In this document: positions 1 to 64,000 of the stretch, piece after piece
Layout of the letters: each line of letters begins with the position of its first letter
Numbering within the stretch: position 1 is the stretch's first letter
Notes under the pieces: generated by a model
Database searches by the model: none
The model's input: the letters and a program-made list of their open reading frames with translations, nothing else
What the model was told of the DNA's origin: nothing
Source of the DNA: Thermanaerovibrio velox DSM 12556
GTDB lineage: Bacteria; Synergistota; Synergistia; Synergistales; Synergistaceae
Assembly (NCBI RefSeq): GCF_000237825.1
Contig: NZ_CM001377.1
Span: 496,001 to 560,000 of the forward strand
DNA: 64,000 nucleotides
Reading direction: 5' to 3'
Program-made: the position numbers and the translations under genes

Positions 1-2
1 CC

Positions 3-665
3 CCATCCCCGGACAGGGGGGCCTACAGGCAGTTGGAGGGGATCCTTGAGCGCATGTTCCCCCCCACCGCGCTGAACACCCTTTTCAAGGACCCGTCCAC
101 CGCGGGCGCAAAGACTCAGGCGTTTAAGGAGGCCTTGTCTCAGGCCTTTAAGTTGGACATGCTGTGTTCCATTGAGGTTGAGAGGTTCCACCGGATCCGT
201 TTGGAGATGTCCCCCCTAGGCAAGCCCAAGGAGCCGCAGCCGGAGGAGCCGAAGGCTGGGGGTGAGAGGCCAAAGATCACGGAGATAACCCTCCACTGCA
301 AGCCTCAGCTGGATCCCGTTAGGGGGAAGAGCGTGGGGGATTTGAAGGTAGGGGATCTCATCCCGGTGGACTTGGACGATGTCAGTCCCGTGGGACGCCT
401 TATAAGTCGTTTTGTGGCCCGAGCGGGCAGGAGGGTGGAGTTCCCGGTGGAGGCGATTGAGCCGGCCAAGGGGGGCGACGCGGTGGTTAAGCTTGCGGTG
501 TCCGAGGGGATAACCGCGGTCTTCAAGATGTCCAAGGACATGAAGATAAGGGTTGCCCAGGAGCCCGTGGTGGCCCCCAAGGGGGGGCCTGGGCTTCCTC
601 TGGTGGTCCTGGCGGCGGCGATTGGGCTTTTCGTCCTGGTCCTGATGCTGGTTCTCAGGGGGTGA
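3..665 (+). CDS. Partial hypothetical protein with C-terminal membrane anchor
   Basis: The reading frame is open to the left edge, so this is probably the 3' part of a longer gene; a TTG at 33 is only the first possible start inside the window. About 220 residues are visible: a soluble N-terminal part, a proline/glutamate-rich linker, a second soluble segment rich in short beta-like stretches, and a hydrophobic C-terminal segment (positions about 604-660) ending in Leu-Arg-Gly, which suggests a tail-anchored membrane protein. Its stop codon lies within a few bases of the next gene, a FliA-type sigma factor, so it belongs to that operon and is probably linked to flagellar or envelope regulation. 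I do not recognise the family. Confidence 0.7.
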   Translation, partial: PSPDRGAYRQLEGILERMFPPTALNTLFKDPSTAGAKTQAFKEALSQAFKLDMLCSIEVERFHRIRLEMSPLGKPKEPQPEEPKAGGERPKITEITLHCKPQLDPVRGKSVGDLKVGDLIPVDLDDVSPVGRLISRFVARAGRRVEFPVEAIEPAKGGDAVVKLAVSEGITAVFKMSKDMKIRVAQEPVVAPKGGPGLPLVVLAAAIGLFVLVLMLVLRG

Positions 666-676
666 GAGGGTTGTCG

Positions 677-1414
677 ATGGAGTCCCCTGATCGTGATTTA
701 TGGGAGGATTACATGAAAAGCCCCTCTCCGGAGAACCGGGAGAGGCTTGTGAAGCGGTACCTTCCGCTCGTCAAGTACGTGGCCTTGCGGATGGCGGTTA
801 CCCCGCCTCCGGGGTTGGATTACGATGACATCTTGAGTTTTGGAGCCATGGGACTTCTAGAGGCCCTGGACAGGTTTGACCCATCCAGGGGTTTTTGTTT
901 CCAGACCTTTGCGGTTCCACGGATCAGGGGGGCCATACTGGACGAGTTGAGGCGTTACGATTGGATATCTAGGAACGGAAGGGAGAAGCTTCAGCGCCTT
1001 GAGAGGGCCATGGAGGAGCTGTGCGCCATGGGGGTTCCCCAGGAGGATGGGGCCCTAATGGAGAGGCTTGGGATGGACGAAAAGAGTTACAGGGAGCTGC
1101 TGGAGATAGCCGGAAGATGTTATCTGGTTTCATTGGACGAGGTCCTCTCCCTTGAGGAGGGGGAGGTCAAGAGGGACGGTCTTTTGGAGGATCCATCTCC
1201 TTCCCCCGCCGAGGAGGTGGAGCGCAGGGAGGAGATTGAGAGGGTTCGAAGGGCCCTTGAGGAGCTGCCGGAGCGGGAGAGGATGCTTCTTTCCCTTTAC
1301 TACGAGGAAGGGCTTACGCTCAAGGAGATAGGTGCGGTGTTGGGGGTTACCGAGTCCAGGGCCTCCCAGCTGCACGGCAAGGCCATAGGTATGCTTCGCT
1401 CCAGGCTGTTGTAG
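677..1414 (+). CDS. fliA: FliA/WhiG-type RNA polymerase sigma factor (sigma-28 family)
   Basis: Alternative sigma factor of the sigma-28 type, which in other bacteria directs transcription of late flagellar and chemotaxis genes. Region 2 is clear (motif DYDDILSFGAMGLLEALDRF followed by FQTFAVPRIRGAILDELR), and region 4 near the C-terminus has LPERERMLLSLYYEEGLTLK and a helix-turn-helix (IGAVLGVTESRASQLH). Length is about 245 residues, usual for FliA. I prefer the ATG at 677, because GAGAGGG ends seven bases before it; a GTG at 662 overlapping the upstream stop is an alternative. It is followed by a FapA-type gene, an order often seen at the end of flagellar operons. No flagellar structural genes are in view, so the regulon is inferred. 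Confidence 0.9.
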   Translation: MESPDRDLWEDYMKSPSPENRERLVKRYLPLVKYVALRMAVTPPPGLDYDDILSFGAMGLLEALDRFDPSRGFCFQTFAVPRIRGAILDELRRYDWISRNGREKLQRLERAMEELCAMGVPQEDGALMERLGMDEKSYRELLEIAGRCYLVSLDEVLSLEEGEVKRDGLLEDPSPSPAEEVERREEIERVRRALEELPERERMLLSLYYEEGLTLKEIGAVLGVTESRASQLHGKAIGMLRSRLL

Positions 1415-1450
1415 CGTCGCGGTCAAGTTTTGGCAGGGGGGTGTGGCGGG

Positions 1451-3043
1451 TTGGAAGGGGCGTTCAGGCTTAAGGTCACTGATGAGGGCATATTCCTGGC
1501 GGTTGCGCCGGAGGGGGATGTGACCCTCTCTGACGTGGTGGCCCTCCTGAAGGAGCGCCGGATAGAGGACTATGACGGCCAGGTGGTGGCCAAGGCGGTT
1601 CAAGATCGGACCGGCGAGATGGTTAAGATCGCGGACCGTAAGCCGGAGCTTGATAGGCCTGCGGAGGTGGAGATCAAGATCTCCGAGGACGCCATGAGCT
1701 GCTCAATCCGGGTGATACCCCCGTTGGGTCCGCTACCCCTGCCGAGCGTGGAGGATTTGGAGAGGTTTCTTAAAGAGCACGGGGTGGTGGAGGGCGTAAA
1801 GCGCCAGGTTCTTGAAGGGCTCTCCCAGGGGATGCACCTCCGGCAGTGGGTGGAGGTGGCGAGGGGCCGTGAGGTGGTCCACGGCAAGGATGCGGTCATA
1901 AACTACAAGATAGATCTTCAGCGCCTTAAGCCCAAGGAGACCGGTGAGGGCAGCCGGGTGGACATGAAGGACCTTGGCACGGTGATAAACGTCCTCAAGG
2001 GACAGGAGCTGGCGGAGAAACTCCCGCCGGTCCAGGGCACCGACGGCATTACGGTCATGGGGAAGCCGGTGAAGGCCCAGGTGGGGAAGGACAAGAACCT
2101 TCCCGCGGGGCCCGGTACGGAGCTTTCGGAGGATCGGATGCACCTTTATGCCGCCCAGGACGGACACGTGTCGGTGAAGGACGGCAAGCTCTGCGTGTCC
2201 CCGATCTTCGAGGTCAAGGGTGACGTGGACTACGGGGTTGGTAACATCCAGTTCGTAGGTCCCGTGGTGGTTCACGGTTCCGTCCGGGAGGGTTTCTCCG
2301 TCAAGGCCGGAGGCGACCTCTTTGTAGAAGGGGTTGTGGAGGGGGCGGTGCTTTCCTGCGAGGGGGCCATGAACCTCAAGGTTGGGGTTAGGGGGACCGG
2401 CAAGGCGGTTTTGGAGGCCAAGGGGGACATAAGGTGTCCTTACATAGATCAGGCCAAGGTGGTATCCGGAGGCGACGTTTACGTGTCCGAGGCCATAACC
2501 CACAGCCTGGTGTCCGCCAGGGGGACCGTGGTAGTCCAGGGTAGTAAGAAGGGTCAGATAGTTGGGGGCAGGGTTCAGGCGGGTGTCGAGGTGGTATGTG
2601 AGACCTTGGGCAGTGACATGGGCACCAGGACCGAGGTGGTCGTGGGGGTCCCTCCGGAGCTCATGGAGGAGAGGAAGAGGCTCACCGAGGCCCTTAAGGA
2701 GCTCAAGGGCAAGATGGCGGAGGTGGACACCAACCTGGGGTATCTTAAGAAGATGGAGGAGCGGAACCTCCTTGACGATCAGAAGCGGGCCCTCATGGTG
2801 AGGCTCACCAGGGCGAAGTTTCAGCTGCAAGGTCAGATCTCCATATCGGAGGGTCGGCTTAAGGCCATAGAGGAGGAGATGGAGCGGAGCAAGTCGGTGG
2901 GCAAGGTCCGGGTTAAGGGGGTCTGCCACAACGGGGTGGTGGTGTCCATAAGGGGCATGAACTACATAGTAAGGGATGACCAGCGCTTCGTGACCTTCCT
3001 GGTGGAGGAGGGGGAGATCCGGATAAAGCCCTTCGACTATTAG
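1451..3043 (+). CDS. FapA family (DUF342) protein
   Basis: A 530-residue member of the FapA/DUF342 family, cytoplasmic proteins with a right-handed beta-helix core often found beside fliA and flhFG. The middle (roughly residues 170-400) is a run of short beta repeats rich in Gly and Val, such as VHGSVREGFSVKAGGDLFVE, which fits the helix. The C-terminal part from about residue 410 is a charged coiled coil (PPELMEERKRLTEALKELKG onward). The TTG at 1451 is favoured because a GGGGGGTG stretch lies just upstream; TTG 1430 in the same frame is possible. The role is not well established; in Vibrio a relative acts in glucose-responsive control of adenylate cyclase. Confidence is high for the family, low for a specific job. 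Confidence 0.85.
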   Translation: MEGAFRLKVTDEGIFLAVAPEGDVTLSDVVALLKERRIEDYDGQVVAKAVQDRTGEMVKIADRKPELDRPAEVEIKISEDAMSCSIRVIPPLGPLPLPSVEDLERFLKEHGVVEGVKRQVLEGLSQGMHLRQWVEVARGREVVHGKDAVINYKIDLQRLKPKETGEGSRVDMKDLGTVINVLKGQELAEKLPPVQGTDGITVMGKPVKAQVGKDKNLPAGPGTELSEDRMHLYAAQDGHVSVKDGKLCVSPIFEVKGDVDYGVGNIQFVGPVVVHGSVREGFSVKAGGDLFVEGVVEGAVLSCEGAMNLKVGVRGTGKAVLEAKGDIRCPYIDQAKVVSGGDVYVSEAITHSLVSARGTVVVQGSKKGQIVGGRVQAGVEVVCETLGSDMGTRTEVVVGVPPELMEERKRLTEALKELKGKMAEVDTNLGYLKKMEERNLLDDQKRALMVRLTRAKFQLQGQISISEGRLKAIEEEMERSKSVGKVRVKGVCHNGVVVSIRGMNYIVRDDQRFVTFLVEEGEIRIKPFDY

Positions 3044-3050
3044 TTGGGGG

Positions 3051-3368
3051 GTGTTCGTGGTGTCCTTGCGGCCGGTGGATTGGCATCTTTCCATGTGGAA
3101 CTTGGAGCAGAGGGCCCAGGAGGGGCCTAAGGACCCGGCCTCCATTGGGGCCCTTGCGGCCCGGCAGGTGGAGGTGGAGAAGCGTCGGGAGGAGGAGCGG
3201 AGGCGTCTTCAGGAGGCCTCTAGGGCGGCCTCCCAGCGGCCCCTAGAGGCCCCGGAGGAGAGGGAGTCCGGCGGACGCGGTGGGCGCAGCGGGACCCGCA
3301 AGGGGGGAAAGCCCCGGGAGGAGGAACCCAAGGGGTCCGGCGGCACGTCCTTTGAGGTCTACGGTTGA
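3051..3368 (+). CDS. Small charged hypothetical protein
   Basis: A 105-residue frame starting with GTG seven bases after the preceding stop, with the purine-rich TTGGGGG just upstream; GTG codons at 3057 and 3060 are equally possible starts. The first 30 residues look folded (RPVDWHLSMWNLEQRAQ). The rest is a strongly charged Glu/Arg helix followed by a Gly/Arg/Lys-rich tail that is probably disordered. No known motif is recognised. Position and spacing suggest co-transcription with the FapA-type gene. The low-complexity tail means coding potential is somewhat uncertain. Confidence 0.6.
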   Translation: MFVVSLRPVDWHLSMWNLEQRAQEGPKDPASIGALAARQVEVEKRREEERRRLQEASRAASQRPLEAPEERESGGRGGRSGTRKGGKPREEEPKGSGGTSFEVYG

Positions 3369-3452
3369 TGTGTCCAGGCGGTCTTTGCCGTTGTGGTCCC
3401 TGGGGCTTTAGCGGCTTCGATCCCGGCTGGATGGGGGAGCGTAGATCTGTGA

Positions 3453-3470
3453 TATATAGGAATATATAGT
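3453..3470 (+). promoter_or_regulatory. AT-rich direct repeat upstream of the 3491 gene
   Basis: ATATATAG occurs twice (3453-3460 and 3463-3470) separated by GA, in an otherwise GC-rich 120-base intergenic stretch. It lies about 20 bases before the next start codon. It could hold a -10 element or a binding site, but no good -35 box is visible at the right spacing. Confidence 0.35.
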
Positions 3471-3490
3471 CAGAAGGGGCTGTTTGATTT

Positions 3491-4036
3491 ATGTCTTCCG
3501 GTTTGACCGCCGGCTACATGGTGGTGGAGGAGCGGGATGGTCTGTACCTTGGGGCCGCGTTGGTGGTGGATTCCCGCGGTGTGCCCCTGGACTTTCGGTA
3601 CACGGAGCCTCTGCGTCCCACCAAGATAGAGAGGATCCTTTACGGTGGGGCCTTGGAGGTGTACCTGAGGGAGGACGTGATAGTGAAGAGCCTGGCGGAG
3701 GCGGTGGAGGCCAAGCCCGCCATCTGGATAGTAAGGGATCCGGAGTTGTTGGCGGCGGTTCGCCGACACGGAAAGGTGTTGGCGGCGTCGTTGGAGGGGA
3801 CCTCCAACGCGCCTCTGGATAGGGTGGGGCACGTGGAGATGCAGGGGGAGTTGGAGTTCCTGCTTCAGGTGGACCCCATAAGTTCTCCCTTGAGGGTGAC
3901 GGTGACCAGGGATCAGGTGCAGCAGGTAAAGAAGTTGTCCGAGAGCCTGGTGTCCCTTGGGGAGACCATGGAGGTTTTAGAGCCCTTTGGTCGGATAGCC
4001 AGGGCTTTGGAGGCCCTGAGGGATGAGCCTATCTGA
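3491..4036 (+). CDS. Conserved-looking hypothetical protein
   Basis: Encodes 181 residues, soluble, no signal peptide. It begins SSGLTAGYMVVEERDGLYLG and contains the stretch RPTKIERILYGGALEVYLRE, reminiscent of a small alpha/beta domain; the C-terminal third is helical. AGAAGGGG at 3472-3479 may serve as the ribosome binding site before the ATG. Its TGA overlaps the ATG of the next gene by one base, so the two are almost certainly translationally coupled. I do not recognise the family and assign no function. Confidence 0.75.
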   Translation: MSSGLTAGYMVVEERDGLYLGAALVVDSRGVPLDFRYTEPLRPTKIERILYGGALEVYLREDVIVKSLAEAVEAKPAIWIVRDPELLAAVRRHGKVLAASLEGTSNAPLDRVGHVEMQGELEFLLQVDPISSPLRVTVTRDQVQQVKKLSESLVSLGETMEVLEPFGRIARALEALRDEPI

Positions 4037-4605
4037 TGGAATCCATCGAAGGGTTAGTAAGGGTTTTAAACCGACTCTTCCTCGGCAGGGTGAGGGTTAG
4101 GTCCTGGGGCGGGTCCCAGGGGTGTGAGGTTTTGAGCCTTAGGGCTGATCGGGGGGTCTTGGTTAAGTCCATGGGTTTGGTCCCCCGGGTGGTGGAGGCG
4201 TCCTTCGTCCGGTGGGGCAGGATGCGGGTAGGTACCCCTGGGCGTTGGCTTTTTGATCCCAAGGCGGTGGTGGTGGCTGGGGGGCTTGAGGGATACGATG
4301 CGGTTGTTAAGGCCGTTCCTTTTAGGTTGCGTGGCCGGGTGGAGAGGGGTTTGGAGAGGGTTATTGACCTTCCCCAGGAGCGGGCCAATAGGGTGAGGTA
4401 TTTCCCCCTGGAGATCAAGGGGGCTAGCGTTATGGCTGTGTTCTACCCTATAATCAAGGGGCTTGTGAAGCGGAGCGTTTTGGACAAGAGATCTGGGAGG
4501 TTGCTCCTTTGGTATCGTGATGGGGTATCCTCGGAGAGGCCCGCTCGGCTCCTCATGGTGAGGGTCTTTGGGGCGGAGGATCCGGTGAGGTGGATATGGC
4601 TTTAG
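4036..4605 (+). CDS. Hypothetical protein coupled to the 3491 gene
   Basis: Encodes 189 residues, basic and soluble, with alternating strands and helices (for example KAVVVAGGLEGYDAVVKAVP) but no motif I can name. The start ATG overlaps the upstream stop (ATGA arrangement), which strongly supports the start and suggests the two products work together, possibly as a complex. The stop lies 50 bases before the S1-domain gene. The function is unknown. Confidence 0.75.
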   Translation: MESIEGLVRVLNRLFLGRVRVRSWGGSQGCEVLSLRADRGVLVKSMGLVPRVVEASFVRWGRMRVGTPGRWLFDPKAVVVAGGLEGYDAVVKAVPFRLRGRVERGLERVIDLPQERANRVRYFPLEIKGASVMAVFYPIIKGLVKRSVLDKRSGRLLLWYRDGVSSERPARLLMVRVFGAEDPVRWIWL

Positions 4606-4654
4606 GTTTCCCCCTGGTGGGAGAAGACGATAAAACTGGAGGGTCGAGCGGCAC

Positions 4655-5077
4655 ATGGTGGAAGACAAGACGGTAATGGCTGCTGCTGGGGTGAACGTTG
4701 GAGACGTGGTTACTGGGACGGTGGAGCACATAGCTCCCTACGGGGCCTTTGTGAGGCTTGAGAACGGACAGAAGGCCATGGTGCACATATCGGAGCTTTC
4801 CCACGGCTACGTCAAGAAGGTGGAGGACGTTCTGGAGCTTCAGCAGAAGGTCACCGCCAAGGTGATCAAGATCGATGAGAGAGGGCGGATAGACCTTTCC
4901 ATAAAGGCTTTGAAGCCCCGGGAGCCCAAGCCTCAGCAGCGAAGCGCCGGTGGTCAGGAGATGGACTTCGAGAAGAAGCTGTCCATGTTCTTGAAGGCCA
5001 GCGACGAGAAGATAGCCGACCTCAACAGCAAGATGAAGGACTCCCGAGGGGGGAAGAGGAAGACCGGAAAGCGATGA
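4655..5077 (+). CDS. S1 RNA-binding domain protein (YugI/GSP13-like)
   Basis: A 140-residue protein with one S1 OB-fold domain at about residues 12-85; the hallmark GDVVTGTVEHIAPYGAFVRL and VHISELSHGYVKKVEDV are easy to see. The C-terminal 50 residues are charged, with a helix (MDFEKKLSMFLKASDEKIAD) and a Lys/Arg-rich end. Single-S1 proteins of this size (B. subtilis YugI/general stress protein 13) bind RNA and associate with ribosomes. GGAGGG at 4638-4643 is a somewhat distant ribosome binding site. A strong terminator follows, so this ends the transcription unit. Confidence 0.88.
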   Translation: MVEDKTVMAAAGVNVGDVVTGTVEHIAPYGAFVRLENGQKAMVHISELSHGYVKKVEDVLELQQKVTAKVIKIDERGRIDLSIKALKPREPKPQQRSAGGQEMDFEKKLSMFLKASDEKIADLNSKMKDSRGGKRKTGKR

Positions 5078-5094
5078 CCTTGAGGGTTCTGGTG

Positions 5095-5120
5095 CCGGGG
5101 GGCGGCTGCCCCCCGGTTTT
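5095..5120 (+). terminator. Rho-independent terminator
   Basis: Perfect nine-base-pair hairpin CCGGGGGGC / GCCCCCCGG with a four-base loop, followed by TTTT. It sits 18 bases after the S1-domain gene. Confidence 0.85.
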
Positions 5121-5183
5121 CTACGTTCCGAGGGATCATCTTCGGGTACCTTGGGATTACCCCGCCAGGATCAGGGATCGGTC

Positions 5184-5280
5184 GGTGGTGAGGGGGTTTT
5201 GTGCACTCTGCAGCTGGGGTTTCCCAAGGGTGTTATTGTGCGGCCCGGTTTCCAAGAGAGGGCCGTTCCCCACCACCTTT
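5184..5280 (+). ncRNA. Candidate structured RNA (three-stem junction)
   Basis: Between the terminator at 5120 and the next plausible gene the sequence can fold into a closed structure. An outer stem pairs GGTGGTG (5184-5190) with CACCACC (5271-5277), extended by GGG/CCC after a bulged A. Inside are TGGG (5215-5218) with CCCA (5223-5226), an enclosing GCAC (5203-5206) with GTGC (5238-5241), and CGGCCC (5241-5246) with GGGCCG (5260-5265), these last two sharing one base. TTTT follows the outer stem. It does not carry the signatures I know for SRP RNA, 6S RNA or common riboswitches. It could be a small RNA, a leader element for the argH unit, or chance pairing in GC-rich DNA. Confidence 0.35.
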
Positions 5281-5358
5281 TGGTTGGTATGTCCTTACCT
5301 GATGGACCGTTGTTCCCATCTGGAGTCCTCCGGCGGGGTTGCCCGTTTGGAGGCCCGG

Positions 5359-5670
5359 ATGGAGAGGGATATGGAGGCCATGAGGGACTATCACCGGATG
5401 CACCGGATGGTGCGGAGGGCCCTGCTCACTCCGGCGGAGTGGTCTATGATAAGGGCTAGGGCGGAGCTGGCATATCCCATATTGGGCAAGGGCATGGGGG
5501 GTACCGATTTCTCCGGGGTTTTTGGTGCCAAGTGCCTTCACCTTCAGGTGGGGTCGTTCCTTGGGTTGGGTTATCATCCCTTCGGATCGCACCTTTCGCT
5601 GGAGGTGGGGGACATGTGCTGTCCCGACGGGAGATGCGGCTTGTCCCGAGGGGCGATGGAGCGGGGGTGA
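5359..5670 (+). CDS. Small hypothetical protein coupled to argH
   Basis: A 103-residue frame whose TGA overlaps the argH ATG by one base. The ATG at 5359 is preceded by GGAGG at 5349-5353 with good spacing; an in-frame ATG at 5302 would add 19 residues. The N-terminal half is a plausible charged helix (MERDMEAMRDYHRMHRMVRR). The rest is Gly- and Cys-containing with no known motif. The coupling to argH is the main support. The frame stays open further upstream, through the candidate RNA and terminator, but that part reads as non-protein sequence. Confidence 0.45.
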   Translation: MERDMEAMRDYHRMHRMVRRALLTPAEWSMIRARAELAYPILGKGMGGTDFSGVFGAKCLHLQVGSFLGLGYHPFGSHLSLEVGDMCCPDGRCGLSRGAMERG

Positions 5671-7073
5671 TGTTTTTGTGGAAGGGTCGTTTCAAGGCTG
5701 ACACGGACCAGCGGGTTAGGGATTTTACCCAGTCTTTGGACCTTGACTGGTGTCTTGCGGAGGACGATATAAGGGGCAGTCTTGCCCACGCCAAGATGCT
5801 GTGTGAGGTGGGGATAATAACCCGGGAGGACCTGGTTTTAATAGAGAGGGGTCTTAACGAGATCTTGGAGGAGGTAAGGTCCGGACAGTTCGTGCCGGAT
5901 CCAGGCCTGGAGGACGTGCACATGAACGTGGAGGCTCGTCTTACCGCCAAGGTGGGGCCCTCGGGGGCTAAGCTCCACTCCGGCAGGAGCCGGAACGACC
6001 AGGTGGCCACGGCGGTTCGGCTTTACCTGAGGCGCCGTCTTAAGGATCTGAAGCTGTCGTTGGGGGGGCTTTTGAAGAACCTGCTGGAGCTTTCGAGGAG
6101 GCATGAGGACGTGATAGTCCCGGGTTATACCCACCTGCAGCAGGCTCAGCCCATAAGCCTTGGGCACTACTGGATGTCCCATTTCTGGGCGTTCCTCAGG
6201 GATGGGGAGAGGCTGGACTTTGCCCTTAGGTCCCTGAGGCTTTGTCCATTGGGGGCTGGGGCCCTGGCGGGCTCCACGCTGCCGCTGGACCGGTTCATGA
6301 CCGCCCGGGAGCTGGGTTTTGAGGGGCCCACGGAGAACAGCTTGGACACGGTGGCTCAGAGGGACGTGCTTTTGGACGTGCACTACTTCTGTCTGTCCTG
6401 TGCGCTTCACTGGAGCAGGTTGTGCGAGGATCTCATCATATACGCCTCTCGGGAATTCGGGTGGATGGACCTGCCGGACCAGTTCTGCACCGGCTCGAGC
6501 ATGATGCCCCAGAAGAAGAACCCGGACGTGTTGGAGCTGTCCAGGGGTAAGGCCTCCGGGGTGTTGGGGAGGTTTGTGGATCTGGCTTGCATGGTTAAGG
6601 GGTTGCCATTAACTTATAACCGGGACCTTCAGGAGGACAAGCGGGGGCTTTTCGAGAACCTGAACGTTACCCAATCGGTGCTGTCGGTGCTGTCAGCCCT
6701 GCTGGAGGGGGTGCAGGTGGACCCGGATAGAGGGGTCAAGGCGTTTGAGGATGGTCTTGCCCTGGCCACCGATGTGGCGGAGTACCTGGTCATGAGGGGA
6801 GTGCCCTTCCGGGAGGCCCACGAGAAGGTGGGGAAGCTGGTCCGCTGGTGCGTGGACAACCAAAGGTCCCTGCGGACCCTCGGCATTGAGGAGATAAGCC
6901 GTTTCATCCCGGAGGCCGCGGAGGACCTGCTGCCCCTTTTGGACGTTAAGGCATCGGTGGACAGGCGGACCACCTACGGCGGCACCTCCCGGGAGCAGGT
7001 GAGGCGGCAGCGGGAGGAGGGGGAGCGCAGGCTCTCCGCCTGGCTTTCGGATTCGGAAGTCCCCCTTGACTAG
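5670..7073 (+). CDS. argH: Argininosuccinate lyase
   Basis: Cleaves argininosuccinate to arginine and fumarate, the last step of arginine synthesis, in the cytoplasm. The fumarase/aspartase-superfamily signature GSSMMPQKKNPD is present near residue 275, together with SGRSRNDQVAT and YTHLQQAQP, all typical ArgH active-site segments. Length is 467 residues, standard for the family. The ATG at 5670 (MFLWKGRF) matches the expected N-terminus; the frame continues upstream but without homology. No other arg genes are in the window. A tRNA promoter overlaps its stop codon. Confidence 0.95.
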   Translation: MFLWKGRFKADTDQRVRDFTQSLDLDWCLAEDDIRGSLAHAKMLCEVGIITREDLVLIERGLNEILEEVRSGQFVPDPGLEDVHMNVEARLTAKVGPSGAKLHSGRSRNDQVATAVRLYLRRRLKDLKLSLGGLLKNLLELSRRHEDVIVPGYTHLQQAQPISLGHYWMSHFWAFLRDGERLDFALRSLRLCPLGAGALAGSTLPLDRFMTARELGFEGPTENSLDTVAQRDVLLDVHYFCLSCALHWSRLCEDLIIYASREFGWMDLPDQFCTGSSMMPQKKNPDVLELSRGKASGVLGRFVDLACMVKGLPLTYNRDLQEDKRGLFENLNVTQSVLSVLSALLEGVQVDPDRGVKAFEDGLALATDVAEYLVMRGVPFREAHEKVGKLVRWCVDNQRSLRTLGIEEISRFIPEAAEDLLPLLDVKASVDRRTTYGGTSREQVRRQREEGERRLSAWLSDSEVPLD

Positions 7074-7093
7074 TCGGTTTTTTTAGGTACAAT
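7066..7093 (+). promoter_or_regulatory. Sigma-70-type promoter for the tRNA array
   Basis: TTGACT (7066-7071) and TACAAT (7088-7093) are separated by 16 bases, 14 bases before tRNA-Lys. The -35 box overlaps the last codons of argH. This is close to consensus and well placed. Confidence 0.8.
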
Positions 7094-7106
7094 CAACCGA
7101 TGTGGC

Positions 7107-7182
7107 GAGCCGTTAGCTCAGTTGGTAGAGCACCGGACTTTTAATCCGGGTGTCGTGGGTTCGAATCCCACACGGCTCACCA
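7107..7182 (+). tRNA. tRNA-Lys (TTT)
   Basis: A 76-base cloverleaf: acceptor stem GAGCCGT / ACGGCTC, D-arm TAGCTCAGTTGGTAGAGCA, anticodon loop CTTTTAA with anticodon TTT, T-arm GTGGGTTCGAATCCCAC, and an encoded CCA end. Confidence 0.97.
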
Positions 7183-7251
7183 GCTGGCAAGGGGCCCCGG
7201 GCCTGGGGTTTGGGGTTCCCGTGGGTCTACGTCGTTGGTTGGAGGTCATGA

Positions 7252-7327
7252 GGTCCCATCGTCTAGTGGTCTAGGACACCGCCCTTTCAAGGCGGCGGCA
7301 CGGGTTCGAATCCCGTTGGGACCGCCA
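7252..7327 (+). tRNA. tRNA-Glu (TTC)
   Basis: Acceptor stem GGTCCCA / TGGGACC, anticodon loop CTTTCAA with anticodon TTC, T-loop GGTTCGAATCC and encoded CCA. It lies 69 bases after tRNA-Lys, with no promoter of its own visible, so it is likely part of one transcript. Confidence 0.97.
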
Positions 7328-7348
7328 CTTTCATCGTTTATCTGCGTC

Positions 7349-7424
7349 GCCGGTGTAGCTCAGCAGGTAGAGCAGCGCACTCGTAATGCGCAGGTCGGCG
7401 GTTCGAGTCCGCCCGCCGGCTCCA
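7349..7424 (+). tRNA. tRNA-Thr (CGT)
   Basis: Acceptor stem GCCGGTG / CGCCGGC (one G-T pair), D-arm TAGCTCAGCAGGTAGAGCA, anticodon loop CTCGTAA with anticodon CGT, T-arm GGCGGTTCGAGTCCGCC and encoded CCA. Last gene of the array. Confidence 0.97.
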
Positions 7425-7432
7425 GGTTTCAA

Positions 7433-7463
7433 CCCCCTTCCTGGTGAAGGGGGTTTGTTTTTT
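7433..7463 (+). terminator. Terminator of the tRNA array
   Basis: Eight-base-pair hairpin CCCCCTTC / GAAGGGGG with a five-base loop, followed by TTTGTTTTTT, directly after tRNA-Thr. Confidence 0.9.
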
Positions 7464-7504
7464 ACCCGGGAAGCATTTTTACCTTGTTCTGTGGAGGTGA
7501 TCTC

Positions 7505-8140
7505 TTGGTCTGCAGGATATTGTTGGTTCGTCACGGCAGGACCTCTTGGAACGTCCAGTACCGGTACCAGGGGCGCACGGACGTGCCCTGTGACGAGGAG
7601 GGTTTGAGGCAGACGGACCTTGCGGCCCGTAGGATCCTGGCCTGGTCTCCAACGGCGGTCTATTCAAGCCCCCTGGTGAGGGCCCGCTGCCTGGGGGAGG
7701 CCGTTTCTTCCCGGTCTGATCTGGAGCTTTTGGTGGACCCGAGGCTAACGGAGATGGACTTCGGCCGTTGGGAGGGTCTTACGGTGAGCCAGATAGAGGA
7801 GGCCTTCGGGGAGCAGTACAGGCTTTGGCGGTCCGATCCGTTTGGCAGGACCCCTCCCGGGGGGGAGGATGCGGATTCCATAAGGGGACGGCTGGAGGAC
7901 TTCGTGGCTTCCTCGGGCATCCTGGAGGAGGAGCGGGCGGTGGTGGTCTCCCACGGCTACGCCCTGCGGGTCTTGCTGGGGGTGCTTTTGAGGGTGAGGG
8001 ACCTCATGGTGTTCTGGCACTTTAGGATGGACAACTGTTCGTTCACCGGGGTTGACGTGTACGGGGAGTTCCGGATGCTCAATTTCGCTAACGACAGGCA
8101 TCACCTGATGGGGAACCCCTTGGCTCCGATCGGAGAGTGA
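7505..8140 (+). CDS. Histidine phosphatase family protein (phosphoglycerate mutase-like)
   Basis: A 211-residue member of the histidine phosphatase superfamily. The phospho-accepting motif LVRHGRTSWN is at the N-terminus, MDFGRWEGLT follows, and the second catalytic His is in VVVSHGYALRVLL. Such proteins include cofactor-dependent phosphoglycerate mutases, alpha-ribazole phosphatase (CobC) and broad phosphatases (PhoE); the sequence does not decide among them. The TTG at 7505 is chosen because GGAGG (7493-7497) is seven bases upstream and the product then starts MVCRILLVRHG; an in-frame TTG at 7484 lacks a site. The gene stands alone between the tRNA terminator and the sigma-factor gene. Confidence 0.87.
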   Translation: MVCRILLVRHGRTSWNVQYRYQGRTDVPCDEEGLRQTDLAARRILAWSPTAVYSSPLVRARCLGEAVSSRSDLELLVDPRLTEMDFGRWEGLTVSQIEEAFGEQYRLWRSDPFGRTPPGGEDADSIRGRLEDFVASSGILEEERAVVVSHGYALRVLLGVLLRVRDLMVFWHFRMDNCSFTGVDVYGEFRMLNFANDRHHLMGNPLAPIGE

Positions 8141-8201
8141 GGGGCCTTTGTGGTAGAATTTCCGTTGAGGTTTTCCCAAGTTTTAAGGGCCTGCGGCCCG
8201 G

Positions 8202-8792
8202 ATGGGGGGTGGTCCCTTGTCTTCGGGGCCCTTGGTGGAAGGTGAATCTCCGGAGGTTGAGCGGGATCTCTGGGAGAGGGTGAGGTCCGGCGACGAGGAT
8301 GCCCGGGAGGAGGCGATCCTATCCATGAGGCCCATGGTGTTCTGGCTGGCCAAGCGGATAGGTGCTCCTGGGGTTCTTCAGGATCTGGTTCAAGAGGGCA
8401 TGGTGGGCCTCATAGAGGCGGTGGACAACTTCGATCCCTCCAGGGGGCTTAAGTTTTCCACCTATGCCTACTACCGGATAAGGGGGAGGATGATAAACTT
8501 CCTCACCCGGGTGGAGGCCCCCTCCCCGATCCCGGTGGAGGACTCGGTGCTGGAGGAGCGCACGGTTCCCCTTATGCCCGGTGTGGATTCGGTGGACTGG
8601 GCGGTGGATCTGGAGCTTGCCATGGGAATCCTTTCGGATAGGGAGAGCTCGGTGGTTCGCGCCCTGGTGCTGGAGGACAGGAGCGCCAAGGAGGTGGCGG
8701 AATCCAAGGGGTTGGACGTGAGCTATATCCACAAGATAAGGCGCAGGGCCCTGGCGAAGCTCCGGGAGGTTTTAGGTCACGGGGCCACTTAG
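8202..8792 (+). CDS. Sigma-70 family RNA polymerase sigma factor
   Basis: A 196-residue alternative sigma factor with region 2 (LVQEGMVGLIEAVDNFDPSR, then LKFSTYAYYRIRGRMINFL) and a short C-terminal region 4 with a helix-turn-helix (SAKEVAESKGLDVSYIHKIR). It is smaller and clearly distinct from the FliA-type factor at 677, and its domain set (regions 2 and 4) resembles small group 3 or ECF-like factors. It is followed by a single-span membrane protein and then bamA, so a role in envelope gene control is plausible but inferred. The ATG at 8202 has only a weak ribosome binding site; a TTG at 8217 preceded by GGGGGG is an alternative. Confidence 0.85.
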   Translation: MGGGPLSSGPLVEGESPEVERDLWERVRSGDEDAREEAILSMRPMVFWLAKRIGAPGVLQDLVQEGMVGLIEAVDNFDPSRGLKFSTYAYYRIRGRMINFLTRVEAPSPIPVEDSVLEERTVPLMPGVDSVDWAVDLELAMGILSDRESSVVRALVLEDRSAKEVAESKGLDVSYIHKIRRRALAKLREVLGHGAT

Positions 8793-8803
8793 GACCTTCG
8801 GTT

Positions 8804-8832
8804 CGGGATAACTTCAGGTGATAGGTATCCCG
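8804..8832. repeat. Inverted repeat between sigma-factor and membrane-protein genes
   Basis: CGGGATA (8804-8810) and TATCCCG (8826-8832) form a seven-base inverted repeat with a 15-base spacer, 21 bases before the next GTG start. There is no T-run, so it is not a terminator; an operator or mRNA hairpin is possible. Confidence 0.35.
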
Positions 8833-8852
8833 GGGGGGTTGGTGATGCTTCT

Positions 8853-9473
8853 GTGAGCTTAGAGCTGGAGGTTCGTTTAAAGAGGGTGAGGCGCTGGCTG
8901 GATCGTCTTACGAGGGCGGTTGAATCCTCCATGTGGGAGAGCGCCGCGGCGGAGAGCCAGTGTCTAGAGGCGGAGGTCCGGTCCTTGCGGGAGCACCTTT
9001 GGGGGTTAGCGGCTGGGGTGGTGCCCAGGAGATCTCCCTTGAGGCCCTTTGGACTGGGCATGGCGCTGGGTTTGTCGCTGATCCTGGCCACCGGGGACCC
9101 CGTATCGCTTAGTGATATGGGACCCTGGGGGCGCGGTTTTAGGACCTCCTTGGGGTCTTCGGAGAAGCTTGCGGCTAGGCCCTTGGGGGATCAGCCCCGC
9201 GAGGCTGTTCGGCGGGAGGTCCAGGTGGTGCCTCCGCCGGTGGTCCCCTTGAGGCCCGCGGAGGCGGTGGGGGCGGACCGGTCCCGGGGTGAGGGGGTGC
9301 CTCATAAGGGCAAAAGCCTTGCAGTGGACCCGGGGGGTAAGGCTTCGGGGCCTGGGAAGCGGTCCTCCGATGTTAAGGTCCCCGCGGCTTCCGGGGTGGG
9401 CGGTTCTACGGTTTCCCTTGAGGAGGCCATTATGCTTTTGAGGGCGGGGCAGAGGGCTTTGGAGGGCCAGTGA
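8853..9473 (+). CDS. Single-span membrane protein next to the sigma factor
   Basis: Encodes 206 residues starting at GTG. The first 65 residues are charged and helical (LELEVRLKRVRRWLDRLTRA), then there is one hydrophobic segment at about residues 69-82 (FGLGMALGLSLILA). The remaining 120 residues are Pro-, Gly- and Ser-rich and would be outside the cytoplasm. No cleavable signal is seen. The topology of a cytoplasmic N-terminal domain, one membrane span and an extracytoplasmic tail, encoded directly after a sigma factor, resembles membrane-bound anti-sigma factors, but no zinc-binding or other anti-sigma motif is visible. It could equally be an unrelated envelope protein. Confidence 0.65.
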   Translation: MSLELEVRLKRVRRWLDRLTRAVESSMWESAAAESQCLEAEVRSLREHLWGLAAGVVPRRSPLRPFGLGMALGLSLILATGDPVSLSDMGPWGRGFRTSLGSSEKLAARPLGDQPREAVRREVQVVPPPVVPLRPAEAVGADRSRGEGVPHKGKSLAVDPGGKASGPGKRSSDVKVPAASGVGGSTVSLEEAIMLLRAGQRALEGQ

Positions 9474-9599
9474 TCCGGCCCTCGGGGGTTATGGGCGTCC
9501 CTTGAGGTTCGTGGTGTGCTTGTTTTGCTTCCCCGTTGCCGGCCTTTTCGTGGGTTAGGGGGGAGTGAAAAGACAAAACCGAGAGGATGTGGTTGACCC

Positions 9600-11336
9600 G
9601 TGAGGGTGTGGCGGAGTTTTTTATTCCTCTTTGTCTTTCTCGCGGCTTGTGCGATCCCCGCTTTCGGGGATGAGGGTGTCGCCATAGTGTCCCTTGACGT
9701 GGAGGGGTTGGATAAGACGGTTCCCTCTTACGTTTTGGGGGTGGTTTCCTCCAAGGTTGGGGAGGTGGTGAGCCCGGACAAGCTGGACAGGGACAGGGAA
9801 GCGGTGTATGACCTGGGGTTCTATGAGACCGTGGACTACCGGGTTGAGGACGTTCAGGGGGGTGCCCGGGTGGTATTCCAGGTGAAGGAGAACCCGGTGG
9901 TGCAGGCGTTGAAGTTCAAGGGCAACTCCGCTTACCGGGAGGAGGAGTTGAAGGTCCTCTGTTTCACCGCTCCGGGGAACATATTCAACCGGGTGTTCTT
10001 TAGGAACGACCTTCAACGCATCACCGACAAGTACCGCAAGGACGGTTACGTTATGATGCGGGTCCAGGACGTGGAGATAAAGGACGGGGTAGTGGAGGTG
10101 ACCATACTGGAGCCCCGGGTGGGGGAAGTGGTCATCCAGGGCAACAAGAAGACCAAGGACTACGTCATCCGCCGGGAGATCAAGATCGCCAAGGGGGACC
10201 TCTTCAACGCCACGGTTTTAAGGCACTCCCTGAACCGTCTGCAGGCTAAGGGGTACTTCGAGGACGTGAGCGTTGGGTTTGAGCCCACGGAGGACCCGGG
10301 GGTGATGGATCTAATAGTTACCCTTGAGGAGGCCAAGACCGGGAAGCTTGGGCTTTCCATCGGGCATGGCAGCCAGAGCGGCTGGAGCGGGGGGTTGAGC
10401 TTCCAGGACAGCAACTGGCAGGGTTTGGGGACCAACCTTTCCGTGGGTTTTGAGCTGGGGGACAACGAGCAGTACTGGGGGTACTACTCCCAGCCCTACA
10501 TGGATCAGGACACCTATTCGTGGAACCTGGGGGTCTACAAGAAGAAGTGGACCGATTACGACTACTACAAGAACAACGTTTGGAAGTTCACCTACGACCA
10601 GGAGAAGACCGGTGCTTACATCGGGGCGGGGAAGAAGTTCCGGGGCAACGATCAGCTGAGCTGGTTCGTAACCCTGGACTGGCACAAGGTGGATAACGTG
10701 ATAACCTCCGGGGATGCCACCGATGAGGAGAAGCGGGAGCTGGAGGATGGGTCCAACGCGTCGGTGACCGTTAGCGTGACCAGGAACACATTGGATCCTT
10801 ACCTGTCTTATCCCAAGGGTGATGTGGAGACCCTTAACTTCGAGAAGGGTTTTACCGGTCTTGGTGGGGATTGGGACTACACTAAGTACTGGCTTGAGGC
10901 TCGGTACTATGCCCCGCTGTTCAAGCTGATGGAGTACCTGGACTTTGGTTCCAAGGGGGAGGACAACCCCTTGCTGTTCGCCCTGCGGGCCCGGGCGGGT
11001 TGGGGTGAGGGGGACGTGCCATGGGGGGAGATGTACGTGGTCGGGGGAGCCAACTCCCTGAGGGGTTACAAGGACAACTACTTCCGGGGGGAGGAGATGT
11101 TCCTCCTCAACGCGGAGGTTCGGATCCCCATGGACGACAACATAAGCCTGGTGTTCTTCTACGATGCCGGCAAGGCCTGGAAGAAGGCGGACAACCAGGG
11201 CATGGACCTTTCGGATCTTTCCAGCTCCAAGGGGATAGGCATAAGGGTGAAGACCCCGTTGGGGAACATGCGGTTGGATTTCGCCCAGGGAGACGATGAA
11301 TCCAGGACTCATTTCGGGTTTGGGGACATGTTCTAG
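9600..11336 (+). CDS. bamA: Outer membrane protein assembly factor BamA (Omp85)
   Basis: Core of the machine that folds and inserts beta-barrel proteins into the outer membrane. Residues 1-23 form a signal peptide (FLFLFVFLAACAIPAFG). Three POTRA domains follow (about 24-97, 98-171, 172-245; note VIQGNKKTKDYVIRREI), compared with five in E. coli. The C-terminal Omp85 barrel runs from about 246 to 578 and contains the lid-like motif VVGGANSLRGYKDN, ending in Phe as usual for outer membrane proteins. The GTG start gives MRVWRSFLF. It lies just upstream of the lipid A cluster, the arrangement also known from diderm Firmicutes. The three-POTRA form is a shorter variant. Confidence 0.93.
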   Translation: MRVWRSFLFLFVFLAACAIPAFGDEGVAIVSLDVEGLDKTVPSYVLGVVSSKVGEVVSPDKLDRDREAVYDLGFYETVDYRVEDVQGGARVVFQVKENPVVQALKFKGNSAYREEELKVLCFTAPGNIFNRVFFRNDLQRITDKYRKDGYVMMRVQDVEIKDGVVEVTILEPRVGEVVIQGNKKTKDYVIRREIKIAKGDLFNATVLRHSLNRLQAKGYFEDVSVGFEPTEDPGVMDLIVTLEEAKTGKLGLSIGHGSQSGWSGGLSFQDSNWQGLGTNLSVGFELGDNEQYWGYYSQPYMDQDTYSWNLGVYKKKWTDYDYYKNNVWKFTYDQEKTGAYIGAGKKFRGNDQLSWFVTLDWHKVDNVITSGDATDEEKRELEDGSNASVTVSVTRNTLDPYLSYPKGDVETLNFEKGFTGLGGDWDYTKYWLEARYYAPLFKLMEYLDFGSKGEDNPLLFALRARAGWGEGDVPWGEMYVVGGANSLRGYKDNYFRGEEMFLLNAEVRIPMDDNISLVFFYDAGKAWKKADNQGMDLSDLSSSKGIGIRVKTPLGNMRLDFAQGDDESRTHFGFGDMF

Positions 11337-12585
11337 CCTCTCATTTAGGGCTTGGGGGGTTAGTCTCCTGCGGGGGGCTGCGGCTCTTGCCGCGGCCCTT
11401 CTTTTGGCCCTTGGGGCTCCCTCCGCGGCCTTTTGTGCGGACGTCTTCGTCCATGGGGTTCCCGGCTGGCTCGCCGAGGGGGTATCCAGGACCGTTTCGG
11501 CGGTCTGGGACGAGATGGGGGAGCGCCGGTCCGTGGAGGAGCGGCTCAAGCTGTTGGACCTGGTGTGTTCCCGGCTGTTCGAGGGGTATGCCTTTTCGTC
11601 CGCCTACAGGGACGGTGGTTTGGAGGTCCGTTTGAGGCCTCTGGAGAGGGTTGTTTGGTCCGTGGACGTGAAGGCCGGCGAGTGGAGGGAGCCGGTTGAC
11701 CGTTGGCTTAGGGAGGACCTGGGAGCCCTTAAGGAGCGTCTTCAGGGGGAGGTAGACGGGGTCCCCGGGGAGGCGTTTCTGTGGGGCAGGAGGTACCTGG
11801 AGGTCCTTCTGGCCTCGTTGGCCCGAGAGATGCTTCCCGGTTGGAGGCTGGAGGCGTCCCCCGGTAGGGGGGTGTTGGAGGTGAGGGCCTATCCTTCCCA
11901 GCCGCTGGTGTTGGCGGTGAACCCCCGGATGAGGTCCTCCACGCTGCCGGCGGTCCTCATGGACCGGGTGAAGGACGAGATATCCATGGGGGCTTCGGCC
12001 TTCGTGGGGCTTCCGGTGGAGTATCTTCGATGGAAGGCCGGTGAGGCCGCATCGTATGTAAGGGGGCTTGCGGAGTCCGGGGACAGGGAGGAGGCCCTAT
12101 GCCTTGCTGCCAAGGTGGACCTGAAGCCCGCTCCCTTGGGGGAGATGGACGTAAGGGTTGACAGCAGGAGGTACGTCATATGGGCCTGGGTGGCGGCTCA
12201 CGCCGGATCTGACCAGAGGTCCAGCGAGGGGGGGCTTCACCTTGGAAGGAGGGTCCAGATATTCCCGTCCTGGGACATGGAGGCCTACGGGGAGTGGGTG
12301 CTTGACGGGAGGGATCTGTCCCTGGAGAGCCGCTGGGGGCTCCGGTGGCAGGTGATGAGGTACCTTTGGGCTGGGGTGGAGCTGTCGTACCCGGGGGCGG
12401 AGCTGTTCTTCCGGGTTGACACGGAGCTTCTGGCGGACGACTTTTACTGGTACGCCGCGTGGGGGGATGGCGGTCGGCGCCGGGGGGGGTTGGGCCGTCG
12501 GGTGTCCGAGACCTTTTCGGTGGAGCTTTATTACGATTCCGGGGACGAGGATTCCCTGAGTTTGAAGTTCCTCAACAACCTGTGA
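11296..12585 (+). CDS. Exported protein of unknown function between bamA and lpxD
   Basis: Up to 429 residues; the frame opens at an ATG inside the bamA 3' end, 41 bases before its stop. A signal-peptide-like segment (AAALAAALLLALGAPSAAFC) occupies about residues 28-47, which supports export. The mature part has several stretches of alternating hydrophobic residues (YLWAGVELSYPGAELFFRV, DDFYWYAAWG) that look like beta strands. This is the position where some diderm OM clusters carry Skp/OmpH, but length and composition do not fit Skp. A periplasmic or outer-membrane assembly partner is a reasonable guess, no more. The exact start is uncertain because of the long N-terminal extension before the signal segment. 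Confidence 0.7.
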   Translation: MNPGLISGLGTCSSLSFRAWGVSLLRGAAALAAALLLALGAPSAAFCADVFVHGVPGWLAEGVSRTVSAVWDEMGERRSVEERLKLLDLVCSRLFEGYAFSSAYRDGGLEVRLRPLERVVWSVDVKAGEWREPVDRWLREDLGALKERLQGEVDGVPGEAFLWGRRYLEVLLASLAREMLPGWRLEASPGRGVLEVRAYPSQPLVLAVNPRMRSSTLPAVLMDRVKDEISMGASAFVGLPVEYLRWKAGEAASYVRGLAESGDREEALCLAAKVDLKPAPLGEMDVRVDSRRYVIWAWVAAHAGSDQRSSEGGLHLGRRVQIFPSWDMEAYGEWVLDGRDLSLESRWGLRWQVMRYLWAGVELSYPGAELFFRVDTELLADDFYWYAAWGDGGRRRGGLGRRVSETFSVELYYDSGDEDSLSLKFLNNL

Positions 12586-12634
12586 TCCGTTTCGGCGGGG
12601 CGGGTTGTGGAGAGGGCGAAAGTTTTCGTCGCAT

Positions 12635-13675
12635 ATGGGGGTGTGGTTCGCCTTGCTTCTTGGGGATTTAGCGGAGGCCATAGGGGGAAAGCCGGTGGGG
12701 GATCCTCTTCGGGAGGTGTCTGGGGTATGCGCTCCATCGGAGCCCGTGGAGGGGTGTGTGGTGTTCCTCAAGGATCCTGGCGTCAAGTTTGACCCTTCCG
12801 GGATGGACGTGGGGGTGGTGGGTTCCAGCGTTCCCCCTGGGGGCTGGGGGGTTGAGGTGGAGGACCTTGGGAGTGCCTGGATAAGGTGTCTTAGGTGTTT
12901 TGAGCCCCCCCTTGTGTTTGAGGGGGTGCATCCCACCGCGGTGATTCACCGGACTGCGCACATCGGGGAGGGGGTTCACGTGGGGCCCTACTGCGTGATA
13001 GGGGAGGGGGCCCGCATCGGGGACCGTTCGTGGCTGCAGGGTCACGTCTACGTGGGGCGTGGTGCCGTTCTGGGGGATGGGTGCGTGCTTTTCGCGTTCT
13101 CCGTGGTTCAGGACCGCTGCACCTTGGGTAATGGGTGCAGGGTGCACAGCGGGGCGGTGATAGGCTGCGATGGTTTTGGTTTTGTGGAGGGGCCTGGTGG
13201 GGAGAGGATAAAGGTTCCTCAGATAGGTACGGTTAGCCTGGGTGACCGGGTGGAGGTGGGGGCCTGTTCCACCGTGGACAGGGCCACCGTAGGGGTCACC
13301 AGGGTGATGGACGGGGTCAAGATGGATGACCACGTGCACGTGGCTCACAACTGTGTTGTGGGGGAGAACTCGGTCTTGGTGGCCTACGCGGGCCTTGGGG
13401 GAAGCTCGAGGCTTGGGAGGTCCGTGGTCATGGCGGCCCAGTCCGGGGTGGGGGATCACGTGGTCCTTGGGGACCGGTGCGTGGTTGCCGCCCGGGGCGG
13501 GGTGGTTAAAGATCTTCCCCCTGGGTCCTTCGTGTCCGGTTTTCCCGCCAGGGATCATCGGGAGGAGATGCGGGTGCACGGCGCCGTCAGGAGGTTGCCG
13601 GATCTCATGGAGAGGTTAAGACGTTTGGAGAGGGAGATGAGGGATCTCAAGGCCCTTTTGGGGGATGAGGGTTGA
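12635..13675 (+). CDS. lpxD: UDP-3-O-acylglucosamine N-acyltransferase
   Basis: Adds the second, amide-linked hydroxyacyl chain in lipid A synthesis (third step). The N-terminal uridine-binding domain (VWFALLLGDLAEAIGGK, ending around VFEGVHPTAVIH) is followed by a left-handed beta helix of hexapeptide repeats. The catalytic-His segment DDHVHVAHNCVVGEN is present, and the C-terminus is a helix (RRLPDLMERLRRLEREM). Length is 346 residues from ATG 12635, usual for LpxD. A TTG at 12605 in frame would add ten residues; neither has a strong ribosome binding site. It overlaps lpxC by one base and starts the core lipid A block. Confidence 0.93.
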   Translation: MGVWFALLLGDLAEAIGGKPVGDPLREVSGVCAPSEPVEGCVVFLKDPGVKFDPSGMDVGVVGSSVPPGGWGVEVEDLGSAWIRCLRCFEPPLVFEGVHPTAVIHRTAHIGEGVHVGPYCVIGEGARIGDRSWLQGHVYVGRGAVLGDGCVLFAFSVVQDRCTLGNGCRVHSGAVIGCDGFGFVEGPGGERIKVPQIGTVSLGDRVEVGACSTVDRATVGVTRVMDGVKMDDHVHVAHNCVVGENSVLVAYAGLGGSSRLGRSVVMAAQSGVGDHVVLGDRCVVAARGGVVKDLPPGSFVSGFPARDHREEMRVHGAVRRLPDLMERLRRLEREMRDLKALLGDEG

Positions 13676-14529
13676 TGAGCCCCTTGTCTTGCAGTTCCTA
13701 CACCCTTGGGGAAGAGGTGTTGTTCCGCGGGGAAGGGCTTCACTCGGGGAATCCCTGCGAGGTGGTGCTCTTGCCCTTTGAGCGTCCGGGGATATGGTTC
13801 CATTCGGACCGAGGTCCGGTGCCCATATGGGAGGTGGGTTTCAGCGGGGGTTTCCGCCGCACCGTGGCGGTGGTTGGGGGTGTTTCGCTTCAGACCCTGG
13901 AGCATCTCACCGCGGCCCTGTGGTGTCTTGGGGTGGGGGGTGTGCTGGTAAGGGTTTTTGGGGGAGAGGTGCCCATAATGGACGGCAGTGCCCTGCCCTT
14001 TGCCCAGGGCATTTTAGGCTCCCGGGTGCCCTCTGATGGTTCATGCTTGGATCCTTTTGAGGTATACGCCCCCATATTGGAGGAAGATGCCGCCGCGGGG
14101 AGGCTCGCGGGGGTGTATCCCTTTGATGGGTTGAAGGTCCTGTGTCTTCTGGACTATCCCGGCACTCCCTTGGGGACCCTGTACCGGGAGGTGCTCGTGA
14201 ATCAGGAGACCTTCCTTGAGCAGATAGCCCCATGCAGGACCTTCGGTTTCAGGGGTGAGGTGGAGGATCTTTTGTCCCGGGGGCTTATACGTGGAGGGGG
14301 TCTTCACAACGCCCTGGTTATAGACCGGGAGGGTCCCATTAACGGGGCTCAAGGCATTGACTTCCGGGAGGAGTGCGTGGGGCACAAGGTTTTGGATGTG
14401 CTGGGGGATCTGGCGTTTCTGGGGCGTCCGTTGAAGGGGGCGGTGGTATCCATGCGCAGCGGTCATGGTATACACCACCGGCTTGTGGCCCGGCTGAGGA
14501 GTCTTTGCCCTCTTCGCGGCGTGTTGTGA
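13675..14529 (+). CDS. lpxC: UDP-3-O-acyl-N-acetylglucosamine deacetylase
   Basis: Zinc-dependent deacetylase, the committed step of lipid A synthesis. The zinc ligands are visible: TLEHLTAALWCLG (His) and GHKVLDVLGDLAFLG (His and Asp). The catalytic SGHGIHHRL motif is near the C-terminus, and VPIMDGSALPF is also conserved. The product is 284 residues, slightly shorter than the E. coli enzyme (305). The ATG at 13675 overlaps the lpxD stop (TGATG); TTG 13672 is an alternative. Coupled translation with lpxD is likely. Confidence 0.94.
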   Translation: MSPLSCSSYTLGEEVLFRGEGLHSGNPCEVVLLPFERPGIWFHSDRGPVPIWEVGFSGGFRRTVAVVGGVSLQTLEHLTAALWCLGVGGVLVRVFGGEVPIMDGSALPFAQGILGSRVPSDGSCLDPFEVYAPILEEDAAAGRLAGVYPFDGLKVLCLLDYPGTPLGTLYREVLVNQETFLEQIAPCRTFGFRGEVEDLLSRGLIRGGGLHNALVIDREGPINGAQGIDFREECVGHKVLDVLGDLAFLGRPLKGAVVSMRSGHGIHHRLVARLRSLCPLRGVL

Positions 14530-14612
14530 TCGGCGCTGGGTCTTCCTCTTCCGCTGGATGCGGCGGCCATGTTGGTTGAGACGGATTTTTCCTTTTGCGG
14601 GGGGTTGATGGG

Positions 14613-15053
14613 ATGGACATATTGAAGATAATGGAGTTTTTGCCCCACCGGTATCCGTTCCTTTTGGTGGATCGGATACTGGAGGTGGCAGAAGACCGGG
14701 TGGTGGGTTTGAAGAACGTCACGATAAACGAGCCTTTCTTCCAGGGGCACTTCCCTGGGGAGCCGGTGATGCCCGGTGTCCTGATACTTGAGGCCATGGG
14801 GCAGGTGGCGGCTTATTTGGTGTCCCGTCATCCCGGGCTGGAGGGGATGACGGCGTTTCTTACGTCGGTGGAGGATGCCAGGTTCCGGCGGCCCGTGAGG
14901 CCCGGGGACCAGCTGATAACGGAGGCTAGGATCCTCAAGATGAGGGGACGCATGGGGAAGGCCTCGGTGGTGTCCACCGTGGAGGGGGAGATGGCGGCTC
15001 AAGCGGTGCTTGGGTTTGCCCTGTCCAAGGCTTTGACGAAGGGGGAAGATTAG
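14613..15053 (+). CDS. fabZ: 3-hydroxyacyl-ACP dehydratase FabZ
   Basis: Hot-dog-fold dehydratase that removes water from 3-hydroxyacyl-ACP in fatty acid elongation, competing with LpxA and LpxD for substrate. The catalytic motif GHFPGEPVMPGVLILEAMGQ holds His and Glu, and LPHRYPFLLVDRI is the usual N-terminal signature. Length is 146 residues. The ATG at 14613 (MDILKIMEF) is the natural start; an upstream TTG at 14595 is less likely. Placement between lpxC and lpxA is the classic arrangement. Confidence 0.95.
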   Translation: MDILKIMEFLPHRYPFLLVDRILEVAEDRVVGLKNVTINEPFFQGHFPGEPVMPGVLILEAMGQVAAYLVSRHPGLEGMTAFLTSVEDARFRRPVRPGDQLITEARILKMRGRMGKASVVSTVEGEMAAQAVLGFALSKALTKGED

Positions 15054-15055
15054 CC

Positions 15056-15862
15056 TTGTCGGTGCAGGTGCATCCAACGGCGGTGGTGAGCTCTGAGGCG
15101 GAGATAGGTGAAGGGGTAGTCATAGGTCCTTACTGCGTGATAGATGGTAAGGTCAGCATCGGGGACGGTACGGTGTTGGAGTCCTTCGTTAGGGTTTGCG
15201 ACTACGTCAAGATAGGTCCCCGTTGTAGGATATACGACCACGTGACGCTGGGGAGGGATCCCCAGGACTTCGGCTTCAAGGGTGAGGAGAGCTGGGTTCG
15301 CATAGGGGCGGATGTGGTGATTAGGGAGAACGTGACGGTTCACCGGGCCTCTGGGGAGGGGAACGAGACGGTGGTGGGTGATGGCACCTACCTGATGGAG
15401 GGTTGTCACCTGGGGCACAACGTGAGGGTTGGGGCCCACTGTGTATTGGCCAACAAGGTGGGGCTTGCGGGGTACTCGACGGTGGGTGACCGGGTGACGA
15501 TCGGCGGCATGGCGGGGGTTCATCAGTTCGTCAGCATCGGCAGGTCCTGCATGATAGGGGGTTTGTCGAAGGTGGTGAAGGACGTGCCGCCCTTTTGTCT
15601 GGCCGATGGTCGGCCTGCCCGGATCCACGGGTTGAACAAGGTGGGTCTTAGGCGTCAGGGTTTCTCCGCGGAGGATCGTTCCCGCATAAGGGGCATATAC
15701 GATGAGCTGAGGACCGGTTCGTTGCCGTTGAGGGAGGCGCTTAGGAGCCTTGGGGAGCGGTTCCCGGATGACAGGTTTGTAATGGAGCTTTTGGAGTTCA
15801 TGGGCAGGTGCAGGCGGGGATGGACCCCTTGGGCCCATCGGTGTGATTCTCCGGAGGAGTGA
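15056..15862 (+). CDS. lpxA: Acyl-ACP--UDP-N-acetylglucosamine O-acyltransferase
   Basis: First step of lipid A synthesis, transfer of a hydroxyacyl chain to UDP-GlcNAc. A left-handed beta helix of hexapeptide repeats (VHPTAVVSSEAEIGEGVVIG) covers the first 190 residues. The catalytic His is in LMEGCHLGHNVRVG, and IGGMAGVHQFVSIG is typical of LpxA. A C-terminal helical domain follows. Length is 268 residues, as expected. The TTG start is two bases after the fabZ stop, with GGGGGAAG upstream. Confidence 0.94.
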   Translation: MSVQVHPTAVVSSEAEIGEGVVIGPYCVIDGKVSIGDGTVLESFVRVCDYVKIGPRCRIYDHVTLGRDPQDFGFKGEESWVRIGADVVIRENVTVHRASGEGNETVVGDGTYLMEGCHLGHNVRVGAHCVLANKVGLAGYSTVGDRVTIGGMAGVHQFVSIGRSCMIGGLSKVVKDVPPFCLADGRPARIHGLNKVGLRRQGFSAEDRSRIRGIYDELRTGSLPLREALRSLGERFPDDRFVMELLEFMGRCRRGWTPWAHRCDSPEE

Positions 15863-15869
15863 GCCTGGG

Positions 15870-16364
15870 GTGATACGGCTTTTTGTCATGGACGTGGACG
15901 GTACGCTGACGGACGGAGGGGTTTCATTTGACGTCTCCGGCACGGAGGCCAAGAGGTATCACATTCAGGACGGCATGGGGATAAAGCTCCTTCAGGCCAG
16001 GGGGGTGAGGGTGGCTTTTTTGAGTGGCCGCCACAGCGATTCCACTTCCGCTAGGGCCAGGGACCTTGGGGTGGATCTTTGTGTTCAGGGGGTTTCGAGC
16101 AAGCTCCCGGTTTTGGTATCTTGGGCGGAGGAGATGGGTATTTCGAGCCGCCAGGTGGCCTACATGGGGGATGACCTTCCGGACCTGGAGTGTCTTAGGT
16201 GGTGTGGCTTCGGGGTGGTCCCCTGCGACGGCCGGCCGGAGGCGTTGAGGGAGGCGGACTACGTTACTCCAAGCAGGGCTGGGTTTGGGGCTGTCAGGGA
16301 CGCCTGTGACCGTATAATCCTTATGAACCTTAGGGAGGGGGAGGGTCGTCATCAGGGGCTTTAG
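15870..16364 (+). CDS. kdsC: 3-deoxy-D-manno-octulosonate 8-phosphate phosphatase
   Basis: HAD-family phosphatase that converts Kdo-8-phosphate to Kdo. Motif I is FVMDVDGTLTDGG with both catalytic Asp residues, the SGRHS loop is motif II, and MGDDLPDLECL is the acidic motif. At 164 residues it is the cap-less C0 type that forms tetramers. The GTG at 15870 gives MIRLFVMDVDG, with GGAGG upstream; GTG 15843, which overlaps lpxA, is an alternative. The position beside lpxA and before the kds genes supports the specific name. Confidence 0.9.
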   Translation: MIRLFVMDVDGTLTDGGVSFDVSGTEAKRYHIQDGMGIKLLQARGVRVAFLSGRHSDSTSARARDLGVDLCVQGVSSKLPVLVSWAEEMGISSRQVAYMGDDLPDLECLRWCGFGVVPCDGRPEALREADYVTPSRAGFGAVRDACDRIILMNLREGEGRHQGL

Positions 16365-16383
16365 GTTTGGCCACCTGGACCGG

Positions 16384-17454
16384 TTGGTGCTCCTTGAGCT
16401 GTTGGGTCCCTTTGCGTTTGGGGTTGGGGCTTTTACGGTGCTCATGGTGGCGGGGAGCCTGCTTTTTAAGATAGCGGATCTTGTGATTCAGCGGGGAGTA
16501 TCCCTTGGGGTGGTGGTGAGGCTTTTCATATACTATCTTCCCGGTGTGGTGGTTACCACCATTCCCATGGGGAGTCTCTTGGGGGCCCTTATGGGTTTTG
16601 GGAAGCTGGCGGCCCACTCGGAGGTGGTGGCCCTTAAGGCCTGCGGGGTACCCTTTTCCCGGATGGTGAGGCCCGTGGTGTTGGCCGCGGTGTTGGCGTC
16701 GATTCTCACCTTTGTCCTCAACGAGACCGTGGTGCCATTGTCGGAGCGGGCGGCCAGGAACGTATTGGTCTACGAGGTCTTTAGGGAGCGGCCGCCGGAG
16801 TTCAAGGAGAGGATGTTCCTAAGGGAAGAGGGATCTCAGGGGCTTAAGCGGGTCATATACATGGACCGGATACGTCCCAAGGGTGGTCTGATGGAGGGGG
16901 TTTTGGTCCAGGAGTTCGACGCAGGTCGTCTTGCCCGTTTCGTGTCCGCCCCCAGGGCCCGGTGGGGAGGGGGCAAGTGGACCCTGGAGGACGGCAAGGT
17001 CTTTCAGGTGGGGCAGGACGGGGGTATAAAGTTCCTTTACTCCTTTAAGAGGGAGTCATTGCGGTTGGACGTGGAGCCCTCGAAGGTGGAGGCCCAATCC
17101 TCGGAGCCCAATCAGATGACGGTCTTTGAGATCGCGGAGCAGGTGGGCCTTATGGAGAAGCAGGGTGTTGATCCGGTGAAGCTTCGGGTGATGATGCATC
17201 TTAGGCTTGCGGTGCCCTGGGCCAGTTTGGTCCTGGCGGTGGTCGGGGCTTCCGCGGGGGTTCGTCCCCAGAGGTCCGGCAGTGCCGGGGTTGGTTTGGG
17301 GTTGAGCGTGGTCATAGTGTTCCTGTACTACGTGGTTCTCTCCTTCTGTCAGTCCTTGGGGGAGGCGTCGTACATGCCAGCGGTGGTCTCCGCCTGGGTG
17401 CCGAACCTGCTTTTCGGGGCCGCCGGGTTGTGGATGGTGCGCCGGGGGGACTGA
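16384..17454 (+). CDS. LptF/LptG family LPS-export permease
   Basis: Membrane subunit of the Lpt ABC exporter that pulls LPS out of the inner membrane. There are three spans at the N-terminus (about residues 8-30, 47-68, 95-115), a large periplasmic beta-jellyroll (about 130-260), and three more spans at the C-terminus (from LRLAVPWASLVLAVVGAS on), the standard YjgP/YjgQ layout. The TTG at 16384 is the first usual start, but recognisable sequence (RGFRFGHLDR) extends upstream to an ATC at 16351 that has GGAGGG just before it, so an unusual start or a longer N-terminus is possible. F or G cannot be decided; LptB is not in the window. Confidence 0.9.
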   Translation: MVLLELLGPFAFGVGAFTVLMVAGSLLFKIADLVIQRGVSLGVVVRLFIYYLPGVVVTTIPMGSLLGALMGFGKLAAHSEVVALKACGVPFSRMVRPVVLAAVLASILTFVLNETVVPLSERAARNVLVYEVFRERPPEFKERMFLREEGSQGLKRVIYMDRIRPKGGLMEGVLVQEFDAGRLARFVSAPRARWGGGKWTLEDGKVFQVGQDGGIKFLYSFKRESLRLDVEPSKVEAQSSEPNQMTVFEIAEQVGLMEKQGVDPVKLRVMMHLRLAVPWASLVLAVVGASAGVRPQRSGSAGVGLGLSVVIVFLYYVVLSFCQSLGEASYMPAVVSAWVPNLLFGAAGLWMVRRGD

Positions 17455-17516
17455 TCGGCGTTGTGGTGCGGTGGTCTTCGTTAAGGGTGTAAGAATAGGG
17501 TTCCGTTGAAGGGGGC

Positions 17517-18335
17517 TTGTGTGTCTTGGTGGTGGCGATTGTAGCCGGGGAGGGGGATCTTCCGGTTGAGATAGCCCGGCGGCTTACGGATCTTGGGGAG
17601 CCGCCGGTGATATATTCCTTCAGGGACTCTTTGGGGCCCCTGTCCAAGTATGCCCTGGAGGTGGTGCCCTTGCCCCGGCTTGATCTGGCGGGCACCCTTA
17701 GGGACATGGAGTCCCGGGGGGTTCAAAGGGTGTACCTGGCTGGGGTGGTTCCCAAGACGCTCCTTTATCAGCCCGCCATGTTGGATCACCGGGCCAAGGA
17801 GCTCGTGGAGGGTTTATCGGAGCGGGACGACCACAGCCTTCTAGGGGCGGTGGTAAGGGCCTTTGAGGAGGTCGGCATAGAGGTTGGTTCCTACAAGGAG
17901 CTGATAGGTGATCTTTTGGCCCCCTTGGGGCACATAGGTGGTCCAGAGCCTTTCCCGTGGCAGGTGGCGGACGTGGAGTACGGGGTCTTTGTGGCCAGCC
18001 GTCTGGTGGGGCTTTCGTTTGGTCAGACCGTGGTGGTTCACCGCCGGAGCGTGGTGGCGGTGGAGGCCATGGAGGGGACCGATGCGGCGCTTTTGAGGGC
18101 CGGGTCCCTCTGCAGGGGGGGGACGGTGGTTAAGATGATGAGGTTAGACCAGGACGAGCGGTACGACATTCCCACCGTGGGTCCTAACACCTTAAGGCGC
18201 ATGGCCAGCGCCTCCCTCAAGTGTCTTGCGGTGGAGGCGGGGCGGACCATAATACTGGATCCCACGGTGTTCGTGGAGCTGGCCCGTCGGGAGGGCATAT
18301 CTGTCCTGGGGGTGTCGGGTTGTCCGTCTTCGTGA
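17517..18335 (+). CDS. lpxI: UDP-2,3-diacylglucosamine pyrophosphatase LpxI
   Basis: Hydrolyses UDP-2,3-diacylglucosamine to lipid X, replacing LpxH of E. coli (DUF1009 family, first characterised in Caulobacter). Family features are VVAIVAGEGDLPVEIARRL at the N-terminus, YLAGVVPKT, DDHSLLGAVVRAFEE, a central GTDAALLRAGSL and a C-terminal MASASLKCLAVEAGRT. Length is 272 residues, as in the family. TTG 17517 follows AAGGGGG closely; TTG 17526 or GTG 17529 are other choices. Its 3' end overlaps lpxB, the next enzyme in the pathway. Confidence 0.92.
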   Translation: MCVLVVAIVAGEGDLPVEIARRLTDLGEPPVIYSFRDSLGPLSKYALEVVPLPRLDLAGTLRDMESRGVQRVYLAGVVPKTLLYQPAMLDHRAKELVEGLSERDDHSLLGAVVRAFEEVGIEVGSYKELIGDLLAPLGHIGGPEPFPWQVADVEYGVFVASRLVGLSFGQTVVVHRRSVVAVEAMEGTDAALLRAGSLCRGGTVVKMMRLDQDERYDIPTVGPNTLRRMASASLKCLAVEAGRTIILDPTVFVELARREGISVLGVSGCPSS

Positions 18336-19423
18336 GCTGTGGTGAGGCCTCTGGGGACATGTACCTTGGGGAGCTCACGGAGCGGCTTTTGGAGAGGGGT
18401 ATTCGGGTCTTTGGCATGGGGGGTCCTAGGGTCTTGGGCGCCGGGGCCCAGGTCCTCTGGGACATGAGGGAGCTCCAGGTGGTGGGTTTTACCGAGGCCT
18501 TGGGGGCCCTGCCCAGGCTGATCAGGCTCAGGGATGCCTTGGTGCGGCATGTGATGGAGTCTCGGCCCCGGTGCGTTGTGCTCACGGACAGCCCGGACTT
18601 TCACCTTCCCCTTGCGCGGAAGCTTAGGAGCGTGGGTTACCGGGGCAGCATTGTGAGCCTGGTGCCCCCTGCGGTTTGGATCTGGAGGAGGGGGAGGGTG
18701 AGGGTTTTGAGGGAGCTTTTCGACCTTTGTCTTCCCCTGTTCCCCTTTGAGCACCGGTTTCTCCTGGAGAATGGGTGTAGGTCTTTCTTCGTCGGTCACC
18801 CCCTTTTGGAGACGGTGGAGGCGGTTGACATGCCGGACCTCTCGGGGGGGGTGGTGGCTTTTATGCCTGGCAGCAGGCCTGGGGAGTTGAGGCGGCATCT
18901 CATGCCCTTCGCGGAGGCGGCGGTGGGGCTTAGGGAGATGGGATACCGGCCGGTTTTCTCCGTTCCTGGGTCCATGCCCGAGGCCGATGCCGTTTGGGCG
19001 AGGGGTGTTTTGGAGGGCATGTCGCTCCCGTGGAGCTCCGAGAGGGGGGTGGACCTCATGGGGCGCAGCTGTTTCGTGGTGATGGCCAGCGGCACCGTGT
19101 CCCTGGAGGCCATGCTGGTGGGTCGTCCTGGGGTTGTGGCGTACAGGACCGGGTTTATCACCATGCTGCTGGCCAGGCTCTTGGTGAGGTCCCGGTGGTG
19201 TTCCCTTCCGAACATCCTCCTTGGCCGGGAGGTGTATCCGGAGCTGCTGCAGGGGGACGTGAGCGGGGAGGGGCTTTTGAGGGTCCTCCTGCCCCTTCTT
19301 AAGGGGCTTTTGGAGGGGGGCTGGAGTCGTTGGGCCCAGGCGTTCCTGGAGGGCCGCAAGGCCCTTGGGGAAAGGGGGGCCTTTGGGCTTTGGGCGGATC
19401 TTGTGGCGGAGAGGGCGGCTTGA
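18320..19423 (+). CDS. lpxB: Lipid-A-disaccharide synthase
   Basis: GT19 glycosyltransferase that joins lipid X and UDP-diacylglucosamine into the lipid A disaccharide. Motifs are VSCGEASGDMYLGELTERLL at the N-terminus, VAFMPGSRPGELRRHLMPF in the middle, and the donor-binding VMASGTVSLEAMLVGRPGVV. Length is 367 residues. The TTG at 18320 inside the lpxI end gives MSVFVSCGEASGD, with GGGGGTG upstream; the frame continues further upstream but that part is unlike LpxB. Overlap with lpxI suggests coupled translation. Confidence 0.94.
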   Translation: MSVFVSCGEASGDMYLGELTERLLERGIRVFGMGGPRVLGAGAQVLWDMRELQVVGFTEALGALPRLIRLRDALVRHVMESRPRCVVLTDSPDFHLPLARKLRSVGYRGSIVSLVPPAVWIWRRGRVRVLRELFDLCLPLFPFEHRFLLENGCRSFFVGHPLLETVEAVDMPDLSGGVVAFMPGSRPGELRRHLMPFAEAAVGLREMGYRPVFSVPGSMPEADAVWARGVLEGMSLPWSSERGVDLMGRSCFVVMASGTVSLEAMLVGRPGVVAYRTGFITMLLARLLVRSRWCSLPNILLGREVYPELLQGDVSGEGLLRVLLPLLKGLLEGGWSRWAQAFLEGRKALGERGAFGLWADLVAERAA

Positions 19424-19453
19424 GCTTGGGTAGGTCATGCGGAGAGTGGGGAC

Positions 19454-21226
19454 ATGAGTAGGCTTTTAGGCCCGTTGGGCTTAGGGGGGTTGGGTTCTGG
19501 CGCGTATCGGAGGCTTCTTGGTTTCCTAAGCCCCTACCGGACCAGGCTTTTCTACGGGGTCCTCTGCATGGGGGCCGCGTCGGTGCTTGGGGTGCTCCCG
19601 CCGTGGCTCATAAAGAACCTGGTGGACCGGGTGCTGATAGCCCGGGACCAGGGGCTTTTGGGGGCCATAATAGCCGGCATAGTGGGCATATACGTGCTTA
19701 AGGGGCTTTTCTACTACGGTCAGACGTACCTCATGACCTGGGTGGGGCAGAGGGTTCTGTTTGACCTGAGGCTTGAGCTCTACAGGAAGGTGCAGCGCCT
19801 TCCTTTCGGATATCTTTACTCGAGGCGCAGCGGGGACATACTGTCCAGGATAACCGGGGACGTGGCGTTCCTTCAGGACCTGGTTTCGTCGGTTCTGGTG
19901 GACCTGGTGGTTCAGGGTGTGACCTTCGTGGCCATACTGTGTTTTCTTCTGTCCTTGAACTGGAGGCTGACGCTGGCCACCTTTGTGATACTCCCCCTGG
20001 CGGCCCTTGTGATTAGTTTCACCACATCTCGGCTTCGGGAGGTGGGGCATGCCATACAGGAGCGTCTTGCCCGGGTGTCCGCCTCCGCCCAGGAGGCGAT
20101 CGCCTCCATGAAGGTGGTACGTGCCTTTGCCACCGAGGACATGGAGTACCGCCGTTTCGAGCGGGAGAACCGGTCTCACTTCGGGGCGCTGATGAAGGGT
20201 ACCCAGGTTAGGGGTGTGCTGGAGGGAGTTGTGGAGTTGATCCTCATGGGGGCCATGGGGCTCATAATCTGGCTTGGGGGTCGGCAGGTCCTTTCTGGTC
20301 ATATAACCGCGGGGCAGCTCATGGCTTTCCTCACGTACCTGGGGTTGATGGTGCAGCCCATAAGGGTTTTGAGCCGGGTGTTCGGTCGGGTTCAGCAGGC
20401 CCTTGCGGCGGCGGAGCGGGTTTTCGATGTGCTCGACCAGCCGGAGGAGGCCCCTGCGGCCCGCATGGCAAGGCCTCCCATAGTGGGTCGTGTGGATTTC
20501 GAGGATGTTTGGTTTCGGTATGACCCCTCATCCCCTTGGGTTTTAAGGGGGATAAGCTTCTCGGTCTCTCCGGGGGAGCGGGTGGCCTTGGTGGGTTCCA
20601 CCGGGGCGGGGAAGTCCACCTTGGTGGACTTGATCCCCAGGTTTTTCGACCCCGTGAATGGGCGGGTGTTGGTGGACGGTACGGACGTTAAGGACATGGA
20701 TCCCAGGCACTTGAGGCGTCACATAGGCATGGTGCTGCAGGATCCGGTGCTTATGAAGGGTAGTTTTGCCTTCAACATAGCCTATGGGCTTGAGGGGGTG
20801 GGTATGGAGGAGATCCGTCGGGCGGCGGAGTTTGCGGGGATAAGGGATTTCATAGAGTCCCTGCCCGATGGTTACGATACGGAGATAGGAGAGCGGGGGG
20901 TTACGTTGAGCGGCGGCCAGCGTCAGCGGGTGGCCATAGCGAGGGCGATAATAAGGAACCCCCGAATCCTGATATTGGACGAGGCGACCTCTTCCCTGGA
21001 TGCCCAGGTGGAGCGGATGATCCAGGAGTCTTTGGAGCTGGTGATGGAGGGGCGCACCTGTTTCATCTTGGCCCACCGGCTGTCCACCGTGAGGCGGGCG
21101 GACCGGATAATGGTTTTGGAGGGGGGGCTCATAGTGGAGCAGGGGACTCACGAGGAGCTTCTTGCGCTCAAGGGCCGTTACGCGGCGCTCTTGGAGGCCC
21201 AGTTGGGCGATGGGGCTGGTAAGTAG
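19454..21226 (+). CDS. msbA: Lipid A flippase, ABC transporter MsbA-type
   Basis: Half-size ABC exporter of 590 residues that, in LPS clusters, flips lipid A-core across the inner membrane. A six-span membrane domain covers about residues 20-320. The ATPase domain has Walker A GSTGAGKSTLVD near residue 381, signature LSGGQRQRVAIARA near 485, Walker B ILILDEATSSLD, and the H-loop in ILAHRLSTV. The assignment to MsbA rests on its place between lpxB and lpxK; sequence alone would allow other lipid or drug exporters. The ATG at 19454 follows GGAGAG. It overlaps the next gene by 17 bases. Confidence 0.9.
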   Translation: MSRLLGPLGLGGLGSGAYRRLLGFLSPYRTRLFYGVLCMGAASVLGVLPPWLIKNLVDRVLIARDQGLLGAIIAGIVGIYVLKGLFYYGQTYLMTWVGQRVLFDLRLELYRKVQRLPFGYLYSRRSGDILSRITGDVAFLQDLVSSVLVDLVVQGVTFVAILCFLLSLNWRLTLATFVILPLAALVISFTTSRLREVGHAIQERLARVSASAQEAIASMKVVRAFATEDMEYRRFERENRSHFGALMKGTQVRGVLEGVVELILMGAMGLIIWLGGRQVLSGHITAGQLMAFLTYLGLMVQPIRVLSRVFGRVQQALAAAERVFDVLDQPEEAPAARMARPPIVGRVDFEDVWFRYDPSSPWVLRGISFSVSPGERVALVGSTGAGKSTLVDLIPRFFDPVNGRVLVDGTDVKDMDPRHLRRHIGMVLQDPVLMKGSFAFNIAYGLEGVGMEEIRRAAEFAGIRDFIESLPDGYDTEIGERGVTLSGGQRQRVAIARAIIRNPRILILDEATSSLDAQVERMIQESLELVMEGRTCFILAHRLSTVRRADRIMVLEGGLIVEQGTHEELLALKGRYAALLEAQLGDGAGK

Positions 21227-23429
21227 TTACCTTAGGTACATATCCGGAAGGAGCCCTTTGAGTCCCTGGGCGCTTCTTTATCCTCTGCACCACCTGTCCA
21301 GGGGTCTTGTTTCGGGCCGCAACTGGCTTTACGACCACGGCATCCTTGCGGCCCAGGAGGGGCCCCTGCCGGTGATAAGCGTGGGGAACCTGACCCATGG
21401 GGGCACCAACAAGACCCCCATGGTGGAGCGGCTGGCTCGGCTGATATGTTCCTTGGGGCTCAAGCCTGGGGTGGTGAGCCGCGGTTACAGCGGTGGAACC
21501 GTGGAGCCCCTGGTGGTGGACAGGGAGACGTCTCGGGAGCTCTGTGGGGACGAGCCGCTGATGCTGGCCAGGAAGCTGCCCCAGGTTCCGGTGGTGGTAT
21601 CTAGGGACAGGATAAGGGGTGTGGAGCTTCTGAAGGCCCTAGGCGCCCAGGTGGTGGTGGCGGACGACTGTTTCCAGCATCGTCAGCTGCAGCGGGATCT
21701 TGACGTGGTGCTCGTGGATGCCACTTGTCCCTTTGGGAACGGTCTTATGACCCCCGCGGGGATGCTGCGGGAGCCTTTGGACTCCTTGCGCAGGGCCGGG
21801 ATAGTGGTGATAACCAAGTCGGACCTGGTGTCTCCGGGGGAGTTGGAGGAGCTTAAGGGGGTGTTGGAGGGCTATGCGGGGCCCCGCAGGGTCTTCCTGT
21901 CCCGGCTCAGCATGGATGGTTGGTCTGGGGAGGCTCCTTCGGGGCCGGCCTTTGCCTTCTGTGCCATAGGTAACCCCGGGAGCTTCAGGAGGTTTTTGAC
22001 GTCCCTTGGGGTTGAGCTCGTGGGTTTCTCTTCCTTTCGGGATCATCATCGGTTCAGCCCGGAGGACATGAGGCGGGTTGAGGATGAGGCGCTGAAGTCC
22101 GGGGCGCGGTGTCTTGTCTGCACTGAGAAGGACATCTTGAATTTCCCGTCCTCCTATCGTTTCAGGCTGCCTGTTTCGGTCCCCATGGTATCGGTGGAGT
22201 TCCAGGATCGGCTTGGTTTTCTTCGGGCCATGAGCGAGGGCTTGCGTCCCAGGTTCACCGTGGCCTCCAACGGTCACGGGGAGGATTCCATGGGGGTGGT
22301 GCTTTGCAGGAAGCTGAAGGAGCGGTTGCCCGCAGCTTCGGTGGAGGCCTTCCCCTTGGTGGGGGGCGGCGATGAGTATCGGGCGGCGGGTTTCCCCGTG
22401 ATGTCCCCTTCTTGCAGGATGCCCAGCGGCGGGATAGTCAAGTACAGTTTGAGGGCCCTACTGGGGGACATATTGAGCGGGCTGCCCTTGCAGGTCCTCC
22501 GGCAGTTGAGGGCCTGGAGGGATATGCCCCGGCGCACTTGTATTTGTGTTGGGGATGTTTATCTGTTCTTAAACGCCCTTTTGGGCACCGGTGTTAAGCC
22601 GGTGCTGGTAGCCACCGCCAAGACGGTTTACCTGTCCGGGCACTGGCGGCTGGAGGGGGCGCTTTTGAGGAGCCGGGCCCTTGCGGTGTGGACCCGGGAC
22701 GAACCCACCAGGGAGGAGTTGGAGCTTCGCGGGGTGAGGGCGGTCTTTGACGGCAGCCCCATAATGGACCTGGTGGGGGATGTCCTGGTGGATCCTTGGG
22801 AGGGGGCCGTGGGGCGGCGGGTTTTGGTGCTTCCTGGGAGCAGGGAGTATGCCCTTAGGGACCTTCCGCTTTTGATAGGGGCGTGCCTTGAGCTCAGCCG
22901 CAGGATGGTCTGTTCGTTCCTTTGGGTTCCCTCGGTGACGTTGGACGTGGAGCCCTTTATGAGGGAGCATGGGGTTTTAGCCGGCAGGTGCTGGGGGGAG
23001 TTCGGCGGGAGCTCCGAGATCCGGGTGTTTCGCGGCCCCGTTGCCGACGCTGCCCGGGGGGCGGAGGTGCTTCTTGGGCTTGGGGGCACTGGGAACCAGA
23101 TATGTGCGGGCCTTGGGGTGCCGGTTGTGTCCGTGGATGACCCGGGGAAGCGGGTCCAGAAGAAGCTCATCGGGGATGGGGAGGTTCTGGTACCCCGGGA
23201 TCCCGCGAGGCTTGCGGACGAGCTTGAGGGGATACTATCCGATCCGGCGCTGAGGGAGAGGATGTCGAGGGCTGGCATGGAGAGGATGGGTTCCGGTGGT
23301 GCCTTGGATGGGGTGGTGGACTGGGTTTGCGGGGAGCTTGGGTGGGGTTTGCTGACCCAGCTTTGGGAGAGGTTGGAAGTTTTGGTCAATTCCGGGGGTA
23401 GTCCTGGGGATGCTTCGAAAGGGGGATAA
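21210..23429 (+). CDS. lpxK: Fusion: tetraacyldisaccharide 4'-kinase (LpxK) + LpxB-related domain
   Basis: A 739-residue two-module protein. Residues 1 to about 345 are LpxK, the kinase that phosphorylates the lipid A disaccharide at 4': note SVGNLTHGGTNKTPMVERL, GVVSRGYSG, VVVADDCFQHRQLQRDLD and CTEKDILNF. From about 347 onward a second module begins with VASNGHGEDSMG and continues with LVGGGDEYRAAGFPV, VLVLPGSREYALRDLPLL and GLGGTGNQICAGLGVPVVS. That matches the lipid-A-disaccharide-synthase-related family (a GT-B-like fold, known as stand-alone proteins in cyanobacteria and Deinococcus). No stop or frameshift separates them. The ATG at 21210 overlaps msbA; the usual Walker A Gly is Asn (GGTNKT). 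LpxK identity is secure; the role of the second module is unknown. Confidence 0.88.
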   Translation: MGLVSSYLRYISGRSPLSPWALLYPLHHLSRGLVSGRNWLYDHGILAAQEGPLPVISVGNLTHGGTNKTPMVERLARLICSLGLKPGVVSRGYSGGTVEPLVVDRETSRELCGDEPLMLARKLPQVPVVVSRDRIRGVELLKALGAQVVVADDCFQHRQLQRDLDVVLVDATCPFGNGLMTPAGMLREPLDSLRRAGIVVITKSDLVSPGELEELKGVLEGYAGPRRVFLSRLSMDGWSGEAPSGPAFAFCAIGNPGSFRRFLTSLGVELVGFSSFRDHHRFSPEDMRRVEDEALKSGARCLVCTEKDILNFPSSYRFRLPVSVPMVSVEFQDRLGFLRAMSEGLRPRFTVASNGHGEDSMGVVLCRKLKERLPAASVEAFPLVGGGDEYRAAGFPVMSPSCRMPSGGIVKYSLRALLGDILSGLPLQVLRQLRAWRDMPRRTCICVGDVYLFLNALLGTGVKPVLVATAKTVYLSGHWRLEGALLRSRALAVWTRDEPTREELELRGVRAVFDGSPIMDLVGDVLVDPWEGAVGRRVLVLPGSREYALRDLPLLIGACLELSRRMVCSFLWVPSVTLDVEPFMREHGVLAGRCWGEFGGSSEIRVFRGPVADAARGAEVLLGLGGTGNQICAGLGVPVVSVDDPGKRVQKKLIGDGEVLVPRDPARLADELEGILSDPALRERMSRAGMERMGSGGALDGVVDWVCGELGWGLLTQLWERLEVLVNSGGSPGDASKGG

Positions 23430-23434
23430 ATTAT

Positions 23435-24169
23435 ATGTCCAAGGCTCTTGCGGTCATACCGGCCAGGTACGGCAGTACCAGGCTTAAGGCGAAGGCCCTT
23501 CTTGAGATAGGGGGCATGACGCTGGTTGAGAGGGTGTTCCGTGGGGTGGCCCAGTCGTCGGTGGATCGGGTGATAGTGGCCACCGACCATGAGGAGATAG
23601 CCCGGGTGGTGAGGGAGGCGGGTGGTGAGGCGTGGATGACCCCCTCGGAGCTTCCCTCCGGAACGGACCGGGTGGCGTACGTGGCGAGCCGGCTTCCGGA
23701 GTACCCGGTGGTGTTGAACGTCCAGGGGGATGATCCGCTCGTGGGGCCCGACATGATAGGTTTGCTTTTGAGTGCCTTGGAGGAGGATCCCGAGGCGGGG
23801 CTTGCGGTGTTGGCCAAGAGGATAGAGAAGGAGGAGGAGCTGTCCTCTCCCAGCATCGTGAAGATGGTGTTTGATCGTAGGATGAGGGCTCTTTACTTCA
23901 GCAGGTCTTTGATACCGTATCCCAGGAACGACGGGGGAGTTTGGTACAAGCACATAGGGCCTTACGCTTACAGGCGGGACCTGCTTCTCAAGTTCGCTTC
24001 GTGGGAGGTCACGCCCCTTGAGAGGGTGGAGAGCCTGGAGATGCTGAGGGTGTTGGAGAACGGGTTCCCCATAAAGTGCGTGATAACCGAGAGGGACACC
24101 ATCGAGATCGACACGGGGGACGACGTTAGGGCCTTGGAGGAGTATCTTCTCCGGCAAGGGAGGTCTTAG
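23435..24169 (+). CDS. kdsB: 3-deoxy-manno-octulosonate cytidylyltransferase
   Basis: Activates Kdo as CMP-Kdo for transfer to lipid A. A nucleotidyltransferase fold with IPARYGSTRLKAKALLEIGG at the N-terminus, LPSGTDRVAYVASRL, VVLNVQGDDPLVGPDMIG and a C-terminal ERDTIEIDTGDDVRALE. Length is 244 residues, typical. The ATG follows AAAGGGGG closely, and lpxK ends five bases upstream. Because a kdnA/kdnB-like pair lies downstream, its real substrate could be Kdo8N, as for the Shewanella enzyme; this cannot be read from the sequence. Confidence 0.93.
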   Translation: MSKALAVIPARYGSTRLKAKALLEIGGMTLVERVFRGVAQSSVDRVIVATDHEEIARVVREAGGEAWMTPSELPSGTDRVAYVASRLPEYPVVLNVQGDDPLVGPDMIGLLLSALEEDPEAGLAVLAKRIEKEEELSSPSIVKMVFDRRMRALYFSRSLIPYPRNDGGVWYKHIGPYAYRRDLLLKFASWEVTPLERVESLEMLRVLENGFPIKCVITERDTIEIDTGDDVRALEEYLLRQGRS

Positions 24170-24171
24170 GT

Positions 24172-25023
24172 GTGATTGGTTTTGAGGAGTCCGGCGTTTC
24201 CTTTGGCCTTGGTCGTCTTGCGGTGATCGCGGGTCCCTGTGCTTTGGAGGGGCTGGACCACGCGTTGATGATCGCCGAGGCCTGCAAGAGGGTTTGTGAC
24301 TCTCTGGGAGTGGGGTATGTGTTCAAGGGGTCATACGACAAGGCGAACCGTACGTCCGCGGACAGCTTTCGGGGTCCTGGGATGGAGGAGGGTCTCAGGA
24401 TCCTTTCGGAGGTGCACCGTCGTCTTGGGGTGCCGGTTTTGACGGACGTGCACGAGACGTGGCAGGTCAAGAGCGTGGCGGAGGCGGTGCAGATAGTGCA
24501 GATCCCCGCGTTCCTCTGCCGTCAGACGGACCTGGTGGTTGCGGCGGCCTCGAGCGGCAGGGTTTTGAACGTGAAGAAGGCCCAGTTCTTGGCCCCCGAG
24601 GACATGGGGTCCGTGGTGGACAAGTGCCGCCGGGCGGGTAACGACAGGGTTATGCTGTGCGAGAGGGGCAGTGTTTTTGGGTACAGGCAGCTGGTGGTGG
24701 ACTTCAGGTCCATGCCGATCATGAGGGAGATGGGCTGTCCTGTGGTTTTTGACGCCACTCACAGCGTCCAGTCCATGGGTGGGCTTGGGGGTAGGAGCGG
24801 CGGGGACAGGAGGTTTGTCCGTCCCCTTTTGAGGTGTGCCGCCTCCCTTGGGGTGGATGCCTTCTTCCTGGAGGTTCATCAGGACCCCGACAAGGCCCCC
24901 AGCGACGGCCCCAACATGGTTCCCTTGGAGCTTTTCGGTGGGTTGATGGCGGAGGTAAAGGGGATATGGGACCGGGCCATGGAGAGCGGTTTTGCGTCCC
25001 TTGATTGGGTGGAGATGCCATGA
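24172..25023 (+). CDS. kdsA: 3-deoxy-8-phosphooctulonate synthase (metal-dependent type)
   Basis: Condenses arabinose-5-phosphate with phosphoenolpyruvate to Kdo-8-phosphate. Core motifs are VIAGPCALEGLDHALMIAE, FKGSYDKANRTS, DVHETWQVKSVAEAVQIVQI, FDATHSVQSMGG and a C-terminal HQDPDKAPSDGPN. The Cys in AGPC marks the metal-dependent class exemplified by Aquifex; the E. coli enzyme has Asn there. Length is 283 residues. The GTG start at 24172 has GGGAGGT upstream and sits two bases after kdsB. The stop overlaps kdsD. Confidence 0.94.
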   Translation: MIGFEESGVSFGLGRLAVIAGPCALEGLDHALMIAEACKRVCDSLGVGYVFKGSYDKANRTSADSFRGPGMEEGLRILSEVHRRLGVPVLTDVHETWQVKSVAEAVQIVQIPAFLCRQTDLVVAAASSGRVLNVKKAQFLAPEDMGSVVDKCRRAGNDRVMLCERGSVFGYRQLVVDFRSMPIMREMGCPVVFDATHSVQSMGGLGGRSGGDRRFVRPLLRCAASLGVDAFFLEVHQDPDKAPSDGPNMVPLELFGGLMAEVKGIWDRAMESGFASLDWVEMP

Positions 25024-26023
25024 TGTTGCCTTACGAGAGGGATATCTCCAGGGTGGGGGATCGGGAGCTTTTGGAGACGGGGCTCGAGGTGATGCGGGAG
25101 GAGGCGGCGGCGGTCTTGGCGGCGGCGGACCGGATGGGGGATGAGCTGGTTCGGGCTGCCAGGATGGTGGCCTCCTGCTCCGGCAGGGTTGTGGTGTGCG
25201 GCCTTGGCAAGTCGGGGCTCATCGGCCGCAAGATAGCCGCTACCCTTGCCTCCCTTGGGTGTCCCGCTTTTTTCCTGCACGCCGCGGAGGGTTCCCACGG
25301 GGACTTGGGGATGGTGTGCCGGGGGGATGTGGGGTTGTTCCTAAGCAACAGCGGCACCACCAGGGAGGTCTTGGAGATAGTGCCTTTCTTCAGGCGCATA
25401 GGATGTCCCGTGGTGGCCATGACCGGTCGTTTGGACTCCCCCCTTGCCCGTTCGGCGGACGTGGTTTTGGACTGTTCGGTTAGGCGTGAGGCGGATCCAT
25501 TGGGCATAGCCCCCACCAGCAGCACCACCCTTCAGCTGGCGGTGGGAGACGCGTTGGCGGGGATGGTGACCCGGCTTTTGGGTTTGAAGGAGGAGGACTT
25601 TGCCCTCTTTCACCCCGGTGGTGCCCTAGGCAGGAGGCTGCTCTTGAGGTTGTCGGATGTGATGGCCCAGGGGGACCGGGTGCCCCGGGTGGCCTCCTCG
25701 GCCTTGGTGAAGGAGGCGCTGTTTGAGATGACCCACAAGGGCTACGGGGCGGTGGCGGTTGAGGGGCCTGAGGGGCTCTTGGAGGGCATATTCACCGATG
25801 GGGACCTGAGGCGGCTGATGGAGCGTCGTGGGGTTGACGCGCTGGAGCTGCCGTGGGGGATGTGATGACCTTGTCGCCCAAGGTGATGCCTCCCCACAAG
25901 CTTGCGGCGGAGGCCTTGAGGCTGATGGAGGAGATGGAGATATCGGTGGTGCTGGTGGCGGAAGAGGGGCGTCTTCTCGGCATAGTCCACCTGCACGACC
26001 TTTTGAAGGCGGGGGTGGCCTGA
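25020..26023 (+). pseudogene. kdsD: Arabinose-5-phosphate isomerase KdsD, split by a one-base frameshift
   Basis: Converts ribulose-5-phosphate to arabinose-5-phosphate, substrate of KdsA. The SIS domain (VVCGLGKSGLIGRKIAATLA, LSNSGTTREVLEI) and the first CBS domain (GYGAVAVEGPEGLLEGIFTD) are intact up to ALELPWGM and a stop at 25863-25865. The second CBS domain continues at once in the frame that starts around 25853 (GDVMTLSPKVMPPHKLAAEA, then LLGIVHLHDLLKAGVA) and stops at 26021-26023. One extra G near 25853 (giving LPVGDVMT) would restore a 334-residue protein, the normal KdsD length. Either a base is missing, the gene has lost its last CBS domain, or a -1 slip on the GGGGG run rejoins the frames. 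Kdo synthesis needs the activity, so an error or recoding is plausible. Confidence 0.85.
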
Positions 26024-26025
26024 GG

Positions 26026-27279
26026 TTGGGGCCCTTTGCCCGTTGGTTGGTTAGTTTCATTGAGGGGTGTGCCTTTACCGTTGCCTCCCCTTGGTTGAAG
26101 GGGCGTTACGACCGGTGGGAGGAGAGGACTGGGGCTTTACCCTTCCCCGAGATTGTGGAGCCGGTGGTTTGGTTTCACGGGGTATCGGTTGGGGAGGTTC
26201 AGGCCGCCTGGCCGGTTGCGAAGGCCTTGAGGGACGCCGGTTACGATGGGGTCCTTGCGGTGAGTGCGGTGACCCGTACGGGTATGAGGACCGCCATGGA
26301 TCTCATGGGGGGTCTTGCGGATCTGTTCCTTGCCTACCCTTGGGACAAGAGGGGATGGGTGAGGGGTTTCCTTGACAGGTTAAGGCCGTGGGTCTACGTG
26401 GCCTTTGAGACCGAGATGTGGCCCACCCTCATATGGGAGGCAAAGTCCCGTGGTGTCAAGCTGGTGCTGGCCAACGGCAGGGTATCCGATCGGTCCTTTA
26501 GGGGGATGATGAGGCTCAGGGGGTTGTATGGGGACCTTTTGGGGTGTTTTGATGCCGTATTTCCCCGGGGGTCTGTGGATGGGGAGAGGCTTCTTGCCCT
26601 TGGGGTGCCGGAGGGGGTTTTGAGGGAGGCGGGGGACGTGAAGGCCGACGGGGTATGGCTGCGCCGGTTGAACGCGGACCTTTCGGGCTACTCCTTCCGG
26701 GGGGATCTATTTGTGGCGGGGAGCACCCATCCCGGGGAGGAGGAGGAGGTTCTAAGGGCCTTTCTCCTTGCCCGGTCCGCGGGTTTTGGGGGTCTTAGGC
26801 TGGCGTTGGTGCCTAGGCATCCCGAGAGGGCGGGGGATTGTCTGCGTCTTTGCCGTGATCGGGGACTTCGGGCGGAGCTCTTCTCTGAGGATCCCAGTCT
26901 TTGCGGGGATTTTGAGGTTGTAGTGGTGGACCGGGTGGGGGTGTTGTTCTCCCTTTACGGGCTTGCGTCGGCGGCCTTTGTGGGGGGCAGTCTTGTCCCA
27001 AAGGGGGGGCAGAACGTGATGGAGCCCGCGGTTTGGGGGGTGCCGGTGATGTTCGGTCCCCACATGGAGGACTTTGTGGAGCAGCGGGATCGGTTGTTGG
27101 AGTCCCGGTTGGGCTTTGAGGTCCTCTCCGGCGACGAAATGGGGGAGCGTTTAATCGAACTTCTTGGGTTAAGGTGTAGAATCTCATCCTGTGGGGCCCT
27201 TTTTGGGTCTGGGGATGAGATGTCCGCCTCCCGGCGGGTGGCCTCGGAGGTCTTGGGGCTTCTTGAGGGGAGTTTTTAG
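26026..27279 (+). CDS. waaA: 3-deoxy-D-manno-octulosonic acid transferase
   Basis: GT30 enzyme that transfers Kdo from CMP-Kdo to lipid IVA. It has an N-terminal membrane-associated helix (FARWLVSFIEGCAFTVASPW) and the family motifs VVWFHGVSVGEVQAAWPVAK, VYVAFETEMWPTLIWEAKSR (catalytic Glu region), VAGSTHPGEEEEVLRAF and FVGGSLVPKGGQNVMEPAVW. Length is 417 residues from the TTG at 26026, three bases after kdsD. The conserved GGHN is GGQN here. The frame extends upstream across the kdsD second CBS domain, but that part is the wrong frame for kdsD and unlike WaaA. Whether it adds one or two Kdo units is unknown. Confidence 0.92.
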   Translation: MGPFARWLVSFIEGCAFTVASPWLKGRYDRWEERTGALPFPEIVEPVVWFHGVSVGEVQAAWPVAKALRDAGYDGVLAVSAVTRTGMRTAMDLMGGLADLFLAYPWDKRGWVRGFLDRLRPWVYVAFETEMWPTLIWEAKSRGVKLVLANGRVSDRSFRGMMRLRGLYGDLLGCFDAVFPRGSVDGERLLALGVPEGVLREAGDVKADGVWLRRLNADLSGYSFRGDLFVAGSTHPGEEEEVLRAFLLARSAGFGGLRLALVPRHPERAGDCLRLCRDRGLRAELFSEDPSLCGDFEVVVVDRVGVLFSLYGLASAAFVGGSLVPKGGQNVMEPAVWGVPVMFGPHMEDFVEQRDRLLESRLGFEVLSGDEMGERLIELLGLRCRISSCGALFGSGDEMSASRRVASEVLGLLEGSF

Positions 27280-27326
27280 GCCGGAGGGTTTGGATAGGTA
27301 AAAAACAGAATGGGGTGGTGTTTTAC

Positions 27327-28481
27327 ATGTTCAACGCCAACGTGGCGGGCAAGATGCGTTTTGGCGTGGGGGTATCCTCCACGGTGGGAGATGCGGTGAG
27401 GTCTTTGGGGGCTGAGAGGGCGGTTTTGGTGACCGATTCCACCATGGAGTCCTTGGGGGTGGCGGACAAGATATGTTCGTACCTTGAGGGGGCTGGGGTA
27501 GAGGCCTTTGTTTTCGCTGGGGTGGAGCCGGAGCCGTCGGTGGAGACCACCGATGCGGTGGCGGAGCTGGCCAGGGAGCACGACTGCCAGGCGGTTGTGG
27601 GTCTTGGGGGCGGCAGCTGTCTGGACGTGGCTAAGGCGGTGAGCGTGCTGATAACCAACGAGGGCAGTGCGGCCCGGTACCAGGGGTTGGGTTTGGTTAA
27701 GAACCCCGGGGTTCCCAAGGTGATGATCCCCACCACCGCTGGGACCGGTTCTGAGGTGACCTTTACGGCGGTGTTGATCCGCAAGAGCGACGGTTTCAAG
27801 GGGGGCATAAACGACGAGAAGCTGTTCCCCGATCTGAGCCTGTTGGATCCGGAGCTCACGGTGACCATGCCTCCGGCGGTCACCGCCAGCACCGGGATGG
27901 ACGCGTTGGTTCACGCGTTGGAGGCTTTCAGCGGCCGCAGTGCCAGTCCCTTCAGCGACATGTTCGCCCGGGAGGCCATGAGGCTAATAGGCCGCAGCAT
28001 AAGGACCGCCACTTGGAACGGCAGGGACATGGAGTCCAGGAGCGCCATGCTCTTGGCCTCCTATTACGCGGGGGTGGCTTTGGCCAACGCGGGGGTTGGG
28101 GCATGTCATTCCCTGGCGTACCCGTTGGGGGGCATGTTTGGGGTGGGTCATGGCTGCGCCAACGCCCTTTTGATGCCCTACGTGGCCCGTCACAACGCGG
28201 TGGCCTGCGTGGACAGGTATGCGGAGGCCTATGAGCTCTTGGGGGGTGTGGCGGAGGGCTGGCCCAAGAGGGAGGCGGCCTTTGCCCTGGCGGAGCTCTT
28301 GGAGGAGCTGGTGGGGGACCTGGGGCTTCCGTCCAGGATGTCGGAGCTCAAGGTGGGCATAGAGGAGCGGCACTTCGACGAGATGGCGGACCGGGCCATG
28401 GCGGTGGCTCGTCCCATGGAGAACAACCCGAGGTTTATGGACAAGAAGGCCTGCATGGCCATATACAAGGAGGCGTATTAG
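27327..28481 (+). CDS. kdnB: Iron-containing alcohol dehydrogenase, KdnB-like (Kdo 8-dehydrogenase)
   Basis: A 384-residue group III metal-dependent alcohol dehydrogenase. NAD binding: VVGLGGGSCLDVAKAVSVL and PTTAGTGSEVT. Metal ligands Asp and His are in STGMDALVHALEAF and two further His in ACHSLAYPLGGMFGVGHGCA. Such enzymes act on many alcohols, but this one sits four bases before a DegT-type aminotransferase and directly after waaA. That pairing matches Shewanella KdnB/KdnA, which oxidise C8 of Kdo and aminate it to Kdo8N. Start ATG 27327 follows GGGGTGGTG; GTG 27315 is possible. A housekeeping fermentative dehydrogenase is the alternative. Confidence 0.75.
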   Translation: MFNANVAGKMRFGVGVSSTVGDAVRSLGAERAVLVTDSTMESLGVADKICSYLEGAGVEAFVFAGVEPEPSVETTDAVAELAREHDCQAVVGLGGGSCLDVAKAVSVLITNEGSAARYQGLGLVKNPGVPKVMIPTTAGTGSEVTFTAVLIRKSDGFKGGINDEKLFPDLSLLDPELTVTMPPAVTASTGMDALVHALEAFSGRSASPFSDMFAREAMRLIGRSIRTATWNGRDMESRSAMLLASYYAGVALANAGVGACHSLAYPLGGMFGVGHGCANALLMPYVARHNAVACVDRYAEAYELLGGVAEGWPKREAAFALAELLEELVGDLGLPSRMSELKVGIEERHFDEMADRAMAVARPMENNPRFMDKKACMAIYKEAY

Positions 28482-28484
28482 GAG

Positions 28485-29684
28485 ATGCCGGGTTTTGAGC
28501 TTTTTGATCAGCGGGAGATCGATGCGGTGGCGGAGGTGCTTCGCCGCCGGATAGTGCACCGTTATTCCTTCCAGGGGGTTAGGGAGGGTATTTACAAGGT
28601 GGAGGAGTTCGAGGGGGCTTGTGCTGGGAAGTTCGGGTCCCAGTATGCCCTTGGGGTATCCTCGGGGAGTGCGGCCCTGTACGTGGCCCTGAAGGCCTGC
28701 GGGATAGGGCCCGGTGACGAGGTCATAACCACGCCCTTTACTTTCATAGCCAGTGTGGAGGCCATACTGGAGTGTGGCGCCGTGCCGGTGCTGGGGGAGA
28801 TAGACGAGAGTTTGAACTTGGATCCCAACTGCGTGGAGGACCTGGTGACCGACCGGACCAGGGCGGTGATGCCGGTTCACATGTTCGGGGCCTCGGCGGA
28901 CATGGACGCCTTCAAGAGGGTCTGTGAGGACTATGGCCTCATGCTCTTCGAGGACGCCTGCCAGGCCATGGGGGCCAGTTACAAGGGCCGTTACTGCGGT
29001 TCCATGGGGCTTTGGGGCACCTTCAGCCTGGACCCGTATAAGATAGTCACTGTGGGGGAGGGCGGAATGGTGCTCACCTCCGATGAGGAGCTTTACCACC
29101 GGATGGAGTATTACCACGACCACGGTCACGTGCACGACAAGTCCATAGACCGGGGGGCGGAGCGGAAGGCCTGTCTTGGGTTCAACTTCCGGATGAGCGA
29201 GATCCAGGGGGCTTTGGGCCTTGTGGGGTTGGAGAAGCTGGACACTGCCATAGGGATGCTCAGGGCCACCAGGGACAAGGTGCTGGGGGAGATCAAGGAC
29301 TTAGGCCTTAAGACCCGTCAGCTGCCGGACCCGGAGGGTGAGCTGGCCACCCAGATAGTGTTCCTGCTGCCGGACCGGGAGGCCGCGAGGCGTTTCCAGG
29401 GGGCTGCCAAGGAGGCGGGCTTTGGATGCGGCATCCTGAGCGACAACACCTGGCACTACGCCAGGCACTGGGACACCTTGAGGGACGGGAAGGTTTACTC
29501 CCGGGTCCGTTGTCCCTATGATTGTCCCCATGCGGAGTACGTGCCCGCCTACAGGCCCGCGGAGTGGCCGGTGACCCACTCGATACTGGAGAGGGCCGCG
29601 GTGTTCGGGCTTGACATCCTTATGGACGACCGGCGGGTGGAGACCCTGATCGGTGCCATAAGGGCCGGGGCCAAGGCCATTTAA
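28485..29684 (+). CDS. kdnA: DegT/DnrJ/EryC1 aminotransferase, KdnA-like
   Basis: A 399-residue PLP-dependent sugar aminotransferase. Features are LGVSSGSAALYVALKACGIG, ITTPFTFIASVEAILECGAV, PVHMFGASADMDA, the Asp of FEDACQAMGASYKG and the lysine-bearing SLDPYKIVTVGEGGMVLTS. Together with the preceding dehydrogenase it fits KdnA, which makes 8-amino-3,8-dideoxy-D-manno-octulosonate (Kdo8N) for LPS. Family members more commonly aminate nucleotide sugars, so the Kdo assignment leans on context: it lies in the kds/waaA operon. The start ATG is one base past the kdnB stop region with GGAG before it. Confidence 0.75.
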   Translation: MPGFELFDQREIDAVAEVLRRRIVHRYSFQGVREGIYKVEEFEGACAGKFGSQYALGVSSGSAALYVALKACGIGPGDEVITTPFTFIASVEAILECGAVPVLGEIDESLNLDPNCVEDLVTDRTRAVMPVHMFGASADMDAFKRVCEDYGLMLFEDACQAMGASYKGRYCGSMGLWGTFSLDPYKIVTVGEGGMVLTSDEELYHRMEYYHDHGHVHDKSIDRGAERKACLGFNFRMSEIQGALGLVGLEKLDTAIGMLRATRDKVLGEIKDLGLKTRQLPDPEGELATQIVFLLPDREAARRFQGAAKEAGFGCGILSDNTWHYARHWDTLRDGKVYSRVRCPYDCPHAEYVPAYRPAEWPVTHSILERAAVFGLDILMDDRRVETLIGAIRAGAKAI

Positions 29685-29802
29685 CGTTTAAGCGTTTTGC
29701 CTTGGGGAAGCGGGTTTTTGATGCTCCCATAAGTTGAGGGCATGAGGCGGCTTGGTTCCCCCTGGGGGGCAGGGCCGCCATTCCGGTGTCAGAAGGGGTT
29801 TT

Positions 29803-30997
29803 GTGCTGATGGCCAGGGGTGTCAGGGTTTTGGTGCTCAGCGATGGTGTGGCGGGGCGATGTGAACCAGAGCCGGGGGGTCGCTTTGTGGTTTCGCCGGG
29901 CCCTGGGGGAGCGTGGGGTGCCGGTGGAGGTCCACGAGCGGGAGGTGCCGAGGCTTTCGGGGTTCTCCTCTGCCAGGGCCAGGGCTTCTTCGCTGTTCCT
30001 CAAGTCCGGGGGGCGGCGGAAGGCCCGGGATTGGTTGGCGTCCTTCGGCGGGGATCTCCCGGGTTTTGTTGAGGGGGGCAGTCTCGGCGGGGAGGGGTTT
30101 CTGATCCTCTCCGCGGGGAGCCGCTGTGCTCCTTACAACCTTGCCTTAGGTCTTTTGTTCGGGGCGGTCAGCGTGACCATAATGACCCCTTCGGTGTTGG
30201 GGCTTGATCCCTTTGACTACGCCATAGTGCCGGAGCACGACAACCCACCGAGGCGCAGCAACGTCTTCAGCACCCTTGGGGCTCCTAACTCGGTGGATCC
30301 TGGGGAGCTGGAGGCCCGCGGTGCGGCCCTGGCGGAGCTGTTCCCCCCTGTGTCTGAAAGGCGCTGGGCCCTTTTGGTGGGCGGTGATGACCGGAACTAC
30401 CGGGTGAGCCCCAGGTGGGTACGGCGGGAGGTGGGGGTGCTCTTGAGGAGGGCCGAGGCGTTTGGGGCGGACCTTTACGTCACCACCTCCCGCAGGACCT
30501 CCAGGGAGGCGGAGGATGCCTTGGAGAGGCTCTTATGCGGGAGCGGGGCGGTGAGGATGTACCTTCCCGCCTCCCGGTGTTCCGAGAACCCGGTGCCGGG
30601 GATGTTAGGGCTTTGTACCCGGGTGTTCTGCACCGAGGACTCGGTGTCCATGGTGTCCGAGGCGGTCACCGCGGGGCACCGGGTGGTGCTCATGCGGGTG
30701 GATAGGGTGGGGGGCATGAGGTCCGGTTTGTCCCGGTTTTTGATGAGTGCCCATGAAGGCGGGGTGGTCCCGAGGGGGGTTTTGTTCGGTCCTGCCAGGT
30801 TTGACCAGCTCTTTGGGGCTCTGCGGCGCCAGGGGCTTTTGGAGGAGTGGGGGCTGCTCAAGCGGGAGATGCCCATGGTGGACGGGTTGGGCCGTGTGGT
30901 GGTGCCGGAGGATCCGAGGCGGGGGGCCAGCTTTAACGAGGCCCGTCGATCCGCCCTGTGGCTGGCGGAGAAGCTTTTAGAGAAGTGGGGGTTTTGA
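29803..30997 (+). pseudogene. ELM1-family (DUF1022) protein with a one-base frameshift near the N-terminus
   Basis: Most of the protein reads in one frame from about 29861 to the stop at 30997 and matches the mitochondrial-fission ELM1 family (PF06258): VVPEHDNPPRRSNVFSTLGA, WALLVGGDDRNYRVS, VTTSRRTSREAEDAL and CTEDSVSMVSEA. The expected N-terminus, VRVLVLSDGVAG, is encoded in a different frame from GTG 29803 or ATG 29809. The frames meet at GGGGCGATGTGAACC (29853-29867), where deleting G29858 would give GHVNQSRG, the family's N-terminal motif, and a 395-residue protein. As written, translation would need an internal start. Bacterial members lie in LPS loci and have a GT-B-like fold, so a glycosyltransferase role is possible but unproven. 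It abuts the O-antigen-ligase-like gene. Confidence 0.75.
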
Positions 30998-32340
30998 TGG
31001 GCGGTTTGGGCGTGGATGGGGTTTGTTCGGGGAGGCCCGAGGGGGTCTTGGGCGTGCCTGGAGGTGGGCGGTACGGCCGCTGGTTTGACGCATCATTCCT
31101 TGGGGCCTTCCTTTTCACCGTCGCGGGGCCGGTTCCCCGTTATCTCTTCTTCGCCGCGGCGCTGGCGTTCTTCTTCAAGGCCCGGCTTTGGAGGTCCGTG
31201 GCGGGGGTGTGGGGGTTGGTGCCGTGGCCTTTTAGGTGGGGGCTTTGGACCCTCATTGTCTTCGGCCTTGTGTCGGAGCTGGCTGGATGCCGCGGCCTTG
31301 CGGAGGTCCTTAAGGGTTATTCCCTCGTCCTAGAGCCCTTTTTAGGAGGTCTTATGGGGTTTGCCTTCTTCCTTAGGAGGGGCAGCTTCCGGAGGTGGAT
31401 GATCCTGTGGCCCTGGGTGCTGATGATCACCCTCCTTGCGGTGCTCTGTTGTACTGTGGGGCCCTTCGCGTCGAGGGAGATAGGGGGTGCTTTGTCCCAC
31501 AAGGGGATGTGGTACGCAGCTCCATTGGCGGTGACTTTGGCACCCGTGGCTTTGTCCGTCTTTGCGCTTGCTCGTGGGTGGGGCAGGGCCCTGTGGTGGG
31601 GCGTGGTGTTCGTGCTCTGTGCCCTTTGCGCCCTGGTGGGCAGGAGCAGCGCGGGCATCATAGGTTTTGCGGTGGGGGTGTTGGTGGCGGCATCCTGCTT
31701 CCTAAGGCTTGGCAGGGGGGGGCGGGAATGCAGGAGGCTTGGGGGTCTTGCCCTTTTGGCCTTGCTGGTGGCCTCAGCGGTTTTGATCGGGTCTTCCACG
31801 GTAAGGGGTTATGTTATGGCCGAGGCGGCCCAGATCTGGTCTCTTAGGGATGCCCTAAGGACCGGTGATTTCGAAATGTTTACCACCTTCCGGAACCTGA
31901 TATGGAGGATGGGGATGGACCTGTTCTCCCAGAGGCCCCTTGTGGGGTGGGGATGGGGCAGGCTTGACCGATGGGCCCCGTTGGTTAGGGATCCAGCCCT
32001 TCGGGAACGATGGGTTTCTGTATCCGGTGAGTGGCCTTCGCACCTTCACAACGACTTCATGGAGCTTTTGGTGTCCATGGGGGTGTTGGGTGGGGCGGTG
32101 TACTTGGGGTTGGCTTACGGGTTTTTGCGGATGTCCGCTGGGGTGGTGGTGATGTATCGTTTGAGGCATCCCTGTGCGGTGGGCCTTGCGGGGGCCATGT
32201 TGGGCGCTTTGGTCTGGGGCATGGCGGGGGGTGTCATAGCGGAGCGGAGCGTGTCCGGCATGTTCTATTGGACCCTGTGGGGGGCCCTCATGGGGCTTTA
32301 CTGCCGGGGGTGCTTGGCGGGGCTTAGGTCTCGTGCTTAG
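30997..32340 (+). CDS. O-antigen ligase-like membrane protein (WaaL/Wzy_C family)
   Basis: Encodes 447 residues with about ten to twelve hydrophobic segments. The large periplasmic loop carries the family hallmark SHLHNDFMELLVSMGVLGG, preceded by FRNLIWRMGMDLFSQRPLVGWGWGR split across two stretches. WaaL proteins transfer O-antigen or other glycans from undecaprenyl diphosphate to lipid A-core in the periplasm; Wzy polymerases look similar. The ATG overlaps the upstream TGA by one base, so the gene belongs to the LPS operon and probably ends it. Ligase is favoured over polymerase because no O-unit synthesis genes surround it. Confidence 0.8.
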   Translation: MGGLGVDGVCSGRPEGVLGVPGGGRYGRWFDASFLGAFLFTVAGPVPRYLFFAAALAFFFKARLWRSVAGVWGLVPWPFRWGLWTLIVFGLVSELAGCRGLAEVLKGYSLVLEPFLGGLMGFAFFLRRGSFRRWMILWPWVLMITLLAVLCCTVGPFASREIGGALSHKGMWYAAPLAVTLAPVALSVFALARGWGRALWWGVVFVLCALCALVGRSSAGIIGFAVGVLVAASCFLRLGRGGRECRRLGGLALLALLVASAVLIGSSTVRGYVMAEAAQIWSLRDALRTGDFEMFTTFRNLIWRMGMDLFSQRPLVGWGWGRLDRWAPLVRDPALRERWVSVSGEWPSHLHNDFMELLVSMGVLGGAVYLGLAYGFLRMSAGVVVMYRLRHPCAVGLAGAMLGALVWGMAGGVIAERSVSGMFYWTLWGALMGLYCRGCLAGLRSRA

Positions 32341-32369
32341 GGTTAAAAACTGATTAGGGGTGATCTTGT

Positions 32370-33392
32370 TTGAGGAGTCGTGTTGTGTCGTGTCTTTCCG
32401 CGTTGGTGATTGTGTTCTCCGGGTCCGCGGCGTTTGCGGGGCCTTCCGCGCCGGTTTCCGGTGAGGTCGTGTCGGTTTCTAGGGATGTGGTGTCCAGCGA
32501 TGTGGTGTCCGCCGCGGGGGTTGAGGTTTCCCACGGGTCCGAGGTTTTCAAGGGGGTTGAGTTTCTAAGGAGGGAGGATGTTTACGTCACTCCCTCGTGG
32601 CTCATGGCCAACATGGGTAGGGTGTTGGTCCTGGACACCAGGGCTCAGAGCCTTTACCTCAAGGGTCACATCCCCGGGGCGGTGAACGCCGATTGGACCT
32701 ATTTTGTGAGTCTTAGAGGCCGTCCGGGGGACAAGGGGTGGGGCGTGAGGCTTCCGATGCCCCAGATGTCCCAGCGGCTTGGGGCCTTGGGAGTCGACGG
32801 CAAGAGGACCGTGGTGGTCTACGGCGACCTTGGGGGCTGGGGCCAGGAGGGCTGGGCCTTTTGGGTCATGCGGAGCTATGGGGTCAAGAACGTCAAGATC
32901 CTTGAGGGAGGCTACACCGGGTGGCTCAAGGCGGGGGGCCGGAGGGACATGGTGCCGCACCGGGGTGTTAACCGGGGTCTTCCGCAGCTGAGCGGCAAGG
33001 ACGAGTCCCAGTGGAACGTGGATATAGACTGGCTGGTTAAGCATCGTTCGGAGGTTAAGGTCATAGACGTGCGCACCCAGCCGGAGTACGAGGGGGCCAA
33101 GTTCTTCCAGGAGAGGCGTGGGGGCAGGATACCTGGCGCCTTGCACCTTCCCTTTGACAGTCTGTTCGACGCCTCGGGGGCGCTTAAAGGGGCCGAGGAG
33201 ATAGGGGCGTTGATGGAGTCCTTAGGGGTGGCCCCTTCGGACCAGGTGGTGGTGTACGACACCGCCGGCGTGAGGGGGGGGTACGCCTGCGTGGCCTTGA
33301 GGATGGCGGGGTATTACGCCAGGAACCTGGACGAGGGTTTTCACCGCTGGGCGGGCATTCAGGAGCTGGAGGTTTCAAGCGGTAGGCCCTAA
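32370..33392 (+). CDS. Exported tandem rhodanese-like protein lacking the catalytic Cys
   Basis: Encodes 340 residues. A signal peptide (CLSALVIVFSGSAAFAG) occupies residues 8-24. Two rhodanese domains follow: about 68-195 (MGRVLVLDTRAQSLYLKGHI) and 215-335 (KVIDVRTQPEYEGAKFF). In active sulfurtransferases the second domain has a Cys-containing loop, but here it reads VVVYDTAGVRGGYACVALRM, with Asp-Thr where Cys is expected. The first domain loop (VVVYGDLGGWGQEGWAF) also lacks Cys. It is therefore probably not a classical thiosulfate sulfurtransferase; a binding or structural role is more likely. The TTG start has AGGGGTGAT five bases upstream. A strong terminator follows. Confidence 0.8.
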   Translation: MRSRVVSCLSALVIVFSGSAAFAGPSAPVSGEVVSVSRDVVSSDVVSAAGVEVSHGSEVFKGVEFLRREDVYVTPSWLMANMGRVLVLDTRAQSLYLKGHIPGAVNADWTYFVSLRGRPGDKGWGVRLPMPQMSQRLGALGVDGKRTVVVYGDLGGWGQEGWAFWVMRSYGVKNVKILEGGYTGWLKAGGRRDMVPHRGVNRGLPQLSGKDESQWNVDIDWLVKHRSEVKVIDVRTQPEYEGAKFFQERRGGRIPGALHLPFDSLFDASGALKGAEEIGALMESLGVAPSDQVVVYDTAGVRGGYACVALRMAGYYARNLDEGFHRWAGIQELEVSSGRP

Positions 33393-33399
33393 ATTTAAT

Positions 33400-33433
33400 G
33401 GGCGGGGATTTCCTCCCCGCCCTTGTCTTTTCC
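33400..33433 (+). terminator. Rho-independent terminator after the rhodanese gene
   Basis: Nine-base-pair stem GGGCGGGGA / TCCCCGCCC with a five-base loop, followed by TTGTCTTTTCC. Confidence 0.88.
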
Positions 33434-33705
33434 TTGCCCATGGTGTATATTGCCGGGTGAGCACCATGACAAACAAGCTTGGAGCTTCGCTGTGACCCCT
33501 GAGGGCGGGAAAGGAGGTGCCGTGCCCCCAAGCCAAAAAGGGCGAGCGGAGTTTCGAGGGCGCGGGATTTTTAGGATGCGGCGGTGGGCCTTCAGTGCGG
33601 TGATCCGTGAGGGAACGAGGGTTCTTGCGGCTGTCCGCGGGGAGGTTTTCCGTTTGGTCCTTGGGTCCCGGGTCTAAAATACAGACTCAAGGGGGTAAAA
33701 ATCAG
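33434..33705 (+). other. Intergenic region and leader of the porin gene
   Basis: About 270 bases without a convincing gene. A possible -10 element TAAAAT (33675-33680) lies 25 bases before the porin start, with a weak TTTGGT 16 bases upstream. GGGGGT (33691-33696) is the ribosome binding site. The rest is GC-rich; no known riboswitch signature is recognised. Confidence 0.5.
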
Positions 33706-35188
33706 ATGAAGAAGAGCTTTGCGATTCTCGCTGCCGCTCTGTTGGTGGCCTTTGCGGCCCCGGCTTTCGCGGCGAATCCTTTCATGGACGTTCCCATGAA
33801 CCACTGGGCTTACGACGCGGTGAGCCAACTGGCTTCCAAGGGCGTGATCTCCGGTTACCCCGATGGTTCCTTCAAGGGTGGCCAGCCCGCCACTCGTTAC
33901 GAGATGGCTTCCATCGTGGCCCGGGCTCTTGCGAAGGTTGACCTTGACAAGGCCAGCAAGCAGGACGTGGAGATGCTGAAGAAGCTGGTGGTGGAGTTCA
34001 AGGACGAGCTGGACGCCCTGGGCGTTAAGGTCGACAAGCTCGACAGCCGGGTGGCGGTTCTTGAGAAGGACCTGGGCGGCTGGAGCCTCTCCGGTGAGCT
34101 TCGTTTTGACGCCAAGTTCGCCAACGAGGACTCCACGAAGTACGGCTTCGACGGCAAGAACGAGTTTAGCCTGAACCGTTACCGCATCTGGATCAAGAAG
34201 CGGATCAATGAGACCACCAACTTCACCGCCCGGCTTGGAATGAAGCATGACAGCCAGGGTTACGACAGCACCAAGTGGGACTACTACTACGTGACCACCA
34301 AGCTTCCCTACGACATCACCATGACCGTGGGTCTTCAGAACATCGACTGGGAGGATGAGCGGGGCCTCTACGTGGACAACGATGCCTTCGTGGGTGACTG
34401 GGATCTCAAGGGCTTCAGGTTCCAGAGGAGCTTCGGGATGGTGGACTTCGACTCCTTCGTGGCTCACCAGGACGACGACACCGCCTCTGTTGATGAGTAC
34501 TTCATGTACGGCGCCAGGCTGGACTTCAACTTCAACGAGCAGTTCCGCCTGGGCCTCATGGGGGTCTGGAGGAGCTACGACTACGCGGAGGGCTCTAGGA
34601 CCGCTAGCACCGATGTCGACAACACCTACGGGGCCGACATGGAGTTCAAGTTCACCCCCTCCGTGTCCCTGAAGGGCGCCTACTACAAGCAGAACCTGTG
34701 GAAGAAGACCACCGTTACCCTGGCCAACGACTCCCCGGTGGCCTACAAGGCGATCCTGGACGTGAAGCAGGACCTGCTCAAGTTCACCAGCCTGTGGCTC
34801 GAGTACGCAAAGATCGACGATTCCTTCGTGATGACCGGCGACAGGGAGTCCAGTGCCTACAGCAACTATGGCGCCGAGATCCTGGCGAACCGCGGCGCTA
34901 AGACCGGCAACGGCGATACCACCGTGTTCTTCGCCCGCGCCGAGCAGAAGTGGAACGACAAGTGGTCCACCTTCCAGCGCTACCTGACCGCCGATGTGTC
35001 CGTCACCAATGCGGACGACACCAAGAACTACACCTTCGGTGTGGCCTACCAGCTCAATCCGGCGGTCCGGTTCGAGCTCCTGTACGACAAGATCGACTAC
35101 GGCACCTTCACCGGCACCACCCCCCCCACGCGGTTTCCGCTCCGAGGACGACAACCTGGTTCGGTTCCGGACCCACGTGGTGTTCTAA
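33706..35188 (+). CDS. SLH-domain outer membrane porin, C-terminus shifted by one base
   Basis: An abundant-type outer membrane protein: signal peptide (KKSFAILAAALLVAFAAPAF), one SLH domain at about residues 25-75 (NHWAYDAVSQLASKGVISGY), a coiled coil (about 85-125), and a long beta-barrel of alternating aromatic strands such as WDYYYVTTKLPYDITMTVGL. This architecture (OmpM/Slp-type) ties the outer membrane to the cell wall. The frame breaks at a run of eight C (35120-35127). With seven C the product ends FRSEDDNLVRFRTHVVF with the terminal Phe of outer membrane proteins, stopping at 35186-35188, 493 residues. As written the frame runs on to 35424, through a terminator. Codon choice is C-rich, as expected for high expression. 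Confidence 0.88.
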
Positions 35189-35208
35189 GCCTCTCTAAGT
35201 TACCCTGT

Positions 35209-35250
35209 GAAGGAGGAAAGGGCTTTCGCCCCTTCCTCCTTCTTCTTTTC
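35209..35250 (+). terminator. Porin terminator
   Basis: Fifteen-base stem GAAGGAGGAAAGGGC / GCCCCTTCCTCCTTC with one mismatch and a TTTC loop, then TTCTTTT. Its position 21 bases after 35188 supports that codon as the true porin stop. Confidence 0.9.
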
Positions 35251-35257
35251 TGCCCCC

Positions 35258-37378
35258 TTACCCCAGGGAGAGCAGCTGCCGGTACCTTGGGTACCCCCAA
35301 AGATCTTCTGGGCACATCTCCTCTCCCTTATCAACCGCCTCCCTCAAGGCCCCCATCACCTGCTGGCACTCCTCGGAGAAACGACACGCCTCGAACAGGT
35401 CCGACGTTCCGCCAAGCTCCTTGAGCTTCCCCGAGGCTACATCAAGAGCCTTAAGCCTCTCCGCCACGGCGGATCTAGCCTCCAACAGCAGCTTTACCCT
35501 CCTCTTGGTGTGGCAACCCCCGTCATCCAGGCCTAAGGAGCTTATGGCGCCAAGAAGCTCCGCCTCCTCCTTTGCCCCCCGGCCCAGGGCGGGTAACACC
35601 CCCTCCTGAACCATGGACCTCATGACGCTCATCTCTATCTCCGTCCACTTCACGTGCTGCTCAAGCCGGGTCTCGCAAAGTATTCGGCACTCCCCGTGTC
35701 CCATCACCCCAAGACGGCCCAGCAGGTCCGTGTTCTCTCTGGAGACCAGCCTTCCAAGCGCCTCCGTGGGCCCCTTGGCCACGAAAAGCCCCCTGCGCCT
35801 TGCCTCCTCCTCCCATTCCGGGCTGTAGCAGTTCCCGTTGAACATGACACCTCTGGATCGGCGCACCGCCTCCCGCACCGCCTCCAGCGCCGCCTCCCGG
35901 GGCTCCATTCCCGCCGCCATCCGGGACTCCATCCGGTCCCCTATCCATTCAAGCCCCATGGCCCATAGGGAGGCCAGCATGGTCAAGGGCCCTGCTATGG
36001 ACTGGGACGACCCGGGGGAACGGAACTCCAGCTTGTTCCCAGTGAAGGCTATGGGGGCCGTCCTGTTCCGGTCCGTGTTGTCCGCCAGTATTGAGGGCAG
36101 CCTGCTGAGCCCAAGGTCCAGCTGGCGCTTCCCCTCCAGGGCCTCCAGCTCCTCGTCTATCCGATCCAAAACTCTCGTTATGACATCTCCAAGGTATATG
36201 CTCATTATCACCGGCGGCGCCTCGTTGCCCCCAAGGCGGTGGGAGTTCCCGGGACACGCCGTGGCGGCCCTCAAAAGCCCCCCGTGCTCCCAAAGGCCCA
36301 ACACAAAACCCGCTAAGTAGGTGAGGAACTGCACGCTTCGCCTCGGGTTCGACGACGGCGACAACAGGTTCCGACCCTCGCTGTCCATGAGGGAGAAGTT
36401 CACGTGCTTGCCGCTGCCGTTCAAACCCGCAAAGGGCTTCTCGTGCAGAAGAAGCCTCAAGCCGTGCCGATGGGCAAGACGCCTCATGGTGAGCATCATC
36501 ATCTGGTTCTGGTCGCACGCCAGGTTCGCCTCGCAGAACTGGGGCGCGAACTCGTACTGACAGGGGGCCACCTCGTTGTGCCGGGTCTTCACCGCTACCC
36601 CAAGCCGTAACAGCTCCTCCTCCACCTCCTCCATGTAGGACAACACCCGGTGGTGGATGGAGCCAAAGTAATGGTCCTCCATCTGCTGGCCCTTTGGCGG
36701 CTCCGCCCCGAAAAGGGTCCTTCCGCAGTGTAGTATGTCCGGCCTCCTCCGGGCCCTATCGGCGTCTATCAGGAAGAACTCCTGCTCCGCCCCGCAGGTC
36801 ATCTTTATCCACCGCACCCCCCGGTTGCCGAAGAGCCTGGATATCCTCAAGGCCCGCTGCTCCAGGGCGCTCAAGGCCTTAAGAAGCGGCGTCTTCATGT
36901 CCAAGGGGGTGCCGTCAAAGGCTATGAACACCGAGGGCACGCATAACGTGCCCCCCCGGTCGGTCATCACCAAAAAAGCCGGGCTGGTGGGGTCCCAGGC
37001 GGTGTAACCCCGGGCCTCAAAGGTGCTCCGCACGCTGCCACAAGGGAAGCTGGAAGCGTCGGGCTCCCCCTGTATAAGCTCCCAGGCGGAGAAGGACTCC
37101 AAGGGCGTGCCGTCGCTGTCCACGGTGAGAAACGCCATGTGTTTCTCCGCGGTCATCTCGTTCCGGGGGTGAAACCAGTGGGCGTAATGGGTGGCCCCCT
37201 TGGACACCGCCCACTCCTTCATGGCAGACGCTATAACCCCCGCCAGCGCCTCGTCCATCCTGCCGTTGCCCTCCATTACCTCCAACAGCTGAGCGTAGAC
37301 CTCTCGGGGCAACCTCTCCCTCATTGCCCTCCGGTCGAAGACGTTTTCCCCGAACATTGATGTGCTTGCTCTGCCCAA
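35258..37378 (-). CDS. glnN: Type III glutamine synthetase
   Basis: Makes glutamine from glutamate, ammonia and ATP. At about 706 residues it is the long GSIII (GlnN) class of anaerobes and cyanobacteria, not the 450-residue GSI. Conserved pieces are FGENVFDRRAMRERLP at the N-terminus, KMTCGAEQEFFLID, VKTRHNEVAPCQYEFAPQF, NGSGKHVNFSL and AFTGNKLEFRSPGSSQSIAG. The TTG at 37378 (complement) has GAGGTGAGG upstream; ATG 37357 (MFGENVF) is an equally good start. It converges on the porin gene and has its own promoter. Ammonia assimilation fits an amino-acid fermenter only under low ammonia. Confidence 0.93.
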   Translation of the reverse strand: MGRASTSMFGENVFDRRAMRERLPREVYAQLLEVMEGNGRMDEALAGVIASAMKEWAVSKGATHYAHWFHPRNEMTAEKHMAFLTVDSDGTPLESFSAWELIQGEPDASSFPCGSVRSTFEARGYTAWDPTSPAFLVMTDRGGTLCVPSVFIAFDGTPLDMKTPLLKALSALEQRALRISRLFGNRGVRWIKMTCGAEQEFFLIDADRARRRPDILHCGRTLFGAEPPKGQQMEDHYFGSIHHRVLSYMEEVEEELLRLGVAVKTRHNEVAPCQYEFAPQFCEANLACDQNQMMMLTMRRLAHRHGLRLLLHEKPFAGLNGSGKHVNFSLMDSEGRNLLSPSSNPRRSVQFLTYLAGFVLGLWEHGGLLRAATACPGNSHRLGGNEAPPVIMSIYLGDVITRVLDRIDEELEALEGKRQLDLGLSRLPSILADNTDRNRTAPIAFTGNKLEFRSPGSSQSIAGPLTMLASLWAMGLEWIGDRMESRMAAGMEPREAALEAVREAVRRSRGVMFNGNCYSPEWEEEARRRGLFVAKGPTEALGRLVSRENTDLLGRLGVMGHGECRILCETRLEQHVKWTEIEMSVMRSMVQEGVLPALGRGAKEEAELLGAISSLGLDDGGCHTKRRVKLLLEARSAVAERLKALDVASGKLKELGGTSDLFEACRFSEECQQVMGALREAVDKGEEMCPEDLWGYPRYRQLLSLG

Positions 37379-37410
37379 AATCCTCACCTCTTCCCGCCAA
37401 AATATGGCTA

Positions 37411-37439
37411 TTTGTAGCACTTTGTCCAGTATTAAGCAA
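37411..37439 (-). promoter_or_regulatory. Candidate glnN promoter
   Basis: On the minus strand, TTGCTT (37439-37434) and TACAAA (37416-37411) are 17 bases apart, in an AT-rich stretch about 30 bases before the glnN start. Confidence 0.5.
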
Positions 37440-37555
37440 GCCGAAGAGCGGTTTTAATTGTTTGTGTTCGAAATGACCCCTCCATGAGGCAAGGTGAGTG
37501 GCCCGGTGGTAAGTGTGATAAAATCCTTAAGGAATCCGTGGGGGAGGTATCCTGG

Positions 37556-38422
37556 ATGGAGCTCAGGGTGGGGCTTTGTTCCTTCAAGGGGCTTAACCGC
37601 CACCAGCGGACGCGGGTCCTCTTGGAGCCCTTCTCAGCCCTTGAGATGGGCTCGTCCTTCTATGCCCTGCCCTCGCCGGAGCAGGTGTTCCGCTGGGCCG
37701 CGGAGCTGCCCAAGGGATTCCTCCTTGGCGTCAAGGCCTTGGGGCTTTTTACCTTCCACCCGGTGCGCCCCTCATCCCTCCCCGGCTGGGCAAGGCCCCC
37801 CGGCGCTACGGAGGCGGTGATGCGCCACATGGTACACCCCAAGGTAAGGCGGGCCCTGTACCGCTGGTTCCTGGAGAGGCTCGAGCCCCTTAGGGAGACC
37901 GGGAAGCTGGGGTACCTGCTCTTTCAGTTCCACCCATCCTTCGAACCGTCCCAGGAGGCCTTGGCCTACCTGGCGGCGGTGAGGGACATGTCCCCCTCCT
38001 GGCCCCTGGCGGTGGAGGTCCGTAACGACCGGTGGCTTTCGGAGACCTGGTTCGCCCCCCTCACGGAGGCCCTCAGGGACCAGAACGCCGCGTTCGTGGG
38101 AACCGACTCCCCCGGGTCAAAGGATGAGATCCTGTGGCCCAGGACCGCCAGCTGGGGCGTCCTGGCCCGGTTCCACGGCAGGGGAGGCTCCCCAAGGTCT
38201 CGCCGAATTCCACCCCCGGACGTCCGGGGGGACTACCTCTACACCCCCCAAGACCTCCGACCCTGGCGGGAGCGGGCGCTGCTGCACGGCTCCCAGGGAG
38301 GGAGGGTCTTCCTCATGTTCAACAACTGCGTGGCCGATAAGGCCCTCAAGTCCGCATCCCTCATGGCCTCCCTCTTGGGCCTCAAGGACCCCGATTCCCG
38401 CCAGCAGGAGCTCGGCATTTGA
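37556..38422 (+). CDS. DUF72 (YecE-like) protein
   Basis: A 288-residue TIM-barrel-like protein of the DUF72 family. Family features are the N-terminal MELRVGLCSFKG, the FYALPSPEQVFRWAAELPKG segment, a LLFQFHPSF strand, LAVEVRNDRW and the C-terminal VFLMFNNCVADKA. DUF72 proteins are common but their biochemical role is not established. ATG 37556 is chosen because GGGGGAGG ends nine bases upstream; the frame opens earlier at 37484. A sigma-70 promoter for the next operon overlaps its stop codon. Confidence 0.85.
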   Translation: MELRVGLCSFKGLNRHQRTRVLLEPFSALEMGSSFYALPSPEQVFRWAAELPKGFLLGVKALGLFTFHPVRPSSLPGWARPPGATEAVMRHMVHPKVRRALYRWFLERLEPLRETGKLGYLLFQFHPSFEPSQEALAYLAAVRDMSPSWPLAVEVRNDRWLSETWFAPLTEALRDQNAAFVGTDSPGSKDEILWPRTASWGVLARFHGRGGSPRSRRIPPPDVRGDYLYTPQDLRPWRERALLHGSQGGRVFLMFNNCVADKALKSASLMASLLGLKDPDSRQQELGI

Positions 38423-38446
38423 CCCCCTCCGGGGGGATGTTAAAAT
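38419..38446 (+). promoter_or_regulatory. Sigma-70-type promoter for the queD operon
   Basis: TTGACC (38419-38424) and TAAAAT (38441-38446) with a 16-base spacer, the same spacing as the tRNA-array promoter. The -35 box overlaps the DUF72 stop codon. Transcription would start near 38453, about 170 bases before queD. Confidence 0.7.
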
Positions 38447-38452
38447 ACAAAT

Positions 38453-38622
38453 ACCAAAAAGGAAGAGAAAGGGGTTTGCGGCCCCCACGCCCCTTCGCCG
38501 GGCGGATCCGTGCCGTCCCGGTCTCTGCGGTCCCCCAAGGGATCTGGGGGCGGAAGACGGGGAGGGCGGGGCGCCCGGACCGGTCTTAAAATTAAAGTTG
38601 CCTTCGGAAAGGAAGAAACCGA
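38453..38622 (+). other. Long 5' leader of queD
   Basis: About 170 bases between the inferred transcription start and the queD ATG. Hairpins can form: AAGGGG (38469-38474) with CCCCTT (38490-38495), and CCCCCA (38532-38537) with TGGGGG (38545-38550), with a GACCGGTC palindrome near 38578. No preQ1, THF or Moco riboswitch core is recognisable by eye. The last 40 bases are AT-rich with GGAAAGGAAG as ribosome binding site. Confidence 0.4.
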
Positions 38623-38988
38623 ATGATCCTCAAACGTTCCTTCTCCTTCGACGCCGCCCATCACCTTCCCCGCTACAAGGGCCGCTGCGAGGCCCTGCAC
38701 GGTCATACCTACCGGTTCACCGTGGCCCTTCAGGGCTCCCCGGATCACGAGGGCATGGTGATGGACTTCACGGAACTAAAAGCCCTGGTGAGGGAGCTGG
38801 TGGTGTCCAGGCTGGACCACACGTGTCTCAACGACCTCATCGAGCAGCCCACCGCGGAGAACATCGCCCGCTGGATATTCCAAACCCTGGCGGAGCCCCT
38901 GAAGGCCCCCGGCAGGAGCCTTGCCTGGGTGGAGGTTTTCGAGGGCCCCGAGAGCTCCGCGGTCTTCATGGCGGAGGACCTGCGGTGA
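38623..38988 (+). CDS. queD: 6-carboxytetrahydropterin synthase QueD
   Basis: A 121-residue member of the 6-pyruvoyl-tetrahydropterin synthase family. It converts dihydroneopterin triphosphate to 6-carboxy-tetrahydropterin in queuosine synthesis. Zinc His residues are in FDAAHHLPRY and ALHGHTYRF, the catalytic Cys in RCEALHGH (the CxxxHGH pattern of QueD), and Asp-His in RLDHTCLND. Its stop overlaps the start of folE2, whose product supplies the substrate, so the pair forms the head of the queuosine pathway. Other que genes are not in the window. Confidence 0.93.
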   Translation: MILKRSFSFDAAHHLPRYKGRCEALHGHTYRFTVALQGSPDHEGMVMDFTELKALVRELVVSRLDHTCLNDLIEQPTAENIARWIFQTLAEPLKAPGRSLAWVEVFEGPESSAVFMAEDLR

Positions 38989-39764
38989 GGGACCTGCAGT
39001 CCGAGGCGGACCCAAGGGGAGTCCCCATAGAGAGGGTGGGCATAAGGGGGCTCACCCGCCCCATGATGGTCATGTCAAAGGACGGCTCCCCGGTGCCCTC
39101 CGTAGGGACCTTCTCGGTTTTCACGGACCTGCCGATGAACCTGAGGGGCACCCACATGAGCCGCCTGGCGGAGCTGGCATCCTCCTGGGAGGGCCGGGTG
39201 CCGTGCCCCAGATCGGCGGAGGAGTTCCTAAGGTCTCTCATCGAGGCCCTCGACGCCCGAAGGGGAGGGATGAAGGTTAAGTTCCCCTACTTCGTGCCCA
39301 AGAGGTCCCCCGTGACGGACCTCCCGGGGGTCCTGCAGGTCCAGGCTTCGGTGAAGGCGGAGCTTGACGTTGAAGACCCCGCCGGAGGCCTTAGGTTCTT
39401 CCTTTCGGTCACAACCCCGGTGCTCACCCTGTGCCCCTGCTCCAAGGAGATATCCCGGTTCGGGGCCCACAACCAGCGGGCATCGGTTAGGATAAGGGTG
39501 CGGTCAATGGATATGATATGGATAGAGGAGCTGGTGGAGATGGCGGAGCGGAACGCCTCGTCCCCCCTATACCCCATACTGAAGCGCCGGGATGAACGGT
39601 TCGTGACCGAGAGCTCCTACGAGAGGCCCCGCTTCGTGGAGGATCTGGCGAGGGACTGTGCGTTGGAGCTTAAGAAACACCCCGCGGTGCGGGGTTTCAG
39701 CGTCAAGGTCACGAGCTTCGAGAGCATACACCGGCACGACGCGGTGGCGGAGGTGATAGGATGA
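38985..39764 (+). CDS. folE2: GTP cyclohydrolase FolE2 (type IB)
   Basis: Converts GTP to dihydroneopterin triphosphate, feeding folate and queuosine; the IB type works with several metals. Conserved parts are VPIERVGIRGLTRPM near the N-terminus, LTLCPCSKEISRFGAHNQR with the metal-binding Cys, and FSVKVTSFESIHRHDAVAEV at the C-terminus. Length is 259 residues. The GTG at 38985 overlaps queD by four bases; a much longer open frame upstream is only the shadow of queD and its leader. Coupling to queD suggests it mainly serves queuosine here. Confidence 0.93.
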   Translation: MRDLQSEADPRGVPIERVGIRGLTRPMMVMSKDGSPVPSVGTFSVFTDLPMNLRGTHMSRLAELASSWEGRVPCPRSAEEFLRSLIEALDARRGGMKVKFPYFVPKRSPVTDLPGVLQVQASVKAELDVEDPAGGLRFFLSVTTPVLTLCPCSKEISRFGAHNQRASVRIRVRSMDMIWIEELVEMAERNASSPLYPILKRRDERFVTESSYERPRFVEDLARDCALELKKHPAVRGFSVKVTSFESIHRHDAVAEVIG

Positions 39765-40993
39765 AGGACCGCAAGGCCCAAGGGGCGGCGGGGAACACCA
39801 TGCCCAAAAGGCCTAGGGTGTCCCTGAAGCCCCAGGGGCAGGAGGCTTTGAAGAAGGGCCATCCCTGGATATATAGGGGAGCCGTAGCGGACGTTGAGGC
39901 CCAAGGGGGGGACGCGGTGGACCTGGTGTACCGCGGCAAGGTGGTGGGGCTTGGGCTCTACGGGCCATCGGACATCGCGGTGAGGGTCCTTTCCTTCCGG
40001 GAGGAACCGGACCTACTGGGCCTTTTAGGACAGCGCCTCAAGAGCGCCCTTTCCTTAAGGCGCAGGACCATGAAGGGGCACCAGGCCCTGCGGCTCCTCC
40101 ACGGGGAGTCCGACGGGCTCCCCGCGGCGGTGGCGGACCTGTACGGTTCCACGTTGGTGCTTCAGCTGTCCCACCTGGGATGGATGAGCCGGTTGGAGAT
40201 GTTCGCCAAGGTCCTCTTGGAGAGGGCGGAGGAGCAAGGGTTCCCGGTTGAGAACCTGGTGTTGAAGAACACCGGGAAGCACCTGGCCAAGGAGGGCCTT
40301 GGGGAGGAGATCCGGCCCATCCTGGGGACGGTTCCCCGGGATCTGGTGGTCCAGTTCGGCCGGGTCCCCCAAAGGGTGGACGTGGAGGAGGGGCAGAAGA
40401 CCGGCCTATACCTGGACACCCGCTTCTGGGCCTTCAGCCTCGCGAAACTCCCCCTTGATGGGGCCTCAGTGCTGGACGCCTTCTCGTACCAGGGGCACCT
40501 GTCCCTCCACTGCCTGCTCAATGGGGCCTCCAGGGCGGTGATGCTGGAGCAGTCCCAAGGGGCCATAGACCGGGCCCTTTGGGCCGCCGGCACGCTAGGG
40601 CTCTCCGGCAAGGTGGAGGCGGTTCACGGGAACGCCTTCGACGAGCTCAGGCGCCTGGAGGCCTCGAACGCCAAGTTCCGGGTGGTGGCGTTGGACCCGC
40701 CCCCCTTTGCCCCTTCGAAAAGGCAGCTGGAGGGGGCCCGAAGAGGCTATAAGGAGCTTCTGGTGAGGGCCATGAACCTGGTGGAACCCGGTGGGTTCGT
40801 CCTGTTCGGGTCCTGCAGCCACGCGGTGTCCCAGGGGGACCTCACCAGCCTGGCCTTTGAGGCCGCCTCCGACCGGGGGGCGGAGATAAGAATACTGGAG
40901 AGATTGTGTCAGCCCCCGGACCACCCGGTGAACCCGAGGGTCCCGCAGGGAGAGTACCTGAAGGGAATGATCATGGAGGTGGAGAAGCATTGA
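39761..40993 (+). CDS. RlmI-like 23S rRNA (cytosine-5) methyltransferase
   Basis: Encodes 410 residues. An N-terminal PUA domain (KGHPWIYRGAVADVE) is followed by an EEHEA-like middle domain and a C-terminal Rossmann SAM-dependent methyltransferase with VLDAFSYQGHLSLHCLLNGA, the DPPPFAPSK motif and LVEPGGFVLFGSCSHAVS. This fits RlmI/YccW, which methylates a cytosine in 23S rRNA. The ATG overlaps the folE2 stop (ATGA). The next gene starts within its stop codon, so the operon is tightly packed. Confidence 0.87.
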   Translation: MKDRKAQGAAGNTMPKRPRVSLKPQGQEALKKGHPWIYRGAVADVEAQGGDAVDLVYRGKVVGLGLYGPSDIAVRVLSFREEPDLLGLLGQRLKSALSLRRRTMKGHQALRLLHGESDGLPAAVADLYGSTLVLQLSHLGWMSRLEMFAKVLLERAEEQGFPVENLVLKNTGKHLAKEGLGEEIRPILGTVPRDLVVQFGRVPQRVDVEEGQKTGLYLDTRFWAFSLAKLPLDGASVLDAFSYQGHLSLHCLLNGASRAVMLEQSQGAIDRALWAAGTLGLSGKVEAVHGNAFDELRRLEASNAKFRVVALDPPPFAPSKRQLEGARRGYKELLVRAMNLVEPGGFVLFGSCSHAVSQGDLTSLAFEAASDRGAEIRILERLCQPPDHPVNPRVPQGEYLKGMIMEVEKH

Positions 40994-41676
40994 GCAGCCG
41001 GATTCCCCTCCCGATGCCGGACATCGTGGAGGCCGTCCTTTTCGACTTTGACATGACCTTGGTGGACTCAAGCCGCGCGGTCACCGAGTGCCTCAACCTC
41101 TTGGCCCGGGACGAGGGGCTTGACCCTATAACTTTGGATGACCTGATGGGCACCATAGGCCTGCCCTTTGAGGAGTCCCTTCGCCGCCTTTTCGGCCGGT
41201 TCGACCCCTCTTGGCCGGTTAAGTACCGGGAGCGGTACCGGCTGAAGGAGCACTCCATGATCCGTCCCATCCCGGGGGCCCTGGATGCCCTGAGGGAGCT
41301 TAGGTCCCTAGGGCTCAAGATCGGCGTGGTGTCGAACCGGAACATGCTCTCCCTGGCGGCGGAGAGGCTGGGGGTGGCGGAGCTGGTGGACCTCATGGTG
41401 GGGCTTGAGGCGGGGCTTCCCCCTAAGCCGGAGCCCCACATGTTAAACCATACCCTCGAGGAACTCGGGGTGAGCCCCCAAAGGGCGGTCTACGCGGGGG
41501 ATACCCAGGCGGACGTGCTTTGTGCCCTCAAAGCCTCCGTTGCCCCCATAGGGGTGGCCACTGGTCCCCTCCGCAAGGAGGAGCTTAAAGCCCTTGGGGC
41601 TTCCGCGGCCCTCGAGTCCGTGGCGGAGATCCCGGCCCTCCTAAGGCCGATGGTGAAGGTTGCGCCAGCCCTCTAG
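40990..41676 (+). CDS. HAD-family hydrolase (phosphoglycolate phosphatase-like)
   Basis: A 228-residue HAD phosphatase with motif I LFDFDMTLVDSS, a helical C1 cap, motif II VVSNRNM, motif III Lys in PPKPEPHMLNHTLEELG, and motif IV VYAGDTQADVLCA. Gph (phosphoglycolate) or PpaX (pyrophosphate) are the closest types; the substrate is unclear. TTG 40990 overlaps the previous TGA with GGAGG nine bases upstream; ATG 41014 is another option. Confidence 0.85.
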   Translation: MSSRIPLPMPDIVEAVLFDFDMTLVDSSRAVTECLNLLARDEGLDPITLDDLMGTIGLPFEESLRRLFGRFDPSWPVKYRERYRLKEHSMIRPIPGALDALRELRSLGLKIGVVSNRNMLSLAAERLGVAELVDLMVGLEAGLPPKPEPHMLNHTLEELGVSPQRAVYAGDTQADVLCALKASVAPIGVATGPLRKEELKALGASAALESVAEIPALLRPMVKVAPAL

Positions 41677-42577
41677 ACCCAAAGGCCCCGGCAGGGTCCT
41701 CTACTTGGGGGCCCTCATAGTCATATCGGTCCTGTGGGTCCTGGGCTACATGAGCTACGTGGACCACCACCGCCGGACCAACCCAAGGATAACCTGGGGG
41801 GTCCCATGGACCGAGTGGTACCTCCTGCCCTCCAAGGGGGCCTTAATATGGGAGGAGCGGCTCATCCGGTCCCCCTACGCCGGGCCCGTGACCTACCCAA
41901 GGGGTGAGGGCCCTATCAAGGTCCCTGCCGGGGCGGTGGTGGCCACCGTGAACGGAGTGCCGGTGAAGACGCCGGTTCAGGGGATCTTCACCGCCCGGCT
42001 GGACCAAATGGAGGGGAAGTGGCGGTACCAGTACCTTTGGGATAATCGGGACAATCTGCCGGCCCCGCCGCCTCCAAAACCGCCCAAACGGTCCGCCTCC
42101 CCCGGGGAGCCCATAGGCAAGGTGGTGGAGCAGCCCCAGGAGATCCGGTTCCTGGGGTACGTGGACATGGTGGGCACGGTTCCCCAGGCGTTAAAGGAGA
42201 GACGGCTCCCGGTCCGAAAGGACCGTTTCGACATGAACCTCTTCGGCGAGGTCCGGTTCTACGAGGTGATGGGCCCCAAGGCGCTGGTCTACATGGACCT
42301 GCCCTGGGTGACCGAGGATATAATAACCCAAAGGACGTTGAACATCCTGGTGGAGGCGGGGCGCTTCGACGGGGTGGCGGTGCCGGAGTCATCGGTGGTG
42401 CAACGGAACGGTTCCTACGGCGTCTACGTGGTGCGTGGAAACGTGGCCAGCTTCAGGCCCGTGGAGGGCCGGCCGGTGGGCTCCCAGCGCTTTCTGGTGA
42501 CCAAGGGGCTTGCCATGGGGGAAGCGGTGATCGTGGACGGCCGATTGGCCAGGGAGGGAAGGGTGCAGCTGTGGTAA
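41660..42577 (+). CDS. HlyD-like single-span membrane protein
   Basis: Encodes 305 residues: a short cytoplasmic N-terminus, one span at about residues 13-32 (VLYLGALIVISVLWVLGYMS), then an extracytoplasmic part. PYAGPVTYPRGEGPIKVPAG and GAVVATVNGVPVKTPVQGIF look like a broken biotinyl-lipoyl (HlyD-type) domain, with a Pro-rich insert (PAPPPPKPPKRSAS) and a beta-rich C-terminal domain. Similar proteins lie next to yggS/divIVA in several Firmicutes; their role is unknown and no efflux pump is adjacent. The TTG start overlaps the HAD gene by 17 bases. Confidence 0.7.
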   Translation: MRQPSRPKGPGRVLYLGALIVISVLWVLGYMSYVDHHRRTNPRITWGVPWTEWYLLPSKGALIWEERLIRSPYAGPVTYPRGEGPIKVPAGAVVATVNGVPVKTPVQGIFTARLDQMEGKWRYQYLWDNRDNLPAPPPPKPPKRSASPGEPIGKVVEQPQEIRFLGYVDMVGTVPQALKERRLPVRKDRFDMNLFGEVRFYEVMGPKALVYMDLPWVTEDIITQRTLNILVEAGRFDGVAVPESSVVQRNGSYGVYVVRGNVASFRPVEGRPVGSQRFLVTKGLAMGEAVIVDGRLAREGRVQLW

Positions 42578-43293
42578 ACGATTACTCTCATTTAAAGGAT
42601 AACCTGAGGAGGGCCCTGGACGCCATAGGAGAGGCGGCGTCCCAAGCCCACAGGGACCCATCGGAGGTCCGGGTGGTGGCGGTGACTAAGAACCACCCCC
42701 CGGAGGCGGTGAGGGCGGCGTTCCAGGCGGGCATATCCCTCATAGGAGAGAACCGGGTTCAGGAGGCGTTGGCCAAGAGGGGTGAGCTCGAGGACCTTGA
42801 CGTCACCTGGCTCATGATCGGGCACCTTCAGCGGAACAAGGTGCGAAAGGCGCTCGAGGTCTTTCATCAGGTTCACAGCCTGGACAGCATGGAGCTGGCG
42901 CTCGCCTTGAACCGGGTACTTTCCGAGGGGGCCGGGGAGGGGAGGAGGCCGCCCTTGCCGGTGCTCCTTGAGGTCAACGTGTCCGGCGAGGCCGCCAAGC
43001 ACGGGGTCATGCCCCAGGGGGCGCTGCAGCTTGCGGAGACGGTGCTGGAGAGGTGTCCCATGCTGGACCTCAAGGGGCTTATGTGCGTGGGGCCCCTCAC
43101 GGAGGACGAGAGGGAGATCCGCTCCGCCTTCGCCTCCCTGCGGGAGATCCGGGACCGTTTGGAGGAGAGGCTTCTAATAGAGCTCCCGGAGCTCTCCATG
43201 GGCATGAGCTCCGATTTTCACCTGGCGGTAATGGAGGGCAGCACCATGGTGAGACTTGGTACTTGCCTTTTTGGCCCCCGGGGGGTATTTTAA
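42571..43293 (+). CDS. YggS/PLPBP pyridoxal-phosphate homeostasis protein
   Basis: A 240-residue fold-type III PLP-binding protein. The PLP Lys is in VRVVAVTKNHPPEAVRAA, and IGENRVQEALAKRG, TWLMIGHLQRNKVRKAL and MGMSSDFHLAVMEGSTMVRL are strongly conserved. These proteins keep PLP levels balanced and have no known enzymatic activity. GTG 42571 overlaps the previous stop. The family often lies just before sepF/divIVA in Gram-positive bacteria, as it does before divIVA here. Confidence 0.92.
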   Translation: MVNDYSHLKDNLRRALDAIGEAASQAHRDPSEVRVVAVTKNHPPEAVRAAFQAGISLIGENRVQEALAKRGELEDLDVTWLMIGHLQRNKVRKALEVFHQVHSLDSMELALALNRVLSEGAGEGRRPPLPVLLEVNVSGEAAKHGVMPQGALQLAETVLERCPMLDLKGLMCVGPLTEDEREIRSAFASLREIRDRLEERLLIELPELSMGMSSDFHLAVMEGSTMVRLGTCLFGPRGVF

Positions 43294-43303
43294 AATCTAG
43301 ATT

Positions 43304-43320
43304 GTGTATATATAATATAA
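43304..43320 (+). promoter_or_regulatory. Probable divIVA -10 region
   Basis: TATAAT at 43311-43316 in an AT-rich stretch preceded by TGTG. The -35 region is poor, so an extended -10 promoter is likely. It lies about 90 bases before divIVA. Confidence 0.45.
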
Positions 43321-43407
43321 GGCCATAAACTCTTGTTCCCCCGCTAGACGGAGGATGAAGAGCTGTGATGGCGGCGGCAACGGCAGAAAGGGGAAGGAGG
43401 GATGAGT

Positions 43408-44223
43408 ATGGGTAATTTGATAACGCCCTTGGATGTGGTGAACCAGTCCTTCAAGAGGGGTTTGAGGGGCTATGACGTGGAGGAGGTCGACGACTTCCTG
43501 GATCAGGTGGCGGAGAGCCTTCAGGCCTACATCCAGCGGAACAACGAGCTGGAGAGGGAGCTGGAGAACCTGAAGGAGCAGGCCGAGGAGTTCAAGAGCC
43601 TTAAGGAGTCTCTGAACGAGACGTTGCTGCTGGCCCAGAAGAGCGCGGAGGAGCGGGTGAAGACCGCCAACGAGCAGGCGGAGGAGAGGGTCAGGGCCGC
43701 CATGGAGCAGGCGGACGCCATACTCCGGGAGGCCAAGCTGAAGGCGGATCGCATAGTGGGTGACGCGGAGGTCGAGGCTGCGGCTCTCCGCCGGGAGCTT
43801 AACCGTCTTACCCAGATGAGATGCCAGTGCGTGGCGGAGTTCCGGGCCATGCTCTCTAAGTTCGACATGATGATCCGGGAGGAGGCCCCGGTGAGCGGGG
43901 AGCCCCAGGCCGGTACGGTCCAGCAGGGCTGGCAGACCCAGACGATCCAGCAGCCGGATCCGGTTCAGCAGTGGGAGGCCCAGACGGTCAAGGGAAACGA
44001 CCCGACCCCCCAGACCCCTCCTCAGCCCCAGCAGCCGGAGCAGCAGATCAGGATAGAGACGCCCAAGCATGATGTCTACGATCCCCCTAAGGCGTTGGAT
44101 CCCCAGGAGCTCGCCCAGTTGGTCTCGAGGAAGTCCTACTCCGGCTCCGGCAAGGGAGGGCCGAACCCCATATCCCTTTCCGTGGAGGAGCCTACCCTTA
44201 AGATCACCAGCGATCTTGGGTAG
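43408..44223 (+). CDS. divIVA: DivIVA domain protein
   Basis: Encodes 271 residues. The membrane-binding N-terminus of DivIVA is clear (LITPLDVVNQSFKRGLRGYD followed by VEEVDDFLDQVAESLQAYI), then a long coiled coil to about residue 140, and a Gln/Pro-rich tail that may be disordered. DivIVA senses curved membrane and organises cell poles and division, mostly in Gram-positive bacteria; in this diderm context its role may be at septa. ATG 43408 has GGAGG at good spacing; ATG 43402 is possible. It follows yggS, as in Firmicutes. Confidence 0.9.
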   Translation: MGNLITPLDVVNQSFKRGLRGYDVEEVDDFLDQVAESLQAYIQRNNELERELENLKEQAEEFKSLKESLNETLLLAQKSAEERVKTANEQAEERVRAAMEQADAILREAKLKADRIVGDAEVEAAALRRELNRLTQMRCQCVAEFRAMLSKFDMMIREEAPVSGEPQAGTVQQGWQTQTIQQPDPVQQWEAQTVKGNDPTPQTPPQPQQPEQQIRIETPKHDVYDPPKALDPQELAQLVSRKSYSGSGKGGPNPISLSVEEPTLKITSDLG

Positions 44224-44234
44224 AACGATGGGGC

Positions 44235-46256
44235 ATGGGTTCTTTGCTCCAACGGCTGCTTTATGATATCCCTGTAAGGGGCTTGGGACCTAAGCGGTCC
44301 AGGGCATTGAACGAGGGGGGCGTCCTCACCGTGAGGGACGCCCTCTTCCTTTTGCCACGCCGCTACGAGGACCTGCGCCGTCCCTTGGACCCCTGTGAGG
44401 CCCTGCCACGCCGCCGCTGCCTCGTCCGGGGCACCGTGGGCCCCCTCTCCATGACCAGGGGCCCCAAGGAGGGCATCCGGTTCAGCCTGGTATCCCCAAG
44501 GGGTTCCATATCCGTGTTCTGCTTCCATGTGAAGAGACTTCCCTTCCGCGAAGGGGACCAGGTCATGCTCCTAGGTCCCGTGGGGGAGTTCAACCAAAGG
44601 CCGGTGATGGTGAACCCCAAGCTGGTCCCCCCGGGTTCCCCGGAACTGGGGCGCATAGCGCCGGTCTACCCCTCATCCAAAGCCCTGCCCTCGTGGTTCT
44701 TAAAGGGCCTCATAAGAGAGCTGCTGGAGATTCTGGAGCGTTCCCCCATCGAGGATCCCCTGCCGGGTCCGGTCAGGGAGATGAGGTCCCTCATGGGGTT
44801 TAACCAGGCCCTTAGGGAGATCCACTGGCCCTCCTCGGAGGCCTCTTGGGCGGCCGCCCGGCGGCGTCTCGTGTATCACGAGCTCTTCTTCCTTCAGGCG
44901 GCCTTCGCGCTGAGAAGGCACAATAGATCACTGCGAGGTGGGCGGGGGACGTTGCAGACCAGCCCCCCGGCGGCGGGACGTTTCCCCCCTGACCCCGTGG
45001 GGTCCTACTCCCGGAACCTGCCGTTCAGACCCACTCCCTCGCAGGAGGATTGCATGGTCCGGATACTAAGGGCCTTCGAGTCCGGCCCCTTCGACCTGCT
45101 CCTTCAGGGGGACGTGGGGTCCGGCAAGACCGCGGTGGCCCTTTTCGCCGGCTACCTCTGCCTTATGAGGGGCCGCAGCGCCCTTTTCATATCCCCCACG
45201 GAGATACTGGCCAAACAGACCTTCAAGGTCGCCTCCTCGGTCCTTAAGGGTTTTGATGTGCACCTTGTGACCTCATCGGAGAGGACCCTTGAGGGGGATG
45301 GGCTTCCCCTCGACCGGCCTGCCCTTCTGGTGGGCACCACGGCGCTCCTTCACCTGAAGGGGCTTGAGTCCCTGGGGCATCGGTTGGTCATAGTGGACGA
45401 GCAGCAGCGCTTCGGGGTTGCCCAGCGGGCGGTATTGGCAAGGGGCGGGGACGTGAGCCTGTTGATGGTGAGCGCCACCCCGATACCTAGGACCATGGCC
45501 TTGGGGCTCTACGGGGACCTGGACGTGGTGACCCTTGAGAGCCCTCCCCCTGGTAGGGGGGAGGTGCGCACCGCGGCGCTTCCCGCGGAGGGCCTCATGG
45601 ATGCCCTTCGTGCGGTGGAGAGGGACTTAAGGTCCGGGGGAAAGGCCTTTTGGGTATGTCCCGCGGTGAGCTGCGGCCCTGCCTCCGCGGAGGAGCGGTT
45701 CGGCTGGCTCAAAAGGCGCATCCCCTGGGCCAGTCCTGCAATGGTGCATGGCAGGATGAGCCCCGCGGAGAAGGACGCGGCGGTGACGTCCTTCCGGGAG
45801 GGGAGATCGTCCCTTTTGGTGGGCACCACGGTTTTGGAGGTGGGCATAGACGTTCCCGACGCCACGGTGATGGTGGTGGAGGGGGCGGACATGATGGGCT
45901 TAAGCCAGCTGCACCAGCTTCGGGGGAGGGTTGGCCGGGGTAACAGGGACGGCCTTTGCGTCCTCCTGTGTTCCTCCCGAGAGGTCCCCGAACGCATAAG
46001 GGCCCTTGAGCGGGTGCGGAGCGGGTTTGAGGTGGCGGAGCTGGACCTTCGGGAGAGGGGGAGCGGGACGTTTCACAGTACCGCCCAGCACGGGGACCCG
46101 GGGCTCAGGGTTGCGGACCTCCGGAGGGACCTTGGGCTCCTGGAGATGGCGAGGGAGGATGCCAGGGGTTGGGTCGTGCGTGGTGATGTGGAGGGGCTTT
46201 TGGAGGAGCTGGAGGGGTTGTTCCCCGGGTTCATCGGTCTTATTGACGGGGGCTGA
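44235..46256 (+). CDS. recG: ATP-dependent DNA helicase RecG
   Basis: Reverses stalled replication forks and branch-migrates Holliday junctions. Encodes 673 residues: N-terminal wedge OB domain (residues about 15-150), then helicase motifs LLQGDVGSGKTAVALFAGY (Walker A), VDEQQRFGVAQRA (DEQQ box), VSATPIPRTMALGLYGD, and the C-terminal MMGLSQLHQLRGRVGRG (motif VI). All usual RecG segments are present and length is normal. It starts 11 bases after divIVA. Confidence 0.95.
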   Translation: MGSLLQRLLYDIPVRGLGPKRSRALNEGGVLTVRDALFLLPRRYEDLRRPLDPCEALPRRRCLVRGTVGPLSMTRGPKEGIRFSLVSPRGSISVFCFHVKRLPFREGDQVMLLGPVGEFNQRPVMVNPKLVPPGSPELGRIAPVYPSSKALPSWFLKGLIRELLEILERSPIEDPLPGPVREMRSLMGFNQALREIHWPSSEASWAAARRRLVYHELFFLQAAFALRRHNRSLRGGRGTLQTSPPAAGRFPPDPVGSYSRNLPFRPTPSQEDCMVRILRAFESGPFDLLLQGDVGSGKTAVALFAGYLCLMRGRSALFISPTEILAKQTFKVASSVLKGFDVHLVTSSERTLEGDGLPLDRPALLVGTTALLHLKGLESLGHRLVIVDEQQRFGVAQRAVLARGGDVSLLMVSATPIPRTMALGLYGDLDVVTLESPPPGRGEVRTAALPAEGLMDALRAVERDLRSGGKAFWVCPAVSCGPASAEERFGWLKRRIPWASPAMVHGRMSPAEKDAAVTSFREGRSSLLVGTTVLEVGIDVPDATVMVVEGADMMGLSQLHQLRGRVGRGNRDGLCVLLCSSREVPERIRALERVRSGFEVAELDLRERGSGTFHSTAQHGDPGLRVADLRRDLGLLEMAREDARGWVVRGDVEGLLEELEGLFPGFIGLIDGG

Positions 46257-46280
46257 TTACCCCGTCCGCCCGTGTCGTTA

Positions 46281-46286
46281 TATAAT
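46281..46286 (+). promoter_or_regulatory. Probable rny -10 element
   Basis: TATAAT at 46281-46286, 84 bases before the rny start. A TTACCC 18 bases upstream is a weak -35 candidate. Confidence 0.4.
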
Positions 46287-46369
46287 AGATGTCGATAAAG
46301 CCCGTGGGGGCTGAATTTTTAAATAAGCGTTATGGATTGGACCTTGACAACTGAACAGGGGGGAAGGAG

Positions 46370-47899
46370 ATGTCGTTTTTGATGATGGCGGCCGGTGCCG
46401 CCATAGGCGCCGTGGTGGTCTTCGTCCTCATCCGCCAGCTGGACGCCAGGAGGAACAGGGATGCCATAAGCGAGGCGGAGAGGGTGCTCAAGGAGGCCGC
46501 CGCTTCCGCGGAGCGTTCAAAGCGGGAGATGCTCACCGAGGCCAAGGAGGAGATACTGCGTTTAAGGCAGGAGGTTGAGCGGGAGACCAAGGAGCGCCGG
46601 AGCGAGCTTCAGAGGGCGGAGCGCCGGCTTGAGCAGAAGGAGGAGAGCCTGGACCGTCGGCTTGAGGCCCTTTCCAGGAGGGAGGAGGAGCTTAAGGCCC
46701 GGCAGATGGAGATTGAAGAGCGCATGGAGCTCCTGACCGAGCGGGAGAATCAGATATCCGCCAAGCTGGAAGAGGTGGCGGGTTTGAGCCGTGAGGAGGC
46801 CCGGGATATACTTCTCCGCAAGGTGGAGCAGGAGGCGGCCCATGTGATAGGGCTTCGCCTCAAGGAGTTGGAGGAGAAGGCCCGCCGCGAGGCGGACAGG
46901 AAGGCCAGGGAGATAATCGCCACCGCCATACAGCGGTGCAGTGCGGATCACACGTCGGAGGTGGCGGTGAGCGTGGTGCCGCTCCCGTCCGACGAGATGA
47001 AGGGGAGGATTATAGGCCGGGAGGGGCGCAACATTCGGACGTTTGAGACCCTCACCGGTGTGGATCTCATAGTGGACGATACACCTGAGGCGGTGACCAT
47101 AAGCTGCTTCGACCCGGTTCGCCGGGAGGTGGCCAGGCTGGCCCTGGAGCGGCTGGTGGCGGATGGCCGCATACATCCCGCCCGAATAGAGGAGATCATC
47201 GATAAGTCCCAGAGGGACGTGGAGGAGGAGATCGTGGAGGCCGGCGAGGGTGCCCTTTTGGAGACGGGCATCAAGGCCATGCACCCCGAGCTGGTCAAGG
47301 TGCTGGGGCAGCTGAAGTTCCGGTTCAGCTACGGCCAGAACGCCCTTCAGCACAGCCTTGAGGTGGCGTATCTGGCGGGCATCATGGCGTCGGAGCTTGG
47401 GCTCGACGAGTCCCTGGCCCGCAGGGCGGGGTTGCTCCACGACATAGGCAAGGCGGTGGATCATCAGGTTGAGGGGCCCCATGCCAAGATCGGAGCGGAC
47501 CTGGCACGGCGCTACGGGGAGCTGCCGGAGGTGGTGAACGCCATAGGGTCCCATCATGAGGATGAGGAGCCCCAGACGATATACGCCATCCTGGTGGCCG
47601 CGGCGGACGCGGTGAGCGCCGCGAGGCCCGGGGCCCGGCGTGAGAGCCTGGATGCCTACGTGAAGCGCCTGGAGAAGCTGGAGTCCCTTGCCAAGGAGTT
47701 CTCCGGGGTGAGCAAGGCCTTCGCCATCCAGGCGGGTCGGGAGGTCCGGGTGGCGGTGCTGCCCCAGGTGACCGACGACGGGGCCATGCAGAAGCTGGCC
47801 TATGACATCGCCCGGAAGATCGAGCAGGAGATGAAGTACCCGGGTCAGATAAAGGTTACCCTCATAAGGGAGACCAGGGCGGTGGAGTACGCCAAATGA
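46370..47899 (+). CDS. rny: Ribonuclease Y
   Basis: Membrane-anchored endoribonuclease that starts mRNA decay in many bacteria. Encodes 509 residues: N-terminal span ([18 protein letters not shown]), long charged coiled coil (about 30-190), KH domain ([20 protein letters not shown]), and HD domain with [14 protein letters not shown] and [22 protein letters not shown] precedes the ATG. Overlap with the ymdB ATG (ATGA) matches the B. subtilis rny-ymdB pairing. Confidence 0.95.
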
Positions 47900-48714
47900 G
47901 CGTTGACGCCATGAGGGTCCTCTTCGTGGGGGACGTGATGGGCAAGCCGGGCCGAAGGGCCCTTGCCATGGCGCTCCCGGGGCTTCGGTGCTCCATGGGG
48001 CCCTTTGATTTCGTGGTGGTCAACGGGGAGAACGCCGCCGCGGGGTTCGGAATCACCAGGTCGGTGGCGGAGGAGCTCTTCAGGTCCGGGGTGGACGTGA
48101 TAACCGGAGGCAACCACAGCTTCGACAAGAGGGAGGCCTTGGAGTTGATGGAGGAGGACCCTCGGATACTGCGTCCCGCCAACTATCCGCCGGGGGTGCC
48201 GGGACGGGGCAGCGGGGTTTTCGCCAAGGGGCCCATGAGGCTGGGGGTGGTGAACCTCCAGGGGAGGGCCATGCAGCATCCCATAGACTGTCCGTTTCGA
48301 AGGGCCCTTGAGGAGGTAGAAGCGCTGGGTGAACGGTGTGTCTTGGTGGACTTCCACGCGGAGGCCACCAGCGAGAAGAGGGCCCTGGGGCTCTTCCTCG
48401 ACGGCCGGGTTTCGGCGGTCATAGGGACCCACACCCATGTGCAGACCGCCGATGAGGATCTCTTGCCGAGGGGGACCGCCTACATAACCGACGCGGGGAT
48501 GACCGGCGGTTCCGGGGGCATAATAGGCATGACCTATCAGTCGGTGATCCCGAGGTTTCTCATGGGGACGCCGAGCAAGTTCGAGGTGTGCCAGGATGAC
48601 CTTCGTTTCTGCGGGGTGGTGGTGGATATATGCCCCGAGACCGGGCTTGCCCTCCAGATAGAGCGGGTTATGATGAGGCTCCCCATCCCCTCGGGAGCGG
48701 AGGGTTCACCTTGA
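47896..48714 (+). CDS. ymdB: YmdB-family metallophosphoesterase
   Basis: Encodes 272 residues of the TIGR00282/YmdB type, a di-metal phosphodiesterase with activity on cyclic nucleotides in B. subtilis, affecting biofilm and motility choices. Metal-binding motifs are [56 protein letters not shown] and [12 protein letters not shown]. The start codon overlaps rny. A large terminator follows. Confidence 0.93.
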
Positions 48715-48750
48715 GGTAAGGGCTGGGCGTTTCGGAGCTTGAATGAAACA

Positions 48751-48808
48751 GGGGGTCCGCATGCCGGGAGTTTTGAACTTCCCGGGTGCGGGCCCCCTTT
48801 TATTTCTG
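48751..48808 (+). terminator. Rho-independent terminator after ymdB
   Basis: Long interrupted stem: GGGGG-CCGCA-CCGGGA pairs with TCCCGG-TGCGG-CCCCC around a roughly ten-base loop, followed by TTTTATTT. Confidence 0.92.
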
Positions 48809-49066
48809 GTTTTAATTTGCTTTTTACTATTTTTGTTTCCTTGGACTTTGACATGTAGATATCTAACTTGACAAAAGCGGGGACTTTGGTTTTATTTATT
48901 CCAACCCGATGGGTTAGACTTTTCTTGAAGGTTCTTGTTGATGTATTTTACGGGAAGGGGGTGGTTGTGGGGGGATACGAATTGATTATATAGGTTTTAT
49001 TGGCAATTAGCATTTCTTTTTTTAGTAAGTTCCGTTGTTTTCATATGAAGAAGAGGGGTGATTTGG
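48809..49066 (+). promoter_or_regulatory. AT-rich leader of the first NSS transporter, with promoter
   Basis: About 260 bases without a gene, much more AT-rich than the surroundings. A consensus TTGACA at 48868-48873 is followed 17 bases later by TTTATT (48891-48896). This leaves a leader of about 165 bases before the start codon. No known riboswitch signature is recognised. GAGGGGTGAT (49051-49060) is the ribosome binding site. Confidence 0.55.
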
Positions 49067-50404
49067 TTGTCTACCAACGATCGTGAGCAGTGGGGTAGCC
49101 GCTTGGGTTTCATCATGGCGGCGGCGGGTTCTGCGGTTGGTCTTGGTAACATCTGGAGGTTCCCGTACGTCACGGGGATGAATGGTGGGGGCGCCTTCGT
49201 TCTGATATACCTTCTCATAGTGTTCACCATAGGAGCTTCGGTCATGTTGGCGGAGATGGCCATAGGCCGGGGTGCGGGTCTCAACGCGGTGGGCTCCTTC
49301 AAGAAGCTGCGCGGCGGCGCGTGGCCGCTGGTGGGATGGATGGGCGTCATCGCGGGCTTCATAATCCTCTCCTTCTACGGCGTTGTGGCGGGTTGGACCA
49401 TAGCCTACATGATCAAGTCCTTTACGGGCCTCATGGAGGTAGCCGCCCAGGGCAAGGCGGGGGATGCCTTCGGGGCCTTCGTTTCCAACCCCACCCAGGT
49501 GATCCTGTACCAGGCGATATTCATGCTGGGCACCATATGGATCGTCTTCAGGGGCATCGGTGAGGGGATTGAGAAGTACTGCAAGGTCATGATGCCCGCC
49601 CTGTTCCTTTTGCTATTGGTTCTGATCGTCCGGGCGGTCACCCTTGACGGGGCCATGAAGGGCCTTGAGTTCTACCTCAAGCCGGACTTCAGCAAGGTGA
49701 CCGGCAAGACCATATTGGACGCCCTGGGGCAGGGCTTCTTCTCCCTTTCCTTGGGCATGGGCTGCATGATCACCTACGGCAGCTACCTGAGCAAGGATGA
49801 GGCCTTGCCATCCGCCGCCTTCACCGTCACCTTCCTCGATACCATGGTGGCCTTCCTCGCCGGTTTTGCCATATTCCCCGCGGTTTTCGCCTTCAACATG
49901 GAGCCCGCCGCGGGACCGGGACTTACCTTCATAACCCTGCCCTCGGTGTTCTCCAAGATGCCGATGGGTGCTTTCTTCTCCTTCGTGTTCTTCCTGCTGC
50001 TCTTCTTCGCCGCCATAACCTCGTCGGTGTCGCTCCTCGAGGTCTGCGTGGCCTACTTCAAGGACGAGCTGGGATGGGATCGGGCGAAGGCCTCCTGGAT
50101 CCTGGGGCTTTTGATATTCCTCCTGGGCATTCCCTCCGCCCTGTCCCTCGGGGGCCACTTCCCCAAGGTTCTGGGCAAGGACTTCCTGGACCTCATGGAC
50201 TACCTGTCCAGCAACGTGCTCCTTCCCTTGGGCGGCATATTCATATCCATCTTCGCCGGATGGATATGGCTGGACGGCGCCAGGGCGGAGGCCACCAGCA
50301 ACGGCCGGGTGCAGTTCGCTTTCGAGACCGCTTGGGTCTGGATCTGCCGGGTGGTTGCTCCCCTTGCGGTGGCCATCATCTTCATAAAGGGGGTCAAGGG
50401 CTAG
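49067..50404 (+). CDS. Sodium:neurotransmitter symporter family transporter (copy 1)
   Basis: Encodes 445 residues of the NSS/SNF family, sodium-coupled amino-acid importers of the inner membrane. The TM1 hallmark is IMAAAGSAVGLGNIWRFPYV; GGGAFVLIYLLIVFTIGASV and ITSSVSLLEVCVAYFKDEL are further conserved parts. The length suggests an 11-span variant like MhsT rather than the 12 spans of LeuT. TTG 49067 (MSTNDREQW) has GAGGGGTGAT six bases upstream and lines up with the start of the second copy. The substrate is unknown, probably an amino acid. A terminator follows. Confidence 0.9.
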   Translation: MSTNDREQWGSRLGFIMAAAGSAVGLGNIWRFPYVTGMNGGGAFVLIYLLIVFTIGASVMLAEMAIGRGAGLNAVGSFKKLRGGAWPLVGWMGVIAGFIILSFYGVVAGWTIAYMIKSFTGLMEVAAQGKAGDAFGAFVSNPTQVILYQAIFMLGTIWIVFRGIGEGIEKYCKVMMPALFLLLLVLIVRAVTLDGAMKGLEFYLKPDFSKVTGKTILDALGQGFFSLSLGMGCMITYGSYLSKDEALPSAAFTVTFLDTMVAFLAGFAIFPAVFAFNMEPAAGPGLTFITLPSVFSKMPMGAFFSFVFFLLLFFAAITSSVSLLEVCVAYFKDELGWDRAKASWILGLLIFLLGIPSALSLGGHFPKVLGKDFLDLMDYLSSNVLLPLGGIFISIFAGWIWLDGARAEATSNGRVQFAFETAWVWICRVVAPLAVAIIFIKGVKG

Positions 50405-50458
50405 GGGAGGTCATTGCCCCTGGAGCTCCGGGATCGCGGGTTAAAGACCTAGGAAGTC

Positions 50459-50482
50459 GGGGGGCCTCGGCCCCCCTTTTTT
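50459..50482 (+). terminator. Terminator after NSS copy 1
   Basis: Stem GGGGGGC / GCCCCCC with a CTCG loop, followed by TTTTTT. Confidence 0.88.
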
Positions 50483-50518
50483 CCTGCTGTCCCTGGGATT
50501 AACTTGCCGTTGGATGCC

Positions 50519-50545
50519 TGGGGGATTAATCTATCTAACCCCCTA
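50519..50545. repeat. Inverted repeat upstream of the 50611 gene
   Basis: GGGGGATTA and TAACCCCC flank ATCTATC in the intergenic region. It could be an operator; a TAATAT -10-like element follows 20 bases later. Confidence 0.3.
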
Positions 50546-50610
50546 CCCCGGGTCTTGGAATGTGCTAATATCTTGCGAGGTACCAGATGACCATGGGAGG
50601 AGATGTTTAG

Positions 50611-51366
50611 ATGCGCTTCAAGATCGTTAGGACTACCTTGTCGGCGGCGTTCCTCTTGCTCTTCGCCTTTGCAGCCTATGGATCCCAGTTCACCGACATC
50701 ATGGCCCGTTGGAGCCGGTCGGTGAAGTACAAGAACGACATGGGCAACACCCTGGAGATAAGGGCCACCTACTACTCCGCCGAGTACGTGGAGGCCATGT
50801 TCCAGAACGAGGCGGACAAGAACATGTGGACCCGGGATGAGCTGGAGAACTTCAAGTACACCTTCCTCAAGAACGTTCGCATGGGGGAGACCATACCCAT
50901 AAGGCTGGAGTTTGAGAACCTCGGCCCCTCCATGAGGATGGCCCCCTTCGACGAGCAGGTGAGCCTCGTGATAAACGGCAAGGAGTACAGGCCGGTGGAG
51001 TATGACCCCCGGTTCAACTTCAAGCTTCAGGGCAAGAGGGACGGCATGGTCTTCTTCCCCCGGTACGACGAGAAGACCCAGAAGGACCTGCTCAATGGTG
51101 TCAAGAGCGTGAGGTTGATCATAAAGGGCGGCATAAGCCCCATAACCGAGGGCAAGAAGATCGACTTCATCTGGGACGTGGACAAGGACAACCCCCAGCG
51201 CCTATTCCAGGGCAAGGCGGCGGCCAAGCTGGAGGTGGACCGGCTGATAAAGAGGCTGGAGACCTTGTCGAAGGAGAGGCGCCAGTTGGAGGAGCGGCTT
51301 GCGGCGGTCAACGGGGAGATCGAGTCGGTGAACAAGAGGATGGACGAGCTGTCCAAGGAGCAGTAA
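50611..51366 (+). CDS. Exported hypothetical protein with C-terminal coiled coil
   Basis: Encodes 251 residues. The signal peptide (TTLSAAFLLLFAFAAYG) occupies residues 8-24. The mature part has a beta-rich domain of about 165 residues (IPIRLEFENLGPSMRMAPFD, YDPRFNFKLQGKRDG). It ends in a charged coiled coil from residue about 205 (VDRLIKRLETLSKERRQLEE). I do not recognise the family. It stands alone between a terminator and pfkA, with its own TAATAT-like -10 and GGGAGGAG ribosome binding site. Confidence 0.78.
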   Translation: MRFKIVRTTLSAAFLLLFAFAAYGSQFTDIMARWSRSVKYKNDMGNTLEIRATYYSAEYVEAMFQNEADKNMWTRDELENFKYTFLKNVRMGETIPIRLEFENLGPSMRMAPFDEQVSLVINGKEYRPVEYDPRFNFKLQGKRDGMVFFPRYDEKTQKDLLNGVKSVRLIIKGGISPITEGKKIDFIWDVDKDNPQRLFQGKAAAKLEVDRLIKRLETLSKERRQLEERLAAVNGEIESVNKRMDELSKEQ

Positions 51367-51599
51367 GCCCGGGAGCCCGCTGGTCTAGGGCAAGCTTCAT
51401 GGGGTTGTGCCGGCAGATCTTGTTCTTAAAGAGTTAAAGGGCAGCGGGACGGCAGGTCCCTGACCCTTGGTCTTCCAGGTCCGCTCGTCCGCGGCGGGAG
51501 CGGGGCGGGGATCCGGTGCGTTTCATCCCGTGTGTCCCATGCCGTTGGGCCCCTTCCGGGGCCCTTCGGGGTTAGATGGAGAAGAGGGGAGATGGTGGT

Positions 51600-52559
51600 T
51601 TGAAGAGGATAGCGGTGCTTACCAGCGGCGGAGACTCGCCGGGTATGAACGCCGCCATAAGAGCGGTGACCAGGACGGCCATATACAAAGGCCTCGACGT
51701 GATAGGGTTCAGGCGGGGCTACGAAGGCCTCCTTGATGGGGATGGCATACCCCTAACGAAGAGTTCCGTGGGGGGAATAATCCTCAGGGGTGGTACCATA
51801 CTCAGGACCGCCAGGAGTGAGCGTTTTCGCCGGCCCGAGGGGGTGAACGAGGCTTACGCCAGGCTAAAGGAGTATGACATAGACGCCCTGGTGGTCATAG
51901 GGGGGGATGGTTCGTTCAAGGGGGCCTGGAGGCTTCATGAGATGGGATTCCCCGTGGCGGGCATCCCTGGGACCATAGACAACGACATAGCCGGCACCGA
52001 TTACACCATAGGGTTTGACACCGCCTGCAACACCGCCCTAGAGGCGGTCCAGAAGCTGAGGGATACCGCCTCAAGCCACGACCGGCTCTTTATAGTGGAG
52101 GTCATGGGGCGTTCCGCCGGGTTCCTGGCCCTCGAGGTGGGTGTGGCTTCCGGTGCGGAGTACGTGCTGGTGCCGGAGGTGCCCTTCAAGATAGAGGACC
52201 TCTGCGATAAGCTGCGCTACGCCCGCCAGAGGGGCAAGACCCACTCCATGATAATCCTGGCGGAGGGTGTGATGTCCGCGGGGGAGCTGGCGGAGCAGTT
52301 GAAGGACACCGGGGGCTACGAGGCCCGCATAACCGTTCTGGGTCACATCCAGCGGGGTGGTGCCCCTTCCTCCTTCGACGCGGTTCTCGCCTCCCGAATG
52401 GGGGCTGCGGCGGTGAACTCCCTGTTGGAGGGTCATAAGGGGTTCATGGTGGGATACGTGGACGGACGAATAGTGACTCCCCCCCTGTCCACCTCCTGGG
52501 AGGAGCGGAAGCCCCTGAACCGGGAGATGATGGAGCTGGTGGACTGTCTCAGCATATGA
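51600..52559 (+). CDS. pfkA: ATP-dependent 6-phosphofructokinase
   Basis: Phosphorylates fructose-6-phosphate in glycolysis. From TTG 51600 the product is 319 residues, the exact size of bacterial PfkA, starting MKRIAVLTSGGDSPGMNAA. Further motifs are VVIGGDGSFKGAWRLHEMG, IPGTIDNDIAGTDYTIGFDT (catalytic Asp) and VLGHIQRGGAPSSFD. GAGGGGAG at 51584-51591 supports this start; an ATG at 51576 is in frame but sits before that site. The GGDGS motif fits ATP rather than pyrophosphate use. Confidence 0.94.
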   Translation: MKRIAVLTSGGDSPGMNAAIRAVTRTAIYKGLDVIGFRRGYEGLLDGDGIPLTKSSVGGIILRGGTILRTARSERFRRPEGVNEAYARLKEYDIDALVVIGGDGSFKGAWRLHEMGFPVAGIPGTIDNDIAGTDYTIGFDTACNTALEAVQKLRDTASSHDRLFIVEVMGRSAGFLALEVGVASGAEYVLVPEVPFKIEDLCDKLRYARQRGKTHSMIILAEGVMSAGELAEQLKDTGGYEARITVLGHIQRGGAPSSFDAVLASRMGAAAVNSLLEGHKGFMVGYVDGRIVTPPLSTSWEERKPLNREMMELVDCLSI

Positions 52560-52563
52560 TCCC

Positions 52564-53412
52564 ATGGCTTCCGTAGGGGAGATCATAGCCTCTGACAGGG
52601 CGGGGAGGGGGGCGCCAAGGCTCTTCCACCCCGCTTGGCTTCACGGGGCCGCCAGGGCGTTGAGGGAGGCGGAGCGGGTGGCGGTGGTGACGGGTTTTTT
52701 GATCCCCGAGGCCATGGTCCCCGAGACCGACGGCCCCCCCGGCGGGGTGTGGCTGGCAAGGTGCCTCCTTGAGAGGGGTGCTTCCGTGAGGGTGTTAACC
52801 GACCGGGATTGCGTGGCCGGTGTGGCCGCGGCGGCCCAGGCGGCGGGGGTTCCTCATGCGGTGGTTCAGCCCTTTGAGCCCGGGGAGGCTGCGGTTTCCG
52901 ACTTTGACCTCCTGTTGTACGTGGAGAGGATAGGCCGTTCCGGGGATGGCACCTACAGGAACATGAGGGGTCGGGACGTGACCACATGGGTGGCCCCGGT
53001 GGACGAGTTGGCCCTTGAGGCCCTAGGGACTCCCGATGGGCCTTGGGTGGCGGCGGTGGGTGACGGGGGCAACGAGGCCGGCATGGGGAGCCTCAGGGAG
53101 CCATTGTCCGCCATGCTCCCCCGTTTTGCTCCCTGTCTTTCCGTGGTGGGCTCTCACTTCCCCTTGCCGGTGGACGTGTCCAACTGGGGGGCTTATGCCC
53201 TGGCCGGTGAGGCCTTCGGCGGCGGTGCGCTCCCCGGGCCGGGGGAGGAGATGCTAATGCTGGAGGCCATGTTGGACGCCGGAGCCGTGGATGGCGCGGT
53301 CCTTAAACGTCAGCGCTCCGTGGACGGCTTCGGGGAGGAAGAGCTTGGGCGGGTTCTGGTGGAGCTCAAGACCTGTTTCCCCGGAGGGGTGTCCCGTGGG
53401 CCTTGGGTTTGA
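52564..53412 (+). CDS. D-glutamate cyclase-like protein (DUF4392)
   Basis: A 282-residue protein matching the DUF4392/D-glutamate cyclase C-terminal family, which converts D-glutamate to 5-oxo-D-proline. Key segments are VVTGFLIPEAMVPETDGPPG, YVERIGRSGDGTYRNMRG, WVAAVGDGGNEAGMGSL and VGSHFPLPVDVSNWGAYALA. It starts four bases after pfkA, so it is co-transcribed, and it precedes the second NSS transporter. The substrate in this organism is not proven; amino-acid catabolism fits. Confidence 0.82.
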   Translation: MASVGEIIASDRAGRGAPRLFHPAWLHGAARALREAERVAVVTGFLIPEAMVPETDGPPGGVWLARCLLERGASVRVLTDRDCVAGVAAAAQAAGVPHAVVQPFEPGEAAVSDFDLLLYVERIGRSGDGTYRNMRGRDVTTWVAPVDELALEALGTPDGPWVAAVGDGGNEAGMGSLREPLSAMLPRFAPCLSVVGSHFPLPVDVSNWGAYALAGEAFGGGALPGPGEEMLMLEAMLDAGAVDGAVLKRQRSVDGFGEEELGRVLVELKTCFPGGVSRGPWV

Positions 53413-53900
53413 CGCTGGTCTTCATGGCCTTTTATGGTTGTGTCAAGGGGTTTGATTCTTGCGGCGGGTCCTTCGTGGCCTGCCGCATTTTGTTTCGCCC
53501 TATTTAGGTCATCGGGCGCCTAGTCGTTTGGTCTTCTGGTCCCTCGTGATCGTTGCATCGTATTTTACCCCTCCTGTTCCTCTCCAGTCCTCCCGCGGGT
53601 TTTGAATTTGCGTTTATTGGCTGTCATGATAATTACTTAATTTGCAGTAGCATGGGATAAGGTGTCCACTGTTTTTGTTTTGCTGAAAAATTCCCGCTAA
53701 CACTTGACAAATACGACCCATAATGGCTTTATATTCGATAAATTTTATCTGTTGTCTATCGTGTTCGCTAATTATTAAACTGGTGATTATGAGGGGGTGG
53801 TGTCTTGTAGGGCTTTTTATTTTTTTGTGTATAGTGGGTTTTTGGCATGTTTTTGTATGGGAAAATGAGTATATGTCTTTTTTTAAAAGGGGTGATGTCC
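53413..53900 (+). promoter_or_regulatory. AT-rich 490-base intergenic region with promoter for NSS copy 2
   Basis: No gene is supported here. The first 200 bases are mixed in composition; from about 53580 the sequence becomes AT-rich. A consensus TTGACA (53704-53709) lies 18-20 bases before TTTATATT (53728-53735), giving a leader of about 155 bases. AAAAGGGGTGAT (53886-53896) is the ribosome binding site. The layout resembles the region before NSS copy 1. A 68-codon open frame here is Leu/Phe-rich noise. Confidence 0.55.
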
Positions 53901-55232
53901 GTGTCTGGCGGAAGGGAACAGTGGAGTAGCCGTCTTGGGTTCATCATGGCCGCTGCGGGGTCCGCGGTGGGGCTTGGCAACATATGGCGCTTCCCATACC
54001 TGGCGGGTATAAACGGGGGCGGCATATTCCTTCTGCTGTACCTCTTGATGGTGGCGGCAATAGGCATGCCGGTGATGCTGGCGGAGATGGCCATCGGGCG
54101 CGGAGGGGGGCTCAACGCGGTGGGCTCCTTCAGAAAGCTCAAGGGAGGCCTTTGGCCCATGGTGGGATGGGCCGGGGTGGTGGCTGGGTTCGTCATCCTA
54201 TCCTTCTATGGGGTTGTGGCGGGGTGGACCGTGGCGTACATGGTTAAGTCCTTCGGCTCCCTGATGCCCCAGGCCCTCAAGGGGAACGCCGAAGGGGTCT
54301 TCAGGGCCTTCACGTGGGACTGGCGTCAACAGGTGGCCTACCAGGCGGCCTTCATGCTGGCCACCATATGGATAGTCTACAAGGGCATAGGAAACGGCAT
54401 AGAGCGCTACTGCAAGGTCATGATGCCCCTTCTCTTCGTCATCCTCTCTGTGCTGATGGTTCGCTCCCTCACGTTGGACGGCGCAATGAAGGGGGTGGAG
54501 TTCTACCTCAAGCCCGACTTCTCCAAGATGAGCTCCAAAACGGTGCTGGATGCCCTTGGCCAGGCCTTCTTCTCCCTCTCCGTGGGCATGGGGTGCATGA
54601 TAACCTACGGCAGCTACCTGGGGAACCGGGAGTCCCTGCCCTACTCGGTGACGGTGGTCACCTTGATGGACGTGGCGGTGGCCATACTCGTGGGGTTCGT
54701 CATCTTCCCCGCGGTGTTCGCCTTCGGAATGGAGCCCACCTCGGGCCCGGGGCTCATATTCATAACCCTCCCCGCGGTGTTCGCCAGGATGCCCATGGGA
54801 TCCGCGTTCTCGTTCTTGTTCTTCCTGCTTCTCTTCTTCGCCGCCATAACCTCCTCGGTTTCGCTCCTCGAGGTCTGCGTGGCCTACTTCAAGGACGAGT
54901 TCCGCTGGGATCGGGCAAGGGCCTCCTGGATCTTGGGCTTTGCCACATTCCTCCTGGGCATCCCCTCCGCCCTTTCCCTGGGCGGCCACTTCCCCAAGGT
55001 CTTCGGTATGGACTTCATGGGAGCCATGGACTTCTTGGCCAGCAACGTCCTGCTCCCCCTTGGAGGGATCTTCATCTCCGTCTTCGCCGGCTGGAGCTGG
55101 TTTGACGGGGCCAGGGAAGAGGTGCGCCGTGGCGGGCGACTTCCAAGACCCCTGGAGGCCTTCTGGGTCTTCTCCTGCCGGGTGCTGGCCCCCATAGCGG
55201 TGACCTGGGTCTTCATCGGCAGCATCCGCTGA
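53901..55232 (+). CDS. Sodium:neurotransmitter symporter family transporter (copy 2)
   Basis: A 443-residue NSS/SNF transporter, strongly similar along its whole length to the gene at 49067 (for example IMAAAGSAVGLGNIWRFPYL and ITSSVSLLEVCVAYFKDE). It again has the 11-span size. GTG 53901 (MSGGREQW) aligns with the start of copy 1; ATG 53895 is possible. The two copies likely arose by duplication and may differ in substrate. Differences cluster in the loop around residues 125-150 and at the C-terminus. Confidence 0.9.
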   Translation: MSGGREQWSSRLGFIMAAAGSAVGLGNIWRFPYLAGINGGGIFLLLYLLMVAAIGMPVMLAEMAIGRGGGLNAVGSFRKLKGGLWPMVGWAGVVAGFVILSFYGVVAGWTVAYMVKSFGSLMPQALKGNAEGVFRAFTWDWRQQVAYQAAFMLATIWIVYKGIGNGIERYCKVMMPLLFVILSVLMVRSLTLDGAMKGVEFYLKPDFSKMSSKTVLDALGQAFFSLSVGMGCMITYGSYLGNRESLPYSVTVVTLMDVAVAILVGFVIFPAVFAFGMEPTSGPGLIFITLPAVFARMPMGSAFSFLFFLLLFFAAITSSVSLLEVCVAYFKDEFRWDRARASWILGFATFLLGIPSALSLGGHFPKVFGMDFMGAMDFLASNVLLPLGGIFISVFAGWSWFDGAREEVRRGGRLPRPLEAFWVFSCRVLAPIAVTWVFIGSIR

Positions 55233-55264
55233 AGCCCCTCGAAGGCGTATCTCCCGAGGGGGCT
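55233..55264 (+). terminator. Hairpin after NSS copy 2
   Basis: AGCCCCTCG pairs with CGAGGGGGCT (one bulge) around a 13-base loop, directly after the stop codon. No T-run follows, so termination here is uncertain. Confidence 0.4.
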
Positions 55265-55379
55265 GAGGGAAGCCGGGCAAGGCCGTGCATTATGGACGAG
55301 GTGGACCAGATGGAAGATGACCCACCCGCTTCGCAAGGCCGCCGGAGCCGCCGGATGTGGGCCTTGTGCCCAGTGGTGG

Positions 55380-55408
55380 GAGAGGGGGGCTAACCGCCCC
55401 CCCCTCTC
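55380..55408. terminator. GC hairpin between convergent genes
   Basis: GAGAGGGGGGC and GCCCCCCCCTCTC form a strong stem around TAACC between the plus-strand transporter and the minus-strand ECF gene. There is no T-run on either side, so it may act only as a transcript-end stabiliser or Rho-assisted stop. Confidence 0.45.
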
Positions 55409-55424
55409 GATTTAACATCTGGGG

Positions 55425-55934
55425 CTATTCCCGGGGGGCGCTCTTTTTAAACCGCTCCTTCAGCAGGTTCTTAAGGGGCCTTAGCACCGCGAGGGCCGCC
55501 ACCATCCCCACCGATGTCTGCACCAGGTCCGTCATGGTCTCCACCGGGGCCGCCGCGGCGCCGTACATAACGTAAGCGCCGGCGGTGTAGCCGGTTATCA
55601 TCACCAGCGCCCCCGCCCCCATGGCCCAGATCGGCTTGGTCCTGCGGGCCAGGTACCCGGTTACAAACCCCTCCAATCCCTTGATGACGAACGACAAGGG
55701 CGCCCACATGGGGTATCCCAGGATGAGATCCCCCGCGGAGGCCCCAAGCGCACCGGCGAGGAACCCCGTCCTGGGACCGAACAGGAGCGCCGATAGGTAT
55801 ACCCCACCCTCCCCCAGGTTGAAGTAAAGCCTGTAACCCGGCACCGGCACCGATACCATGGTGAGCACCGTCACCAAGGCGGCGCAAAGGGCCCCAAGGG
55901 CCAAGGTGTTTGGCAAAGTTTCGCTTTCCTTCAT
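55425..55934 (-). CDS. ECF transporter S component
   Basis: A 169-residue hydrophobic protein with about six spans, matching the substrate-binding S component of energy-coupling-factor vitamin transporters. Typical segments are YFNLGEGGVYLSALLFGPRT and PLSFVIKGLEGFVTGYLARR. The vitamin is not evident. The ATG at 55934 (complement; MKESETLPN) has GGGAGG upstream. ECF energising subunits are not in the window, so it may share a general EcfAAT module. Confidence 0.82.
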   Translation of the reverse strand: MKESETLPNTLALGALCAALVTVLTMVSVPVPGYRLYFNLGEGGVYLSALLFGPRTGFLAGALGASAGDLILGYPMWAPLSFVIKGLEGFVTGYLARRTKPIWAMGAGALVMITGYTAGAYVMYGAAAAPVETMTDLVQTSVGMVAALAVLRPLKNLLKERFKKSAPRE

Positions 55935-56086
55935 CTTCGGTGTTCCTCCCTTTGTTTTTTTGTGGTATCTTGTTCTGCATGGATTTTCCCACCGGTAAAG
56001 CCTCTTCGCCATGCACAACCCCGCCCTTGGCGGGAGCCCATCTGGCACGCCGGTCCATCCCATCCTTGGGAGGTACTGATGACAGG

Positions 56087-56533
56087 ATGAGAGATCTGAT
56101 TCGCAAGGTCCTCAGCAGGGATAAAAGCGTCCTGGCCCTCTACGCCGGGGCCTTCGTGCTCTTCCTGATGAGCCTTTGGGTGTTCGGGGCGGGATCCTTC
56201 GTGGACCGGCTTGAAGTTTTTGACGCGGTATCATGTGCAGACCTCTCGGACTCCATGGAGCCCCAAGAGGTCTCATCGGAGTTTCCTGGGGACGTAAGAC
56301 AGGTATGCATCTTCTTCCGCTACCGTTCCCCCGGGGAGGAGCAGGTGGTCATAATATGGTCCCATCGGGGAAAGGTGATACAAAAGGAGATGCTCACCCT
56401 GCACAAGGGCGACGGCAGGAAGGCCTTCTACCTGTTGAAAGAGGATGGAAGCCCCCTGCCCCCGGGGGATTACGACGTGAGCGTCATATGGGGAATCCGG
56501 CGGCTTGGGTCCGTTAGGTTCAAGGTCCGCTGA
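56087..56533 (+). CDS. Small single-span membrane protein
   Basis: Encodes 148 residues: cytoplasmic N-terminus, one span at about residues 17-37 (LALYAGAFVLFLMSLWVFGA), then a beta-rich extracytoplasmic domain (VCIFFRYRSPGEEQVVIIWS, PLPPGDYDVSVIWGIRR). This domain resembles DUF2914-like small beta domains, but I cannot confirm it. The ATG at 56087 is preferred; GGGAGG lies 13 bases upstream and in-frame starts further back would place extra low-quality sequence before the span. It is divergent from the ECF gene. Confidence 0.6.
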   Translation: MRDLIRKVLSRDKSVLALYAGAFVLFLMSLWVFGAGSFVDRLEVFDAVSCADLSDSMEPQEVSSEFPGDVRQVCIFFRYRSPGEEQVVIIWSHRGKVIQKEMLTLHKGDGRKAFYLLKEDGSPLPPGDYDVSVIWGIRRLGSVRFKVR

Positions 56534-56605
56534 CCCCCAGTGCCCAGGGGGATGCCATGGCCTGGATGGGGCTTCCAGGCGTGCTGTGGGTTTTGTCTTG
56601 TGACC

Positions 56606-56630
56606 CCTAGGGGCTGCCCCTGGGACTTTT
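56606..56630 (+). terminator. Probable terminator
   Basis: CCTAGGGG pairs with CCCCTGGG around CTG (one G-T pair), followed by ACTTTT. Confidence 0.5.
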
Positions 56631-56679
56631 GAGCTTTGAACGATCAGGGGGTCGGGGAGTTCGTTGTTTTTTTGGATTC

Positions 56680-56685
56680 TATAAT
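56680..56685 (+). promoter_or_regulatory. Probable talC-rho -10 element
   Basis: TATAAT in a T-rich stretch, 30 bases before talC. No clear -35 is seen at standard spacing. Confidence 0.45.
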
Positions 56686-56714
56686 TTTAAAGGGATGAAA
56701 GGGAGGAGATTAAG

Positions 56715-57371
56715 CTGAGGTTCTTTCTTGATACCGCAAACCTGGAGGAGATAAGGTCCGCAATATCCATGGGGGTCATAAGCGGGGTTACCACCAACCC
56801 AACCCTGGTGGCCCGGGAGGGTGTGAGGGACTTTCACTCCCACGTGAAGAAGATAGCCCAGATGGTGGACGGTCCGGTCAGCGCGGAGGTGATCTCCCTC
56901 GAGGCGGAGGGTATGGTGGCGGAGGCCCGGGAGCTGGCGGCCCTGAGGGAAAACGTGGTCATAAAGATCCCCATGACCCAGGAGGGCATGAGGGCGGTTA
57001 AGGTGCTCTCCTCCGAGGGCATAAGGACCAACGTTACGCTGGTGTTCTCCCCCCAGCAGGCCCTTCTGGCCGCCGCGGCGGGGGCCTCCTACGTGAGCCC
57101 CTTCGTGGGCAGGTTGGACGACATCGGGGAGGACGGCATTGGTTTGGTGAGAGATGTGGCGGAGGTTTTCTCCATTCACAACATAGAGACCGAGATAATA
57201 GCCGCCAGCCTGAGGCACTCCAAGCACGTGTTCGACTCCGCCGTTGCGGGAGCCCACATTGCAACGGTTCCCTACAAGGTGTTGGCGGATCTCTTCAAGC
57301 ATCCGTTGACCGATCAGGGGATACAGAGGTTCCTTAAGGACTGGCAGGAGCTGTCAAAGGACAATGGATGA
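56715..57371 (+). CDS. Transaldolase / fructose-6-phosphate aldolase family, CTG start
   Basis: A 218-residue TalC/FSA-type transaldolase of the pentose phosphate pathway. The N-terminus should read [16 protein letters not shown], then [17 protein letters not shown]; the Schiff-base Lys is in [18 protein letters not shown], and [17 protein letters not shown] is also conserved. The only codon placing that N-terminus correctly is CTG at 56715, eight bases after GGGAGG. The next ATG (56769) would delete the first 18 residues, including the catalytic Asp strand. ATT 56709 is too close to the binding site. It overlaps rho by eight bases. Confidence 0.88.
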
Positions 57372-58746
57372 CGTGGTAATGGATTTGCGCCCCGCCGAGG
57401 AGGCCCCCGCAGAGGACAACAACAAGGAGAAGGGGGAGCTTAAGGAGACCAAGAGGACGGGGCGTTCGAGACGAGGCTCCCAGCAGTCCCAGGCCCCCAA
57501 GCTCTCGTTCACCAAGCTGAGCTCCATGGGGGTCACGGAGCTCAGGAGGCTTGCCAAGGAGGCGGGGGTGTCCGGTTTCTCCTCCATGAAGAAGGACGAC
57601 CTGGTCCTTGCGGTCCTCAAGGCCCACTCGGAGAAGCAGGGACAGCGGCTCGGGGGAGGGACCCTGGAGTGCATGCCCGAAGGGTTCGGCTTCCTCAGGG
57701 GCCCGGGGCTTCTGCCCAGCGCCGGGGACATATACGTGTCCCCCTCTCAGATAAAGCGCTTCGGCCTTAGGAACGGCGACCTGGTGTGGGGTGTTGTGCG
57801 GCCCCCCAAGGATCAGGAGCACTATGAGGCCCTGGTCAGGGTGGAGACCGTGAACTATCAGGACCCGGACACCCTTCGGTCCCGTCCGGCCTTTGAGTCC
57901 TTGACCCCCATATTCCCGGATAGGCGCCTTAGGCTGGAGACCATCCCACAGGAGATATCCACCCGGCTCATAGACCTGTTCGCCCCCATAGGGAAGGGGC
58001 AGAGGGCCCTCATCGTGTCCCCTCCCAAGGCGGGGAAGACCACGCTGCTCAAGAAGATCGCCAACGCGGTGACCCATAACCACCCGGAGGTCACCCTAAT
58101 GGTGCTGCTCATAGACGAGCGCCCCGAGGAGGTCACCGACATGGCCAGGTCCGTGAAGGGGGAGATCATAGCCTCCACCTTCGACAGGCCCTCGGACGAG
58201 CACATCCGGGTTGCCTCCTTGGCGCTTGAGAAGGCCAAGCGTCTGGTGGAGGCCAGGAGGGACGTGGTCCTCCTCCTGGACTCCATAACCCGGCTCGCCA
58301 GGGCCTCCAACCTGGTGGTGCCCCCTTCCGGAAGGACCCTTTCGGGGGGTATGGATCCAGCGGCCCTGTACTTTCCCAAGCGGTTCTTCGGGGCCGCCAG
58401 GAACATAGAGTCCGGGGGCAGCCTCACCATCATAGGCACCGCCCTGGTGGAGACCGGAAGCCGGATGGATGACGTGATATACGAGGAGTTCAAGGGGACC
58501 GGCAACATGGAGGTTCACCTGTCCAGGAAGATATCGGAGCAGCGGATATTCCCGGCGGTGGACATCACCAGGTCCGGCACCAGGAGGGAGGACCTCCTCA
58601 TGAGCGAGGAGGATCTGCAGAAGCTGTGGGTGCTCCGGCGTCGGATAGCCAACATGGACGAGGCGGAGGTGCTCTCCCTGATCCTTGAGAAGTTGAAGAG
58701 CACCCCTACAAACAGGGACTTTCTGGCCACCGTGAAGATGGCCTAG
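57364..58746 (+). CDS. rho: Transcription termination factor Rho
   Basis: Hexameric RNA-dependent ATPase that ends transcription. Encodes 460 residues: a charged N-terminal extension (first 45), the N-terminal helical domain, the RNA-binding cold-shock domain ([34 protein letters not shown]), Walker [16 protein letters not shown], Walker [15 protein letters not shown], and [20 protein letters not shown]. The Lys/Glu-rich N-terminal insert is longer than in E. coli. It starts inside talC. Confidence 0.96.
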
Positions 58747-58769
58747 GTCCCCGTAAGGGAGGAGATTTT

Positions 58770-61726
<2,957 letters not shown>

Positions 61727-61797
61727 GTCCCAAGACCCCCTTTTAAAACTTGGGCTCCTTGTGAACGGCAATTTTGGAGATTTTGGAGGTGATCGGT

Positions 61798-62820
61798 TTG
61801 TCCAGGGAACTCATTAGGATGCCGCGTAATGTCCTTTCCGCCCTGCTTGTGGTGCTTTGCTTGTTGATCCTGCCGCTTAGTGCCTTGGCGGACGGGACCG
61901 GAGAGGTCCCCTCGGGGTTCACCCAGAGCCTTGAGAAGGTGGAGACCGTGCTGTACGGGGGTCCCCAGGCGGGTGGGCTTTTCGAGCGGCTCGCCAGGGC
62001 CGAGAAGGACCTTTTTGGGCGGGAGCTGCCGGGCAGCCTGGTTGAAAGGCAGAACGCGCTGGTGCAGTTCTTGGACCGGGGTACCCAGGGGCAGCCGGGC
62101 TTCCTCTTCAAGCTCTCGGTGGCGGAGTGGGCGCTGTTCAAGAAGGTGAGCCCCGAGCGTTTCGCCGCCTCGAGGATAGAATCCCTGGAACAGGTGCTGG
62201 AGGGATCCATCCAACAGGGTCCGCTTTCCATGCGGCTTGAGCGGATGATGACCAAGCTGCTGCCCGGGGGGTTGCAGTCCACCCTGGTGACGGTTCCGGC
62301 GGGGCGGGTCTTCAAGGTGAACCTGCTGCAGCCCCTGTCCGCCCGATACTCCAAGCCCGGGGACCGGGTCAAACTGGAGCTGGCGGAGGACCTGTCGGTA
62401 AACCAGGTTCTGGTGGCCCCCAAGGGCAGCCGGGTGATGGCGTCGGTGGAGAGCGTGGAAGGCCCTAGGAGCTTCGGACGTCCCTCAAACGTGAAGCTCT
62501 CCTTCCAGGGGCTCGAGTCTTTGGGGGCCGAGACCATCCCGGTGGTGATGGGAGAGGCCTCCAAGAAGGCCACGGAGCTTGACAAGAGCCTGGTGGGCGC
62601 CGCGGGGGCCAGCGTGGCGGGGCTTGCCCTGTTCGGCCCCCTGGGTATCGCGGGGGGCTTTCTGGTCCGGGGGGACGACAAGACCGTCCCCGCGGGAACC
62701 CAGTTCTACCTGGAGACCGCCGGGGAGGGGCAGGTGTTCGGCTACCCCATAGCCAAGGAACTGGCCCCGCTGCTTAACAGCGGTAACAACGCAAACTCGA
62801 CCGGAGGTGTTGGTAATTGA
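61798..62820 (+). CDS. Exported hypothetical protein
   Basis: Encodes 340 residues from TTG 61798, which has GGAGGTGAT seven bases upstream. The signal peptide is LSALLVVLCLLILPLSALAD (about residues 12-31). The mature protein has a helical first half (LARAEKDLFGRELPGSLVE) and a beta-rich second half with VPAGRVFKVNLLQPLSARYS and a glycine-rich hydrophobic stretch (GAAGASVAGLALFGPLGIAG). The last could interact with membrane. I do not recognise the family. It overlaps the next gene's start, forming a set of three exported products. Confidence 0.75.
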   Translation: MSRELIRMPRNVLSALLVVLCLLILPLSALADGTGEVPSGFTQSLEKVETVLYGGPQAGGLFERLARAEKDLFGRELPGSLVERQNALVQFLDRGTQGQPGFLFKLSVAEWALFKKVSPERFAASRIESLEQVLEGSIQQGPLSMRLERMMTKLLPGGLQSTLVTVPAGRVFKVNLLQPLSARYSKPGDRVKLELAEDLSVNQVLVAPKGSRVMASVESVEGPRSFGRPSNVKLSFQGLESLGAETIPVVMGEASKKATELDKSLVGAAGASVAGLALFGPLGIAGGFLVRGDDKTVPAGTQFYLETAGEGQVFGYPIAKELAPLLNSGNNANSTGGVGN

Positions 62821-63263
62821 TCGGTAAGACCGTGAACAAGAAGAGGTTAGCCAAATGGCTCGTGTCGGGTGGGCTGGTCCTGGCCTTGGGGATACCCGCC
62901 TTTGCCATAGACCTTGGCAGCATAATAGGGGTTGTGGGCGGGGGGTTTCTAGTGTCCGCAGTGGCGGAGCCCCTTAACAAGTTCATAAACACCATAACCT
63001 TCAACAAGGGATTGGAGAACCAGTCCTCCACTAAGGTGGTCCCCATAGTCTCCATAGGGGACGGCACAAGGATAGGGGCGGCCCAGGTTTCCGGCCCTTC
63101 CGGGGCGGTCAACAGGACCAAGGCGGTGGCCCAGCTGGAGACCAGCTTCCAGGACAAGCTCAGGGTTAAGGTGCTGATACCCATAGACTCGGAGAACCCG
63201 CTGCAGCAGTTCCGCCGGGTCCAGGGGGTAGGGGTGTCCGCCATAATAGATCTTAGGCTCTAA
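62817..63263 (+). CDS. Small exported hypothetical protein
   Basis: Encodes 148 residues; the TTG start overlaps the previous stop. A signal peptide (WLVSGGLVLALGIPAFA) is at residues 14-30. It is followed by a Gly/Val-rich hydrophobic segment (LGSIIGVVGGGFLVSAVAEP) and a beta-rich C-terminal domain (VVPIVSIGDGTRIGAAQV, LRVKVLIPIDSENP). No family is recognised. It was probably made together with the 61798 product. Confidence 0.75.
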   Translation: MIGKTVNKKRLAKWLVSGGLVLALGIPAFAIDLGSIIGVVGGGFLVSAVAEPLNKFINTITFNKGLENQSSTKVVPIVSIGDGTRIGAAQVSGPSGAVNRTKAVAQLETSFQDKLRVKVLIPIDSENPLQQFRRVQGVGVSAIIDLRL

Positions 63264-63291
63264 TCCCCCTTGGAAGCGGAGGCGTGACGTC

Positions 63292-64000
63292 TTGGCGGTG
63301 GAGAGATCGCTCCGGCAGGTCCTCGGCGTTTTGGGGGCTGCCGGAGCAGCCCTGTTCGTACTTACGGTCCTGGGATTTCCGGTAAGGCCCTGCTTCGCTG
63401 CCTCGCCGGAGGAGACGGTGGCCCTGCACCTTGACCGCTGGAGCGCCATAAGGTGGGGAAGCGACTGCGTGGTATGGCTGGTCCACTACCCGGAGGAGAT
63501 GGTCCCCGCCTGGGTTAACCTGGAGTCCAAAAGGAGGGGGCTTTCTCCAAAGGACGCCTCTGCCTACGAAAGGTCCTTCCGGGAACAGCTTAGGATGAAC
63601 ACCTCAAGGCCCTTCCTCCTCACGATTCAGGTTTTCGGAAGCCCTCTGCGGCTTGCGCCCCTTAAGGACAAACTGTCCTTGAGTTCCAAAGGGCGGGTCT
63701 TCAAACCCTCCGCTTACGACCGCCGGCTGGACCAGCCCATATCGGGTTTGGTCCAGGGGTTGGTGTTCTTCCCAAGGGAGGCTGTGCCCCCCTACAGGAT
63801 CGAGATCAAGGGAATCCTCCCCTCCCCGGTAGTCGTGGAGCTTCCATCCACGCCCTCCGGCGGGGCCGGCACTGGGGACCTCAAGGGAACCGCTTCCCCG
63901 GTGAAGCCCCAGGAGGCGTCAAGGGGATCCTCCAGGTCCTACAAGGGGGATGAGAAGGAAGGAGCCAAGGCGCCGGAGGTCAGGGTTCCCACGCCCAAAC
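63292..64000 (+). CDS. Partial exported hypothetical protein (runs off the window)
   Basis: A frame of 236 codons open to the right edge. TTG 63292 has GGAGG nine bases upstream. The N-terminus is a signal or anchor (VLGVLGAAGAALFVLTVLGF), then a soluble domain (WSAIRWGSDCVVWLVHYPEE, RPFLLTIQVFGSPLRLAPLK). From about residue 185 there is a Ser/Pro/Lys-rich linker. I do not recognise it. It is the third exported gene in a row after pyrG. Confidence 0.72.
   Translation, partial: MAVERSLRQVLGVLGAAGAALFVLTVLGFPVRPCFAASPEETVALHLDRWSAIRWGSDCVVWLVHYPEEMVPAWVNLESKRRGLSPKDASAYERSFREQLRMNTSRPFLLTIQVFGSPLRLAPLKDKLSLSSKGRVFKPSAYDRRLDQPISGLVQGLVFFPREAVPPYRIEIKGILPSPVVVELPSTPSGGAGTGDLKGTASPVKPQEASRGSSRSYKGDEKEGAKAPEVRVPTPK

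Follow-up and report, generated by a model that had tools for sequence, protein, structure and literature searches.

Does the lipid A gene cluster of Thermanaerovibrio velox, an anaerobic, thermophilic member of the Synergistota, encode a route to Kdo8N, the form of Kdo in which the C8 hydroxyl is replaced by an amine? In almost all lipopolysaccharides (LPS), Kdo joins lipid A to the remainder of the molecule. Kdo8N is regarded as a hallmark of Shewanella (PMC6357163), and in the papers searched both the sugar and the dehydrogenase KdnB are tied only to that genus (PMC6357163, PMC5125639). The C8 signal of Kdo8N has been reported near 44-45 ppm for Shewanella (PMC6357163); in mass, Kdo8N lies 0.98 Da below Kdo. 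In Shewanella oneidensis it is made by the KdnA-KdnB-KdsB pathway (Gattis 2013, as cited in PMC5125639; structures 5k8b and 5k8c). A first-pass annotation of the window, the 64,000-nucleotide stretch of T. velox DNA analysed here, had reported a KdnB/KdnA-like pair downstream of the Kdo genes and predicted Kdo8N in the LPS. The T. velox genome is a single contig of 1,880,838 bp. Gene content, homology, clade membership, dehydrogenase exclusivity and the KdsB residue pattern are established here by computation. The relevant features of the window are as follows.

15873..16325, + strand: kdsC-like Kdo-8-phosphate phosphatase, predicted source of free Kdo (NCBIfam TIGR01670 above cut-off, sole match in the genome)
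17517..23429, + strand: lipid A run of lpxI-like, lpxB, msbA and lpxK, the last fused to an LpxB-related (TIGR03492) domain (open reading frames; TIGR00215, TIGR00682, TIGR03492, PF02684 and PF02606; lpxI and msbA named by sequence)
23435..24169, + strand: kdsB, CMP-Kdo synthetase of the KdnA-linked type (TIGR00466, clade, residues)
24172..25023, + strand: kdsA, Kdo-8-phosphate synthase (TIGR01362, 373 bits, above cut-off)
25020..25865, + strand: kdsD, arabinose-5-phosphate isomerase (TIGR00393), with a frameshift near 25860
26005..27279, + strand: waaA, Kdo transferase (PF04413, 160.8 bits; the reading frame opens at 25828)
27327..28481, + strand: ADHw, group III (iron-type) alcohol dehydrogenase, predicted Kdo 8-dehydrogenase (PF00465/PF25137)
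28485..29684, + strand: KdnA, PLP aminotransferase, predicted to transaminate 8-oxo-Kdo to Kdo8N (best PDB match 5k8b, alignment, tree)
29819..30997, + strand: ELM1-family protein (PF06258; synteny)

The metal-dependent alcohol dehydrogenase and the DegT-type aminotransferase are both present where they had been placed, on the + strand with 3 bp between them, after waaA and downstream of kdsB, kdsA and kdsD. The dehydrogenase, here called ADHw, has candidate starts at ATG 27327 and GTG 27315 and ends at 28481. One amendment concerns kdsD, which is frameshifted in the T. velox assembly at about 25860, the second CBS domain being continued in a different frame close to the run GTGGGGGATG; comparison of frames shows the gene intact in a relative of the same genus (L084). 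The order KdsD-WaaA-ADH-KdnA or KdsB-ADH-KdnA is kept in 30/30 Synergistota genomes of the ADHw type, which argues that the pairing in T. velox is not due to chance. Two further features of the operon deserve mention. The fusion of lpxK to a TIGR03492 domain (‘lipid-A-disaccharide synthase-related’) at 21222-23429 has counterparts in similarly long reading frames of phylum relatives. A gene for an ELM1 (mitochondrial fission ELM1, PF06258) protein lies 3′ of kdnA in many ADHw-type Synergistota operons; it is probably an envelope glycan gene, possibly coding for a glycosyltransferase, and the Kdo8N model does not need it.

The aminotransferase is a true relative of KdnA, as judged from sequence. 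Its best match among solved structures is S. oneidensis KdnA (5k8b, 286.7 bits), followed by a perosamine synthetase at 175.5 bits. Aligned with Shewanella KdnA, to which it is ∼43% identical, it keeps the MPGFELF start (MPGxELF), HDHGHxH, NxWHYxxxW and the PLP lysine. In the KdnA tree, which like the KdsB and iron-type alcohol dehydrogenase (FeADH) trees below is a quick tree with support given by SH-aLRT only, the window protein falls in one 50-row group with Shewanella, Bacteroidota and Desulfobacterota sequences, and other DegT aminotransferases stand apart (SH-aLRT 99). The proposal of a KdnA-like aminotransferase is thus borne out by closest solved structure, motifs and family tree. KdnA-like aminotransferases also occur in marine Prochlorococcus (L147) and Pelagibacteraceae (L187), where KdnB and ADHw are absent nearby; these proteins are probably other sugar aminotransferases.

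The dehydrogenase had been called KdnB-like, and as a statement of family membership this does not hold. Among solved structures, ADHw scores best against a methanol dehydrogenase (265 bits) and a 1,3-propanediol dehydrogenase (249 bits), and KdnB (5k8c) reaches 126.6 bits, about 29th of 48 PDB matches. In the FeADH tree, KdnB of Shewanella, Bacteroidota and some Synergistota forms one clade with support 100, and ADHw lies outside it. Together with all other KdnA-linked non-KdnB enzymes, ADHw instead forms a 25-row clade (support 92) nested among enzymes of the methanol/propanediol type. PDB ranking and tree together rule out ADHw as a member of the KdnB clade. The protein retains the metal ligands D192, H196, H261 and H275 and the GGGS motif, and the two other iron-type alcohol dehydrogenases of T. 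velox fall in neither the KdnB nor the ADHw clade. None of the NCBIfam equivalogs accepts ADHw or the window KdnA at its cut-off. A search for substrate-pocket convergence between ADHw and KdnB brought out D76, T147 and N162, too few for a claim, and T147 is matched in Shewanella-type KdnB only.

The distribution of the two dehydrogenases speaks to their function. KdnA was found in 57 of 121 Synergistota genomes. Counted over these related genomes, 27/57 carry KdnB and 30/57 carry ADHw, with none having both and none having neither; KdnB without KdnA occurs in 0/121. ADHw adjoins KdnA in all 30 genomes of its type, and exclusivity with KdnB rules out a chance adjacency. Outside the phylum, KdnB is present in KdnA-bearing genomes of Shewanella, Sulfurivirga, Desulfosudis and Bacteroidota; five Desulfobacterota-like KdnA-positive genomes lack KdnB and have ADHw at 44-47% identity. 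The class II KdnAs of Synergistota, which go with KdnB, branch from within the group that goes with ADHw (support 100/99 in the KdnA tree), showing a swap of the dehydrogenase partner with KdnA retained. Two KdsB clades likewise each occur with both dehydrogenase types. Mutual exclusivity and partner swap together indicate that ADHw and KdnB carry out the same reaction, the swap being the strongest argument. We therefore predict that ADHw represents a second family of Kdo 8-dehydrogenases, a separate clade of group III. One genome with ADHw also encodes, far from kdnA, a distant KdnB-like dehydrogenase that is 42% identical to Shewanella KdnB (G025:C1:1851476-1852468; L341, L373). KdnB was reportedly described at first as an oxygen-using enzyme, and a later crystal structure is said to show tightly bound NAD(H). 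ADHw is probably NAD-linked, which would fit a strict anaerobe.

Further evidence comes from the CMP-Kdo synthetase. A KdsB resembling that of the window (N-type) is present in 55/57 KdnA-positive and 4/64 other Synergistota genomes (p = 5.5e-27, uncorrected for relatedness). Among the four N-type genomes without KdnA, two are explained by contig ends, the contigs of G095 and G086 stopping inside ADHw or just after kdsD; a third, G071, has N-type KdsB with KdnA absent. On the other side, G009 has KdnA and no clear KdsB in a genome that is 77% complete, and the N-type KdsB of G058 is truncated. The T. velox KdsB carries D100 (bases 23732-23734) in place of the ordinary E, beside D99, and E224 (bases 24104-24106) in place of the ordinary G/S, two residues before D226. 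D99 and D226 are the Mg-A ligand aspartates; positions 100 and 224 map beside D95 and D219 of Aquifex aeolicus KdsB, which are its Mg-A ligands (PMC3149649).

Both positions separate KdnA-linked from ordinary enzymes. Ordinary KdsBs read QGDE (E at position 100 in 48/48) and the residue two places ahead of their second catalytic Asp is G or S, in some cases N. The KdnA-type enzymes read QGDD in 46/46 Synergistota and QGDQ in 14/14 sequences from the Shewanella order, Sulfurivirga, Desulfosudis and Desulfobacterota-like genomes. E224 is found in 59/60 KdnA-type KdsBs (Synergistota 45/46, Shewanella order 6/6, other 2/2, Desulfobacterota-like 6/6) and in 0/47 ordinary ones. Bacteroidota are less uniform: E224 is present in 12/15 KdsBs, three from KdnA-bearing genomes lack it, and most keep E at position 100. 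T. velox thus has the Shewanella-like pattern of non-E at 100 and E at 224, although position 100 is D here and Q in Shewanella, and the motif D[ST]xE[VI]D occurs in the KdnA-linked KdsBs of either lineage. The Synergistota type and the Shewanella/Desulfobacterota type fall into two separate clades of the KdsB tree, whose deep forks are weak (63). The acidic residue at 224 could bind the 8-ammonium group of Kdo8N. A natural test case for the KdnA-KdsB link is offered by G113 (L100, L374), which has ADHw on a long branch and N-type KdsB but no KdnA. Alone among the Synergistota N-type enzymes, its KdsB lacks E224 and M203, with S and Q in their places; both changes are toward the ordinary state, so that loss of the KdsB signature coincides with loss of KdnA. 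T. velox itself has a single KdsB, of the N-type, and ordinary KdsB is absent from its genome. Since only this type is available, its Kdo is probably all Kdo8N, which would make Kdo8N the sole inner-core Kdo of this organism.

These results suggest the following pathway. KdsD, KdsA and KdsC would supply free Kdo, whose C8 hydroxyl would be oxidised by ADHw to the 8-aldehyde. KdnA would transaminate the aldehyde to Kdo8N, the adapted KdsB would load Kdo8N onto CMP, and WaaA would attach the sugar to the precursor of lipid A. ADHw would thereby fill the role that KdnB has in Shewanella, although the two belong to different clades within the group III alcohol dehydrogenases. We place the probability that T. 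velox uses the cluster in this manner to synthesise Kdo8N and incorporate it into lipid A at about 0.8; the substrates, the cofactor, Kdo8N as product and its position in lipid A are predictions drawn from comparative genomics. The Kdo8N prediction of the first-pass annotation is well supported by the KdnA structure match, the tree, the co-occurrence with a special KdsB and the KdsB residue shared with Shewanella. No enzyme assays or LPS structures for any Synergistota, T. velox included, were found in the papers searched.

Other readings of the locus differ in what the dehydrogenase does and where the sugar goes. ADHw might be a fermentative or housekeeping enzyme that lies beside kdnA by accident, with KdnA using another oxidoreductase or substrate. 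Its best solved relatives, the methanol and 1,3-propanediol dehydrogenases, and its scores below the cut-off of every NCBIfam equivalog would suit such an enzyme, and grouping with fermentative families is part of what the first-pass annotation had named as grounds for rejecting Kdo8N. By sequence the dehydrogenase does group in this way; the same job as KdnB is still indicated by exclusivity and partner swap. The constant adjacency to KdnA, the strict exclusivity with KdnB and the placement of the two other T. velox iron-type dehydrogenases in neither clade make a housekeeping role highly improbable.

Alternatively, ADHw and KdnA could aminate a related 3-deoxy-ulosonate or another position of Kdo, yielding an amino-Kdo other than Kdo8N that KdsB would activate. 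The modest identity between the two KdnAs, the different dehydrogenase clade and the D rather than Q at KdsB position 100 leave some room for this. We nonetheless consider it unlikely, because KdnAs from a single group of the tree have either type of dehydrogenase as partner, the D[ST]xE[VI]D motif is common to both lineages, and C8 bears the only primary alcohol in Kdo, the simplest target for an iron-type alcohol dehydrogenase. The destination of the sugar could also differ, the module making Kdo8N for a capsule or O-chain and not for lipid A. In some Synergistota the block of KdsB, dehydrogenase and KdnA does lie apart from the lipid A genes, and a second, ordinary KdsB is present. In T. 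velox, however, the pair follows waaA in a run of lpxB, msbA, lpxK and kdsB, and there is no ordinary KdsB, so a capsular or O-chain role is improbable here. Incorporation of Kdo8N into lipid A by way of ADHw and KdnA is the best explanation; the first-pass interpretation is largely supported, with its KdnB-like label corrected.

The phylogenetic reach of these modules is broad. The locus had been described as placing the pair in a very different phylum, which understates the spread: KdnA modules are also found in Bacteroidota, Desulfobacterota/Syntrophales and Sulfurivirga. Many Flavobacteriaceae and Chitinophagaceae (L139, L142, L148, L170 and similar) carry kdnA alone, with kdnB beside kdsB elsewhere in the genome. 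They are predicted to be Kdo8N makers, and in the papers searched no Kdo8N chemistry is known for them. It seems quite likely that Kdo8N is an inner-core sugar of several phyla, made via either KdnB or ADHw and readable from genomes by KdnA together with a KdsB Glu two residues before the Mg-ligand Asp, a Glu that is less consistent in Bacteroidota. Should Synergistota, Bacteroidota and Desulfobacterota indeed make this sugar, inner cores with a positive charge would be much commoner than thought, with possible effects on membrane stability and the binding of cationic peptides. ADHw would be an unstudied candidate family of Kdo C8 dehydrogenases that could work without oxygen. The KdsB residue test would let Kdo8N be predicted from genomes, and mass spectrometry of cultured species could then put such predictions to the test. 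What appears to be new is the clade of the dehydrogenase, the breadth of the distribution and the residue signature in KdsB; the logic of the pathway was known before.

Compared with the S. oneidensis pathway, T. velox likewise clusters a KdnA relative, a group III alcohol dehydrogenase and an adapted KdsB with Kdo genes, and the same two steps of C8 oxidation and transamination are predicted. It differs in that the dehydrogenase and, in the quick tree with deep forks at 63, the KdsB come from other clades, and in that the module belongs to a lipid A operon, in an anaerobe of the Synergistota. The KdnB subfamily corresponds to FeADH3 (cd08184) (PMC5125639); ADHw is predicted to catalyse the same Kdo C8 oxidation, yet tree and PDB ranking both place it outside the subfamily. 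With the methanol/1,3-propanediol-type group III enzymes (8zrl, 3bfj), ADHw shares fold family, the four metal ligands and the GGGS nucleotide motif, but it forms a KdnA-linked clade of its own. Finally, the T. velox KdsB resembles the ordinary enzymes of Escherichia coli and A. aeolicus (2y6p) in fold, catalytic aspartates and reaction type, and departs from them by E to D at position 100, by G/S to E at position 224 and by its separate clade.
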